From the NCBI GenBank assembly GCA_022771805.1, contig JALELM010000001.1:1-41890 (forward strand): a stretch of DNA of 41,890 nucleotides. Reading direction: 5' to 3'. Below the pieces are notes generated by a model, which saw only the letters and a program-made list of their open reading frames with translations, was not told the DNA's origin and searched no databases. This DNA is from Veillonellaceae bacterium (GTDB taxonomy: Bacteria > Bacillota > Negativicutes > Veillonellales > Negativicoccaceae). A program made the translations under genes and the position numbers. Position 1 is the first letter of the stretch. Every line of letters begins with the position of its first letter. Positions 1 through 41,890 of this stretch are shown piece by piece.

Positions 1-30
1 AATTTTTGCCGATTTTTTGCCGATTTTAGG

Positions 31-64
31 AAAATAAAAAAGGGCGAGGCAGTCCGCCTCGCCC
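31..64 (-). terminator. Rho-independent terminator ending the leftward transcript
   Basis: Read on the minus strand, a perfect 9-bp GC-rich stem (GGGCGAGGC paired with GCCTCGCCC, 5-nt loop) is followed directly by a T-rich run. It lies 12 bases after the stop of the 74-aa HTH gene and so closes the leftward late or accessory transcript. Nothing coding was seen between it and the window edge. Confidence 0.9.
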
Positions 65-75
65 TCTTTCACCTG

Positions 76-300
76 TTACACTTCATTCCGTTTGCTTTGT
101 TCTTTTCCGTACAGTCTTTCCATGCCGGCGCGGGTGACCAGCCAAACCCCGCCCGACTTCTTGCATTCTTCCCCAACAAGAAGCCGCGGCGGGCGGCCTT
201 GCGCGCCGGTGCATAGCTGCTTGACGCTGTCTGCGTGCATCCCCCACCGCTCTGCCGCCTCCGCGGTGCTAAAAACATTATTAAGTATTGTTTTTTTCAT
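76..300 (-). CDS. Small helix-turn-helix protein (74 aa)
   Basis: A 74-aa protein whose N-terminal half (FSTAEAAERWGMHADSVKQ) looks like the winged HTH of excisionase/MerR-like DNA-binding proteins: a TxEAAxxWG helix, then a recognition helix. The central part (RLLVGEECKKSGGVWLVTRAG) matches the wing and DxR-type ending of such domains. It overlaps the preceding 45-aa membrane-peptide gene by 20 bases in another frame, and a strong terminator follows its stop. It is the last gene of the leftward run. It could be a regulator or an Xis-like directionality factor, but the integrase is at the opposite end of the window, so the role is open. HTH class is fairly sure; function is not known. Confidence 0.7.
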   Translation of the reverse strand: MKKTILNNVFSTAEAAERWGMHADSVKQLCTGAQGRPPRLLVGEECKKSGGVWLVTRAGMERLYGKEQSKRNEV

Positions 301-418
301 AAATCTTCACCCCGAAAACTAACACTGCAACAGCCAGAGCCACCAATGAAACCCACCGAAAGCCATTAAGCACATTGATGATTAGCATAAGCACGGATAG
401 CATTCCCCATTTTTTCAT
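281..418 (-). CDS. 45-aa predicted membrane peptide
   Basis: ATG at 418 opens a 45-codon frame ending TAA at 281. Residues 5-18 and 22-40 are strongly hydrophobic (for example MLSVLMLIINVL and VSLVALAVAVLVFGV), with a KK start and a charged YEKNNT end, so one or two membrane passes are likely. Its end overlaps the start of the 74-aa HTH gene, the tight packing expected of real phage genes. No good Shine-Dalgarno precedes the ATG, which lowers confidence. It might be translated by read-through from the 32-aa peptide transcript that starts near 588. No family recognised. Confidence 0.5.
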   Translation of the reverse strand: MKKWGMLSVLMLIINVLNGFRWVSLVALAVAVLVFGVKIYEKNNT

Positions 419-425
419 ATTTTCG

Positions 426-434
426 TGGTATAAT
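426..434 (+). promoter_or_regulatory. Extended -10 promoter antisense to the 32-aa peptide gene
   Basis: TGG followed by TATAAT at 429-434 is a full extended -10 element on the plus strand; no good -35 is seen. A transcript from about 441 would start with a stable hairpin (441-472: AGAGA/TCTCT outer arms, GGGGGC/GCCCCC inner stem) and run fully antisense to the 32-aa peptide gene at 471-569. This is the layout of a type I antitoxin RNA. The RNA end is not evident. Confidence 0.5.
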
Positions 435-470
435 AGTGACAGAGATTTCGGGGGCAGTGCCCCCTACTCT

Positions 471-569
471 CTACTTGCGCTTTAGCCACTGTACCAAGTC
501 GATTATTGCTTGTATAATCACGACTAAACTTGCCAGTGCGCTGAGCGCTTTTTCTATGTCACTATTCAC
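471..569 (-). CDS. 32-aa hydrophobic peptide, possible type I toxin or membrane peptide
   Basis: GTG at 569 is preceded by a textbook AGGAGG at 7-nt spacing and by a consensus promoter at 595-623. The product has an acidic start (NSDIEKA), a hydrophobic helix (ALASLVVIIQAIIDLV) and a basic end (WLKRK), the general design of small type I toxins and holin-like peptides. The gene is opposed by an extended -10 promoter at 426-434 reading across it, and its 3' side carries a GC-rich hairpin (450-464). No named family recognised. It could instead be an accessory lysis peptide, since it sits beside the spanin genes. Coding is well supported by the start signals; toxin function is inference. Confidence 0.6.
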   Translation of the reverse strand: MNSDIEKALSALASLVVIIQAIIDLVQWLKRK

Positions 570-594
570 CGATTCACCTCCTTTCTACGATTTT

Positions 595-623
595 ATTATA
601 TACGATTTCGGGTATAAAGTCAA
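595..623 (-). promoter_or_regulatory. Consensus sigma-70 promoter for the 32-aa peptide
   Basis: TTGACT (618-623), a 17-bp spacer and TATAAT (595-600) on the minus strand. The predicted start is near 588, just before the AGGAGG of the 32-aa peptide. Such a strong unregulated-looking promoter inside the prophage suggests expression in the lysogen. Confidence 0.8.
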
Positions 624-671
624 GTCTTTTCTTGAACTTTCGCACAAAAAAGAGCGAGGATTTCTCCCCGC

Positions 672-1094
672 TCATTTCACTGCTGCTGCCACCACGGCTG
701 CCAGGGCAATAATCTGCCACGCCCGCTTTTTACGCTCCAGACTTGTTCGCCGCTTGAGTTCGTCTTTCTTCCACGTTTCGAATGATTTCTCCGATTCTTT
801 CAAGGCTCGCTCGATCTCGTTCAAGGATTTCTCTTGCGCTGCCTGCAGCACTTTCAATCTCGTCAATTCCTGATTCAATCCGTTGACTTCGTTCTTCAAC
901 TCTTTCGACACTTGCTCCGATTTCACGATTAGCTTCTCGCGCTCGCTTGTTCGACTCTCCAGCTTGCTCCATTCTGATTTCAACGTCTGCCATTCCTCCG
1001 CCGTCAGTGTCACTTCCGCTCGGGCTGAGCAACCACCAAAGACCACCAAAAACAAGCAAGCCAAGAATACAAGCCACGACGATTTTCTTGCCAT
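672..1094 (-). CDS. Rz1-like outer-membrane spanin lipoprotein (o-spanin)
   Basis: A 140-aa frame that starts 4 bases after the i-spanin start and overlaps it through nearly its whole length in another frame. Residues 7-22 form a lipoprotein signal (LVFLACLFLVVFGGC), with a lipobox ending in Cys22. The body (about 25-120) is a charged coiled coil rich in Glu, Lys and Leu, and there is a short C-terminal hydrophobic stretch (AWQIIALAAVVAAAV). Known o-spanins are lipoproteins anchored in the outer membrane that pair with an i-spanin to fuse the two membranes at lysis. At 140 aa it is longer than lambda Rz1 and unusual in its hydrophobic end. One of the two frames could be a shadow, but each has its own localisation signal. 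Confidence 0.6.
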   Translation of the reverse strand: MARKSSWLVFLACLFLVVFGGCSARAEVTLTAEEWQTLKSEWSKLESRTSEREKLIVKSEQVSKELKNEVNGLNQELTRLKVLQAAQEKSLNEIERALKESEKSFETWKKDELKRRTSLERKKRAWQIIALAAVVAAAVK

Positions 1095-1098
1095 ACAT
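730..1098 (-). CDS. Rz-like inner-membrane spanin (i-spanin)
   Basis: The ATG at 1098 is 5 nt after AGGAG. A longer GTG start at 1128 would lie inside the terminator hairpin and is rejected. The 122-aa product begins MYGKK, then one membrane helix (IVVACILGLLVFGGLWWLL), a Ser/Gly/Asp linker, and a long Glu/Arg-rich coiled coil (about residues 35-110). That is the architecture of Rz-type i-spanins: anchored in the inner membrane with a periplasmic coiled coil that contacts the o-spanin. The o-spanin frame is embedded in it, as Rz1 is in lambda Rz. It follows the moron terminator, so it needs read-through or a separate start. Presence of spanins implies a host with an outer membrane. Confidence 0.7.
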   Translation of the reverse strand: MYGKKIVVACILGLLVFGGLWWLLSPSGSDTDGGGMADVEIRMEQAGESNKRAREANREIGASVERVEERSQRIESGIDEIESAAGSAREILERDRASLERIGEIIRNVEERRTQAANKSGA

Positions 1099-1118
1099 AG
1101 CTTCTCCTTTCAGACAAT

Positions 1119-1145
1119 GAAAAAGCACCCCCGAAGAAGTGCTTT
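1119..1145 (-). terminator. Intrinsic terminator after the 317-aa moron
   Basis: On the minus strand AAAGCAC pairs with GTGCTTT around a 10-nt loop and runs into TTTTTC. It lies 4 bases after the stop of the 317-aa gene and just upstream of the spanin ribosome site. With the promoter at 2126-2155 it makes the 317-aa gene a self-contained unit. Confidence 0.8.
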
Positions 1146-1149
1146 AATC

Positions 1150-2103
1150 TTAATCCGCGCTTTCCTTGTCCACAAAAAAGGGTAATGTCAAATTTTCCGG
1201 CCGTGGTATGTATTCAAGCACTTTTGTTACAAACCGATCTACTTTTAGCTCCCCTTTCTTGTTCATTGTTTGTTTCTCAAGCAATTCTATTTTCAACGAC
1301 ACCCCATTTGTAAAACTGATTTCCCCCTCATCAACACCTTTTATAAATTGGTCATCCAGAATAGTCGCCCAAAATTTGTTGCTACCGTCAGATAGTTTCC
1401 ATTTCAAACCTTCTTCAAATTGAGCACTTAAAATATACGCACGTATAATTCGAGTGGTCTCATATTCTTCTTCCGACAGTTCGGGATCCACCGGCGTAAA
1501 ATATCCTCTTTCTTTTTTATTCACCGATTCAATAGTTTGTTTTATGGTTTGTTTTGTGAACTTCTCCCGCACTTCAAAGCGTTCTATCCCATCCATATCC
1601 AACGGGATCAGCATCTCGTTTAACTTCCTTTGGATTTCCAAGGATTGATATAATTTTATAACTTGTACAGTTACTGTCGTTTTATCCCCATCTTCCGAGG
1701 TGACTTGATAGTGAGACTTATCCTCCAGCTTAAGAAGCGAGATCTTTCGATTACGCAGCCATTTACAAAACGCAATCAGACTAGTGATTCCCGCACATGC
1801 GTCCGCAAGAGATCGAATGCCGATAGTCGACAACACGTCATCTATACTAACACCGTGCCCAAAAACTAGTTGGAGTTGATCACCAAGTGTTCGTAAAACT
1901 TCAATGTTAATTTCAAACGATCCGCGCTCAAAATCCGAATGCACATATACATGTACTTTGCTATTCTGATTGTCAAGAATCTTGTTGCTTTCTTGAATTA
2001 AGTTAGATAGAGCAAGTAGTGCCGGTGCCAATAGATTAATATCCATTTTCCCACTATCGACAGCATCCCCACAATAAGCAACTTTTATTGTTGATGTAGA
2101 CAT
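1150..2103 (-). CDS. 317-aa cargo (moron) protein of unknown function
   Basis: A 317-aa soluble protein with no signal peptide. The N-terminal part (VDSGKMDINLLAPALLALSN, then a beta-rich stretch ending FERGSFEINIEV) resembles a family of uncharacterised proteins that I have seen in prophages and defence-rich islands. A hydrophobic segment lies near residues 95-115 (ADACAGITSLIAFCKWL). It is AT-rich compared with the virion genes. It has its own consensus promoter (2126-2155), an SD-like GAGAGGGGG, and its own terminator (1119-1145), and it interrupts the lysis cassette between endolysin and spanins. These are the marks of a moron expressed in the lysogen; superinfection exclusion or defence is a guess from context. 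Confidence 0.8.
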   Translation of the reverse strand: MSTSTIKVAYCGDAVDSGKMDINLLAPALLALSNLIQESNKILDNQNSKVHVYVHSDFERGSFEINIEVLRTLGDQLQLVFGHGVSIDDVLSTIGIRSLADACAGITSLIAFCKWLRNRKISLLKLEDKSHYQVTSEDGDKTTVTVQVIKLYQSLEIQRKLNEMLIPLDMDGIERFEVREKFTKQTIKQTIESVNKKERGYFTPVDPELSEEEYETTRIIRAYILSAQFEEGLKWKLSDGSNKFWATILDDQFIKGVDEGEISFTNGVSLKIELLEKQTMNKKGELKVDRFVTKVLEYIPRPENLTLPFFVDKESAD

Positions 2104-2125
2104 AGTGCCCCCTCTCTTGCTGTTC

Positions 2126-2155
2126 AGTATACCGATGAACTTGCCTCATCGTCAA
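2126..2155 (-). promoter_or_regulatory. Moron promoter
   Basis: TTGACG (2150-2155), an 18-bp spacer and TATACT (2126-2131) on the minus strand, with the start codon of the 317-aa gene 23 bases below the -10. It lies in the 66-bp gap after the endolysin stop, so it serves only the moron. Confidence 0.8.
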
Positions 2156-2169
2156 GATTTGCTTCCCGC

Positions 2170-2661
2170 CTATAAATAAGTCGCACCCCATCGCCGCGCA
2201 TACCACCTTGCTTTCCCCCGGATTTCATCGCCAAGCCCGTACAGATCCCAACGCATATCCGGGTCGTTGTCATGCAATCCGTAACCGTCTATGTCGGCGA
2301 TTTCCGCATGCGTGTACACCGACGATAGCGGGATGCCGACCTCGATACAAATCTTTGCGACCAGGCGCCCGGCTGTATCCCGCTGTGCAGGTGTTGGCGG
2401 ATACCCGTTCCAATCCACTACACCATCTGTTGAAATGCCCGCACCATAGGCGCAACAAAGCGCAATCCCGATCGACGGTGTATTGCGCCGCCATGTATGA
2501 TTGGCTCCCTCGTTCGGTCCATCCGCCAGCGACCGCATTACGTGTTCTTTACCGGCGCCGTCAATGCAGATGTGGTAACTTCCGAAAAGCTGATCATACC
2601 TGCCACCCGTATGATGCAGCACGATCATATTTTTAATCCCTCTTGCTTGCTCTGTATCCAT
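2170..2661 (-). CDS. N-acetylmuramoyl-L-alanine amidase endolysin
   Basis: A 163-aa single-domain Amidase_2/PGRP-type zinc amidase, close to T7 lysozyme in size. The zinc-site motif MIVLHHTGG lies at residues 12-20, a second histidine in VYTHAEIADIDG (about 114-125), and a late acidic stretch LHDNDPDMRWDL holds the third ligand region. It cuts the amide bond between MurNAc and the stem peptide. There is no signal peptide, so it depends on the holin encoded immediately upstream. It forms the lysis module with the holin and spanins. Family assignment is sure. Confidence 0.9.
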   Translation of the reverse strand: MDTEQARGIKNMIVLHHTGGRYDQLFGSYHICIDGAGKEHVMRSLADGPNEGANHTWRRNTPSIGIALCCAYGAGISTDGVVDWNGYPPTPAQRDTAGRLVAKICIEVGIPLSSVYTHAEIADIDGYGLHDNDPDMRWDLYGLGDEIRGKARWYARRWGATYL

Positions 2662-2671
2662 ATTCCCCTCC

Positions 2672-3328
2672 TTATCGTTTCAACTTATTAAAAATGTTCG
2701 CATTCAACAGTTCCACCAATTTATCCATATGCTTATTACCTGCATCACGCAAGTTTTCGGCAATGGAGATCGCTTCGTGATAACAGAAGTACCCGAGCGT
2801 GAACGTCATAACCGTCATTGGCAGCGGAATGTTCGTCGCTGCAAAAACACTATCGATATGCCCTGCCACCGCCAGACCAATACCGAACAAAATAAACTTG
2901 CTCATGTACCCGCCCATCATGATACGGGACGTCAGTTTCTTTGCCTGGAATGCCAGCAACACCCCGCCCCATTTGTCGAATGTGGAAATATCGTCCTGCT
3001 CCAGCCCCCTGGACAGCAAGTACTTATTCCCGATTGCCAGCCACTTCGTCAAAACATCTAAAGTAATAATCCAAAAGTACGCAACCGCCAGCGTGCCGTA
3101 CACGCCGGTCAGGTGCGCATAGGCTGCATCGCAAGCAATAGCCACCGCCCCCGCAACCGCTGACTTGCTCTCCCAGTTATGCGCCAACGACGCCCCGGCA
3201 TGCAGGAGATACTCTCCCGCATCCAGTGCGTCCAGCATGGCGGCAATAAAAAATGCACCGAGCCAACGGTGCGGTGTTGCCGAGCAGGCGCGAAGCTGTG
3301 CCCGCTTTCGATTGAAAAAACTCTCCAT
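2672..3328 (-). CDS. Phage_holin_4_1 (TcdE-like) family holin
   Basis: The ATG at 3328 follows AAGGAGC; a longer frame to 3439 has no ribosome site and overlaps the previous gene, so it was dropped. The 218-aa protein has a hydrophobic N-terminal part and a C-terminal half typical of the toxin-secretion/phage-lysis holin family: GTLAVAYFWIITLDVLTKWL, a conserved SRIMMGGYMSKF, a further membrane helix, then GYFCYHEAISIAENL and an amphipathic end. Family members are usually near 140 aa; the extra N-terminal about 90 residues are unusual and have hydrophobic Ala-rich segments. It makes the inner-membrane lesion that releases the endolysin encoded next. Confidence 0.85.
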   Translation of the reverse strand: MESFFNRKRAQLRACSATPHRWLGAFFIAAMLDALDAGEYLLHAGASLAHNWESKSAVAGAVAIACDAAYAHLTGVYGTLAVAYFWIITLDVLTKWLAIGNKYLLSRGLEQDDISTFDKWGGVLLAFQAKKLTSRIMMGGYMSKFILFGIGLAVAGHIDSVFAATNIPLPMTVMTFTLGYFCYHEAISIAENLRDAGNKHMDKLVELLNANIFNKLKR

Positions 3329-3350
3329 GGTTTGCTCCTTGTGTTGCTGT

Positions 3351-3899
3351 TTACGGGCGAATGAACTCGATGTCGGTGTCGTAGTACAGAGTGCAATGCC
3401 CCCATGCCTCACTATAAACTTCATCAGGTCCGTCACCATAATACGTAATCTCTGCTACAAGCACATCAACCACGTCTTTCTTGAATGCATATAGCCTGAA
3501 AGTTAGTTCTTTATCACTCTCATTTTGAATATGGTGGAGCACAGCCCCCTCAGGCAGGTATATTTCACGCTTCCTGCTTCCAATTAACCATAGCAAATCT
3601 CCATTGCCGTACTCGCTGTTATCTCTTAGTTGATACCACCCGCTTCTCGGAAGCGGCTTGTCTACCACCTCGCTAACCTTCTTTTTATCCCATGCGGTCA
3701 CCATCTTCTTCTGCACATATCTACGCACGCCCGATTTCTCAACGTACATATGCGTGTCGATTTTACTGTCCAGTTTCGCATAGTACTTGCTCCCGCCCTT
3801 GTAGACTTCTAACGGGTCTGTTCCCGCCTTGCTTTTATCCGTGGTGAGTTCCGCATACTCCACTTCACCATTCGGTCTTGTGATTTTCAACTGTGCCAT
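3351..3899 (-). CDS. 182-aa phage protein of unknown function
   Basis: A soluble beta-rich protein between the tail-fibre cluster and the holin. It begins MAQLKITRPNGEVEYAEL, and has aromatic-rich stretches (GDLLWLIGSRKREIYLPEG; AEITYYGDGPDEVY) but no motif I recognise. Its start overlaps the stop of the 48-aa gene by one base (TAATG), so the two are translationally coupled and follow the fibre. A tail-tip accessory or fibre-chaperone role is possible from position only. Confidence 0.8.
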   Translation of the reverse strand: MAQLKITRPNGEVEYAELTTDKSKAGTDPLEVYKGGSKYYAKLDSKIDTHMYVEKSGVRRYVQKKMVTAWDKKKVSEVVDKPLPRSGWYQLRDNSEYGNGDLLWLIGSRKREIYLPEGAVLHHIQNESDKELTFRLYAFKKDVVDVLVAEITYYGDGPDEVYSEAWGHCTLYYDTDIEFIRP

Positions 3900-4045
3900 T
3901 ATTCCACCCCCAACGTGATATCGTATATTTTCAGTTTATCCCCGACTATCAAAATACTTCCTTTCGGTAACGCTTTCTCCACTTCTACCGTCCGTACAAT
4001 CACTTCGGGCTTAATCCCGAATAGTTTCATCAGCCACTTTTTCAT
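3899..4045 (-). CDS. 48-aa protein coupled to the tail fibre
   Basis: ATG at 4045 is preceded by AGGAG lying within the last codons of the fibre gene; the stop overlaps the next start (TAATG). The peptide starts basic and amphipathic (MKKWLMKLFG) and continues beta-like (RTVEVEKALPKGSILIVGD). No family recognised. The tight coupling on both sides supports it as a real gene too short for many gene callers. Confidence 0.7.
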   Translation of the reverse strand: MKKWLMKLFGIKPEVIVRTVEVEKALPKGSILIVGDKLKIYDITLGVE

Positions 4046-4046
4046 G

Positions 4047-6383
4047 CTATATCACTCCTATTTTCGCCCCGTTCGGGAACAGCAGCTCATTGCTTGAATT
4101 GAATACGCTTGTTTTCTTTAGGTACGTATTAGACGCGTCCGTTTTTGTCAGGTACGTACCGGAAGCCCCTGTTTTCGTTAAGTACGTACTGGAAGCATCT
4201 GTTTTCTTTAAGTAACTGGCGCTGTCGCTTTCCAGCGTGGTGATACGTTGTTTATTATCTTTGACTTCGTCATACACCACGTTAAGCTCTTGGAAACCTG
4301 CCTTAGTTCCTAACGCATTGTTAAACATTTCGTGGTTAACGAACCGGTCGTCGGCTTGGGCTTTCGTGTACACTGTCGATTTGTCCACTTTATCGCCTAG
4401 CTTGCTTAGCACTTCAGACTTCGTGTACACGCTCGTCGCATTCGCTTTACCCGCAAGCGCATTCTCTGTCGTTGCCTTATCGGCCTTTGTGCCGATTTGA
4501 TTGGAAACCGTTGTCGCAAAGTTCGGGTCATTACCTAACGCCGCCGCCAGCTCCTGCAGGGTATCCAGCGTTTCCGGTGCACTGTTCACCAGATTGGCTA
4601 CCCGCCCGTCCACGTACTCCACGCTGGCATACGTGCCTTTCGGTTGGTACTTGGCATTGCTTTCGCTCTTGGTGTAGACGTCCGTTTTATTTGCTTTGGT
4701 ATTCATATCAATTGCCGTGGCAAATCGGTCATCTGCATCCGTTTTGCTGTACACATCCTTTGTATTAGCTTTCGTATTCAGCGCTGTGTTGGTAGCAAAC
4801 CGCCCGTCCGCCTCGGTCTTGGTGTATGCATCGACCTTATCCGTCTTTTTCAAAAACCTCTCGTCGGCCGCTGTTTTCGTATACACGCTGTACGCATCTG
4901 CCTTACTCGCTAGTGTCGTTTCGGTTTCGTCCTTGCCGGCAAATTTCGTTTCCGCCTCGGCGCGGGTAAGGAAATCCCCGCCCGCAATTTGCTTTGCCTT
5001 GTCTGCCGCCGCCTTGGCTTCATCCGCACTTGCTGCCGCCGCATCTTCGGAAGTCTTCGCCCGACCTGCCGCTCCTGTCGCCGCCGTCTCTGCCGTCCTC
5101 GCCTGCTCTGCACTGTTTGCGGCTGCCGTCTTGGCTGTTTGCGCCGTCTTGTTCGCCGCTTGCGCGTCTGTCTTTGCTTTCTGCGCGTCTGTTCGTGCCT
5201 GTTCTGCACCCGTGCGGGATTCTTGCGCCGTGGTCGCCGATTGCTTTGCTCCTGCAGCCGCCGTGGTCGCTTTGGTCGCTTCCGCTTCCGCACTGCTGCG
5301 TGCCACCTGCGCCGCCTGTGCCGCTGCTTTCGCCGCCGTTTCCATGTTTGCCATTTCCTCGACTTTGCCGGTCGCCGCCGCAAGCGACCGCTCCAGTTTG
5401 GCAACGGATGCATCGTAAGCGTTTTTCGCCGCTTTAACGGCTTCTTCCAGTCCGTCATACTTCGCCAACGCCCGGACGGCTTCCTCGCCGCGTGCTACGA
5501 TTTCTTCCAGTCCGCCGACTTTGTCCAGCACTTCCTTTGCGCGCGCGTTAAACTCGTTTTGCTTTTGCGCCAAATCGTTCCGGACATCGGTTTGGATTTT
5601 TGTTATTTCCTTTTTCGCTTTTTCCGTATCGGCCTGCACCGCCGCGATTTCTTTCCGGGCTTGCGCCGCCGCGTCTTGCGTCGCCTGCACCGCGCCTTTC
5701 GTCTTGTCCTCGGCATCTTTTGCCGCCTGTTCCACATCGTGCAGTGCGTGCTGTGTCTGCGCTTCCACGCGGGCGATACCGCCCGTTACCGCCTCTCCGA
5801 TTCTCGCCAACGAATTGTTCAGAACGGCTTTTCCGACGGCTACCTGTTCTTCCGCTCTGGTTGCGGCCGTCTCGGCTTTATTTGCCGCCGCTTCCGCCCG
5901 GTCTCGGATGGCCAGTAATACTTTCTTCTCGCCGGCAAAATCCGGTAAATCGACCACATCAAACCCGCTCGCATCGGCATTGTATTGCAGGAACGCAAAC
6001 GGCCGTCCGGCGGGGATGATACCGTCAAAACTGCCGACGCCTACCTGCACCAGTCCGTCTCGATTCATCTCCTGTATCATCATCGTAATCTTATCCAATG
6101 CCACCTCGATCCGGTCATCGGCAAAATCGTACTCTTGCGCCCGGGACGTCTCCCGCGCCAATTTCAGCCGGATACCGGTTGCCAGCGGCGCGCCGGTGGT
6201 AGGATACTCATACGACTTTTCGCTGTCGTGGTATTCGTAGTTTCCGGTGATGCGCTCCCATTTCCCGTCGCGCCCGACATAGCCGACCACATCCTTTGCG
6301 TCATAGTATCGGTACGGAAAAGGGAACGACCGTTGCCGGCCGTCCCCTACATACACGACGCTTGTTTTCGTCTCTTGAATCAT
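4047..6383 (-). CDS. T7-type tail fibre
   Basis: A 778-aa trimeric fibre. Residues 1-130 form the T7 gp17-like attachment domain (VVYVGDGRQRSFPFPYRYYD; later AQEYDFADDRIEVALDK). About residues 155-460 are an Ala/Glu/Lys-rich coiled coil with many AxxA heptads. About residues 465-650 hold repeated YTKxEADxRF modules common in phage fibres, and the C-terminus has three and a half 10-aa repeats of TYLxKTxASx type (4090-4215). The N-terminus should bind the tail nozzle and the C-terminus is the receptor end. There is no obvious chaperone or enzyme domain. Its start overlaps the stop of the giant upstream gene by 4 bases (ATGA). Confidence 0.92.
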   Translation of the reverse strand: MIQETKTSVVYVGDGRQRSFPFPYRYYDAKDVVGYVGRDGKWERITGNYEYHDSEKSYEYPTTGAPLATGIRLKLARETSRAQEYDFADDRIEVALDKITMMIQEMNRDGLVQVGVGSFDGIIPAGRPFAFLQYNADASGFDVVDLPDFAGEKKVLLAIRDRAEAAANKAETAATRAEEQVAVGKAVLNNSLARIGEAVTGGIARVEAQTQHALHDVEQAAKDAEDKTKGAVQATQDAAAQARKEIAAVQADTEKAKKEITKIQTDVRNDLAQKQNEFNARAKEVLDKVGGLEEIVARGEEAVRALAKYDGLEEAVKAAKNAYDASVAKLERSLAAATGKVEEMANMETAAKAAAQAAQVARSSAEAEATKATTAAAGAKQSATTAQESRTGAEQARTDAQKAKTDAQAANKTAQTAKTAAANSAEQARTAETAATGAAGRAKTSEDAAAASADEAKAAADKAKQIAGGDFLTRAEAETKFAGKDETETTLASKADAYSVYTKTAADERFLKKTDKVDAYTKTEADGRFATNTALNTKANTKDVYSKTDADDRFATAIDMNTKANKTDVYTKSESNAKYQPKGTYASVEYVDGRVANLVNSAPETLDTLQELAAALGNDPNFATTVSNQIGTKADKATTENALAGKANATSVYTKSEVLSKLGDKVDKSTVYTKAQADDRFVNHEMFNNALGTKAGFQELNVVYDEVKDNKQRITTLESDSASYLKKTDASSTYLTKTGASGTYLTKTDASNTYLKKTSVFNSSNELLFPNGAKIGVI
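4090..4215. repeat. 30-bp coding repeats at the fibre tip
   Basis: About four in-frame copies of a 30-bp unit encode the 10-aa repeat TYL(T/K)KT(D/G)AS(S/G/N) at the C-terminal end of the fibre. The copies share the plus-strand word GGTACGTA or AAGTACGTA. Unequal crossover could change fibre length by multiples of 10 residues. Confidence 0.7.
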
Positions 6384-9300
6384 TGTGCCTTCCTCGCTTT
6401 CCTGTCAAAAATAATATCCGCTACTGCCTCGTCCCACGTCGCATCAGATTCCGTACACGTCACGCGTAACAATGTCCAGAAACCGTCGGTCAACGTGTCG
6501 GAAAATCCGACAAGTCTGTTTCCGACGCGTGACGCCGACCGCCCCATGTCGACCCAGTCGCGCTTGTCCGACCCCACGGCATACGCCAAATCTTGCAATT
6601 CGTCCATCACGCGCAACGCGACCACTTGACTGCCGCGCCCTTGGTAGTATTCGCCGAGCATGGTGTTCATGGTAAGCGTCGCCGCAATATTCACGCCCGG
6701 AATACCGCCCGTTGCCGTGCCGACAAAGTTCTTTGCATACTCCTTACCGAAGTATTCCAGCCAGTCGTCGTCATCATCGGGACCGCGCCCCGTTAACGCA
6801 TCAATCCCTCCGCGCAATAGCGTTTCTCGCAAGACTTGCAAGAATAACCAATACAACACGGTAGACATAAGCGGCACCGGATTGCCGTTGTCTTTTAGCG
6901 CGTACCCCGCTTCAATATGCGCATTTAAGACGACGGAGAAAAACGTATAAAACGGAGTAAAGAATTTCATGATGCGGCCTTTTTGGACTTTTGATTGGTC
7001 CTGAATTTCGCCGCTACCCCAAATGCGCCGCACCGCTTCATCTGCTTTTGCGATTGCTTCCGCGTCAATCTGTTCCGCCGTCAATTCGCCGCGTTCCATT
7101 TCCGCGCGCACCGTATCTTCATACACGGCTTGCCACGTCGGCAAAGATAACATTAAGTCCGTTTTTGTAATTAGGTAATATCCAAAACGATTCACCGCCT
7201 CTTTTGCAGAATAAACGCCTTCCGCCGCTTTTGCAGCCACGCCTTGTGTTCCGGCATAGGATAATTCTTTGCCGGACACTTTCATGTCCCGCGCCAAATC
7301 ACGGTCAAGGTTTTCTTCGCGTTCCGCGATAAAACTTGATTTTTCTTTGACCTTTCGCGCAATTCGTTGCGGGTGTCGTATAAATTTAAGCAACGCCAGC
7401 CACGTGCGCCGATGACCCAAAGACTGATACACCATGTCAAGGTTGCAAATGTTCAGAAGTGCCGTCGTCGTCCGGTACGCCATGACGGAAAACGTCGCAT
7501 TACGACGCAACAAATTGGCAAACTGTTCGGCGCTTGATTCTCGCACCAATTCTTCCCGCCACGTGTCGCGTACCCATTCACGCAACATTCGATACTGCGA
7601 CTGTCCTATGACTTTCTGCAACGGTTCGGCCAACGCCGCATGGTCCAATAAGTGCGCTACATCAAGCACGGCTTCCCGCATAGAAATATGTAGAATAGCC
7701 TCATTTACCGCACGCGGCAATACGTCAAGCGACAACAGCAATTCCCGATTCACGACCGCCCGACGCTGTTTCGTTGCGCCCAAGCCTGCACCGAACACCG
7801 CATTGCTGGACATCTGTTTCGCCAATTCATTCGCTACGTCCATGTCCGACGCCTTTTGCGACAATTGCGGATCGTACACAATAGGATAATAACCGCCGTC
7901 AAACTTGCGGCCGTTAATGGTAAACGACACGGCCTCCACCTTGCCCAGCGGCACGCCCGTTTCCCGTTCCAAAATGCGGCTTCGCTCCTCATAATAGCCG
8001 TCAATAAATTGCCAAATCTTTTCGACGGTATCCCAGTCTTTTGCCGTCAGAATCCGGCCGAGCTCGCCTTCCATCGTTCGCTCGTCCACACCAAACGTAT
8101 GCAAGACGCGCTTGCGGTTCTCGATCGCACCCCAATTCAGCGCCGCCGTAAGGATTTCTTCCTTCGTGTACAGACGTCGGTTTCCGATCTGATACATGCG
8201 CTTCTGCCGCATCGTCCGGAGTTCGTTGCGGGAATAGCGCCGCTCGAAAATCCGGCTCAACGCACGCTTCGCCTCGGCCGTCATTTCCCGCCGGCGATTG
8301 GCCGCCCGGGCGATCGGATCGTAGATAAAGCGATGGAACGAATCGTCCTCTATCTTCACGCCGACCGCACGCCCGTCCAGACGATTCAGGATAACTTCCG
8401 GTTTAATCAGCTGTGCAACCAGCTCGCCGGCCAGCTCGCCCATACGATCCGCACGCGTCATATCATTTCGGATTTGCCGCAAATCCCGGCTATCCTCGCC
8501 GTACCGCGCCCGCAACTTAGCGGACAATTCCGTTGCCGCCGTTTCGATGGATACGCGATCGCCGCTCTTACGGACAATGGCAAGGCCGTCATGCATACGC
8601 CGCCCGGCCGTGTATACCGCCTGCAAAATGCGTGCCGTCTGTTCCCATTCTTCATACGGCATTTGCCGCCATGCTTTTTCATTGCGGGCATCTGTCGCAA
8701 ACATCCCCCGCAAGGCATCGGATATGACCGGCTCGCCGCCCATACCGAACGCCGCATCCGGATTCAGCAATGCCTCAATAGCCGACCAGGTGAACCCGTC
8801 CGTCGGCAACTGCGCATCCGTTCCGGTTAGCCCCAATTGGTACATCAGGTGATGGACAAAATACCGGGACTGCGTATCCAGTCGCACCGGCTGTTGCGAC
8901 CGCGTGATCCGCTTTAGATTCTCCCGCAAGCGGCGGATATCTTTATCCACCTGCCGTTCCTGCATGACGGCATGCTTGGCAAGGTATGCGTGGTACAGCT
9001 GCCGCTCTTTCATCTCGGCCGCTTTAGGATAATCTCCCCGTACCAGCGCTTTCGCCGACAACGTGCCGTAATATGCGATTTTCCGTTGGTACGTTTTCCA
9101 CGTCAACGATTCACCGATCGGCGCCTGCCGCAACGTTTGCGCCGCTCGCTCTTCAATCAGACGCAAGCGCCCCTGCGTGCTGTCGCGGACATCTCTTAAA
9201 CCTTGCAGACGCTTGTTGATTTCTTCCCGCGCCGTTTTCTTGATTGCTTGCACTTTTGCCGCGTTTTCCTTGCGCATATCGGTCAACTTCTGCCGCATTT

Positions 9301-12300
9301 CCGCAAGTTTTTGCGCGTGTTCTTCCGCATCTTCCGCGTGATTTTCTTTTAACTGTTTGACCAGCGTCTGTTCGCGTTCCAGTTCACGCTCCGCCGCGCG
9401 CTCGTTTTGGCGAATTTTGGAAAGTTGTTTTTGCGCGTCAATAACGGATTCGCGCGCGCCCTCATGTCCTTTTAATTCAGACCGCAAATAGGAAAGCACC
9501 TCGGCAAGCCGTTCCGCCTCCGTCAAATATCCGTCAGCCAAAGGTTGATCTTCGGACTTGACATGTTTCAGCATTTCTTCTACACTAATAGCAGAAGAAG
9601 CTACTATCGAGGTATCAGTGACGCTGGAGTTATACTCCCCGGCTGGTTTAAGCCCGATAGTAGCTTCTATTTTTGTTGTCTGCGCATCATAATAGAAGGC
9701 CCCGTCCGACCGCTTTTTCAAGACACTTCTCACTACCAACGTTTGCCCTTGATAGTACACTGGGGTATGCATAATCCACACACCATGCACGCGTCCGTCA
9801 CCGTGTCTATCAGTTTGGTATTGCGTTAGTACACCATTCGCCAGTATTTGTTCCAAGTTCCCCAATACGGCTAACGCCTCCGCGCTTCTCGCGGAGGCCG
9901 TCGCATGATCAATTCCTTTTCGCGGAATTTGAATCAGGCCCAACTCCGGGTGAGCGACCTGCTCCGGCACATGCTCTTTCAGCCACGATTTTATCCGCGC
10001 CCGATACTCTTTCCAGTATGGATTGTCCGGCAAATCTTTGCCGCGCTTGCCGGCCGCATAGGCTTCATCTCTCGCCTGTTGCGCCGCCAGCAATTCCGCG
10101 CTCGGCACTAACGGAGAATTTTCAGGCAACGCGGCATCTACCACTTGCACATCAGGCTTTGCCAACAATTCCTCTCGTGTTGGCGATTCCGGCAATTCGC
10201 CGGGGTGCAGTCTTCGTTTTGGATTTCCCCGTTGCGGATTGTCGTTCAACTTGCGCAATTGTTTCATGTATTCGCCCGCAAGTTTATTACGTTCACGGGC
10301 GATGTACCGTGTTTCCGCTTCCAGCAAGTCTGCTTGCCCCGCTTCGCCCGTCATGTACGATTCCACTTGCGCGCGAATAACATCCGGGCTCATCAGCTCG
10401 TTCGTAAACACCTGCCGCTGTTCCTGCTCTTCCCGTTGCAGCCGTTCTTCCAACGAACCGCCGGCTTCTGCCAACGCCCGCTCAAATGCGGCGGTATCCG
10501 GGTAATACTTATCCAGGATCCCCTCGCCGAATTGTTTTGCCAATGCTTCGTGCTTGTACACATCTTCTTTGCGCAACTCGTCCGTGCGGGCGGTCCGCCA
10601 CAAGCGGATGGTTTCTTCCAACAACTCCTCCGCACCTTTTCGTACCGTCGCTTCGACTTTCTTTTCTACGGCTTCCGCGGCTCTTGCTTTCAGTTTCGTT
10701 AAGCGTTCCGCCAGCTTGGCGTCGACTTCCTGCATACTGTCCAGTGCCTGTTCCGCCGTATACGCATCGATTTCTTCCTGTGTCGCCAGCATCCGATCCA
10801 TTACATTGCGAATGGATTCCGGCGGTACTTCGCCCAAGTCCAGCAAGTTTTGGTAGATACCGACCAGCCAACGACGGAACCGGCGGAATACCGCCTTTAA
10901 GTCACGGGACGGTGCTTTGCCTTCCCGCACGTACGCTTCAAATCCTCGCGCCCACTTTTCATGCGCCGCCCGATTATCCGCGCCGTCCGCATCATTCCAG
11001 CCTGCCCATTCCTTTACCGTCTCCCAGTCCGTTTTCAGCCATGCCGGTGCTTGTTCCTGCTCCGCCATCAGGCGCAAATCTTCCAAGAACACATGCCCGG
11101 ACTCATGCACGAACGTAGAGAAATTGGCGTCGTTACGGAACAGAAACAACATCTGCCGCCCGTCCCGCAATGCCGTCATCCCGCGCACGCGTCGCTTTTG
11201 ATTTTGTCTCCGTTGGAAAAGGATATTGCCGTATTTACCTTGGAGTTCTTGCGCTACATTCCATAAAACTTGACTGCGCTCTCCTTCTGCATAATCCACA
11301 ACCTTCAAGCCGGCATCCGCAAGAATTTCTCGCACGTCGGCGGGCGTATCTTTAGGAACTACGGCCGCCCGGAATTCATTCAGCCCTACCGCCCGTTGCT
11401 TTTTAACTTCAAAGTATTCCGTCGGAGCCTGAACGACATCCGTTACAAATCGGCGCAAATCTTCTGCCGTTATATCTGTAATCTGTGCCTCGTCCAGCGC
11501 GCTCTGCCAGTTTTTAGGTGAAACATTCAACAGAATATTTTCAATTGCAGATCCGTACTTGCTCGTCAATGCAAAATACCGTTCTGTAAGTTCTGCTTTT
11601 GCCTCCTTCGCTTCCTTCGGCGAAACAATCCGTTCCCGGTCAGCTTGTATGGCCGCCAACTTCTTATATTGTTTTGCGTGTTTTGCTCGGACATTGCCGA
11701 CCCCGTACACCATTCCTTCCGTATTTTTCGCCTTGCCCTTTAGCTTTTTGACGATATTTTCCAGCGTGTATTCTTTTAGCCGGCGACGCCCCGAAGGCGT
11801 ATATCCATCAAAAAACAACGGCGTTTTTTCAACTGCATCAAATCGCTCCTCGACCCAAGCAAGCAAATCTTGTCGATGATCCCGTACATAATAGTAAGCG
11901 GCACTGTCATCAGCAAAATCCGATTTTCGCTTGCCGATATCCGCCAGCCACGCATGTTGAACGCCTTCAACGCCAAGCAAGCCGTTTCCTGTAGGAGAAT
12001 TTTCCGTGCCGACTTTTACTGCACCTTCTATTTCATGCGCCGAATACCGCCTCTTCTCATCAAACCGCTTAGCCAAAGAAACCATATCCGCCGCAAACTT
12101 TGCGGCTTCCTTCTTGGCCACTCGATACCCATAAATGCTCGGATATCTCGGTGAATACGCATCGGCATCATATGTCGGATTTTCTTTATCAGCCGGATCG
12201 ATCAGCTGCGTATCCCCGATCAAACTAATGTCACCAAACGATTCATAAGGAATATCGGCTCGAGCAATCCCGATGGACGGCACGGCAATTCCTTGCATCT

Positions 12301-15300
12301 TTGCGATATGGCGAATTTTTCTTGCATCGGTATTATGCAAGGCGACCAAAGGTTGCTTTTCAGCCTGGAAATAAGCGGTCCCGTCGTCGCCCTTGACTTT
12401 CATCAACAAATCATGTATTTTTGAGATAAGAAAAGAGTGACTCACACTCCCCGGGCTAGATCCCGCAAGGACGTGAGCACTCTTTTCTTTTATCCATGCA
12501 TCTATCCCATGCTCCGTATTAATAAATGCAGTATCCAAAAAAGCTCGACCGTTTAACGTGAACTTCAAAACTACACCGAATGCGTACTGCGGAGTAACGA
12601 CTTTAGCCAATACCCCTTTCGTATGCGCAGATATTGGACGCTTACTCACCCCTGCCAGTTGTACATGTAAAATGTGCTTTTCTAACATTTGCCACTCTTC
12701 CGGCGATAACGGATGCTTGCCGTTTTGAATATGTTTTACTGTCGAATGCGGTATATCTACTGCATTAGCACCTTCACCAACTCGATAATATGCCTTACTA
12801 GTCGAACCGTCCATCACCAGCTGTACAAATTCAGATAAATTCTTTGCCGAACTAGAATACATTGCCTGCATTAATTGCGCCGCCATCTGATCCGCCGCAT
12901 CGGGTGTATATTCGTCCATCGCAAATAACGGGTGCATATCAAGATAATCCGTTGCCACAAAATCCGCATGCCCCATATCCCGCATCATCTGCGCGAACAC
13001 CTTCGCCCGTTTCGCCCAAAGATATGCTGCTTGCTGCGCACTGTCCGCCGCATCACCGCCGACACTTTCCATGTACGCCTTGACTGCGTCATAGACTTTC
13101 ATTTCATCGGCAGACAAATGCATCCGCAACGATATGGCATTTTCTTTCTGCAACTCGTCGAACGTATCACTGAACGCCTCTATCGTATACAAAGAATCCA
13201 ACGCCTGCCGCCCCGTATTGACCCATGCCTGTATTTCACTCCGCTCTTCTTCGCTCTTCGCGACTCCTGTTGCGCTATCCTCCTCCCAGTCAAGCATAAT
13301 TTCGTAGAACTCATTGACGCGCGGCGGCCGCTTATGTTCTTTATAGAAATCTCTGTACCATCCGGGATTGGTGGATATGCGTCTGGTGCTATAAGGACCG
13401 CGCGCCCCGGATTCTTGAATTGTCGCTATGAAAACGGTACCGTCTTTCTTGTCTTCCCGCATTTCGCGCAGCGTGCCGCTAAATTCCGTTTCGATATAGT
13501 CGATCAATTCTTTGCGTACGGCCTTGCGGGCGGCCGTCAAGTCCAACGGATTGGCCATGAGTACCCGGCGTATTGTCTCTTTATCCGCCTCATTGCTTGT
13601 CGGGAAATACTCTTCCAAGACACGCTCGGCCGCCTGCACCATACGGTCGATATCGTCCTGCAACTCCTGTGCATACTTGCTCGCCGCCATGTTTTCCCAG
13701 TGCGCGGTCATCTCAGCAGGCGTTGCGCCGTCTTTCGTCCACGCGCTGGCCTGATCCACCGCCCCGCGTTCCTGCTCGGTAAAATCTTCCTGCAAATACA
13801 CACCGACCGGGACTTCCAGCCGGCCTTCCGTTTCAATCGCCGTTTGCAGTGCTTCCTCGGATACTACCTTGCCGCTTACCATGCGGTTTAAAATATTGCG
13901 TCCCTGCTCCGTTTCCATCAGTGCATGGGCATCAACAAAAAAGGCGCCCAGACCTTGTTTGTCTGCCGCCTCTTGTACGGATCGGGTATATAATGCCGGA
14001 TCCTTTTGAAACAACTTACTCGCTTGTTTATCCGCTTCCAAATCACGCAACATCTGCGTACCGATGGAATGTACCGCCAACTCTTTTTGAATTTCATAAT
14101 CCGGTCGCAGCATACGCGCCGCCTTGGCTACAAAGCGCACGTTGGCGCCCGCACCCAATACCGCCGACATACCCAAAATCGCGGGTACGGCGGCAATCCC
14201 TGCATCCACCGCATTCCCGATTATTTCCGTTACGGGCTTTGGTCGGGATCCGGTACTCGGATCGGCCGCCACGTTCCAGACGATATCCGACACCGCCTGC
14301 TGCGCTACTTCTTCCGCTGTTTCCGATACCACACCGATACCTGCCGCTTTGCCGAACAACTTCGCCGCACCGCCGACACTCTGCGCCGATGCGACCGCCC
14401 GTGCAGCGTTACGGATAATCGATTGCGCACCGGTTGCCGCCGCTTTCCCGGTAATCGCCCGCGCGCCCAAACTCAGCGCACGCATACCCATACCGAACGA
14501 TGCAAACTCAATCACCGCATTGAGCGCTCCGGTCACCGGTGCCGCCACTGCCGCCTGTTCCGCCGTCAGTTTTCCGTACTGACTACCGGTACGATAATCC
14601 AAATAGGAAAGCCCCCGCTCCATCTCATTAGCGCGGTTAAACATCCCCATCCGGTATCCGTAGTATGCGCCAGTCTTAAACCCCGCCTCGGCTCCGGGAA
14701 GAGCACCTATCCCGCCGAATACAGAACCGCCCGCAGCCCCAGCCATCGCTCCCGTAAAGGCACCTATCATAGTTTCCTTGCCGCTGTGGACGGACTGATG
14801 CCCCATCATATACAACTGGCTTGCGGTTTCGTGGATAATGCCGCCGTTGCCCGCTTGCGACACAATATACTGCTGCAAGTTCTGAATTTTAGCGTCCAGT
14901 TCTTCCGTATCGGCGCCTTTGGCTTCCAGTTCCATCCGCTCATTGCCCAAAGCGGACATCTGAATCAGCGCGTCCATTTGCCGCACACCGGAAGTAATGT
15001 TATCCACAACCCCCATCGTCTGCTTAATATCCGCATAATTATGCACGCGAATTGCCCGCTCGGTTTGCGAAATATCGTTCCAGTCGCTCCACGTATTGGC
15101 AAACTCGCTGTCACGCTCGCCCATATCCAGCACCCGGAACGTTTCTTCCCACCGCTTGAGACTTTCCTCGCCGGCGACCGAAACCATATCCGGCGATATC
15201 TGCAAGCGCTCGGCAATCTCCCGGGATCTGCGGGAATAATCCTCTTTACCCCAGAAATACGAACGGCCGATCGCACTGTCCCGCACCTGCTCCCACATGG

Positions 15301-15451
15301 ACGGCGCGGGCGCTGCCGGTTTCACATTGACCAGACTTGCCGCCGCGTCCGCCTCTTGCTGTAACGGAGACGGCGCCACATACGGCATACCGAACCCGGA
15401 CGAATGAAACGCTTCGTCCACTCGCTTTTGGCGCTCTTCTCGACTATCCAT
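6380..15451 (-). CDS. 3023-aa polyvalent internal virion/ejection protein with metallopeptidase motif
   Basis: One uninterrupted frame takes over a fifth of the genome. In order: a Pro/Ala-rich start; a Gly/Ala-zipper membrane segment (residues about 227-270); a segment near 895-1010 that may be a nuclease-like polyvalent domain; a VALHNT...IAVPSIGIA domain near 1030-1090 seen in MuF/polyvalent proteins; AVVPKDTP near 1370; a HESGH metallopeptidase motif (His1449, Glu1450, His1453); another LPD-like domain near 1847-1930; long coiled coils (about 1950-2150); and a C-terminal region (about 2700-3000) resembling LPD38, with hydrophobic helices and an acidic DDDDDW patch. By position it replaces the T7 gp15/gp16 inner-core proteins and should be ejected with the DNA. 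Domain names are from memory; the HExxH is seen directly. Confidence 0.85.
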   Translation of the reverse strand: MDSREERQKRVDEAFHSSGFGMPYVAPSPLQQEADAAASLVNVKPAAPAPSMWEQVRDSAIGRSYFWGKEDYSRRSREIAERLQISPDMVSVAGEESLKRWEETFRVLDMGERDSEFANTWSDWNDISQTERAIRVHNYADIKQTMGVVDNITSGVRQMDALIQMSALGNERMELEAKGADTEELDAKIQNLQQYIVSQAGNGGIIHETASQLYMMGHQSVHSGKETMIGAFTGAMAGAAGGSVFGGIGALPGAEAGFKTGAYYGYRMGMFNRANEMERGLSYLDYRTGSQYGKLTAEQAAVAAPVTGALNAVIEFASFGMGMRALSLGARAITGKAAATGAQSIIRNAARAVASAQSVGGAAKLFGKAAGIGVVSETAEEVAQQAVSDIVWNVAADPSTGSRPKPVTEIIGNAVDAGIAAVPAILGMSAVLGAGANVRFVAKAARMLRPDYEIQKELAVHSIGTQMLRDLEADKQASKLFQKDPALYTRSVQEAADKQGLGAFFVDAHALMETEQGRNILNRMVSGKVVSEEALQTAIETEGRLEVPVGVYLQEDFTEQERGAVDQASAWTKDGATPAEMTAHWENMAASKYAQELQDDIDRMVQAAERVLEEYFPTSNEADKETIRRVLMANPLDLTAARKAVRKELIDYIETEFSGTLREMREDKKDGTVFIATIQESGARGPYSTRRISTNPGWYRDFYKEHKRPPRVNEFYEIMLDWEEDSATGVAKSEEERSEIQAWVNTGRQALDSLYTIEAFSDTFDELQKENAISLRMHLSADEMKVYDAVKAYMESVGGDAADSAQQAAYLWAKRAKVFAQMMRDMGHADFVATDYLDMHPLFAMDEYTPDAADQMAAQLMQAMYSSSAKNLSEFVQLVMDGSTSKAYYRVGEGANAVDIPHSTVKHIQNGKHPLSPEEWQMLEKHILHVQLAGVSKRPISAHTKGVLAKVVTPQYAFGVVLKFTLNGRAFLDTAFINTEHGIDAWIKEKSAHVLAGSSPGSVSHSFLISKIHDLLMKVKGDDGTAYFQAEKQPLVALHNTDARKIRHIAKMQGIAVPSIGIARADIPYESFGDISLIGDTQLIDPADKENPTYDADAYSPRYPSIYGYRVAKKEAAKFAADMVSLAKRFDEKRRYSAHEIEGAVKVGTENSPTGNGLLGVEGVQHAWLADIGKRKSDFADDSAAYYYVRDHRQDLLAWVEERFDAVEKTPLFFDGYTPSGRRRLKEYTLENIVKKLKGKAKNTEGMVYGVGNVRAKHAKQYKKLAAIQADRERIVSPKEAKEAKAELTERYFALTSKYGSAIENILLNVSPKNWQSALDEAQITDITAEDLRRFVTDVVQAPTEYFEVKKQRAVGLNEFRAAVVPKDTPADVREILADAGLKVVDYAEGERSQVLWNVAQELQGKYGNILFQRRQNQKRRVRGMTALRDGRQMLFLFRNDANFSTFVHESGHVFLEDLRLMAEQEQAPAWLKTDWETVKEWAGWNDADGADNRAAHEKWARGFEAYVREGKAPSRDLKAVFRRFRRWLVGIYQNLLDLGEVPPESIRNVMDRMLATQEEIDAYTAEQALDSMQEVDAKLAERLTKLKARAAEAVEKKVEATVRKGAEELLEETIRLWRTARTDELRKEDVYKHEALAKQFGEGILDKYYPDTAAFERALAEAGGSLEERLQREEQEQRQVFTNELMSPDVIRAQVESYMTGEAGQADLLEAETRYIARERNKLAGEYMKQLRKLNDNPQRGNPKRRLHPGELPESPTREELLAKPDVQVVDAALPENSPLVPSAELLAAQQARDEAYAAGKRGKDLPDNPYWKEYRARIKSWLKEHVPEQVAHPELGLIQIPRKGIDHATASARSAEALAVLGNLEQILANGVLTQYQTDRHGDGRVHGVWIMHTPVYYQGQTLVVRSVLKKRSDGAFYYDAQTTKIEATIGLKPAGEYNSSVTDTSIVASSAISVEEMLKHVKSEDQPLADGYLTEAERLAEVLSYLRSELKGHEGARESVIDAQKQLSKIRQNERAAERELEREQTLVKQLKENHAEDAEEHAQKLAEMRQKLTDMRKENAAKVQAIKKTAREEINKRLQGLRDVRDSTQGRLRLIEERAAQTLRQAPIGESLTWKTYQRKIAYYGTLSAKALVRGDYPKAAEMKERQLYHAYLAKHAVMQERQVDKDIRRLRENLKRITRSQQPVRLDTQSRYFVHHLMYQLGLTGTDAQLPTDGFTWSAIEALLNPDAAFGMGGEPVISDALRGMFATDARNEKAWRQMPYEEWEQTARILQAVYTAGRRMHDGLAIVRKSGDRVSIETAATELSAKLRARYGEDSRDLRQIRNDMTRADRMGELAGELVAQLIKPEVILNRLDGRAVGVKIEDDSFHRFIYDPIARAANRRREMTAEAKRALSRIFERRYSRNELRTMRQKRMYQIGNRRLYTKEEILTAALNWGAIENRKRVLHTFGVDERTMEGELGRILTAKDWDTVEKIWQFIDGYYEERSRILERETGVPLGKVEAVSFTINGRKFDGGYYPIVYDPQLSQKASDMDVANELAKQMSSNAVFGAGLGATKQRRAVVNRELLLSLDVLPRAVNEAILHISMREAVLDVAHLLDHAALAEPLQKVIGQSQYRMLREWVRDTWREELVRESSAEQFANLLRRNATFSVMAYRTTTALLNICNLDMVYQSLGHRRTWLALLKFIRHPQRIARKVKEKSSFIAEREENLDRDLARDMKVSGKELSYAGTQGVAAKAAEGVYSAKEAVNRFGYYLITKTDLMLSLPTWQAVYEDTVRAEMERGELTAEQIDAEAIAKADEAVRRIWGSGEIQDQSKVQKGRIMKFFTPFYTFFSVVLNAHIEAGYALKDNGNPVPLMSTVLYWLFLQVLRETLLRGGIDALTGRGPDDDDDWLEYFGKEYAKNFVGTATGGIPGVNIAATLTMNTMLGEYYQGRGSQVVALRVMDELQDLAYAVGSDKRDWVDMGRSASRVGNRLVGFSDTLTDGFWTLLRVTCTESDATWDEAVADIIFDRKARKAQ

Positions 15452-15460
15452 ACAAACCTC

Positions 15461-17581
15461 CTAACCCAACGGACCGTACGCTCCGGAACGAACCCCGTCC
15501 AGCCACTCCGGCAACTGATCCGCCCCGACATCACGATACCTTCCGTCCGGTGTAAACAACCGAATAAAAATCTCGCCCCGCTCATTGCTGACTTCGCTGG
15601 CGGCAGCATATCCATATTTCCCCAACTCCGCCCGCGTCATTTGCGTTGCGGGATGATGGGCAAAGGAAACGTTATCCACAAACAACCGCACCGCCGTTTG
15701 TTCCAGCCACGCCTGCGGCGGCATTTGCCCCTGATGCTCCTGCTGGTACTTCACCACTTCATTGGTAAGCGCCGGCGAAAGTCCTGCCCAATTGGCCTCA
15801 ATTTCTTTGGCATACTTACTCCCCGCCAATTTCAGCACGCCCGCCTTCGTCACCATATCTTTAGCATATTGATACTTGCCCGTGCCCTCATTGGCCGCCG
15901 TCAGCTCCGCGCTTAACGTTTTCCACTGTGCAAAGGTAGGCTTCAAGCCGTTGCGCTCAAAGAACCCGGTGAGATCCTCCTGATCCACAATTTCCCGCCG
16001 GGCAATCGCCTGCTTTATCCCGTCAATCTGCCAGTCCTGTATCTTCTCCCCCGCAACGGCCAACGCGCGCATATCCTGCCGATACGCCCGCTGCAAATCC
16101 GCATTGCCGGCCGTCTGCTCCTTGAGAAACTGCAATTGCTCCGCCGGCGACATACCGTCCAGCGCTTCGTCGATTTGGTCTTTCTGCGCCTGCAACTCCC
16201 GCCGGTATACCCGCTCCTCTTCCGCCGCCTGCGCTCGAAATGCATTCCACGCCTGCTCCTGCATTTCATACCGCTGTCCTTCGGACATACCCACATCACC
16301 TACTTGGGCGACGATACTGTCCATATACTGCCGGATCGACGGATGCGGCGTGCCGTCATCGGATATCTGCTGACGATTCAACGCCTCTTCCGACCAGTCC
16401 GTAACCGGCGACCCGCAATACCAGCACGCCGCCATTTGCCCGATATCTCCGCCCGTCAAGTCATAGTAATACTCCGCCATCGCCAGGGCGACCTTCTCCT
16501 GATTCTCCGGCGTTTGCGGCGCATCGGCGGACAACCCCGCCTGCGGCGCAAATTGTTGCCACGTGCTGTCAATAATCTGATACTTGCCGCGCGCAATCAT
16601 CCCGGACGCGGCGTTCGTCGCATTGAGTGCCTCGTAATTGCCGCCGCTCTCCTGCCCGCCGATCGCTACCAAAAACCGGCGGAGAATATCATCGCGACTG
16701 CCCATACCGGCGTTATGCCGATCGAATACGTTATTAAATTCCTCGCGTGTAATTTCCCACGTCTTTTTCCCTTGCCCGCGGAAAATCGCCGCAAAATCCG
16801 TCGCCTGTTCCTTTGCCTGCAGTACGCTTTTCTTTTCCTTGGCCGCACTCTCCAGCTTTTCCAGTACATCCCCCGCGACCATTTCCGTTTTGCGTGCACG
16901 CTCCAATGCCGCCAACGCCTGCGTATAATTGCCCGATTCGATCAGCGCACCGACCATTCGCGTCGTTACATCCGTATACCCTTTGCGCCGCGCCGCTTCA
17001 TATCCCGCATCATCGAAATACCGCGACTGCAACGCCAAACCCTGCTCCACGCCCGTATATGCCGCCTGAATATCCCCGGTATGAATGGCCGTCTGCAATG
17101 TCGCTTCCACCGTGTTTCCGGCCGTATCCGCAATCCATTGCTGCCGCCCCTTTTCTTCCCACCCGAGGATCTGCGCCTCGTCCGATATCAGAGATTTCTG
17201 CGCCTGCTGGCTGAACATTTCATACCCGCGCTGCGTTTGGATCCCCGAACTTTGCAAGACCTGTTCCCGGATATTCTTTTCTGCCGTCCGATAATCATCA
17301 CGGGTATGCGTTGCCAGTTCGCCCGTCCGATACGCCATACCGCCTTCACCGTATAGCACCTCGTTAACCCGGCGCATGTACTCGCTTTGCGCATTGACCA
17401 CCCGCAAGGCATCGTCATCTTCTTGTTGTTTCAGCTGCGCTTCCAGGGCAACTCCCGCGACACGCCCCAACTGTCCCCAGCTTGCGTCATTACCGCCACG
17501 GGTACCCAAATCCCCCGGCGCACGCGTACTCGCCTGCTGTACATTTCCTCGCACGGAAGGTGTATACGATTCCAGTTTCAT
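15461..17581 (-). CDS. Internal virion protein with lytic transglycosylase domain
   Basis: A 706-aa protein. The N-terminal 250 residues are coiled-coil like (QLGRVAGVALEAQLKQQEDD; many Gln/Glu/Ala). A soluble lytic transglycosylase-like domain spans about 285-420, with AIGGQESGGNYEALN holding the catalytic-type Glu, then ASGMIARGKYQIIDSTW and MAEYYYDLTGGD. The remainder is helical. In T7-like phages a transglycosylase carried by a core protein opens the peptidoglycan during DNA ejection. Here it is separated from the giant protein, unlike T7 gp16, where the enzyme is fused. The stop lies 9 bases before the giant gene's start. Confidence 0.88.
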   Translation of the reverse strand: MKLESYTPSVRGNVQQASTRAPGDLGTRGGNDASWGQLGRVAGVALEAQLKQQEDDDALRVVNAQSEYMRRVNEVLYGEGGMAYRTGELATHTRDDYRTAEKNIREQVLQSSGIQTQRGYEMFSQQAQKSLISDEAQILGWEEKGRQQWIADTAGNTVEATLQTAIHTGDIQAAYTGVEQGLALQSRYFDDAGYEAARRKGYTDVTTRMVGALIESGNYTQALAALERARKTEMVAGDVLEKLESAAKEKKSVLQAKEQATDFAAIFRGQGKKTWEITREEFNNVFDRHNAGMGSRDDILRRFLVAIGGQESGGNYEALNATNAASGMIARGKYQIIDSTWQQFAPQAGLSADAPQTPENQEKVALAMAEYYYDLTGGDIGQMAACWYCGSPVTDWSEEALNRQQISDDGTPHPSIRQYMDSIVAQVGDVGMSEGQRYEMQEQAWNAFRAQAAEEERVYRRELQAQKDQIDEALDGMSPAEQLQFLKEQTAGNADLQRAYRQDMRALAVAGEKIQDWQIDGIKQAIARREIVDQEDLTGFFERNGLKPTFAQWKTLSAELTAANEGTGKYQYAKDMVTKAGVLKLAGSKYAKEIEANWAGLSPALTNEVVKYQQEHQGQMPPQAWLEQTAVRLFVDNVSFAHHPATQMTRAELGKYGYAAASEVSNERGEIFIRLFTPDGRYRDVGADQLPEWLDGVRSGAYGPLG

Positions 17582-17584
17582 GAC

Positions 17585-18229
17585 TTACCTCCACTTACCG
17601 GCGTTCCACGGCTTGTTATTATTCTTGAATTGCAGCTGCCCGTTTTGTTTATAGATTGTATAATTGCCGTTGGATACGGTATTCCCCGGTTTTGTCGTCG
17701 CTTCCAACCCGGGCCCGCCGCCACTGTATCCCCGCTTCAAATTGGACCGCAATGTATGGTATTGCTGCAGACCGCCGAGAATGGTACCGAACATGGCCCG
17801 GCGCCCCGCCATTTTGGCGTTGAACATACCGGCTCGCGCCTGTTCCGCTTCCTGCCCGTAATTCCATCCCTGGACAAATTCGTTGTATACATCATTGCGC
17901 TGATTGCGCAAATTTGCCGCTTTATCATCCAGGTACCCGGCATACGATGCGCCCAGTACATCCATCAGGGACCCGCCCATCTGCAGGCCTGCCGCACCGC
18001 CTGCTGCGGCATTTTGCCCTGCGACCAGGCGCATGCGGTCCCGCATCCGCCCTTCTTCTCTGCCGTACTCTTCGGCAATTTGCTCTTGCCTGCGCTCACT
18101 CATCTTCTGATTGGCCAAGGCCGCCTGCTCCTGCGACCGGTACATATTGATACTCGCCTTCGTTTCCGCCTGCTGACCCATCAGTTGCATACCCACCTGC
18201 GCCGCCAGCAGTGCCACCGGATGACACAT
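17585..18229 (-). CDS. T7 gp14-like virion core protein
   Basis: A 214-aa Ala/Gln/Met-rich helical protein beginning with a hydrophobic segment (PVALLAAQVGMQLMGQQ), then a long helix and AGQNAAAGGAAGLQMGGSL, typical of the gp14-family internal core proteins of T7-like phages. Gp14 proteins are ejected first and form the outer-membrane pore. It lies in T7 order between the gp13-like and transglycosylase genes with 3-4 base gaps. Confidence 0.82.
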   Translation of the reverse strand: MCHPVALLAAQVGMQLMGQQAETKASINMYRSQEQAALANQKMSERRQEQIAEEYGREEGRMRDRMRLVAGQNAAAGGAAGLQMGGSLMDVLGASYAGYLDDKAANLRNQRNDVYNEFVQGWNYGQEAEQARAGMFNAKMAGRRAMFGTILGGLQQYHTLRSNLKRGYSGGGPGLEATTKPGNTVSNGNYTIYKQNGQLQFKNNNKPWNAGKWR

Positions 18230-18233
18230 ATCG

Positions 18234-18698
18234 CTACCTCCTTAACTCAAAGCGCACAAACCGCACGCCCCCGATTTCCACTTCCTCGCCGAACGTTGCC
18301 CCCAACCATGCCAGCCAGCGCAACGACGCGTCATTGCTCACACTGACATAATTCCAAAGCGGCAACCCGTCGTCCAGCCACCTTTCCAATACCCGCTTGC
18401 TCTCCTGCAAGAAAAACCGCGCGTATCGTTCCGAACCGATCCTGCCCAAACACCAGATACCCATACCGCCGGCATTGCGGGCTCGCCCGCGGCCGTAGAC
18501 CCAAAGCGCCTCGCCCGCTTCGTCCAGCACCGCAAACGATTCGCTCTCCGGATGATACGCGGACTGCAACACCGCCTCAACGGGCGATACCCCGAAGGCC
18601 GTACACTCCTCCACATCATGCGGGCGCATATGCGCGCCCAAACGCTGTAATACGGAAATATCCACACCCCTCGCGTCAACCGTTGTAACTCCGGACAT
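18234..18698 (-). CDS. T7 gp13-like protein with acetyltransferase fold
   Basis: A 154-aa protein matching the phage gp13/GNAT-like pattern: VLQSAYHPESESFAVLDE, GIWCLGRIGSERYARFFLQESKRVL, LWNYVSVSNDASLRWLAWLGATF, and a final beta strand (GVRFVRFEL). The last segments resemble the acetyl-CoA fold of GNAT enzymes, where the ending is a typical N-x-x-xxRxLxxxGF element. In T7 gp13 is needed for virion assembly but is not a known enzyme. It overlaps the end of the nozzle gene by 23 bases. Confidence 0.82.
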   Translation of the reverse strand: MSGVTTVDARGVDISVLQRLGAHMRPHDVEECTAFGVSPVEAVLQSAYHPESESFAVLDEAGEALWVYGRGRARNAGGMGIWCLGRIGSERYARFFLQESKRVLERWLDDGLPLWNYVSVSNDASLRWLAWLGATFGEEVEIGGVRFVRFELRR

Positions 18699-21297
18699 GA
18701 CCGCCTCCCACCGAAATGGATCGGATAATCGCCAATATATTCAAGCCGAACGGCTCCGCCGAAGAAATGCAAACCCGCCCGCGGGTATTAAATCCCACGT
18801 CCGTATTCGGCATCACCACCAAAATATCCCCGGTGAAATTCGTATCGTCCGGATACGGCAATTCGTCCATGTAGGCAAACGTATGCCCGATTTGACCGCC
18901 CTTGGATTCGGTAACCCGCAACGTCACCTCGTTTACACGCACCGTCCGCGCCTGCACCGTGCCGTCGCTCAGCTCCACCTCAACACCCGGCTGCTCGATT
19001 TTCGTTTCATAGGAAAGCCCCGCCGCGCCCGTTACGTTTTCCGCGGCCAGTGTAATGACCGTTTCCTGCGTATCCGGCAGCCGCTTTCCGTCCACCACTA
19101 CGGTAAGAATCTGCCCCTGCAAATGCCCTGCGGTAATCGTTCCTGCCTGCGACCGCTTATAACTGTCCAGAAACACCCGCTCCCGGCTGCGGAAACGTTC
19201 AATATACTGCTTGCCGTTCCGTTTCACAATTACGTATACAGAATCCTCGCCGTATTCCGGTATGTTCTCCACCCATAAATACTTACCGTTCGTCGTCCAA
19301 TGCGACCAGCCGTATACATCCTGCTCCCGGATCAGCGTCAAGCACACCATCGCCCCGTCGTTACGCACCATATACAATATGGAATCCGGCTCCTGTGCAT
19401 ACGCCGCCGTCAGCAATTCATACCCCCGTACCAGATGCTTGGCAAGCAGCGTTAAATCAATGCCGTTGTAGTTATCCGATTCATACGAATACCCCATATC
19501 CCGCACGGTAGCCCCGCGCGCCTGTACGTACACCAGCCGGTTGCCGATGTACACCGGCTTGCAGTTCGATGCACCCCGCATCGTCTGCGTCTTTACCTGC
19601 GCCGTTTTCGGCGTAATCGGCTTATCCCCCGGTACGATCCACTCATTCCCGTCCGTCAAGACCAGCAAGTCCTGCGCCGGAACAAGATGCCGGATATTGT
19701 ACATTTCACGCGAAATCAAGGACAACGCCACCGCCGAATCGTCCGTCACCTGCCCGTCCGCCTTTTCTACACCGAAATTCGTATAATCTCCCGTCCGGCT
19801 CATCCAGACCATATGCGGATACGTTGCCGACCCTGCCAGCACCAGCCGATCTTGGAAGAAACAACAGACCCGCGGATACCCTTTTTGTCCGCTCCACACA
19901 TCCAGCCCGTATCGGTACGTATACTCCGTATTTCCCAACGGCTCCAACACCTTAGCCTTTGCCAGTACATCCGAAGTGATACTGGTGATCCGCACTTCTC
20001 CTTCGTGTATGTACGGTAACCGCGTCAACGTTGCCGTCATGCTTTCGCCCGTTACCGACTTGCGCAAGCGTAGCCAAGTAGGCGTATCAAAGGTGCCCGA
20101 TTCCGTTGCGTTGAAATTCTTATCCGAAGAATACCGCCGGTATTCATTCCAGTTCACGCCGTCCTCGGAATATTCCAGGAATATATCCCCCGTCCAAATC
20201 CCCGACGTGGTAATCTTCCATTGCTTACCGACTTTGATACCGTCGGAAACATCCGCACCGTGCATACTCAACTTCACCGATTGCGCGCGCATCTGATGCC
20301 GCAACCGAATATGCGACCCGACCATCCCCTGTGTAAATAGCGACCGCTTGGAACTCAACACTACATCCCCGGTCAAGCGGCTCGGTTGGATAGAGTTTTC
20401 CCCCTCGTCGTAGATGCGTACCCAGCCGCTTTCTGCCGCTACAACGTAGGAATGCTGGTATTCTTCGTAAGTATATCCGCCGCGACCGCCCTGCCCGTTA
20501 CCGGCATGATCGCCATCTTTGGAACTACTTGCCCCTTTGCCTCCTTGCGCCGTTATGGTACCGAACGAACTCGCCCCGCCGTTGTTATTCGTCGATCCGT
20601 AATTGCCGCTGCGCCCGACCGTAACGGAAACCTTCTGCCCTTCCGAAAGATGCAGCGAACCGGTCTTCAATTCACCGTTGCCGCCCGTATGCCAATGGTA
20701 CGCACCGCCGCCCGCTCCCGCGACATCGACGGTATATTGCCCGCTTGCCGTCACAGTAAAGGTGTAATTGCCGGACACCCGCCACCAGCGGCCTTCATTC
20801 AGCTTGCCCTCGTTGACATCCTCAAAGTATGCCGCCTGCAACTCCAGCGGGCGCAATTCCCACGAAACCGACGAACGACGCACCAAAGTCTGTACCGGAT
20901 GCTTGCCGGAACAGATGAACATCGTATCCGCCGATTGAGCAAACCGCAAATCCGGCAACACGCTTTCTTCAAACGGGGTAACCAATTCCACGCCCAAGTA
21001 CTTGCCGTTCTGCCACATACGGACATATCGATCCCCGAACTCAAGCAGAAACGATTCGTCCGCATCCTTTGCGAAACGAACCAAAATCACCTTTTTATCA
21101 GCGTATTTCGTCACGCCGATAAACTCACTCCCACCACGCCTGCAAACTGCCCCGTACGGACGAATAATCGCATTTTTCGCTCGCAACAGCGCGGACTTGT
21201 ATTTCTCCAAGTCCACCCGATTGGCCACATCATATGAAATTTCCCCCGTCGTAAACGCCGGTTGGATTACATACATCGGCCCCACGCCCTGTGCCAT
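18676..21297 (-). CDS. Tail tubular protein B (T7 gp12-like nozzle)
   Basis: An 873-aa nozzle protein; ATG at 21297 overlaps the stop of the gp11-like gene (TGATG), preferred over a GTG 9 bases upstream. The start MAQGVGPMYVIQPAFTTGEI and the following RVDLEKYKSALLRAKN are typical of this family. A Gly-rich insertion (residues about 195-275: VAGAGGGAYHWHTGGNG, GNYGSTNNNGGASSFG) looks like a glycine-rich receptor or adhesin module that T7 gp12 lacks. The later part has FQDRLVLAGS and SRTGDYTNFGVE, common to gp12-like proteins. It forms the hexameric nozzle to which the fibres attach. Confidence 0.92.
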   Translation of the reverse strand: MAQGVGPMYVIQPAFTTGEISYDVANRVDLEKYKSALLRAKNAIIRPYGAVCRRGGSEFIGVTKYADKKVILVRFAKDADESFLLEFGDRYVRMWQNGKYLGVELVTPFEESVLPDLRFAQSADTMFICSGKHPVQTLVRRSSVSWELRPLELQAAYFEDVNEGKLNEGRWWRVSGNYTFTVTASGQYTVDVAGAGGGAYHWHTGGNGELKTGSLHLSEGQKVSVTVGRSGNYGSTNNNGGASSFGTITAQGGKGASSSKDGDHAGNGQGGRGGYTYEEYQHSYVVAAESGWVRIYDEGENSIQPSRLTGDVVLSSKRSLFTQGMVGSHIRLRHQMRAQSVKLSMHGADVSDGIKVGKQWKITTSGIWTGDIFLEYSEDGVNWNEYRRYSSDKNFNATESGTFDTPTWLRLRKSVTGESMTATLTRLPYIHEGEVRITSITSDVLAKAKVLEPLGNTEYTYRYGLDVWSGQKGYPRVCCFFQDRLVLAGSATYPHMVWMSRTGDYTNFGVEKADGQVTDDSAVALSLISREMYNIRHLVPAQDLLVLTDGNEWIVPGDKPITPKTAQVKTQTMRGASNCKPVYIGNRLVYVQARGATVRDMGYSYESDNYNGIDLTLLAKHLVRGYELLTAAYAQEPDSILYMVRNDGAMVCLTLIREQDVYGWSHWTTNGKYLWVENIPEYGEDSVYVIVKRNGKQYIERFRSRERVFLDSYKRSQAGTITAGHLQGQILTVVVDGKRLPDTQETVITLAAENVTGAAGLSYETKIEQPGVEVELSDGTVQARTVRVNEVTLRVTESKGGQIGHTFAYMDELPYPDDTNFTGDILVVMPNTDVGFNTRGRVCISSAEPFGLNILAIIRSISVGGGHVRSYNG

Positions 21298-21887
21298 CAG
21301 CGCCACCTCGCCTTACGATACCGATTCAGCGGCTCCGGATCCTTCTGCCGCTCGCGCGCTACCTGCGTTACCGCCACTTCCAATGCCGCGCGATATAAAT
21401 TAAACTGTTGCTCGAACAGCCCCTGATTGCCTACCAGTCGCATACACAAATCCGACGCCAGCTTGCGCGTCATCGCTTCCAAAAACACTGTATCCCAGAC
21501 ATCCGGATCCGTTACATCGTAGACATAATCCACCCAAGCATCCGCCATATCCGTTGCAATGACCTTTGTGCTGTTATCCAAATTCAGCACCTCAAACTGT
21601 GCTCGCTCTTCCGGCGTCGGCGTGCCGTCCGTTAATTTGTAGATATACAAACACAACTCCGGGTACATGTACACGTACTCGTACCCCGGCAACCGGATAT
21701 CCGGCATGAGTGCCAAGCGTTCCAGACGGCGGGCGAACCCCCACGGATATTCCCGCAACAGCATGCGCCGCGTTGCGTCGTAATACAGCTTGCACGCCCG
21801 CGCCGTTTCCGTCTCGTCCTGCACACTGCGAATCGTACCCACGCCCAAATGAGATAACGCCAGATTGCAAATGTCGGTAATTGTCAT
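21297..21887 (-). CDS. Tail tubular protein A (T7 gp11-like gatekeeper)
   Basis: A 196-aa head-tail gatekeeper. The start MTITDICNLALSHLGVG is the family signature, followed by ACKLYYDATRRMLLREYPWGFA. It forms the 12-subunit ring between portal and nozzle. AAAGGAGG precedes the ATG. It starts the tail gene group after a terminator and a palindromic hairpin in the gap at 21901-21966, so this junction probably separates head and tail expression levels. Confidence 0.92.
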   Translation of the reverse strand: MTITDICNLALSHLGVGTIRSVQDETETARACKLYYDATRRMLLREYPWGFARRLERLALMPDIRLPGYEYVYMYPELCLYIYKLTDGTPTPEERAQFEVLNLDNSTKVIATDMADAWVDYVYDVTDPDVWDTVFLEAMTRKLASDLCMRLVGNQGLFEQQFNLYRAALEVAVTQVARERQKDPEPLNRYRKARWR

Positions 21888-21900
21888 CGTTTGAACCTCC

Positions 21901-21942
21901 TTTTATAAACGCCGGAATACGCCCGCCTCCGGAGTTTATAAA
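21901..21942. promoter_or_regulatory. Long imperfect palindrome before the tail genes
   Basis: TTTATAAAC and GTTTATAAA (9/9 matched) enclose a further CCGGA/TCCGG pairing after one mismatch, with an 11-nt loop. Read leftward it ends just before the AAAGGAGG of the gp11-like gene. It could be an RNA processing hairpin (as in T7, where RNase III cuts between genes) or a stabilising 5' structure for the tail message. Confidence 0.6.
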
Positions 21943-21966
21943 AAAAGAGGGAGCTTACGCCCCCTC
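21940..21966 (-). terminator. Intrinsic terminator between head and tail genes
   Basis: On the minus strand an 8-bp stem (GAGGGGGC with GCTCCCTC, one G-U pair), GTAA loop and a run of seven T. It includes the stop codon of the 52-aa gene. A terminator inside the late operon suggests either partial read-through to tune head:tail ratio or antitermination. Confidence 0.8.
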
Positions 21967-22113
21967 CAACTCCTCCACCGCCCGGCGCAACTCTGCAAGC
22001 GTCGCATCGTCCGCGTAGACCACGCCTGCCGCATCCAGACGTGCCCGGCATTCATTTGCCGACATCGTCTCCGCGCGCCGCCGTCCTTGCCGAGCGTAGA
22101 CCAAGGCGTCCAT
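21955..22113 (-). CDS. 52-aa protein at the end of the head group
   Basis: ATG at 22113 overlaps the stop of the cement gene (TAATG); stop at 21955 lies within the terminator. The peptide is charged and helical (RRRAETMSANECRARLDAAG; ELRRAVEELEG). Such short coiled genes are common next to podovirus head genes, but no named family is recognised. Translational coupling to the cement gene supports it being real. Confidence 0.65.
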   Translation of the reverse strand: MDALVYARQGRRRAETMSANECRARLDAAGVVYADDATLAELRRAVEELEGA

Positions 22114-22478
22114 TATACGTCCGTATCCATCACAAGCACGGCGTTCATTTTCGCCGCGCCAAGCGTACCGGCTGCCGCCGCCACGTGCAGGCGGGTATAT
22201 CCGAGCACGCCCATTGGCAACTTCACATTCAGTCTGCGTTCGCCTTTGGGCAACGTGTACGTACCCAAGGTTTTCTTACCGGCCATCGTTTCCTTCGCCG
22301 ACGTTTCCACCGTTATCGTCGCATTATCCGTAAGCGGCGCAGATACCGTTACCGCCAGCCACAACGGCTGAATCGCATCGCCCATTCCCAGCGCGACCAC
22401 ATCGGAATCCACGCCGCTCGTACCTACCGAGGTTACGTCCTTTTGCCACAGGAATGTATTTTCCGCATCGTAAATCAT
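22113..22478 (-). CDS. Bbp16-family capsid cement protein
   Basis: A 121-aa beta-rich protein with the family pattern MIYDAENTFLWQ near the start, LGMGDAIQPLWLAVTV in the middle and YTRLHVAAAAGTLGAAKM near the end, as in the Bordetella phage BPP-1 cement protein Bbp16. It should decorate and stabilise the capsid lattice. It follows the capsid gene, as in BPP-1. Confidence 0.82.
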   Translation of the reverse strand: MIYDAENTFLWQKDVTSVGTSGVDSDVVALGMGDAIQPLWLAVTVSAPLTDNATITVETSAKETMAGKKTLGTYTLPKGERRLNVKLPMGVLGYTRLHVAAAAGTLGAAKMNAVLVMDTDV

Positions 22479-22489
22479 CGTATCCCTCC

Positions 22490-23494
22490 TTATTTAATCG
22501 CTTCTTCGTTGCTGCGGAGCGCATCCAGTTTGCGTACCGGAATGCCTGCCAAGTACAAGACCTGCCCGCCGTCCATCAAGTCTCGACGCGTTACGTGTAC
22601 GTTCGACTTGTCAATCAGGTAGATTTCCAAGAACGAATACACATCATCGCTGACATACGCAACCGGATTGACCGTATCCAAATTGCGGATACGGTTTTTC
22701 GCCAGGATAAATTTCTCCACCAAGGCGCGCTTGCCGTCGCTGTCCAGCGTAGTCAAGGTATCGACCTTAATGTTACGTACCGCCGCTACCGCACGCTGAT
22801 CGCGTACCGCAAGCCCCGGTTTCCAAGTAAACAGCGTCGATACCGCACGGAACTTGCGCCCGTCCGGATCCACGGCATCGTTCTCGCCCAGATCCCGCAC
22901 CTTCAAGCCCGCGAAGGTATTGCGCGGATAGATCCCGGTTACCGTACGTTCACCCCAGCCGACGATCCAGATCGACGTATTCGTCTTGCCCGTACCGCCT
23001 GCGGAGATTACCTGATAGCCCGGCTCGCCCTTCTCGCCGCTCAGCTTGTTATACCGCACACCGAACCCGTTGAACTCATCCGGATTCGTCAAGGAATCCC
23101 CGTACAGAATATTGCGTGCTACCGCCTGACCGAACCCTTCGACATGCGCCACATCTTCCGAACGGCGGAATTGCGCCTTATCCGGTGCCAGCGCCAGCAA
23201 TTCGATATCCACTTCCGAACGCGCTTCAAACAGCGAACAGGTATCCGCTACCTGACGCGTTGCGGACTTCGACGGATCCACCCCGCGGTTAATCCGGCGG
23301 AGCGACGGCATCGGAATTGCCGTACGTACCGTTGTCTGGTTACCCGTCGGCAAGTTACCTTCCATCCACGGAATATCATCCAAAATCGGATTGGATTCAT
23401 TCAATGCTTCCAGCACCCAATCCAGCTGCCCCTGCGGGCCCGTACGCTTACGCAAATCCGAAAGCGTCAAGGCCAAGTTACCTACTGTTGCCAT
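22490..23494 (-). CDS. Major capsid protein, BPP-1-like
   Basis: A 334-aa HK97-fold coat protein of the BPP-1/GP7-like class. Landmarks: MATVGNLALTLSDLRKR, LDDIPWMEGNLPTGNQTTVRT, ALAPDKAQFRRSEDVAHVEGF, and LVEKFILAKNRIRNL. Its neighbours are the scaffold upstream and the cement protein downstream. GGAGG precedes the ATG. No delta domain or protease is fused. Identification rests on gene order and family pattern; both agree. Confidence 0.9.
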   Translation of the reverse strand: MATVGNLALTLSDLRKRTGPQGQLDWVLEALNESNPILDDIPWMEGNLPTGNQTTVRTAIPMPSLRRINRGVDPSKSATRQVADTCSLFEARSEVDIELLALAPDKAQFRRSEDVAHVEGFGQAVARNILYGDSLTNPDEFNGFGVRYNKLSGEKGEPGYQVISAGGTGKTNTSIWIVGWGERTVTGIYPRNTFAGLKVRDLGENDAVDPDGRKFRAVSTLFTWKPGLAVRDQRAVAAVRNIKVDTLTTLDSDGKRALVEKFILAKNRIRNLDTVNPVAYVSDDVYSFLEIYLIDKSNVHVTRRDLMDGGQVLYLAGIPVRKLDALRSNEEAIK

Positions 23495-23508
23495 ATTTCA
23501 ACCTCCTG

Positions 23509-24090
23509 TTAATACACACTGAAATCCGTATTGTTGTAAAACCCGGCGACATCGCCCGCCCCGGTTGCGGAGCCACGGCTCGCACGGCCGTCATCTTCCG
23601 CTACCATCTGCCCGATTTGGGCGAACAAGCGAATCGCTTCTACTCGATTACCGAACCCCGTTGCGTCCAGCATTTGTCGCAACTCCGGTACACTCTTTTC
23701 CATATACGTTACGCCGATTGCCGCCTGCGCTACCGTCTGCTCGAACTGACCGCCCAGTTCCGCGCGCGCCTCGTCCGCCCAGCCCGCAATCTCCTGCGCC
23801 TGCGCTTCTTCGTACTGCGTCGCCGCTTCCTGCGCCACTTCCTGCGCATACGCCAGCCCGTACTTCGTTACCGCCGCCGCTTGCGCCTGCGACATTCCCG
23901 CATTCTTCAATACTTCGGAATATGCCTCCGCGCGTTCCGTATCCAACTCCACACCGTCCACGCAAAACTCTGCAAAATCGTAGCTCTCCGGTACTGCCGT
24001 TGTTGCCGTCTCCTGCTCCGTTTCCTGTCCGGCTGCCGCTTCCTCTGCGGCGGGCGTGCTCGTGTAATCGTTCGCCATTTCGTCCGTCAT
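23509..24090 (-). CDS. Scaffolding / capsid assembly protein
   Basis: A 193-aa acidic, Ala/Glu/Gln-rich protein with a disordered start, a helical middle (AYAQEVAQEAATQYEEAQAQ) and a C-terminal part (EAIRLFAQIGQMVAEDDG) that resembles podovirus scaffolds, whose end binds the coat protein. It lies directly upstream of the capsid gene, the usual place. Its start overlaps the stop of the Bbp19-like gene by 4 bases. Confidence 0.85.
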   Translation of the reverse strand: MTDEMANDYTSTPAAEEAAAGQETEQETATTAVPESYDFAEFCVDGVELDTERAEAYSEVLKNAGMSQAQAAAVTKYGLAYAQEVAQEAATQYEEAQAQEIAGWADEARAELGGQFEQTVAQAAIGVTYMEKSVPELRQMLDATGFGNRVEAIRLFAQIGQMVAEDDGRASRGSATGAGDVAGFYNNTDFSVY

Positions 24091-24410
24091 TTCGGATCAT
24101 CCTCCTTTCGCAACTGTTGCCACGTTGCAATTTGCTCCACATACTCCCGCTCCGCCAGTTGCAATGCATCAATGTGCCCGTCCCGGATAATTCGCCCGCG
24201 CAACTGCAACCCCACGTCCCTTGCGCCTTCATTGAAATACGTCCACGAATTACCCGTCATCGTTCGCTCAAATACATGACAACTGTCAAAAAGCCGCATA
24301 ATAAGCCAGCGACCCGCGCGCGTTCCCAGCACCTCTCGCAATGCATCCCGATCGGTACGCTCCACGATTGCCGCTACCTTACGCGCCTGTCGCTCCTCTT
24401 TCATCCTCAC
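24087..24410 (-). CDS. Bbp19-family head protein
   Basis: A 107-aa protein fitting the Bbp19-like family: REVLGTRAGRWLIMRLFDSC, then FNEGARDVGLQLRGRI and LAEREYVEQIATWQ. In BPP-1-like phages this gene lies between portal and scaffold, exactly as here. The function in the head is not known. Overlaps both neighbours by 4 bases (ATGA). Confidence 0.8.
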   Translation of the reverse strand: MRMKEERQARKVAAIVERTDRDALREVLGTRAGRWLIMRLFDSCHVFERTMTGNSWTYFNEGARDVGLQLRGRIIRDGHIDALQLAEREYVEQIATWQQLRKEDDPK

Positions 24411-26122
24411 GGATTACCACCTCCCGCGTTCGGCATCCCCAGCCACTCGCGTATCGCCGGGTTACCGTCATTGGCGGCATCCGTCAAATTCTTAGCCGCT
24501 TGCGCCAGCGGTGCCGCCTGCTGCAATTGCGCCATCTGCATCGCCTGCGCTTCTTCCGCCTCTTGCGCTTCCTGTTGCGCCGCCAGAATCTGCTGCGCTT
24601 CTTCCGTTGACCGCAACATCGCTGCCGGTGCCCCGATATTATCGTGGTACACATCCAGCATCGTCATCGCGTCAATCTTCGTTAAGACTTCCGGGAACAG
24701 CTGCGCCACCTGCCCCGCAAAGGACAATGTCTGCTCGATATTCACCAAGCCGGACATTTTCTGCGCCTGTGCCAGCGGCGAAATGTACTCAATCCGTACT
24801 TCCGCTTCGCCCAACTGCTCCGCCAGCTCCGGCGGCAACGGCGGGAACACCCCGCCACGATCCAACAGACCGTAGACGCGCTCCAGAATCGGATTCAGGA
24901 ATTCATACTGCAACCGTTCCACTACCGGGCCCAGCTGCTGGAGCTTCTCCTGCGTCCGCTCCATAATTTCCCGTGCCGTCATCTGCCCGCGCTCGATTTG
25001 ATCCAGCATCAGGAACAGATCCGCCGCATACGCGCGCCGCACCTTCTGCTCGACCTGCTCAATCTTCGCCTGCACCGCCTCGACATTCAGCTGCACCTCA
25101 AACAGCGGCCGCACGCCGTCCGCCGCCGCATTCACCGTCACCCCGCCGGGAAACAGATTGACCCCCAGTGCCGTGCCGGCGCTGGTCTGCATCGGCGGCT
25201 TGATACCCATTTCAATGGCGGTAAGGATATCCCGCTCCATGACCTGTAGCATCTTACTGTCTGCCAACGCATACCAACCGGCGCCTTTCGCGTACGGTTC
25301 CAAGCCGATCACCTGGTACCTTGCCACCGGGACCGGCCATTCTTCCATACCGCCCTGCGTCAAGTACTCATCCTGCGGCGACCCCTCGACCCAATATAGG
25401 GATCGGTACGGCATCGACTGCGGCCCCAATCGCCCGCCCCGCCGCTCCGTGTTCTGCTCGACCAACCAACAGACAACAAACATCCGCTCGCTCCGATTCT
25501 TCGCCGCATCGCGTACCGCCTGCGGCGCGTTCTTTTCGCCGAACTGCTCGATAATCTGCCCGGCCGTCATCCGCACCTTGCGTGCGAAGGTATTCACCAG
25601 CCCGACCGCATCCGTATCCAGCGCATAACTGCCGATCGGATAATGCACGAAATGCACCCCGTCCGTCGCGCTGAATATCCCCAGCGGCGCCTGCCCGAAC
25701 GGCAAATCGTGGTAACAGCTGTACACCGCATGGTAAAAGTTACTGCGGGCAAGCACACGCTGCATAATCGCCTGTCGCTCGTCCAGGATCACCTCCGCCT
25801 CTTTCGGCGCTCCCTCGTCCGAAAGCGCCAGCTTGAACCACTGCCGCGACGGCGGCGTAAGCCCGCTCATGACACCACCCGCAAAAATAGCGGCGGCATC
25901 TCGCGCCGTGGAATTATAGATTTCCTCGGATTCGCCCCGCGCCTTGTTCTCTTCAAAATCACCGTGGAACGGCAATTCATAATCGCGGATCTGCTTCCAC
26001 CATTTCAAATACGGCTCGCGTTTACGAAACAATCTGTCCAGGCGCTTTTGCGCTTCTTCCCGCACCGGCCGCTTCGCCTGCTTGTACTCCGCCGTAGGAC
26101 TTCTCGCCAGGATCGTCTTCAT
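24407..26122 (-). CDS. Portal (T7-type head-tail connector) protein
   Basis: A 571-aa portal. Landmarks: KRLDRLFRKREPYLKWWKQI, NSTARDAAAIFAGGVMSGLTPP, WFKLALSD, and an Ala/Gln-rich C-terminal tail (about residues 515-565) typical of T7-like connectors. It forms the dodecameric ring through which DNA is packed and ejected, and docks the terminase and the gp11-like ring. Length is near the family norm (T7 gp8 is 536 aa). Confidence 0.93.
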   Translation of the reverse strand: MKTILARSPTAEYKQAKRPVREEAQKRLDRLFRKREPYLKWWKQIRDYELPFHGDFEENKARGESEEIYNSTARDAAAIFAGGVMSGLTPPSRQWFKLALSDEGAPKEAEVILDERQAIMQRVLARSNFYHAVYSCYHDLPFGQAPLGIFSATDGVHFVHYPIGSYALDTDAVGLVNTFARKVRMTAGQIIEQFGEKNAPQAVRDAAKNRSERMFVVCWLVEQNTERRGGRLGPQSMPYRSLYWVEGSPQDEYLTQGGMEEWPVPVARYQVIGLEPYAKGAGWYALADSKMLQVMERDILTAIEMGIKPPMQTSAGTALGVNLFPGGVTVNAAADGVRPLFEVQLNVEAVQAKIEQVEQKVRRAYAADLFLMLDQIERGQMTAREIMERTQEKLQQLGPVVERLQYEFLNPILERVYGLLDRGGVFPPLPPELAEQLGEAEVRIEYISPLAQAQKMSGLVNIEQTLSFAGQVAQLFPEVLTKIDAMTMLDVYHDNIGAPAAMLRSTEEAQQILAAQQEAQEAEEAQAMQMAQLQQAAPLAQAAKNLTDAANDGNPAIREWLGMPNAGGGNP

Positions 26123-26125
26123 GAC

Positions 26126-26344
26126 TTATCCCAACGTCTTTTTGCCGGATTCCGAACTGCCGAGGATCGTTCCCGACGCCCGCGTCGAAAGAAATCCGCG
26201 TTTCTTGCGCTTGTTCGCTTCCGCCATCTCTTCCCCGGTCGTATCGTCGCTCATGTTCACCGCTTGTGCCGTCGGTGCCGGCGGCTTGAACTCCGCCATC
26301 TTCGGCGCCCGCAATCCCAACGCATTGGTAAGAAATTTACACAT
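26126..26344 (-). CDS. 72-aa small head-region protein
   Basis: A 72-aa protein rich in Pro and Lys (MAEFKPPAPTAQAV; NKRKKRGFLSTRASG), lying between TerL and portal. Similar small Pro-rich proteins occupy this place in many podoviruses; role unknown, possibly a minor head component. A cysteine near the start (MCKFL) could be noted as an acylation candidate, but no signal sequence is present. The stop is 4 bases before the portal start. Confidence 0.7.
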   Translation of the reverse strand: MCKFLTNALGLRAPKMAEFKPPAPTAQAVNMSDDTTGEEMAEANKRKKRGFLSTRASGTILGSSESGKKTLG

Positions 26345-26358
26345 CTGTTTCTACCTCC

Positions 26359-27669
26359 TTAGAAAAATGAATATCCGGTATTGGCGCGTTGTACCCGCGC
26401 CGCGGCAAACCGGCTCGCCACCGGTGCCGCAAACGTTAAAGCGGCCGCATCTGCCACATCCGGCGACCGACCGCTACGTTCCTTTATTTTGTCTTTCGCT
26501 TCCAACTGGATCCGCCCTTTGGCGTCGTATCCGTACTCCGGTATCGACAACTCCGCCTGCAGGCGCTCGTCTTCCGGTATACTGCCGCCCTGCTGCAGCC
26601 AAGCGCGCATCGCGTCCCACATCTCCGCCCGGCGGTTAACGTACTTATCTTCCCGTATCGCCTTACCGCCGAACGGTACTTCCATCACCGTATATCCCAA
26701 TTGACGGAGCCGATCAATTACACCCTCGCCGCGCCCCGCGTCAATGAACACGGCGTCCGGCCGATGGTCTTCGATTTCCCGTGCCACAATCTCCGCCAGC
26801 TTCATGTTATCCAAACCGGAGAACAACAGCGGCTCGTACATACACAACCCCCGCCGCCGGACAATACACGAATGATCCGCGCCGTACCGTGCCACATCGA
26901 CACCCAACACCACCGGCGCCCCCGCCAGATCCTCCTCGACCACCCGCCGCGCTTTTGCCTGCGCGACCAGGTCAATGGAAATCAGGACATTAAACGCCGA
27001 TGCGGTAAAGTCGCAATACAACTCCTGCCGGATCGCATCTTCGCTCATATCCTTTTTCATCTCTTCAACTTCCGCTTCCGGCAAGATACAACTGTCCGCC
27101 ACCGTATAGCGGCAAGTATACCAGGAAGGATCCTCCAGCCCCCGGCGGTACATTTCGTAAAACGCGTTCTGCCCTTTAGGCGTGCCGATAAACACCGCCC
27201 ACCCGGACCGATCCGCCAGTGCCGGGCGGATAATCTCATTCCACACTTCCGGCTTTATCTGCGCGTATTCGTCCAGCACCACGCCGTCCCAATAACTCCC
27301 GCGCAAGGAATCCGGATTATCCGCGCCCTTGATATACAGCCGCGCTCCTGGCCGATTGGCGTGCCGCGACGGCAATTCCACAAACAACTCCGATTCATTG
27401 ACCAAACGCCCCGGAATCGGTGCCGTGTAGAACTTGAGATACGACCAAGCAATCTGCTTTGCCTGAATCCGAAACGGCGCAATATACGCGTATTGCGGCG
27501 ACGGATTCGCGCACAATACCGCCTGCTTCAGCATGTGATTGATCATGCCGACCGTCTTGCCGAACCGACGATGCGCCACCACAACCGAAAAGCGAGCCCG
27601 CTCCAACCCGGGATGGATCGCCGCCTTCCAAAGCGGCCGCGGCGTATACGGGATAGTCACCTTACCCAT
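26359..27669 (-). CDS. terL: Terminase large subunit
   Basis: A 436-aa packaging motor; ATG at 27669 overlaps the TerS stop by 8 bases and fits family starts (MGKVTIPYTPRPLW); the longer ATG at 27708 is less likely. The ATPase half has a Walker A variant VVAHRRFGKT (about residues 29-39), Walker B GVVLDEYAQI, and a coupling-type FIGTPKGQNAFYEMY. The RNaseH-like nuclease half has GVDVARYGADHS, VFIDAGRGEGVIDRL and SPDVADAAALTF, supplying the metal-binding acids. It cuts and translocates DNA into the prohead through the portal encoded just downstream. Confidence 0.95.
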   Translation of the reverse strand: MGKVTIPYTPRPLWKAAIHPGLERARFSVVVAHRRFGKTVGMINHMLKQAVLCANPSPQYAYIAPFRIQAKQIAWSYLKFYTAPIPGRLVNESELFVELPSRHANRPGARLYIKGADNPDSLRGSYWDGVVLDEYAQIKPEVWNEIIRPALADRSGWAVFIGTPKGQNAFYEMYRRGLEDPSWYTCRYTVADSCILPEAEVEEMKKDMSEDAIRQELYCDFTASAFNVLISIDLVAQAKARRVVEEDLAGAPVVLGVDVARYGADHSCIVRRRGLCMYEPLLFSGLDNMKLAEIVAREIEDHRPDAVFIDAGRGEGVIDRLRQLGYTVMEVPFGGKAIREDKYVNRRAEMWDAMRAWLQQGGSIPEDERLQAELSIPEYGYDAKGRIQLEAKDKIKERSGRSPDVADAAALTFAAPVASRFAAARVQRANTGYSFF

Positions 27670-28048
27670 CGTCTGCCCAGCCGAACTCAATCTGCACCGC
27701 TCCGCCATCCGCGCCGGTTACCTCTGCGCGCTTCTTCGGATTGAATGCATCGTCCGTCTTCTCCAATAGCCACCGGGACACTTCCAAATCCCCCGCAACG
27801 ACCGCTTTATGGATATTGTACTTCGCCCGCAAGCCCGTCCGGCCGCTCCACTCCTCTACCTTGTCAGTAAATCCGGGACTTATCTTGCAATACTTATAAT
27901 ATGTATCACGTGATATTCCGGCAAAATCACATGCCTGTGTAACATTCGCGCCAAACGAAAAGGCCTCTTCCAATTTACCGACAACAGCCGGAGTTACCGC
28001 CCGCGGTCTGCCCGCCTTTCCTTTCTTTCTCCTCTTCACCTCTGCCAT
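27662..28048 (-). CDS. terS: Terminase small subunit
   Basis: A 128-aa DNA-recognition subunit; ATG at 28048 chosen because GGGGGTGAG lies 4 nt before it (a GTG at 28057 overlaps that site). It has a basic start (KRRKKGKAGRPRAVT), an HTH (VTQACDFAGISRDTYYKY) and a C-terminal part that would oligomerise and contact TerL. It is the first gene of the head cluster. A terminator-like hairpin and the type I toxin locus lie just upstream. Confidence 0.9.
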   Translation of the reverse strand: MAEVKRRKKGKAGRPRAVTPAVVGKLEEAFSFGANVTQACDFAGISRDTYYKYCKISPGFTDKVEEWSGRTGLRAKYNIHKAVVAGDLEVSRWLLEKTDDAFNPKKRAEVTGADGGAVQIEFGWADDG

Positions 28049-28074
28049 CGGCCTCACCCCCTTTTTATTGGCAA

Positions 28075-28099
28075 CAAAAAAGCACTTCCGCAGAAGTGC
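28075..28099 (-). terminator. Intrinsic terminator upstream of terS
   Basis: GCACTTC pairs with GAAGTGC (7 bp, 4-nt loop), followed on the minus strand by TTTTTTG. It lies between any promoter further right and the head operon, so it would block transcripts not modified for read-through. It also sits just upstream of the plus-strand toxin promoter. Confidence 0.75.
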
Positions 28100-28104
28100 C
28101 TATA

Positions 28105-28113
28105 TGATATAAT
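28105..28113 (+). promoter_or_regulatory. Extended -10 promoter of the Hol_Tox peptide
   Basis: TGA followed by a perfect TATAAT (28108-28113) on the plus strand; the predicted start is near 28120, at the first base of the 13-bp word that recurs inverted at the 3' side. No good -35 is seen, as expected for the extended -10 class. Confidence 0.75.
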
Positions 28114-28120
28114 ACGTGCT

Positions 28121-28345
28121 GAGATAGCAGACGGGTTCGGCTCATCAATCCCTTACGGATTGGTGGTGATACCATGAGCGTTTTTGAAGCGTTATCGTTG
28201 ATGATAGCCTTCGGGCTCCTGGTAATTACTATTATCACGGAGCGAAAGTAGCCAAAGAAAAATAGCCTGACCACTATCAGGGCAAGCCATTTCTCAATCT
28301 ACAAAATTCAGAGATGAGCTTGACTGCGCAAACGTCTGCTATCTC
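28121..28345. repeat. 13-bp perfect inverted repeat flanking the toxin gene
   Basis: GAGATAGCAGACG at 28121-28133 and its exact complement at 28333-28345. In the toxin message these are the 5' end and the 3' region, so the RNA can close on itself, as known for several type I toxin messages. The antitoxin RNA carries the same word and would compete for the 3' copy. Confidence 0.8.
28174..28251 (+). CDS. 25-aa Hol_Tox-family type I toxin peptide
   Basis: Encoded on the plus strand inside an otherwise minus-strand region. The peptide MSVFEALSLMIAFGLLVITI plus ITERK fits the putative holin-like toxin (Hol_Tox) pattern: MS(V/T)(F/Y)EAL start, one membrane helix, short charged end. GGTGGTGAT lies before the ATG, and a CAATCC/GGATTG hairpin sits next to that site. 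Family members are membrane-active peptides kept silent by an antisense RNA. The surrounding 28049-28468 stretch (420 bases) has no other gene; it holds this toxin, its promoter, the antitoxin RNA and late-promoter signals. Confidence 0.82.
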   Translation: MSVFEALSLMIAFGLLVITIITERK

Positions 28346-28348
28346 TTT
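28254..28348 (-). ncRNA. Predicted type I antitoxin RNA (about 95 nt)
   Basis: It starts about 7 bases below a consensus promoter (28355-28383) and ends at a CCTGA/TCAGG hairpin followed by TATTTTTCTTT. It is complementary to the 3' untranslated part of the toxin message, beginning 3 bases after the toxin stop. Its 5' region contains GAGATAGCAGACG, the same 13-base word found at the 5' end of the toxin message. Analogous Bacillus systems (txpA/RatA, bsrG/SR4) also pair over the toxin 3' end. Confidence 0.7.
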
Positions 28349-28354
28349 GCGTTC

Positions 28355-28383
28355 ATTATACCCGTTTCCCGTCCGTTCGTCAA
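28355..28383 (-). promoter_or_regulatory. Consensus promoter for the antitoxin RNA (possibly also late genes)
   Basis: TTGACG (28378-28383), 17-bp spacer, TATAAT (28355-28360) on the minus strand. It is the best promoter in the region. Without read-through it yields the short antitoxin RNA; with read-through of the terminators at 28254 and 28075 it would feed the head operon. Confidence 0.8.
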
Positions 28384-28428
28384 AGCATGAAATTCCCGCC
28401 GGAGATTTACTCACACTTTTACTCTACC

Positions 28429-28464
28429 AGTATACCACATAAAAATGTTCGTTTGTGTTCGTTC
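28429..28464 (-). promoter_or_regulatory. Candidate regulated late promoter with paired activator-like sites
   Basis: TGG plus TATACT (28429-28437, minus strand) is an extended -10 without a -35. In place of the -35 there are two GTTCGTT words on the plus strand (28447-28453 and 28457-28463), 10 bp apart, i.e. one helical turn, on one face. This is the layout of an activator-dependent late promoter. The gene for the likely activator (28469-28879) is immediately upstream. Confidence 0.55.
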
Positions 28465-28468
28465 TTTT

Positions 28469-28879
28469 TCAAAAGTACAATTTATTGTAGATATACAACG
28501 CCCGGCTATGCATCTGCCGCGCCCAACTGTAACTGTACTTCATGCGTACCGCTACTTCGTATAGCTTCATTCCCAACACGTAGCGATAATACAACAACCG
28601 GCGGTACTCCTCCGGCTCCACTGCCATTACTTTAGCCACAATCTGCCCCCGCTCCTGAATCCAGGCGTCAATCGCCTGATCCATCTGCCGCTCCAAATCC
28701 ACCAGCGCCGCTACCCCGTCCGCCAGCCCGCTTACTTTGGTGCCGGATACCCGTTCACCCAAACCGCCCGCATGCATACTCTCCAACCTTGCGCGTATTC
28801 GTTGCAACTCCGCCGCCCTGTCGTCAATCCTGCGATCCAATTCGATTAAATGAAGCAGTTCCCGCTTACCTTCCGTCAT
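28469..28879 (-). CDS. DUF1492/ArpU-like late transcription regulator
   Basis: The start is ATG 28879 with GAGGTGAAGAA before it; the longer frame to 28945 has no such site. The 136-aa protein has a coiled-coil front half (LIELDRRIDDRAAELQRIRA) and a sigma-region-4-like end: MAVEPEEYRRLLYYRYVLGM, YEVAVRMKYSYSWARQMHSR, typical of the DUF1492/RinA-ArpU group that activates late genes in Firmicutes phages. It is the last gene of the early operon and sits directly before the candidate late promoter and the head operon, matching that role. Confidence 0.75.
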   Translation of the reverse strand: MTEGKRELLHLIELDRRIDDRAAELQRIRARLESMHAGGLGERVSGTKVSGLADGVAALVDLERQMDQAIDAWIQERGQIVAKVMAVEPEEYRRLLYYRYVLGMKLYEVAVRMKYSYSWARQMHSRALYIYNKLYF

Positions 28880-28951
28880 TTCTTCACCTCGTCTGCGACT
28901 TTGCACAACAACGAATACAAAACATACTGCTTGGGACAAATCCACGCGTAC

Positions 28952-29317
28952 TCAAAAGCTAGTCTGCCGTTGGTAGTCCTCTCTTGCCATGCATCCCGCC
29001 TCCCATTCGCGATAGAGATTAAACCAGTCTTCTGCCCGCATCGTGATTAGCCAGCCCTCATTATCCCTGCGGTGCGCCACAAGCGGAATACGACCGCTTT
29101 TCTCGCTGTCCCGCACCGCTTGTGCCACTGCATCGGTCAGGCGGATTACCTTACCGCGCTTTACTTCTACATGCACGCCCGGCAATCCGACTATATCGGC
29201 CGCTTCACCGGTATTTCCGCAATACTGCGCCGACCGCCGCACGTCAGTGTATCCCTCGGCTCTGCATAGTTTTGCAAATTCCAGCTCCCCGCGCTTGCCT
29301 TTTTGTTTACTGTTCAT
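28952..29317 (-). CDS. PD-(D/E)XK nuclease, Holliday-junction-resolvase-like
   Basis: A 121-aa protein with an N-terminal KGKRGELEFAKLCRAEGY helix and the nuclease core NTGEAADIVGLPGVHVEVKR, giving Glu, Asp and ExK positions in the order of PD-(D/E)XK enzymes of the Hjc/VRR type. Phage members resolve branched DNA before packaging. Overlaps the upstream 92-aa gene by 4 bases. The exact subfamily is uncertain. Confidence 0.75.
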   Translation of the reverse strand: MNSKQKGKRGELEFAKLCRAEGYTDVRRSAQYCGNTGEAADIVGLPGVHVEVKRGKVIRLTDAVAQAVRDSEKSGRIPLVAHRRDNEGWLITMRAEDWFNLYREWEAGCMAREDYQRQTSF

Positions 29318-29592
29318 TCGTTCCCATCCTCACTACGCCACGCTCTTCCACCACGCTCAACGTCCGCAGTACGGAGCGCCTGTTCCACTGCCTTATTGCG
29401 AAGTTGCTTGTTCAGTTTCTCCAGCATCCCTACCAGCATTCTCGCCGAGACACGACAGTCCATCACGCCCTCTCGCAGCGGGTCGTCTTTCAAATTCTCT
29501 TCGGCGTATAGCATGCCTTTATTTATCTGCCGTGCCTTTTCAGCCATTACATCGACCCCAAAAGCCAGTTCGTTAAGTTCTTCTGCGTTCAT
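29314..29592 (-). CDS. 92-aa protein of unknown function
   Basis: A helical, charged protein (MNAEELNELAFGVDVMAEKA; ARMLVGMLEKLNKQLRNK) with 4-base ATGA overlaps on both sides, so it is part of the tightly coupled early operon between the methyltransferase and the nuclease. No family recognised; similar short helical genes are common here in Firmicutes phages. Confidence 0.7.
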   Translation of the reverse strand: MNAEELNELAFGVDVMAEKARQINKGMLYAEENLKDDPLREGVMDCRVSARMLVGMLEKLNKQLRNKAVEQALRTADVERGGRAWRSEDGNE

Positions 29593-30565
29593 TTCCCCAT
29601 CTCCATTTCTCGCATTATCCGCTCGCCGACTGCTCGTGCTACATTTACGGTTACTGCGTTTCCAGCTTGCTTGTACAGTTGCGTGTCACTAAGCCCCGCT
29701 GCCTTTGCCCGTTCAAAGTATTCATCCGTGAACCCTTGCAACCGCCAGCACTCCTTAGGTGTTAGTCTGCGTATGTGCTCGCCGTCATCAACCCCGTGCC
29801 GATCCTGCGCCGTCAACGTGAACATCGGCTCGTCCGCGTCCTTGAATCGTCTTCCGTTTTGCCGCTTCTCTTTCCAGTCGGGCGCAAGAACGGCTCGCGT
29901 TCGTATCTTCACAAACGTATCCGTCGCCCGCTGTTTAGTCGTTACTGTTGCCGCCACTGCTCCACTACGCACGGTTTGTGGTTGTCTTCCGTCTGCTCCT
30001 CTCGCCGTTTCAAGTAGGCAGTCATCGTTGCCGACAGAAAATACTTCTCGTCCACGACTTCCTCGAGAACGTCCGACAATAAACACACGTTCTCGGCTCT
30101 GCGGTACACCGAAGTCTTTGCTGTTAAGCAATTCCCATCGTGCATCATACCCTGCTTCGTCCAGCCGATGGAGTACCTCGCAAAATCCTCGCCCGCCATC
30201 AATTGACAAAAGCCCTTTAACGTTTTCAGCGATAAGCCACTCGGGCTTATTTTCACCTTTTTCGCCGAGGAGGCGAATGACTTCGTAAAATAATCCGCTT
30301 CGGCTTCCGTTAAGTCCGGCACCTTTACCTGCAGTGCTGATATCTTGACAGGGGAATCCGAACGCCCACAAGTCCGCGCTGGGGATGTCACCCCCCTAGT
30401 TTCTCTGATGTCTCTGCCATACCATTCTCCCTCTGTGTCGTGAATTGCCCGGTAACTCGTGACGGCGAACCGGTCAAATTCGCAGAAACCGACACACTTC
30501 ATTCCTGCCTGCTCTAAACCCAGTCGCATTCCGCCGCAGCCGGCGAATAAGTCAATGAATTTCAT
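29589..30565 (-). pseudogene. C5 cytosine DNA methyltransferase, frameshifted at a G tract
   Basis: Two frames together make one full-length (about 325 aa) methyltransferase. The first (from ATG 30565) has the SAM motif FIDLFAGCGGMRLGLEQAG; the second has FGFPCQDIS (catalytic Cys), AENVKGLL, PQSRERVFIVG, RLTPKECWRLQGF and KQAGNAVTVNV. They join at six G on the coding strand (30391-30396). One extra G would give GGDIPSADLWAFGFPCQ, the normal family sequence, so a single base is missing. This may be phase variation by slippage, programmed frameshift, true decay or a sequencing error. An active enzyme would protect phage DNA from host restriction. The 30565 start overlaps the upstream stop (TGATG). 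Confidence 0.85.
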
Positions 30566-30843
30566 CACTCCCATTCTTTCCCCTCCTGCCGTTTCCACAT
30601 CCGCAGGATTTCTTCCCGCCACGCCGATGACGAAGCGCGGGCGGACATGAACGGTATGGTCACCATAAAGTCGATATTCTCCGGCCATGCACCGCGAATG
30701 TCTTCCGCTCGGTTGGTGCTCTCTACCGTTTCCCGCCACCGCCGCTCCGCCTGCTGTATCCCTTCCGTGAATTCATCCAATGCCGCCAGCGCGGCGGTCA
30801 TCATTACCGGTACAAGTGCTCGTTCGTCCATACATTCCATCAC
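30565..30843 (-). CDS. 92-aa protein of unknown function
   Basis: A helical protein with Trp-rich charged stretches (EGIQQAERRWRETVEST; WREEILRMWKRQEGKEW). Possible starts are GTG 30843, ATG 30840 and ATG 30831; none has a clear ribosome site, suggesting coupling to the SSB gene that ends 3 bases before. Its stop overlaps the methyltransferase start. No family recognised. Confidence 0.65.
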   Translation of the reverse strand: MMECMDERALVPVMMTAALAALDEFTEGIQQAERRWRETVESTNRAEDIRGAWPENIDFMVTIPFMSARASSSAWREEILRMWKRQEGKEWE

Positions 30844-30845
30844 AC

Positions 30846-31253
30846 TTAAAAGGGAACTTGCTCGGTTTCATACGACGCCCGTCGCTGCTCTTGTGTCTGC
30901 ATTGTGGAGAATGCACCCCAATCGCCCGCCGGCTCCGTCTCTATTTGCGGTGCGACCAGGTTCGCTACCACTTCGGTCATGTAACGTTTTTCTCCTTCTT
31001 TCGTCTCGTACGAGCGTGTCTGGAATCGCCCCTCGACGAATACACGTGCGCCTTTGCGCAAGGCTCCTGCCGCTTCCGCCTGTTTCCCCCACACGACGAC
31101 CGGGATATAGTCTGTACCCTCTTTCTCTTCCCCTTGGCCACTCGTCCATTTGCGAGTCACCGCCACCGTAAACGAAGCAACCGCTTTACCCGTCTTCGTG
31201 TGCCGCAGCTCCGCATCTTTCGTTAAATTTCCCATCACCATCACGCTATTCAT
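30846..31253 (-). CDS. ssb: Single-stranded DNA-binding protein
   Basis: A 135-aa OB-fold protein: MNSVMVMGNLTKDAELRHT, ASFTVAVTRKW, DYIPVVVWGKQAEAAG, KGARVFVEGRFQTRSYE. The C-terminus ends EQVPF, a variant of the usual DDDIPF tip that recruits partner proteins. It should coat ssDNA made during replication and ERF-type recombination. It lies between the loader-like gene (8-base overlap) and a small unknown. Confidence 0.95.
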   Translation of the reverse strand: MNSVMVMGNLTKDAELRHTKTGKAVASFTVAVTRKWTSGQGEEKEGTDYIPVVVWGKQAEAAGALRKGARVFVEGRFQTRSYETKEGEKRYMTEVVANLVAPQIETEPAGDWGAFSTMQTQEQRRASYETEQVPF

Positions 31254-31962
31254 GTATACCAGCTCCTTTTGTCTGTTCTCGCTTTACACTTCGCACTAAC
31301 CGTTCGTATCGTGCTTTCATGTCTTCGTCGTAGTACACGACCGGCGTAATCACGCCCGTTTTATTCAGCCGCGGATACATACGCACCCACGGCGGCTTAC
31401 CCTCTTCCGCCGCCGCAAATCTATCCCAGCGGTTCGCATCGTTTTTCATCAGCATATCCAACGTGCAAAAATTCCGTGCAATCGTTTCGTCCTCCATCTC
31501 CGGGAAATACTTTCGCGCATACTCCCGCAGTTCGTCCGCCACCCGGCTCGTATCGGGCGCACAGTTCCGGTTCCCGTTTTTTCGCTCACGGAAATCTGCC
31601 AGCCGTTGCATGAGTATTGCATACTCCCGCGCCGCCTCCTCTTTGTCGGGCGGCGGCAATAATTCCTGCTTCTGTCGCTTAGCGTGCTGTCTCTGAATGA
31701 GTGCCACTTGATTGAGAATATCGGCAAGTGAGGGCAGCCGTTTTTGCATTAAACACAAATCGCTGACCGCTGCCTTGACTACCTCATCCGGCACTGCGCT
31801 TAAATGCCGCTTCATCTGCACAAGCAACCCGTCGCCGACGGAGAATTCTACTTCGTGCCCGTTTACCGTCCTGCTGTCAATACTCTGGGACAGTCTCCAC
31901 GCTTCCTGCGGGTAGGATGCCTGTATCATCTTCACCAGCGACGCTGCTGTCTCTGCTTTCAT
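31246..31962 (-). CDS. Possible replicative helicase loader/G39P-like protein
   Basis: A 238-aa protein. The N-terminal 85 residues (KMIQASYPQEAWRLSQSI... DEVVKAAVSDLCLMQKRLPSLADIL) follow the pattern of the SPP1 G39P helicase-loader/inhibitor N-terminal domain, where a YP start helix and a final PS(I/L)ADI are typical. The rest is helical and charged. No Walker motif, so it is not a DnaC-type ATPase. It follows the replisome organizer, overlapping it by 86 bases, which is long; GGAGAG before ATG 31962 supports this start. No phage helicase is present, so host DnaB would be recruited. Confidence 0.6.
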   Translation of the reverse strand: MKAETAASLVKMIQASYPQEAWRLSQSIDSRTVNGHEVEFSVGDGLLVQMKRHLSAVPDEVVKAAVSDLCLMQKRLPSLADILNQVALIQRQHAKRQKQELLPPPDKEEAAREYAILMQRLADFRERKNGNRNCAPDTSRVADELREYARKYFPEMEDETIARNFCTLDMLMKNDANRWDRFAAAEEGKPPWVRMYPRLNKTGVITPVVYYDEDMKARYERLVRSVKREQTKGAGIHE

Positions 31963-32812
31963 GCAATCTCTCCATTTCCGTCAATTCGCCCACTAAATAC
32001 CGAGTAGCGTTGATACGCTGCTGCGCCTTAGTCTGCTGCGGGCGTATCGTTTGTTCATTGAGATACCCCTCAAATTTAGTGCCGAACAAAGTCTCCGGCC
32101 GCAAGTATCTGTCCATCTTGCTGTCTCCCAGCCATTCCTGTGCCTTCTTATCAATGACAGTAAAGAAGTCCGTTTCGGTAAATCCCTCCGCCAGTCTGGC
32201 GTGAATAAGCATTTGCGTTTTTGCCGTGTTCGCTTTGAAGCATTTCCCCGTTCGGTCATTTAAATGCTCAATGATATGCTTGACTGTGCCATCCGGTCGA
32301 GCTTGCTCGACAATGGTTTTATCTCCTTTACTTTCCTTTCCTTTACTTTCCTTTCCTTTACTTTGTGGATTCATGGTGGAATTAATTCGATTAATGTCGA
32401 CATTTATCGCATTCTTGACGGTTTTTAGTGAAATGAGCAGAAATCTCCCGTCGTAGTCTACCGACTTTCTTTTCGAAACAGCGTCAAAATATTGCTGCTG
32501 GATTCGTCTTGAAGTCAATACACCGTAGGTTTTCCACATGCATTCATTAAAGAAGTCCACTTGGATCGCCTTAACCACAACTTCCTCTACTGCGCGCTCG
32601 GCAGTACCAACATCGTCAGCCACTGCAAAACACTCATCCTCATTCCACACGATGTAATATCCTTTGTATTTGTAGATATTACTCAGCAGTTGGACTAGTA
32701 TCGGAACGGATTGAAGGCCGCATGCCCTAATTATCCGTCGTACCTTGATATGTGATAAAAAGTTGACATCGAGCGAAAAGTAGTCCAATCCCACTTTTGG
32801 CATTCGTGCCAA
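31877..32812 (-). CDS. Replisome organizer (DnaD-like) with Phg_2220_C end
   Basis: A TTG start at 32812, 8 nt after AAGGGAG, is preferred; it gives 311 aa. The N-terminus (PKVGLDYFSLDVNFLSHIKV, QLLSNIYKYKGYYIVWNEDE) is the Lin1244/Lin1753-type winged-helix domain. After a Lys/Ser/Glu spacer (KGKESKGKESKGDK) comes a conserved phage C-terminal domain: HIIEHLNDRTGKCFK, RYLRPETLFGTKFEGYLN. Such proteins bind the phage origin and recruit the helicase loader encoded next. The origin is probably inside or near this gene; the 15-bp repeats at 32325-32364 are a candidate for part of it. Confidence 0.85.
   Translation of the reverse strand: MARMPKVGLDYFSLDVNFLSHIKVRRIIRACGLQSVPILVQLLSNIYKYKGYYIVWNEDECFAVADDVGTAERAVEEVVVKAIQVDFFNECMWKTYGVLTSRRIQQQYFDAVSKRKSVDYDGRFLLISLKTVKNAINVDINRINSTMNPQSKGKESKGKESKGDKTIVEQARPDGTVKHIIEHLNDRTGKCFKANTAKTQMLIHARLAEGFTETDFFTVIDKKAQEWLGDSKMDRYLRPETLFGTKFEGYLNEQTIRPQQTKAQQRINATRYLVGELTEMERLHESRDSSVAGEDDTGILPAGSVETVPEY
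32325..32364. repeat. 15-bp tandem repeat inside the replisome organizer gene
   Basis: CCTTTACTTTCCTTT repeated 2.7 times, in frame (encoding KGKES-type units), next to a TCGAGC/GCTCGA palindrome (32298-32311). Many Firmicutes phages carry their origin iterons within the organizer gene. Low-complexity spacer coding is an equally simple reading. Confidence 0.7.
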
Positions 32813-32816
32813 TATA

Positions 32817-33095
32817 TCAGCTCCCTTCGCTAACCTCCCCGGCATATTGCAACAGGTTCTCCCGGATTTCTCGCTGCGTAAAAACGCTTTTTCGCCTGCC
32901 GTGTGCCTGCTCATGACAGTACCGGCAGAGTGTCGCCAAGTTCGTCAGCTCATCCTTGCCGCCTTGCGAACGGAATACAATGTGATGGGAGTCCGTCCCC
33001 GGTCTCCCGCACATGACGCACAACCCTTCGTCCCGGTCATAACACTGTTTGCGCAATCGGTCGTAAGCGCTCTTGCTTCGTTTCTTACGTTTCAT
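32817..33095 (-). CDS. HNH endonuclease
   Basis: Start at ATG 33095 (the longer frame runs back into the preceding gene). The 92-aa protein has CVMCGRPGTDSHHIVFRSQG, LTNLATLCRYCHEQAH: two CxxC zinc knuckles and the HH...N...H nuclease core. Small HNH proteins in phages often assist DNA packaging; here it is in the early operon rather than beside the terminase, so a recombination or packaging role is open. It overlaps the upstream gene by 11 bases. Confidence 0.88.
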   Translation of the reverse strand: MKRKKRSKSAYDRLRKQCYDRDEGLCVMCGRPGTDSHHIVFRSQGGKDELTNLATLCRYCHEQAHGRRKSVFTQREIRENLLQYAGEVSEGS

Positions 33096-33426
33096 ACTTC
33101 GCCGCCGTCCATTCTCGCGCCAACTCATCGGAAACAACCGCCATTTCCTTTTTAATCGCATTGATTCGTTCGATAGCCCCTTTGTACCGAACAAGCGCAA
33201 CATCTCGATTCAGGCGCAGATTTGCCACGTTCTCCTCACCTTTTGCAAGCGTAGGGATAAGCGTGACGCTCATCCCCTCTGCCCGCAGGCGCAGGATTTC
33301 CTTTGCTTCCGCGCACTTGTATTCATACTCCGCCTCGGCCGTTTCCACTCCCAGCGTTTCCGATTCATTCAACAGCCGCTTGAGCTCAGCCGTCAGCCGG
33401 CGCATACGAATTGCTCCGTGCTCCAT
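33085..33426 (-). CDS. 113-aa coiled-coil protein
   Basis: ATG at 33426 with TTAGGTG in front. The protein is mostly long helices (TAELKRLLNESETLGVETAE; ENVANLRLNRDVALVRYKG). No catalytic motif. It lies between ERF and HNH genes, so an accessory role in DNA metabolism is possible, but no family is recognised. Confidence 0.7.
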   Translation of the reverse strand: MEHGAIRMRRLTAELKRLLNESETLGVETAEAEYEYKCAEAKEILRLRAEGMSVTLIPTLAKGEENVANLRLNRDVALVRYKGAIERINAIKKEMAVVSDELAREWTAAKYET

Positions 33427-33427
33427 A

Positions 33428-34048
33428 CTAAACACCTAAGTACTTCGTCAGATTCTCCAGCAAGTCCAACCCTTGTTTCTCGGTCAGCTCGTTGGAGTTC
33501 TCCACGCCGTAGACCCGCTTGATGATCTCCGGCATCTGCTTCACCGCTCCCAATTTTTGCGCCTTATCGAGCAATGCCTGCCGGGTGGCGTTACTGATAT
33601 CTGTATGCCCCCGGGCGTCCGGATCCGCCTCTCCCTCGTCGATACCGAACAGACCGTTGAGCGCATACTTGCGGGCATAGCTGGATGCGCTGCCGGTTAT
33701 CTGCGCCGCATCCATGCCCCGCTTCGTCTCTTCCTCCCTCGCCCAACCCTTTGCTTCGATTACCTCGTCGCTTTCGATATCCATCAGGCGGGCGGTCGCC
33801 CGCACATAGAACCTGCCCGGCTTATCATCATCGTTCTGAATGAGTACCACCTCATCCGTGATTACCAGTAACGCCTTTACATCGATCAGTAACACCTTGA
33901 CTGCACTCAAGATATCTTCTGCGGTGCGGTATTTGTAATTACCAAAGTCGTTTTTATGCCATTTCGGCACGGCTAAATTCTGCTGTACGATAAAGGCTTT
34001 CATGCGTAAGTTCATCGACTTAGTCGTCGCTCGGGTTTCGCTGTTCAT
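33428..34048 (-). CDS. erf: ERF-family single-strand annealing protein
   Basis: A 206-aa ERF-superfamily recombinase: FGNYKYRTAEDILSAVK and the signature MDAAQITGSASSYARKYALNGLFGID. It anneals complementary single strands and works with SSB; P22 Erf circularises the phage genome. The C-terminal part is helical and variable. Its start overlaps the 84-aa gene by 29 bases. Confidence 0.93.
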   Translation of the reverse strand: MNSETRATTKSMNLRMKAFIVQQNLAVPKWHKNDFGNYKYRTAEDILSAVKVLLIDVKALLVITDEVVLIQNDDDKPGRFYVRATARLMDIESDEVIEAKGWAREEETKRGMDAAQITGSASSYARKYALNGLFGIDEGEADPDARGHTDISNATRQALLDKAQKLGAVKQMPEIIKRVYGVENSNELTEKQGLDLLENLTKYLGV

Positions 34049-34274
34049 CGCTCCACTCCTTTACCAGTTGAAACGCAGTATGCGCGAGTTTGTCCATTAC
34101 CCTTCGAAGGGCTTCCGCTTCTCGCTCGGATTTTTCCCGCTCCAGGTACGCGACCTCGTCGCCCTCTTTCACATCCTTTTCTGCTCTGGTCTTTGCCCAG
34201 AACAGCCGCATTTCGACATCGTCCGCAATCATTCGCAGTGCATCCAGTTTCAGTGCCAATTCTTTTGCTCTCAT
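34020..34274 (-). CDS. 84-aa helical protein upstream of ERF
   Basis: A charged alpha-helical protein (MRAKELALKLDALRMIADDV; EREKSEREAEALRRVMDKL). It overlaps Gp157 by 4 bases (ATGA) and ERF by 29 bases. No family recognised. Position between Gp157 and ERF suggests a recombination accessory factor; this is inference. Confidence 0.7.
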   Translation of the reverse strand: MRAKELALKLDALRMIADDVEMRLFWAKTRAEKDVKEGDEVAYLEREKSEREAEALRRVMDKLAHTAFQLVKEWSDEQRNPSDD

Positions 34275-34765
34275 TTCAGCTCCAGCCTTTCCTCTTGAAT
34301 AACTGTCGCTCCCGCGACCTCTGCTCCGGCGGCAATGGCTTTCTTGATTGCCGTTTTATCGACGCTTTCCGTCGTTTTCACTTTAATAAACTCCCGCGGG
34401 ATTGCCGCTTCGTCGTTGATGATGACCTTCGGCGTATTCCGCTTAATCGTCGCCGTGAAGAGCGCGCCGGCCACCTTGCGCTGCCCGACCAGCTCCAAAT
34501 ACGCCTTAACGATATCTTTCAGCCGCTCCTGCGTGCGCTCCATGTGTTTTTTACGCTCTGCCAGCCGCTCGATTTCTTTTTGCACGGCCTCTTCGTCTGC
34601 ATCCAGCTGGCGGTATAGTTTGCCGATATTATCGACTTTGACCGCTGCACTTTCTTCAATAGCCGCAAAGGTATCTTGCAGCACCTGCGGGTCTATCTCT
34701 TCCCGCTCGGCAAGCTCCCGCAACTCGATATACTGTAAGCCGTGTTGGTATAATGTCTCTTCCAT
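34271..34765 (-). CDS. Gp157-family protein
   Basis: A 164-aa protein with the Siphovirus Gp157 pattern: an acidic start, a helical hairpin (IEESAAVKVDNIGKLYRQLD; EEAVQKEIERLAERKKHMER) and a beta-rich end (FTATIKRNTPKVIIND, IPREFIKVKTTESVDK). Often found beside recombination genes and linked to phage resistance in Streptococcus thermophilus. Function not known in detail. Confidence 0.85.
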   Translation of the reverse strand: MEETLYQHGLQYIELRELAEREEIDPQVLQDTFAAIEESAAVKVDNIGKLYRQLDADEEAVQKEIERLAERKKHMERTQERLKDIVKAYLELVGQRKVAGALFTATIKRNTPKVIINDEAAIPREFIKVKTTESVDKTAIKKAIAAGAEVAGATVIQEERLELK

Positions 34766-34774
34766 TTGCGCCCC

Positions 34775-35005
34775 TCACTCCGTCCAGTCCCACAAGTCCA
34801 CATCACTAAACCGCCCTTCGGCTAACGCTTCTTCCGCTGCCGCTTGCACCACATCGTCCGTCACATCGGCTTCTGTCATGCCCTCCGGGAGCGGTATATC
34901 GACTTCCACATCGACCTGGAGCGTGGCGCATACATGGTACATTCCCTTGCGCTCGTTCTCTTCTTGCTCGTACTTTTCACGAATTAAATCGTAATCTCTC
35001 ATCAT
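34775..35005 (-). CDS. 76-aa acidic protein
   Basis: ATG at 35005 follows GAGGTGGG. It has a charged front helix, then VDVEVDIPLPEGMTEADVTD and an acidic C-terminus ending WDWTE. This beta-helix pattern resembles many short acidic phage proteins of unknown role; no family recognised. It could mimic DNA, but that is only suggested by charge. Confidence 0.65.
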   Translation of the reverse strand: MMRDYDLIREKYEQEENERKGMYHVCATLQVDVEVDIPLPEGMTEADVTDDVVQAAAEEALAEGRFSDVDLWDWTE

Positions 35006-35019
35006 TTCCCACCTCGTTG

Positions 35020-35076
35020 TGGTATACTAACAGTAAGGTTATTTCCTTTTCCGCTGTTGCCGCAGCGGATTTTTTA
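35020..35076 (+). ncRNA. Possible tiny plus-strand RNA (promoter and terminator only about 40 nt apart)
   Basis: TGG plus TATACT (35020-35028) is an extended -10 on the plus strand. About 23 bases after it comes a CCGCTG/CAGCGG hairpin (35051-35068) followed by ATTTTTTATT, an intrinsic terminator reading rightward. The predicted RNA is about 42 nt and lies in the gap between minus-strand genes, antisense to the 19-aa mini-ORF. No plus-strand gene would be served by either signal. Confidence 0.5.
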
Positions 35077-35098
35077 TTGCCTTCATCATTGCTACCAT
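35039..35098 (-). CDS. 19-aa basic mini-ORF
   Basis: GAGGAG precedes ATG 35098, and the frame MVAMMKAIKNPLRQQRKRK ends at 35039. The start lies within the last codons of the 97-aa membrane gene. The size makes it doubtful; ribosome site and basic composition are the only support. Confidence 0.3.
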   Translation of the reverse strand: MVAMMKAIKNPLRQQRKRK

Positions 35099-35385
35099 AC
35101 GATCTCCTCTATTGCCGATCGGCGCCGGATCCGGCCGGCTTGCGGCGCACGCTGCATTCCGTTCGCCAACTTCCAGCAAACGATCGCCGTCAACAGCAGC
35201 CCGCCAAACGCTGCGCCAAAGTCCAGCCAACCCACGCTCGGGTCTGTCGAGTCAATCGTTGCCAGCAATCCGCCCGCAACCAGCGCAATCAGCCGCAACC
35301 CGTACTCCATACTGCGCCGCCATAAATGCGCCGCTACTAACCACCCGCTTAGCGGCTTACACCGCCCACGGCCTTGTCTCCTCAT
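35092..35385 (-). CDS. 97-aa two-helix membrane protein
   Basis: ATG 35385 is preceded by GAGGGGGCAAAGA. After a basic start there are two predicted membrane helices (LRLIALVAGGLLATI and FGAAFGGLLLTAIVCWKLA) linked by DSTDPSVGWLD, and a basic tail. It overlaps the upstream HTH gene by 29 bases. Early phage membrane proteins of this size sometimes act in exclusion; no family recognised. Confidence 0.65.
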   Translation of the reverse strand: MRRQGRGRCKPLSGWLVAAHLWRRSMEYGLRLIALVAGGLLATIDSTDPSVGWLDFGAAFGGLLLTAIVCWKLANGMQRAPQAGRIRRRSAIEEIVW

Positions 35386-35701
35386 TCTTTGCCCCCTCCG
35401 TCATAATCGCACCCACCTGCGCAACCAACATCCCGAATAACTCCCGATACTGCTCCACCTGCCGCTGCAGGCGTTCATTCTCCCGCAACAACCGCCGCCG
35501 CTCCTGCGGACTGAAATCACTCGGCCGCGTACCCGTCAGCGCGACCACATCCACCAGCGGGAACCGCACGCCGCGTAGTTTATCGCAACGCTTCAACACC
35601 CCGCTCGCTTCCAACTCGTCAATCGTCGTTACGCTTTGGCGAAGAATCGCCGCCGCCTCCTGCCGCGTACACACCAATGCCTCCGGCTTCTTGCTTTCCA
35701 T
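35357..35701 (-). CDS. 114-aa HTH protein with coiled-coil tail
   Basis: ATG 35701 follows GGGGGTG. The front half has an excisionase/HTH_17-like motif (CTRQEAAAILRQSVTTIDEL, then RFPLVDVVALTGTRP), the rest is a coiled coil (RRRLLRENERLQRQVEQYRE). It is divergent from the 48-aa plus gene, sharing the 36-bp cassette at 35713-35748. Likely a DNA-binding early regulator; might be an Xis-like factor. Confidence 0.75.
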   Translation of the reverse strand: MESKKPEALVCTRQEAAAILRQSVTTIDELEASGVLKRCDKLRGVRFPLVDVVALTGTRPSDFSPQERRRLLRENERLQRQVEQYRELFGMLVAQVGAIMTEGAKNEETRPWAV

Positions 35702-35712
35702 TTTTTGCACCC

Positions 35713-35748
35713 CCTTTACGTGCTATACTCACCTCAGAAAGGAGGTGA
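35713..35748. promoter_or_regulatory. Bidirectional expression cassette, copy A
   Basis: A 36-bp sequence identical to copy B at 36071-36106. It holds an extended -10 (TGC plus TATACT, 35721-35729) and AGAAAGGAGGTGA for the plus gene, and on the minus strand AAAGGGGGTG for the 114-aa HTH gene. CACCTC (35730-35735) can pair with GAGGTG (35742-35747), hiding the plus ribosome site in a small leader hairpin. Confidence 0.8.
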
Positions 35749-35752
35749 AGTT

Positions 35753-35899
35753 ATGCTTACCATCGAACAACGCGCACACGACTTGACGATTTTGTACCTG
35801 ACAAGATACCCCAACTTGATACAAGCTCCGCAAGCGTATGCAAACGAATACCTGCGCATCTACAAAGAAATACTTACTTTGTTAACCCCCGTTCGCTAG
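35753..35899 (+). CDS. 48-aa plus-strand protein
   Basis: ATG 35753 follows a perfect AAAGGAGGTGA. The product is a helical peptide (MLTIEQRAHDLTILYLTRYP; AYANEYLRIYKEILTLL) with many Tyr and Leu. Its 3' end overlaps the converging 61-aa minus gene by 26 bases. No family recognised. Own promoter and ribosome site in cassette A; no terminator seen. Confidence 0.7.
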   Translation: MLTIEQRAHDLTILYLTRYPNLIQAPQAYANEYLRIYKEILTLLTPVR

Positions 35900-36059
35900 A
35901 CGGGAACACGGCAACCGTATCCGCCAGCATTTGCACGGTACCTAACACGGTTAGTACTTCTCGACGGCTCAGACCGCAAAGTGCCTCACACACTGCGACG
36001 GTAACCTGAGCCGTCTTTTCATTCCGGTCGTACGAACGGATAGATTCATTCAAAGTCAT
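35874..36059 (-). CDS. 61-aa minus-strand protein
   Basis: ATG 36059 follows AAAGGAGGTG in cassette B. The protein (MTLNESIRSYDRNEKTAQVT; LCGLSRREVLTVLGTVQML) is helical with a possible HTH-like segment but no clear family. It is divergent from the 90-aa gene and convergent with the 48-aa gene. Confidence 0.65.
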   Translation of the reverse strand: MTLNESIRSYDRNEKTAQVTVAVCEALCGLSRREVLTVLGTVQMLADTVAVFPSSERGLTK

Positions 36060-36070
36060 TACTCGCACCT

Positions 36071-36106
36071 CCTTTACGTGCTATACTCACCTCAGAAAGG
36101 AGGTGA
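36071..36106. promoter_or_regulatory. Bidirectional expression cassette, copy B
   Basis: Identical over 36 bp to copy A. Extended -10 TGC plus TATACT at 36079-36087, AGAAAGGAGGTGA for the 90-aa plus gene, and on the minus strand AAAGGAGGTGCGAGTA for the 61-aa gene. On the minus strand TTGTCA, 18 bp, TATAGC could be a weak promoter. The same minus-strand ribosome word recurs at 38287-38301. Confidence 0.8.
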
Positions 36107-36110
36107 CAAC

Positions 36111-36383
36111 ATGCGCTTTCACATCTGCAAAGTTACCGTTGCGCTCCGCAGCCAATCTGAACCGCTGACGCTCAATAATGTCGAAAGTATCCGGTACTTT
36201 TCCGAAAAAGAACTGTCGGCAGACGATACTGACGACCAAGCCACCCCACACAGAAAGATTTTTGCATCCACAGAATCGTTTGTGTATTGGGCGAACACCA
36301 CGCAGCTTGACTTTTACTGCGCCGACAATAGCGTTCTGTCCGTACTTACTCAAGACATCCTTAGCATCAAACTTGAGTTCTAA
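36111..36383 (+). CDS. 90-aa plus-strand protein
   Basis: ATG 36111 follows AAAGGAGGTGACAAC in cassette B, and a clear plus-strand terminator lies at 36407-36435, making it a complete unit. The protein is beta-rich (MRFHICKVTVALRSQSEPLT; VYWANTTQLDFYCADNSVLS) with no motif I recognise. It overlaps the converging 67-aa gene by 4 bases. Expression in the lysogen is plausible since it has the same promoter type as the other plus genes. Confidence 0.75.
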   Translation: MRFHICKVTVALRSQSEPLTLNNVESIRYFSEKELSADDTDDQATPHRKIFASTESFVYWANTTQLDFYCADNSVLSVLTQDILSIKLEF

Positions 36384-36583
36384 ACCGAGTTGACGGTTTC
36401 TACATTAAGAGTGCAGTTGCAGCTGTACTCTTTTTGTATCTTGGCTGCCCTTGCCACGCGATCTTCCATCTTGGTATGACGATCCTTGTCATGAATCACC
36501 ACCTCAAAACGCCCACCATCGCCCCGACAATCTGTACCATGTACTAATCTCTGCCACTCTTCCACCGTGCACTCAATCTTCAT
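36380..36583 (-). CDS. 67-aa minus-strand protein
   Basis: ATG 36583 follows GGTGAGGGG, a ribosome-site word repeated at 37141 and 38128. It has MKIECTVEEWQRLVHGTD, a beta strand (GRFEVVIHDKD) and a basic helix with three Cys-containing end residues (YSCNCTLNVETV). No family recognised. Its 3' end contains the terminator of the converging plus gene. Confidence 0.65.
   Translation of the reverse strand: MKIECTVEEWQRLVHGTDCRGDGGRFEVVIHDKDRHTKMEDRVARAAKIQKEYSCNCTLNVETVNSV
36407..36435 (+). terminator. Terminator of the 90-aa plus gene
   Basis: A 10-bp stem (AAGAGTGCAG with CTGTACTCTT, one G-U) with a 6-nt loop, followed by TTTTTG, reading rightward. It lies inside the 3' part of the opposing 67-aa gene. 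Confidence 0.85.
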
Positions 36584-36596
36584 CCCCTCACCGCCT

Positions 36597-36758
36597 TTAC
36601 TCCTTCAGTCGCCTTGTCGCGCGCTTGTGTCTGTCAATCAAGGCTTGGCACGCATCCACAATCACCGTATTCTTACTCTTCCCCTCTGCTTTTGCTATCT
36701 TGGCAATTGCGCTATCGACCTTATCACTAAGTCTCAACGTAAATCTGATAGTATCCAT
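36597..36758 (-). CDS. 53-aa ribbon-helix-helix (Arc/CopG-like) repressor
   Basis: ATG 36758 follows AAGGAGGATGAA. The 53-aa product has MDTIRFTLRLSDKVDSAIAK (the DNA-contacting beta strand, RFTLRL), then IAKAEGKSKNTVIVDACQAL (two helices): the RHH fold. It has a strong divergent promoter (TTGACA, 17 bp, TAAAAT) and faces the 59-aa RHH gene across five GGTGTCA/AGTGTCA sites. Likely a Cro-like or antitoxin-like autoregulator of the leftward early genes. Confidence 0.8.
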   Translation of the reverse strand: MDTIRFTLRLSDKVDSAIAKIAKAEGKSKNTVIVDACQALIDRHKRATRRLKE

Positions 36759-36773
36759 TTCATCCTCCTTTTT

Positions 36774-36864
36774 GGTGTCATCGTAGTGTCATCATCTGTA
36801 TTTTATCATGGTGTCATAACGGTGTCAATAGCAAGTGGTGAAATTCAGTGCTATAATGGTGTCA
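36774..36864. promoter_or_regulatory. Divergent control region of RHH pair 1 with GGTGTCA direct repeats
   Basis: GTGTCA-core words on the plus strand at 36774, 36785, 36810, 36821 and 36858. The first four form two pairs spaced exactly 11 bp, one helical turn, as expected for cooperative RHH dimers. Minus promoter: TTGACA (36823-36828) inside the fourth site, 17 bp, TAAAAT (36800-36805). Plus promoter: TGC plus TATAAT (36849-36857), ending at the fifth site. Binding would block both promoters. Confidence 0.85.
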
Positions 36865-36882
36865 CATTGAGGAGGTGTTACC

Positions 36883-37062
36883 ATGCCAAATGAATTACGT
36901 CGTTTTACGTTCCGCTTGCCGCTTCCCCTGTACGACCAAATCAACGCAATCGCCACAGGAAACCGCCGCTCCCTGAACAGTGAAATCATCATTGCCATTG
37001 AAAACTACATCAAAGCGCACCAATCCGATGATTTAACGCCACAAGAACCAGCGAATGAATAG
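36883..37062 (+). CDS. 59-aa ribbon-helix-helix repressor
   Basis: ATG 36883 follows GAGGAGGTG. The product (MPNELRRFTFRLPLPLYDQI, then NAIATGNRRSLNSEIIIAIE and NYIKAHQ) is a clear Arc-like RHH: RFTFRLP strand, helix A, RRSLNSEI, helix B. Arc and Mnt of P22 have the same RRSLNSEI-type signature. It is divergent from the 53-aa RHH and its 3' end overlaps the converging 43-aa RHH by 53 bases. It sits where a CI-like maintenance repressor would. Confidence 0.85.
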   Translation: MPNELRRFTFRLPLPLYDQINAIATGNRRSLNSEIIIAIENYIKAHQSDDLTPQEPANE

Positions 37063-37141
37063 GCAACCCTGTTTCTTCGCTCATCTCTCTTAACGCTTCG
37101 TATACCTCTTTCGGTACGCGGAGCGTTATTTGTTTACGCAT
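37010..37141 (-). CDS. 43-aa ribbon-helix-helix protein
   Basis: ATG 37141 follows GGTGAGGGG. The product starts MRKQITLRVPKEVYEALREM and continues SEETGLPIHSLVLVALNHRI: strand (KQITLRVP), helix A, G, helix B of the RHH fold, with a very short tail. It is a paralogue of the 51-aa protein at 38664. It converges with and overlaps the 59-aa RHH gene; its first 17 codons also form a hairpin usable as terminator on the opposite strand. Confidence 0.75.
   Translation of the reverse strand: MRKQITLRVPKEVYEALREMSEETGLPIHSLVLVALNHRIGAL
37092..37135 (+). terminator. Terminator-like hairpin within the 43-aa RHH gene
   Basis: On the plus strand AACGCT pairs with AGCGTT, with further inner pairing (8 of 9 positions), then ATTTGTTT. 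It starts 30 bases after the stop of the 59-aa RHH gene. The same structure is at 38767-38810. Confidence 0.6.
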
Positions 37142-37156
37142 CCCCTCACCCCCTAC

Positions 37157-37384
37157 TCACGCTTTTTCTTCCGCATCCGGCGTGTACTCCAGTATGTCTG
37201 ATACTCCACACTGCAAATATGTGCATATTTTGTTTAAAGTCCTTAAATCTATTTGCGCTGTCCGCCGATAGTATAAATTTGTAATTGTTGTTCGTGACAA
37301 CCCTGTATCATTTGCCATTTGCGTAATCTTGATTAGCCTATCACCCATGATTCGTGACAATTTATTGCTTATCATGACGCTCAT
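37157..37384 (-). CDS. 75-aa XRE-family HTH regulator
   Basis: A compact Cro/CI-type HTH (DRLIKITQMANDTGLSRTTI, TNLYYRRTAQIDLRTLNKIC, LQCGVSDILEY), like HipB/YozG single-domain repressors. The start may be GTG/ATG 37384 or ATG 37375; GAAAGGA lies closer to the first. It has a strong promoter (TTGACA, 17 bp, TACAAT) and is divergent from the 191-aa XRE gene, forming the third switch-like pair. Confidence 0.85.
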   Translation of the reverse strand: MSVMISNKLSRIMGDRLIKITQMANDTGLSRTTITNLYYRRTAQIDLRTLNKICTYLQCGVSDILEYTPDAEEKA

Positions 37385-37407
37385 TTTCCTTTCTCACCCC
37401 TCTTTTT

Positions 37408-37512
37408 GTTCAACAGTCTGAACTTTATTACGTTCTTATTGTACACCCAGTCGTTCTGCGTGTCAAGCTTTTTGTTCCGTCACTTACATTTTTGTTCAGA
37501 ATGTTGTACAAT
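37408..37512. promoter_or_regulatory. Divergent control region of the XRE pair
   Basis: Minus promoter: TTGACA (37461-37466), 17 bp, TACAAT (37438-37443). Plus promoter: TTACAT (37484-37489), 17 bp, TACAAT (37507-37512), weaker. An inverted repeat GTTCA-N6-TGAAC lies at 37408-37423, and a related TTGTTCAGAATGTTGTACAA overlaps the plus -10. These are likely operator sites for one or both XRE proteins. Confidence 0.7.
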
Positions 37513-37531
37513 AAATCAGGAGGTGCTAACA

Positions 37532-38107
37532 ATGATTCGCTCTAATCTATCTGTGCTACTTGCTCAACGTGGGTTAAGTATTACCCAAACCGCCAAAGAA
37601 ACTGGAATTTCACGTACAACTTTAACTGCCCTTGAAAAGAACCATTCACAAGGAGTTCAGTTGACAACCATTAATACGCTGTGTTCTTTTTTGAGAGTAA
37701 CGCCGTCCGATCTTTTGCATCATTACCCGGTAGACATTGCTTGGAGCATACCAATACTCAGGCAAAACACGTGGGTTGCTTCTACATTCGATCTCATTAG
37801 CAATAACAAGGTGAATACGTTCTCTGTCCACTTCCAAATTTTATGGGACGAACCTTTACTGGAAGATCCGGTGGGAGATTTAATCACTCTCTGCATTTCT
37901 TTCGCACAAGACAATCCTGAAGACGAGGAGTACATTACCGAACAACTGGACAAAATACCCATTGAGTTCAAAACCGACCTAATCAACTTTTGGAAAGAAA
38001 AGACCGAACAGTTTATGATTGAAAATACCATCATCGAATCTGCAGCCGACATTGATGTGGAAATTTTGCCAGGGTTCTCGCCGCCGATCGACAGAAAAAA
38101 TCGCTAG
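37532..38107 (+). CDS. 191-aa XRE-family repressor with unknown C-terminal domain
   Basis: ATG 37532 follows AGGAGGTG. Residues 1-65 are an HTH (MIRSNLSVLLAQRGLSITQT, AKETGISRTTLTALEKNH, INTLCSFLRVTPSDLLHH). The rest (about 66-191) is acidic and beta/helical (VHFQILWDEPLLEDPVGDLI, TLCISFAQDNPEDEEYITEQ) and lacks the S24 Ser/Lys peptidase residues, so unlike CI it should not be cleaved by RecA-type induction. It may sense another signal or be removed by an antirepressor. AT-rich relative to the virion genes. Confidence 0.82.
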   Translation: MIRSNLSVLLAQRGLSITQTAKETGISRTTLTALEKNHSQGVQLTTINTLCSFLRVTPSDLLHHYPVDIAWSIPILRQNTWVASTFDLISNNKVNTFSVHFQILWDEPLLEDPVGDLITLCISFAQDNPEDEEYITEQLDKIPIEFKTDLINFWKEKTEQFMIENTIIESAADIDVEILPGFSPPIDRKNR

Positions 38108-38112
38108 TATTT

Positions 38113-38143
38113 TAATTTGTTTACGCATCCCCTCACCGCCTTT
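38113..38143 (-). pseudogene. Truncated start of an RHH gene (ribosome site plus first codons)
   Basis: Minus-strand GGTGAGGGG plus ATG and the codons for MRKQI repeat the start of the 43-aa RHH gene (37131-37150), then diverge into the 3' end of the 191-aa XRE gene. It looks like a recombination scar that marks a module boundary. The upstream word AAAGGCGGTGAGGGG is also shared with the 67-aa gene at 36583-36598. Confidence 0.6.
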
Positions 38144-38144
38144 T

Positions 38145-38294
38145 CTATTTCAGTAGTGAATCCACCGTTACCCCAAAGTAGTCTGCTACTGCTTTTAACT
38201 TGACTGCGCTGGGACTACTTGTCCGCCAGCGTGAATTTGTTGCCATTCTCCCTGCTACGGATATAGGCCCGGCGCAACACTCAAATACTCGCAC
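38145..38294 (-). pseudogene. Degenerate HTH fragment
   Basis: A frame from GTG 38294 or ATG 38246 to 38145. The last 20 residues (SPSAVKLKAVADYFGVTVDS) match the C-terminal half of an XRE HTH (SxxxLxxIAxxFGVSVDxLL), but the recognition helix is missing and the start has no spaced ribosome site. It probably descends from a Cro-like gene. It contains one copy of the 38239/39024 repeat. Confidence 0.55.
38239..38286. repeat. Direct repeat, copy 1 (second copy 39024-39065)
   Basis: Shares GTTGCCA, TCTCCCTG and GGCCCGGCGCAACACTC, AAAT in order with 39024-39065; the copies differ by a short insertion of about 6 bases and a few changes. Both copies lie directly upstream (on the minus strand) of small regulator genes, suggesting duplication of a module edge. 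Confidence 0.7.
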
Positions 38295-38303
38295 CTCCTT
38301 TGC

Positions 38304-38441
38304 TTACGTTTTTAATTCTTTACGCAAAATTTGAACGATATACGCATTCACCGTTACCCCAAATCCTTTGGCCGCTGTCTCCAAAGTCGCAAACAAGTCT
38401 TGCGGCAACCGCACCGTAATTCTCTTTCTGTCTTTTGTCAT
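38304..38441 (-). CDS. 45-aa ribbon-helix-helix repressor
   Basis: ATG 38441 is preceded by AAAGGTGGTGACG; the product MTKDRKRITVRLPQDLFATL plus ETAAKGFGVTVNAYIVQIL and RKELK is a minimal RHH (strand RITVRLP, helix A, G, helix B). It is divergent from the 54-aa RHH gene across the TGACGTCA operator cluster, with promoter TTGACG, 17 bp, TAATAT. Confidence 0.8.
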   Translation of the reverse strand: MTKDRKRITVRLPQDLFATLETAAKGFGVTVNAYIVQILRKELKT

Positions 38442-38446
38442 CTTAT

Positions 38447-38543
38447 TGACGTCACCACCTTTCGATATCATATTAGCACGTCATCTTTATGACGTCAAGT
38501 GTCATCTTTTCCCGGACGTCTTTTTTCTGCTATAATGACGTCA
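38447..38543. promoter_or_regulatory. Divergent control region of RHH pair 2 with TGACGTCA palindromes
   Basis: Three perfect TGACGTCA palindromes (38447-38454, 38490-38497, 38536-38543) plus partial sites near 38477 and 38515. Minus promoter: TTGACG (38493-38498) inside the second palindrome, 17 bp, TAATAT (38470-38475). Plus promoter: TGC plus TATAAT (38528-38536) touching the third. The first site covers the minus leader. The half-site GTCA is shared with the GGTGTCA sites of pair 1 but the arrangement differs. Confidence 0.88.
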
Positions 38544-38557
38544 TGGAGGTGTTCTTT

Positions 38558-38722
38558 ATGGAAGAAAAACGTTTTACACTTCGCATGAGTGCAGAGCTAT
38601 TTGACTTGGTAAAGCAGCAGGCTGATTTGCATAAACGCTCGACAGCCAAAGAAATTGAGTTCATTATTGAAGAACATTTAATTTCGGAAGGCTTACTGTC
38701 GCCGTATGAAGAGCGAAAATAA
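38558..38722 (+). CDS. 54-aa ribbon-helix-helix repressor
   Basis: ATG 38558 follows GGAGGTG. The product MEEKRFTLRMSAELFDLVKQ, then QADLHKRSTAKEIEFIIEEH and LISEGLL has the RHH order (strand KRFTLRM, helix A, KRSTAKEI, helix B). It is the presumed maintenance partner of pair 2. Its 3' end overlaps the converging 51-aa RHH gene by 59 bases, and a strong hairpin with T-rich tail follows at 38767. Confidence 0.85.
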   Translation: MEEKRFTLRMSAELFDLVKQQADLHKRSTAKEIEFIIEEHLISEGLLSPYEERK

Positions 38723-38819
38723 TCAGCTCATTCACACTGTACCCTCGCCTACTCGCTTCACCCCGCAACGCTTCGTATACCTCGTTTGGTAGTCGAAGCG
38801 TTATTTGTTTGCGTTCCAT
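38664..38819 (-). CDS. 51-aa ribbon-helix-helix protein
   Basis: ATG 38819 overlaps the stop of the upstream 60-aa gene (TAATG), with GGGGTGAGG before it. The product MERKQITLRLPNEVYEALRG, then EASRRGYSVNELIIFALHTA is a paralogue of the 43-aa protein at 37010 (RKQITLRxPxEVYEALR shared). Like that gene it converges on a plus-strand RHH gene, and its first codons form a perfect 9-bp hairpin on the plus strand. Confidence 0.78.
   Translation of the reverse strand: MERKQITLRLPNEVYEALRGEASRRGYSVNELIIFALHTATVSLPKLNVLQ
38767..38810 (+). terminator. Terminator-like hairpin within the 51-aa RHH gene
   Basis: AACGCTTCG pairs perfectly with CGAAGCGTT, with an inner TACC/GGTA pairing and 6-nt loop, followed by ATTTGTTT. 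It lies 45 bases after the stop of the 54-aa RHH gene and is homologous to 37092-37135. Confidence 0.65.
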
Positions 38820-39001
38820 TACCTCACCCCCCTTTCATCGCCCTCATCAGCTTTATACAAAGCCAAATCAAATAAAGAATTTCGTGTCACCCAATACATC
38901 ACCAACTCGCAAACACCTTGTACCTCTGCTACAGTGAAACGATCTAACAACGGAATAATCTGTATGACCACTTGCTGTACTTTTTTGCTTGGCGTTTTCA
39001 C
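38819..39001 (-). CDS. 60-aa protein upstream of the 51-aa RHH
   Basis: GTG 39001 with GGGGGTG before it; a GTG at 39031 is an alternative. The protein (MKTPSKKVQQVVIQIIPLLD, RFTVAEVQGVCELVMYWVTR) is helical, ending acidic. No family recognised. The stop overlaps the RHH start. A 21-codon TTG frame (38998-39063, starting SVAPGLYQGEWQ) ends on its start codon and could be a coupling leader, but it lacks a ribosome site. Confidence 0.55.
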   Translation of the reverse strand: MKTPSKKVQQVVIQIIPLLDRFTVAEVQGVCELVMYWVTRNSLFDLALYKADEGDERGVR

Positions 39002-39023
39002 CCCGCACCCCCTTTCCTCGTCC

Positions 39024-39065
39024 GTTGCCACTCTCCCTGATACAGGCCCGGCGCAACACTCAAAT
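39024..39065. repeat. Direct repeat, copy 2 (first copy 38239-38286)
   Basis: The shorter copy; see the shared words GTTGCCA, CTCCCTG and GGCCCGGCGCAACACTC. It lies between the Cro-like gene and the 60-aa gene. Confidence 0.7.
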
Positions 39066-39074
39066 GAACCGGTG

Positions 39075-39350
39075 TTACTTCGTACTCACAGATTGTTCGA
39101 AACGACCAGCCGAAGTTAAGCTAAACTGAACTTTAGGGGCAAAAAAATATTTGCTGATTTCCGGCTCGGGAATACTCAACAGTTTTATTGCTAAGTAAAT
39201 TTCCGATTGTTTGAACTCAACCGCATTATTCAAACGTTGGCTAAGCGCCCCATTTGTCATGCCCATTGCTTTTGCAAAAGAGCTTTCACTGCCGTATTTC
39301 TCTTTTATCCGCCCTCGCAGTTTAGAAAAATCATATTCTTGAAACGTCAT
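39075..39350 (-). CDS. DUF739-family Cro-like repressor
   Basis: ATG 39350 follows AAAGGGGTGTG. The 91-aa protein reads TFQEYDFSKLRGRIKEKYGS, ESSFAKAMGMTNGALSQRLN, YLAIKLLSIPEPEISKYFFA: the DUF739 HTH family of Firmicutes phages, usually encoded opposite CI and acting as Cro. It is the first gene of the leftward early transcript, from TTGACA, 17 bp, TAACAT at 39386-39414. It should shut down the CI promoter on entry to lytic growth. Confidence 0.88.
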   Translation of the reverse strand: MTFQEYDFSKLRGRIKEKYGSESSFAKAMGMTNGALSQRLNNAVEFKQSEIYLAIKLLSIPEPEISKYFFAPKVQFSLTSAGRFEQSVSTK

Positions 39351-39361
39351 TTTCACACCCC

Positions 39362-39473
39362 TTTCTGTTCTGATTTTCTGAACTAATGTTATCACGCATA
39401 AATTCAGTTGTCAAGAACATTTTTCTGTTTTTATGAATTTTTTATTGTAAATCTGAACAAGTCGTGCTAGAAT
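39362..39473. promoter_or_regulatory. CI/Cro divergent control region
   Basis: Minus (PR-type): TTGACA (39409-39414), 17 bp, TAACAT (39386-39391). Plus (CI): TTGTAA (39445-39450), 17 bp, TAGAAT (39468-39473) with TGC in front. Operator-like words built on TTCTGAA/TTCAG occur near 39366-39383, 39403-39418 and 39451-39459, overlapping both promoters as in a classic lambdoid switch. Confidence 0.75.
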
Positions 39474-39499
39474 ATAGTCATTAAATAATTTAGGAGGAT

Positions 39500-40165
39500 A
39501 TGATGAATCGTGAATCATTTGCCAAAAGACTAGCCGAAGCGTTAGCTCACGCAAAAATGACACAAAGCGAATTAGCGGAACGAAGCAATACCAGCAAGTC
39601 TGCTATTAGTTCGTACCTGTCTGGCGTTTATGAAGCAAAACAAAATAGAGTAGACCTTTTCGCAAGAATTTTGAATGTCGACCCTGCATGGCTTATGGGA
39701 TATAACACGCCAATGCAAAGACCCGCCGGTTCTTTACCTTCCGACCCCGACCCCCTTCCCCCGAACGTGTTCCGCCCCAAACTGAAAAAAGTTCCCCTGC
39801 TCGGCACCACCGCCGCGGGTGAACCCATACTGTCCGAAGAGCATTTTGAGGGATACGTAGATGCATACGATATAGACGACGCCGACTTCTGCCTGCACGT
39901 GCAGGGCGACAGCATGACCGGTATCGGGATTAACGACGGCGACATTGTATTTTTCAAATCACAAAAGGAAGTGGAAAACGGCCAAGTAGCCGTAGTACGT
40001 ATCGATGGCGAAGCCGTCACACTCAAACGATTCTACCGGCAAGGAGACAGCATTATCCTGCAATCCGAAAATCCGTCCATGATGCCAATGATATTCCACG
40101 CCGGCAACTGTACGGATTTTCAAATTCTAGGCCTTGCCATTATCAAACAAGGGAAAATACAGTAG
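39500..40165 (+). CDS. CI-like repressor with S24 peptidase domain
   Basis: Start at 39500 or, with better spacing to AGGAGG, the next ATG 39503. Residues 1-70 are the HTH (RLAEALAHAKMTQSELAERS, TSKSAISSYLSG). The S24/LexA domain has an Ala-Gly cleavage site (GTTAAGEPI, about residue 105-112), the catalytic Ser in VQGDSMTGIGI and Lys in AVTLKRFYR. RecA-stimulated self-cleavage in the SOS response would release the early promoters. It faces the DUF739 gene and is followed by Fic. This is the main immunity repressor. Confidence 0.94.
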   Translation: MMNRESFAKRLAEALAHAKMTQSELAERSNTSKSAISSYLSGVYEAKQNRVDLFARILNVDPAWLMGYNTPMQRPAGSLPSDPDPLPPNVFRPKLKKVPLLGTTAAGEPILSEEHFEGYVDAYDIDDADFCLHVQGDSMTGIGINDGDIVFFKSQKEVENGQVAVVRIDGEAVTLKRFYRQGDSIILQSENPSMMPMIFHAGNCTDFQILGLAIIKQGKIQ

Positions 40166-40212
40166 GTAGAAATAGAGGCGACTTACCATATCAGGTTATT
40201 AAGGAGTTTTTC

Positions 40213-41382
40213 ATGAAACAAATTCAACTAGAAAAGTTTTCCCCAGGCTATTACGAACCTCAAGGAGACTATAAAAGTTTTATCCCTACTCATATTAACG
40301 CAGAGTGGACTTGGTCAACTCCAAAAATATCTCGCCTTCTAGCAGAAGCGAGTTATGAAATAGGAAGTCTCAACATGTATTCGGGGAAAATACCAAACAT
40401 CGACCTTTATATTCAAATGCACATTGTAACCGAAGCAAATAAATCGAGCAAAATCGAGGGCACACAAACAAACATTGAAGAAGACTTGATGCCTCTTGAA
40501 GAGTTAAGCCCAGAAAAACGTGATGATCAACAAGAAGTACGCAATTATATCCAAGCTTTGAAACATGGTATTGCTGCCATTCTACAAGAAGACATGCCCC
40601 TATCCACCCGGCTAATAAAACAAACTCATTATTTGCTTTTACAGAATGTGCGCGGGAAACACAAAAGCCCTGGAGAATACAGGACGTCGCAAAACTGGAT
40701 TGGTGGCGGGCGACCAGGTAACGCCATGTTTGTTCCACCACCAGCCACCCTGATAAACGATCTGATGGGGGATTTAGAGAACTTCCTGCATAACCCCAAT
40801 ATTGATGCCCCTGAACTAATTCGCATTGCTATTGCACACTATCAATTTGAAACTATTCACCCATTTTTAGATGGGAACGGTCGCGTAGGACGATTGCTTA
40901 TTCCTCTTTTTTTGCTTGAACAGAACCTACTTGAACAACCTTGCTTTTACATATCAGACTTTTTTGAGAAAAACAAGTCCGATTATTACACCGCCCTCAA
41001 TGATGTCCGGGAATATGGCAATATGCGTGCTTGGATTGAGTTTTTCCTTGCAGCTGTTATAGAAACATCAAAGTCTGCGCGAAGTAAATTTGAAAACGTA
41101 ACTCTCTTGGTTAACTCGTATGATGCTATATCTCCACAAATAGCTGGATCTATAAGTACCGTCCGCGCAATACTTGAAACATTTTACAAATGGCCTATAA
41201 ACCGAATAAACGACATTGTAGAAGCGACCGACCTTACCCAGAATACGGTCCGTAATACCGTCAACAGCATGGTAGAACACAGAATACTCACTGAAATAAC
41301 AGGGAGTTCCAGAAATAAAGTATATGTCGCTGAAGACTACCTGCGTGTTTTTATGTCAGAAAAACAGCAAAACCCGACATAA
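40213..41382 (+). CDS. Fic-domain protein (AMP transferase class)
   Basis: A 389-aa Fic protein; AAGGAG precedes ATG 40213. The catalytic loop is HPFLDGNGRVGR (about residues 217-228; family HxFxDGNGRxxR), the flap SPGEYRTSQNWIGG lies ahead, and an inhibitory-helix motif SSKIEG (SxxxE(G/N), about residues 77-82) is N-terminal, i.e. a class II self-inhibited enzyme. The last 80 residues form a winged helix (IVEATDLTQNTVRNTVNSMV). It transfers AMP to a protein Tyr, Ser or Thr; target not known. AT-rich relative to the integrase; probably lysogenic cargo co-expressed with CI. The stop lies in the first 42-bp repeat. Confidence 0.93.
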   Translation: MKQIQLEKFSPGYYEPQGDYKSFIPTHINAEWTWSTPKISRLLAEASYEIGSLNMYSGKIPNIDLYIQMHIVTEANKSSKIEGTQTNIEEDLMPLEELSPEKRDDQQEVRNYIQALKHGIAAILQEDMPLSTRLIKQTHYLLLQNVRGKHKSPGEYRTSQNWIGGGRPGNAMFVPPPATLINDLMGDLENFLHNPNIDAPELIRIAIAHYQFETIHPFLDGNGRVGRLLIPLFLLEQNLLEQPCFYISDFFEKNKSDYYTALNDVREYGNMRAWIEFFLAAVIETSKSARSKFENVTLLVNSYDAISPQIAGSISTVRAILETFYKWPINRINDIVEATDLTQNTVRNTVNSMVEHRILTEITGSSRNKVYVAEDYLRVFMSEKQQNPT

Positions 41383-41468
41383 GCGCTTCTCCTTATGTCA
41401 GAAAAACAGCAAAACCTGACATAAGCGTTTCTCCTTATGTCAGAAAAACAACAAAACCTGACATAAGC
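41351..41468. repeat. 42-bp tandem repeat (2.8 copies) with internal inverted repeat
   Basis: Copies at 41351-41392, 41393-41434 and 41435-41468 (partial). Each has TTATGTCAG and CTGACATAA arms 16 bases apart (one mismatch in copy 1). The first copy codes for the last residues of Fic (MSEKQQNPT). The block fills the gap before the integrase, so it may be arm-type integrase sites near attP, or stacked hairpins. Confidence 0.9.
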
Positions 41469-41491
41469 AAACCTAGAAAGGAGACCACACC

Positions 41492-41890
41492 ATGGACGCG
41501 AATATATCCACCCGCCAGAAGGACGGCGGCTATCAGGTCATCGTCTCATTCAAAGACGACAACGGCCGCTGGCGGCAACGTACCCGCCAAGGCTTCGCCA
41601 CGAAGAAAGAAGCCAAACGCGCCGGCCTTGCGATACTCGAAGAACTAAAAGCCGCCCCGGCCGCCCGCTCGAATGACTTCGCCGGCATAACCTTCGGCGA
41701 ATTTGCCGCGCTGTTTATGCGCGATATGGAAGATACGCTCCGGCCCGGTACGCTCCATAACTACCGCGTAGCCTTCCGCGCCTCGCCCGGCTTACTCGAC
41801 TTACCGCTTGCCAAAATCAAACACGCCGACGTCCTCGCCGCCGTGCGCTCGTGGGATGTCAAGCCGCTAACGGCCGTTAACCGGCTTAGC
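41492..41890 (+). CDS. int: Tyrosine integrase, N-terminal part (cut by window end)
   Basis: AGAAAGGAG precedes ATG 41492; 133 codons are present. The start (STRQKDGGYQVIVSFKDDNG, RWRQRTRQGFATKKEAKRAG) is the AP2-like arm-binding domain, and ITFGEFAALFMRDMEDTLRP, GTLHNYRVAFRASPG begins the SAM-like core-binding domain of phage tyrosine integrases. The catalytic domain is outside the window. High GC compared with Fic next to it. With the lysis genes at the other edge it marks the right end of the prophage. Confidence 0.93.
   Translation, partial: MDANISTRQKDGGYQVIVSFKDDNGRWRQRTRQGFATKKEAKRAGLAILEELKAAPAARSNDFAGITFGEFAALFMRDMEDTLRPGTLHNYRVAFRASPGLLDLPLAKIKHADVLAAVRSWDVKPLTAVNRLS

Follow-up and report, generated by a model that had tools for sequence, protein, structure and literature searches.

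How many switches govern the choice between lysis and lysogeny in this prophage, and are they independent of one another? A preliminary description of the window (the whole stretch of 41,890 nucleotides analysed here) had proposed four repressor-type divergent switches in series. The four pairs are real: their eight genes are present where they had been placed, each with a Shine–Dalgarno sequence, along a single minus-strand early operon, and every minus gene is preceded by TTGAC(A/G), a 17-bp spacer and a -10 element. Their independence did not hold up, since they make up what are probably two full, tandem copies of one conserved two-stage immunity unit, which together form the lysis–lysogeny control region within one early operon. 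The idea that all pairs are mutually unrelated was rejected on comparison with related loci, where the unit recurs.

Layout of the divergent pairs

The conserved unit is a cI/cro-type helix-turn-helix (HTH) pair followed by a trio of ribbon-helix-helix (RHH) genes. The first of the trio, RHH1, shares the strand of cro; RHH2, on the opposite strand, forms a tail-to-tail overlap with RHH1, and RHH3 is divergent from RHH2. In the window, every gene of the two intact units has an uninterrupted reading frame and a good ribosome site; the promoters are likewise good, and the RHH pairs also have operator arrays.

The outer unit (CI/DUF739 + RHH51/57/46) has the lambda-type arrangement of an S24-bearing HTH repressor divergent from a small HTH gene. 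The CI repressor gene (39503–40165, plus strand; Pfam HTH_3 and Peptidase_S24, E=4e-28) has the Shine–Dalgarno sequence AGGAGG and a promoter, TGCTAGAAT, at 39465; its partner encodes a Cro-type DUF739 protein (39075–39350, minus strand; Pfam DUF739, E=4e-22) behind the promoter TTGACA-17-TAACAT at 39414–39386. Between cro and RHH1 lies a 70-aa ORF (38819–39031, minus) that belongs to no family. RHH1 (38664–38819, minus; 51 aa) gives a weak RHH_5/CopG Pfam match and is homologous to RHH1 of related loci; it is overlapped by the 3' end of RHH2 (RHH57; 38558–38722, plus; 54 aa, previously called RHH54), which matches Pfam Arc above the cut-off and is Arc-like by profile. The RHH control region (38442–38557) carries TGACGTCA at 38447, 38490 and 38536 together with half-sites, overlapping both promoters, and is followed by RHH3 (RHH46; 38304–38441, minus; 45 aa, previously RHH45), which has a HicB/RHH Pfam match and the promoter TTGACG-17-TAATAT.

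The inner unit (XRE191/XRE75 + RHH43/59/53) has the same order. Its repressor, XRE191 (37532–38107, plus), contains HTH_26 and no S24 domain and is divergent from an HTH gene, as in Stl-type systems; that gene encodes the Cro-type partner XRE75 (37157–37384, minus; HTH_26, E=9e-21; promoter TTGACA-17-TACAAT), and the control region between the two (37385–37531) holds a statistically weak inverted repeat, GTTCAACAGTCTGAAC. RHH1 (37010–37141, minus; 43 aa; RHH_3 above the cut-off) shares a 47-nt, 87% repeat with the outer RHH1 and is overlapped by the 3' end of RHH2 (RHH59; 36883–37062, plus; 59 aa; Pfam Arc, E=5e-8). The inner RHH control region (36759–36882), with GTGTCA at 36775, 36786, 36811, 36822 and 36859, again overlaps both promoters and leads to RHH3 (RHH53; 36597–36758, minus; 53 aa; RHH_1 above the cut-off; promoter TTGACA-17-TAAAAT).

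The count of four pairs was too low, as six are present. In the fifth, the antisense ORF90 (36111–36383, plus), with a plus-strand terminator-like hairpin downstream (36407–36432), diverges from ORF61 (35874–36059, minus) across control region E (36057–36106); in the sixth, the antisense ORF48 (35753–35899, plus) diverges from an excisionase-like HTH gene (35357–35701, minus; phrog_7735 excisionase, E=5e-11) across control region F (35699–35748). Both control regions contain a TGCTATACT plus-strand promoter and they are near-duplicates of each other (50 bp, 92% identical). ORF48 has a homologue in one related locus, L270 (46% over 43 aa), with the same TGCTATACT promoter and antisense position. 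As for the extended -10 element, the 42 kb contain exactly four plus-strand copies of TGCTATA(A/C)T (35721, 36079, 36849 and 38528), each upstream of a plus gene of this region. A scan by consensus alone gave 19 promoter-like sites against a shuffled expectation of 9.4 (sd 3.5), roughly twofold.

Between the two units, at 38110–38294 on the minus strand, a broken Cro C-terminus (..LKAVADYFGVTVDSLLK) is followed by a truncated RHH1 start (MRKQI). By its sequence this decayed cro–RHH1 junction is apparently the fossil of a third unit, and it shows that units also decay at this locus. Decay of most of the small genes was rejected as a description of both units and kept for this segment. The decayed junction, the third RHH gene of each module, the RHH operator arrays and the two extra pairs are all features absent from the preliminary description.

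Operators of the RHH pairs

Both RHH control regions have two features of a P22-type immI, namely two divergent RHH repressor genes and repeat arrays (the predicted operators) over the promoters of both. The likeness to Arc and Mnt proposed earlier is upheld, with arrays common to both genes of a pair, and the RHH2 profile matches the solved Arc repressor (E=4e-7) and Mnt (E=4e-5). The top 6-mers and 7-mers of the arrays, with five copies of GTGTCA in the inner region (among them two pairs of copies 11 bp apart) and three of TGACGTCA in the outer, were never or hardly ever equalled in 500 dinucleotide shuffles; within the 42 kb, four of the five GGTGTCA and all three TGACGTCA fall in RHH control regions. 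The cI/cro operators of both HTH control regions are statistically weak, and repeats in the outer one are no more frequent than in shuffles.

Operator type tracks the RHH2 beta-strand in all 12 distinct control regions: R-x-T/S-x-R goes with GTC-core sites (eight regions), Y-P-L-R/K with GATATC (three) and KAFTMRM with ATTTCA (one). Three of the 12 (phiC2 p53, Jimmer1 gp64 and Hayley gp30) were checked after the rule had been set, and all fit. The count leaves out Arc-like genes that stand alone, with no divergent RHH partner (L221, L222, L223, L228, L233 and L230), in which no comparable arrays were found, and Davies gp54, which has HTH genes as operon neighbours and was not taken as an RHH pair. 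Given that each pair has its own operator array, and given this correspondence, it is very probable, as judged from sequence, that the RHH pairs function as switches of the Mnt/Arc type. As the two RHH operators of the window have the GTC core in common, cross-talk between them is possible.

Related loci and known systems

Single units were found in other Negativicutes prophages and in a Clostridia MAG, and the order HTH pair, RHH1, antisense RHH2, RHH3 is present in L232, L218, L229, L270, L215, L235 and L267. The preliminary description had named decay of most of these small genes in related prophages as evidence against it; instead, the pairs recur there. Within one genome (G182), the 148-bp RHH control regions of L229 and L270 are identical although their cI/cro pairs differ, which indicates that the RHH module is mobile as a whole. 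In the RHH1 search of Negativicutes genomes, this prophage alone had two full units. We found no close relative of the prophage. The 8-kb region had no DNA similarity to 50,697 phage records, and IMG/VR gave no relatives of XRE191 or of the excisionase-like gene. RHH59 retrieved many distant RHH genes of other phages from IMG/VR, among which scanning found no divergent RHH pairs and which were otherwise set aside, and the RHH1 genes of the window and of L267 had no match in phage records. The literature searched gave no account of cI/cro plus an RHH trio as one unit.

P22 had been cited as having two such switches, against one in known lambdoid phages. Its immC and immI (c2/cro; mnt, arc-ant) likewise combine one HTH switch with an RHH/RHH pair that has a common control region. 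However, immI sits within the late operon and controls the antirepressor ant (PMC8022706), whereas here the RHH pair lies closely behind cro in the early operon, an overlapping RHH1 is added and the whole unit occurs twice; unlike in P22, no antirepressor domain was found among the genes tested downstream of either RHH3. P22 is also not alone. The Clostridioides (C. difficile) phage phiC2 (NC_009231) carries three pairs in one early operon, a cI/cro-type switch and two divergent RHH/RHH pairs, of which p60/p61 has an unannotated RHH1 (a trio, as here) and TGACGTCA sites; it differs in that the full unit is not duplicated and that p53/p54 is followed, P22-like, by a Bro-N antirepressor. Brevibacillus phage Jimmer1 (NC_029104), which forms stable lysogens (PMC4168068), has three consecutive divergent pairs (gp58/59, gp61/62 and gp64/65) in one early operon, the last being an RHH pair with a TGACGTCA array, but these are not one unit twice, and a fourth, XRE191-like pair (gp17/18) lies elsewhere in the genome with an antirepressor. 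These three precedents reduce the novelty of the arrangement.

A proposed two-gate switch and its alternatives

Gene families, promoter-like sequences, operator arrays, conserved order, the RHH1/RHH2 overlap and the match of operator type to beta-strand are direct observations, from which we infer DNA binding, the direction of regulation, serial action and the working of both units. The HTH pair would form stage 1 and the Arc/Mnt-type RHH pair stage 2, with RHH2 on the lysogenic and RHH3 on the lytic strand diverging from an operator array that spans both promoters. In a lysogen, each minus-strand promoter would be closed by binding of the plus-strand repressors CI, RHH57, XRE191 and RHH59 to their arrays, so that the early genes (excisionase-like, Gam, Erf and replication) would stay silent even should one gate leak. 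During lytic growth, transcription running on from the cro promoter would cross RHH1 and continue antisense through RHH2, RHH3 would take the shared operators, and the second gate would flip too.

The units might instead have been stacked by recombination at conserved gene junctions, one now controlling the phage and the other passive and decaying. The presence of two full units in this prophage only, among the Negativicutes genomes searched, the repeated junction sequences (27–50 nt) at several gene starts, which would favour such recombination, and the broken junction already lying between the units all fit this history; we still think it unlikely, as the fossil displays, in contrast, how a decayed unit looks, and both units are intact in genes, ribosome sites, promoters and RHH operator arrays. 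Far less probable is that the RHH genes are toxin–antitoxin or partition regulators and not lysis–lysogeny switches. They do give weak CopG/HicB antitoxin and partition-type PHROG matches, but no toxin or ParA gene was seen adjoining them, in related loci their place, right behind a cI/cro-type pair, is fixed, and RHH2 fits Arc best; with no toxins, the toxin–antitoxin reading was rejected.

Two further proposals are compatible with the two-unit explanation. One, which we rate as possible but well short of an even chance, shifts the selected function: the second unit would be kept mainly for action in trans on superinfecting phages of matching operator type (TGACGTCA or GGTGTC), rather than for the decision of the prophage itself. 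These operator types recur in phages whose hosts differ widely, TGACGTCA in phiC2, Jimmer1 and Hayley and GGTGTC in L218 and L235, although mere shared descent of the module could account for that. The other concerns origin and inducing signal, and we hold it to be about equally doubtful: the inner HTH pair would come from a phage satellite, with an Stl-type repressor that senses a phage protein rather than undergoing RecA-mediated cleavage. XRE191 has no S24 domain, and the repressors related to it belong to satellite phages and Brevibacillus phages; related streptococcal satellite repressors align over 80–94% of its length and, like SaPI2 Stl2, have a similar HTH and a divergent HTH partner, the Javan397 relative also adjoining an integrase; and its HTH matches the Stl2 structures 8q86/8rc5 (PMC11846896). 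Yet identity is 26–27% to satellites versus 38% to Brevibacillus phages, and the Stl2 sequence match is confined to residues 1–74, with no homology to Stl2 detected in the C-terminus, where fold prediction (no alignment) was unusable (mean pLDDT 45).

On the two-unit reading, the unit of cI/cro plus RHH trio looks like a recurring two-stage switch among Firmicutes phages, and its stacking in one prophage suggests that phages of this kind could pile up decision and immunity switches as building blocks. The operator type is apparently predictable from about seven RHH2 residues, so immunity groups may be predictable from sequence. Rather unlikely as a whole, but the fullest form of this idea, is that the immunity units of temperate phages are portable cassettes whose RHH beta-strand/operator code can be read, that this prophage has stacked two, that its induction needs two inputs (SOS via the S24 repressor and another signal via XRE191) and that it would repel superinfecting phages with operators of two or more types. 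A prophage with two full units is a natural case in which to test whether stacking brings multi-input induction or wider superinfection immunity.

Two units in the early operon

The window is one entire contig of 41,890 bases from a 1.44-Mb genome. In its prophage, the terminase, head–tail adaptor, Erf, Gam-like, SSB and replication genes all lie on the minus strand, and the early operon runs leftward from its first gene, the DUF739 cro (39350). The four divergent pairs that the preliminary description placed along this operon were all found, and their genes have good ribosome sites as well as promoter-like sequences. What it had missed is a further ribbon-helix-helix gene, RHH1, on the cro strand of both the outer unit (CI/DUF739 with RHH1, RHH2 and RHH3; RHH1 at 38664–38819) and the inner unit (XRE191/XRE75 with a second RHH trio; RHH1 at 37010–37141). 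In both units, RHH1 and the antisense RHH2 overlap at their 3′ ends, by 59 bp in the outer unit and 53 bp in the inner, and the two RHH1 genes share 87% identity over a 47-nt stretch. Between the units lie a broken Cro C-terminus and then a truncated RHH1 start, arranged in unit order, a remnant that we read as a putative fossil third unit.

Also missed were two divergent pairs to the left of these four, ORF90 (plus, 36111–36383)/ORF61 (minus, 35874–36059) and ORF48 (plus, 35753–35899)/excisionase-like gene (minus, 35357–35701), whose control regions are 92% identical over 50 nt. Their promoter core, CGTGCTATACT, also precedes antisense ORFs in the comparison loci L218 and L270, the latter of which has an ORF48 homologue, and a plus-strand terminator-like hairpin lies 3′ of ORF90. 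More plus-strand TGGTATAAT/TGGTATACT extended −10 elements occur within the minus-strand early operon at 34746 and 35020 and are possible additional antisense starts. The minus gene starts at 36581, 37141, 38126 and 38817 have long, similar ribosome-site junctions in common (GGCGGTGAGGGGATG and variants), possibly recombination points for cassette exchange. At the other end, a Fic-domain gene (40213–41382) sits immediately 3′ of cI on the lysogenic strand, with hairpin-bearing near-identical repeats (TTATGTCAGAAAAACAGCAAAACCTGACATAAGCG; 41373–41465) between it and the next gene.

Conservation of the unit

We searched Negativicutes genomes, species genomes and viral contigs for RHH genes and inspected the neighbourhoods of the matches; the order HTH pair–RHH1–antisense RHH2–RHH3 was found in L232, L218, L229, L270, L215 (whose proteins L234 also carries), L235 and L267, a Clostridia MAG. 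The tail-to-tail RHH1/RHH2 overlap is present in every locus with this order and in phiC2, where an unannotated RHH1 (MEIEQATIRLPRELKDKLLKQ...; L271:764–907) lies tail-to-tail with the Arc-like p60. The RHH control region is identical between L229 and L270, whose cI/cro genes differ, and thus the RHH module has been exchanged as a block. In L235 (3843–4142), RHH2 is a single 99-aa protein of two fused RHH domains.

In a class sample of 300 genomes, 22 have an RHH1-profile match, and strong matches (E < 1e-21) occur only in G000, G004, G017 and G182, with the unit gene order in all four. In G182, each of three prophages or prophage regions carries a single unit; among the genomes and contigs searched, the window is the sole case found of two units within one prophage, and no close relative of its prophage turned up.

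Operator arrays and the RHH2 beta-strand

The inner RHH2/RHH3 control region (36759–36882) contains five copies of GTGTCA, two pairs 11 bp apart, which is the Arc half-site spacing, and one copy just past the plus-strand −10. Its outer counterpart (38442–38557) contains the palindrome TGACGTCA three times, which is absent from the rest of the 42 kb. Both candidate operator arrays exceed dinucleotide shuffles and span the minus promoter −35 and the beginning of the plus promoter; in the control regions of the two HTH pairs, repeats were not clearly above chance. As the GTC core is common to both RHH regions and one GTGTCA also lies within the outer one, the two switches may not be independent of each other but cross-talk.

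Across 12 of 12 distinct RHH2/RHH3 control regions, array type tracks the RHH2 beta-strand, which in Arc makes the base contacts; the RHH2 profile matches Arc repressor structures, supporting the register. R-x-(T/S)-x-R strands accompany GTC-core sites (GGTGTC, TGACGTCA or GCGTCA), Y-P-L-(R/K) accompanies GATATC, and KAFTMRM accompanies ATTTCA. This rule was set on nine regions, and the three inspected later, phiC2 p53 (just two clear GCGTCA sites), Jimmer1 gp64 and Hayley gp30 (divergent partner a non-RHH gene), are all of the R-x-(T/S)-x-R type and fit it. Full agreement has a chance of 1 in 1,980 if labels are exchangeable, a guide only because RHH modules share ancestry. The GATATC arrays, which are AT-rich, exceed shuffles only moderately (p about 0.01–0.1). 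Within the R-x-T-x-R group, the beta-strand alone does not split GGTGTC from TGACGTCA: KRFTLRM is common to RHH2 of L218 and of the outer unit.

Proposed serial control, precedents and possible inducing signals

In a lysogen, the minus-strand promoter of each pair would be closed by its plus-strand repressor. No clear minus-strand terminator was found between the outer and inner units in the window, so transcription starting at any open minus promoter would continue across the units that follow, in antisense to the plus genes there. Each gate would depend on the gate upstream, the serial logic proposed in the preliminary description.

P22 has immC and immI, and three immunity loci occur in P1, P7 and N15 (PMC6550527). 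The phiC2 early operon combines a single HTH pair with two RHH pairs, and Jimmer1, whose lysogens are stable and resist related phages (PMC4168068), has three consecutive divergent pairs. A limited search of open-licence literature found no description of the cI/cro plus RHH-trio unit as such; given these precedents, the window represents a larger version of an already known type of system.

The S24 domain is present in the outer CI and absent from XRE191. The best relatives of XRE191 found among phage records are repressors from Brevibacillus phages and from streptococcal satellite phages; in one such satellite, Javan397, the relative is flanked by the integrase and a divergent HTH gene. The XRE191 HTH matches the SaPI2 repressor Stl2, a protein of solved structure that a phage recombinase sequesters (PMC11846896). 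On these grounds, the signals that induce the outer and inner units may differ.
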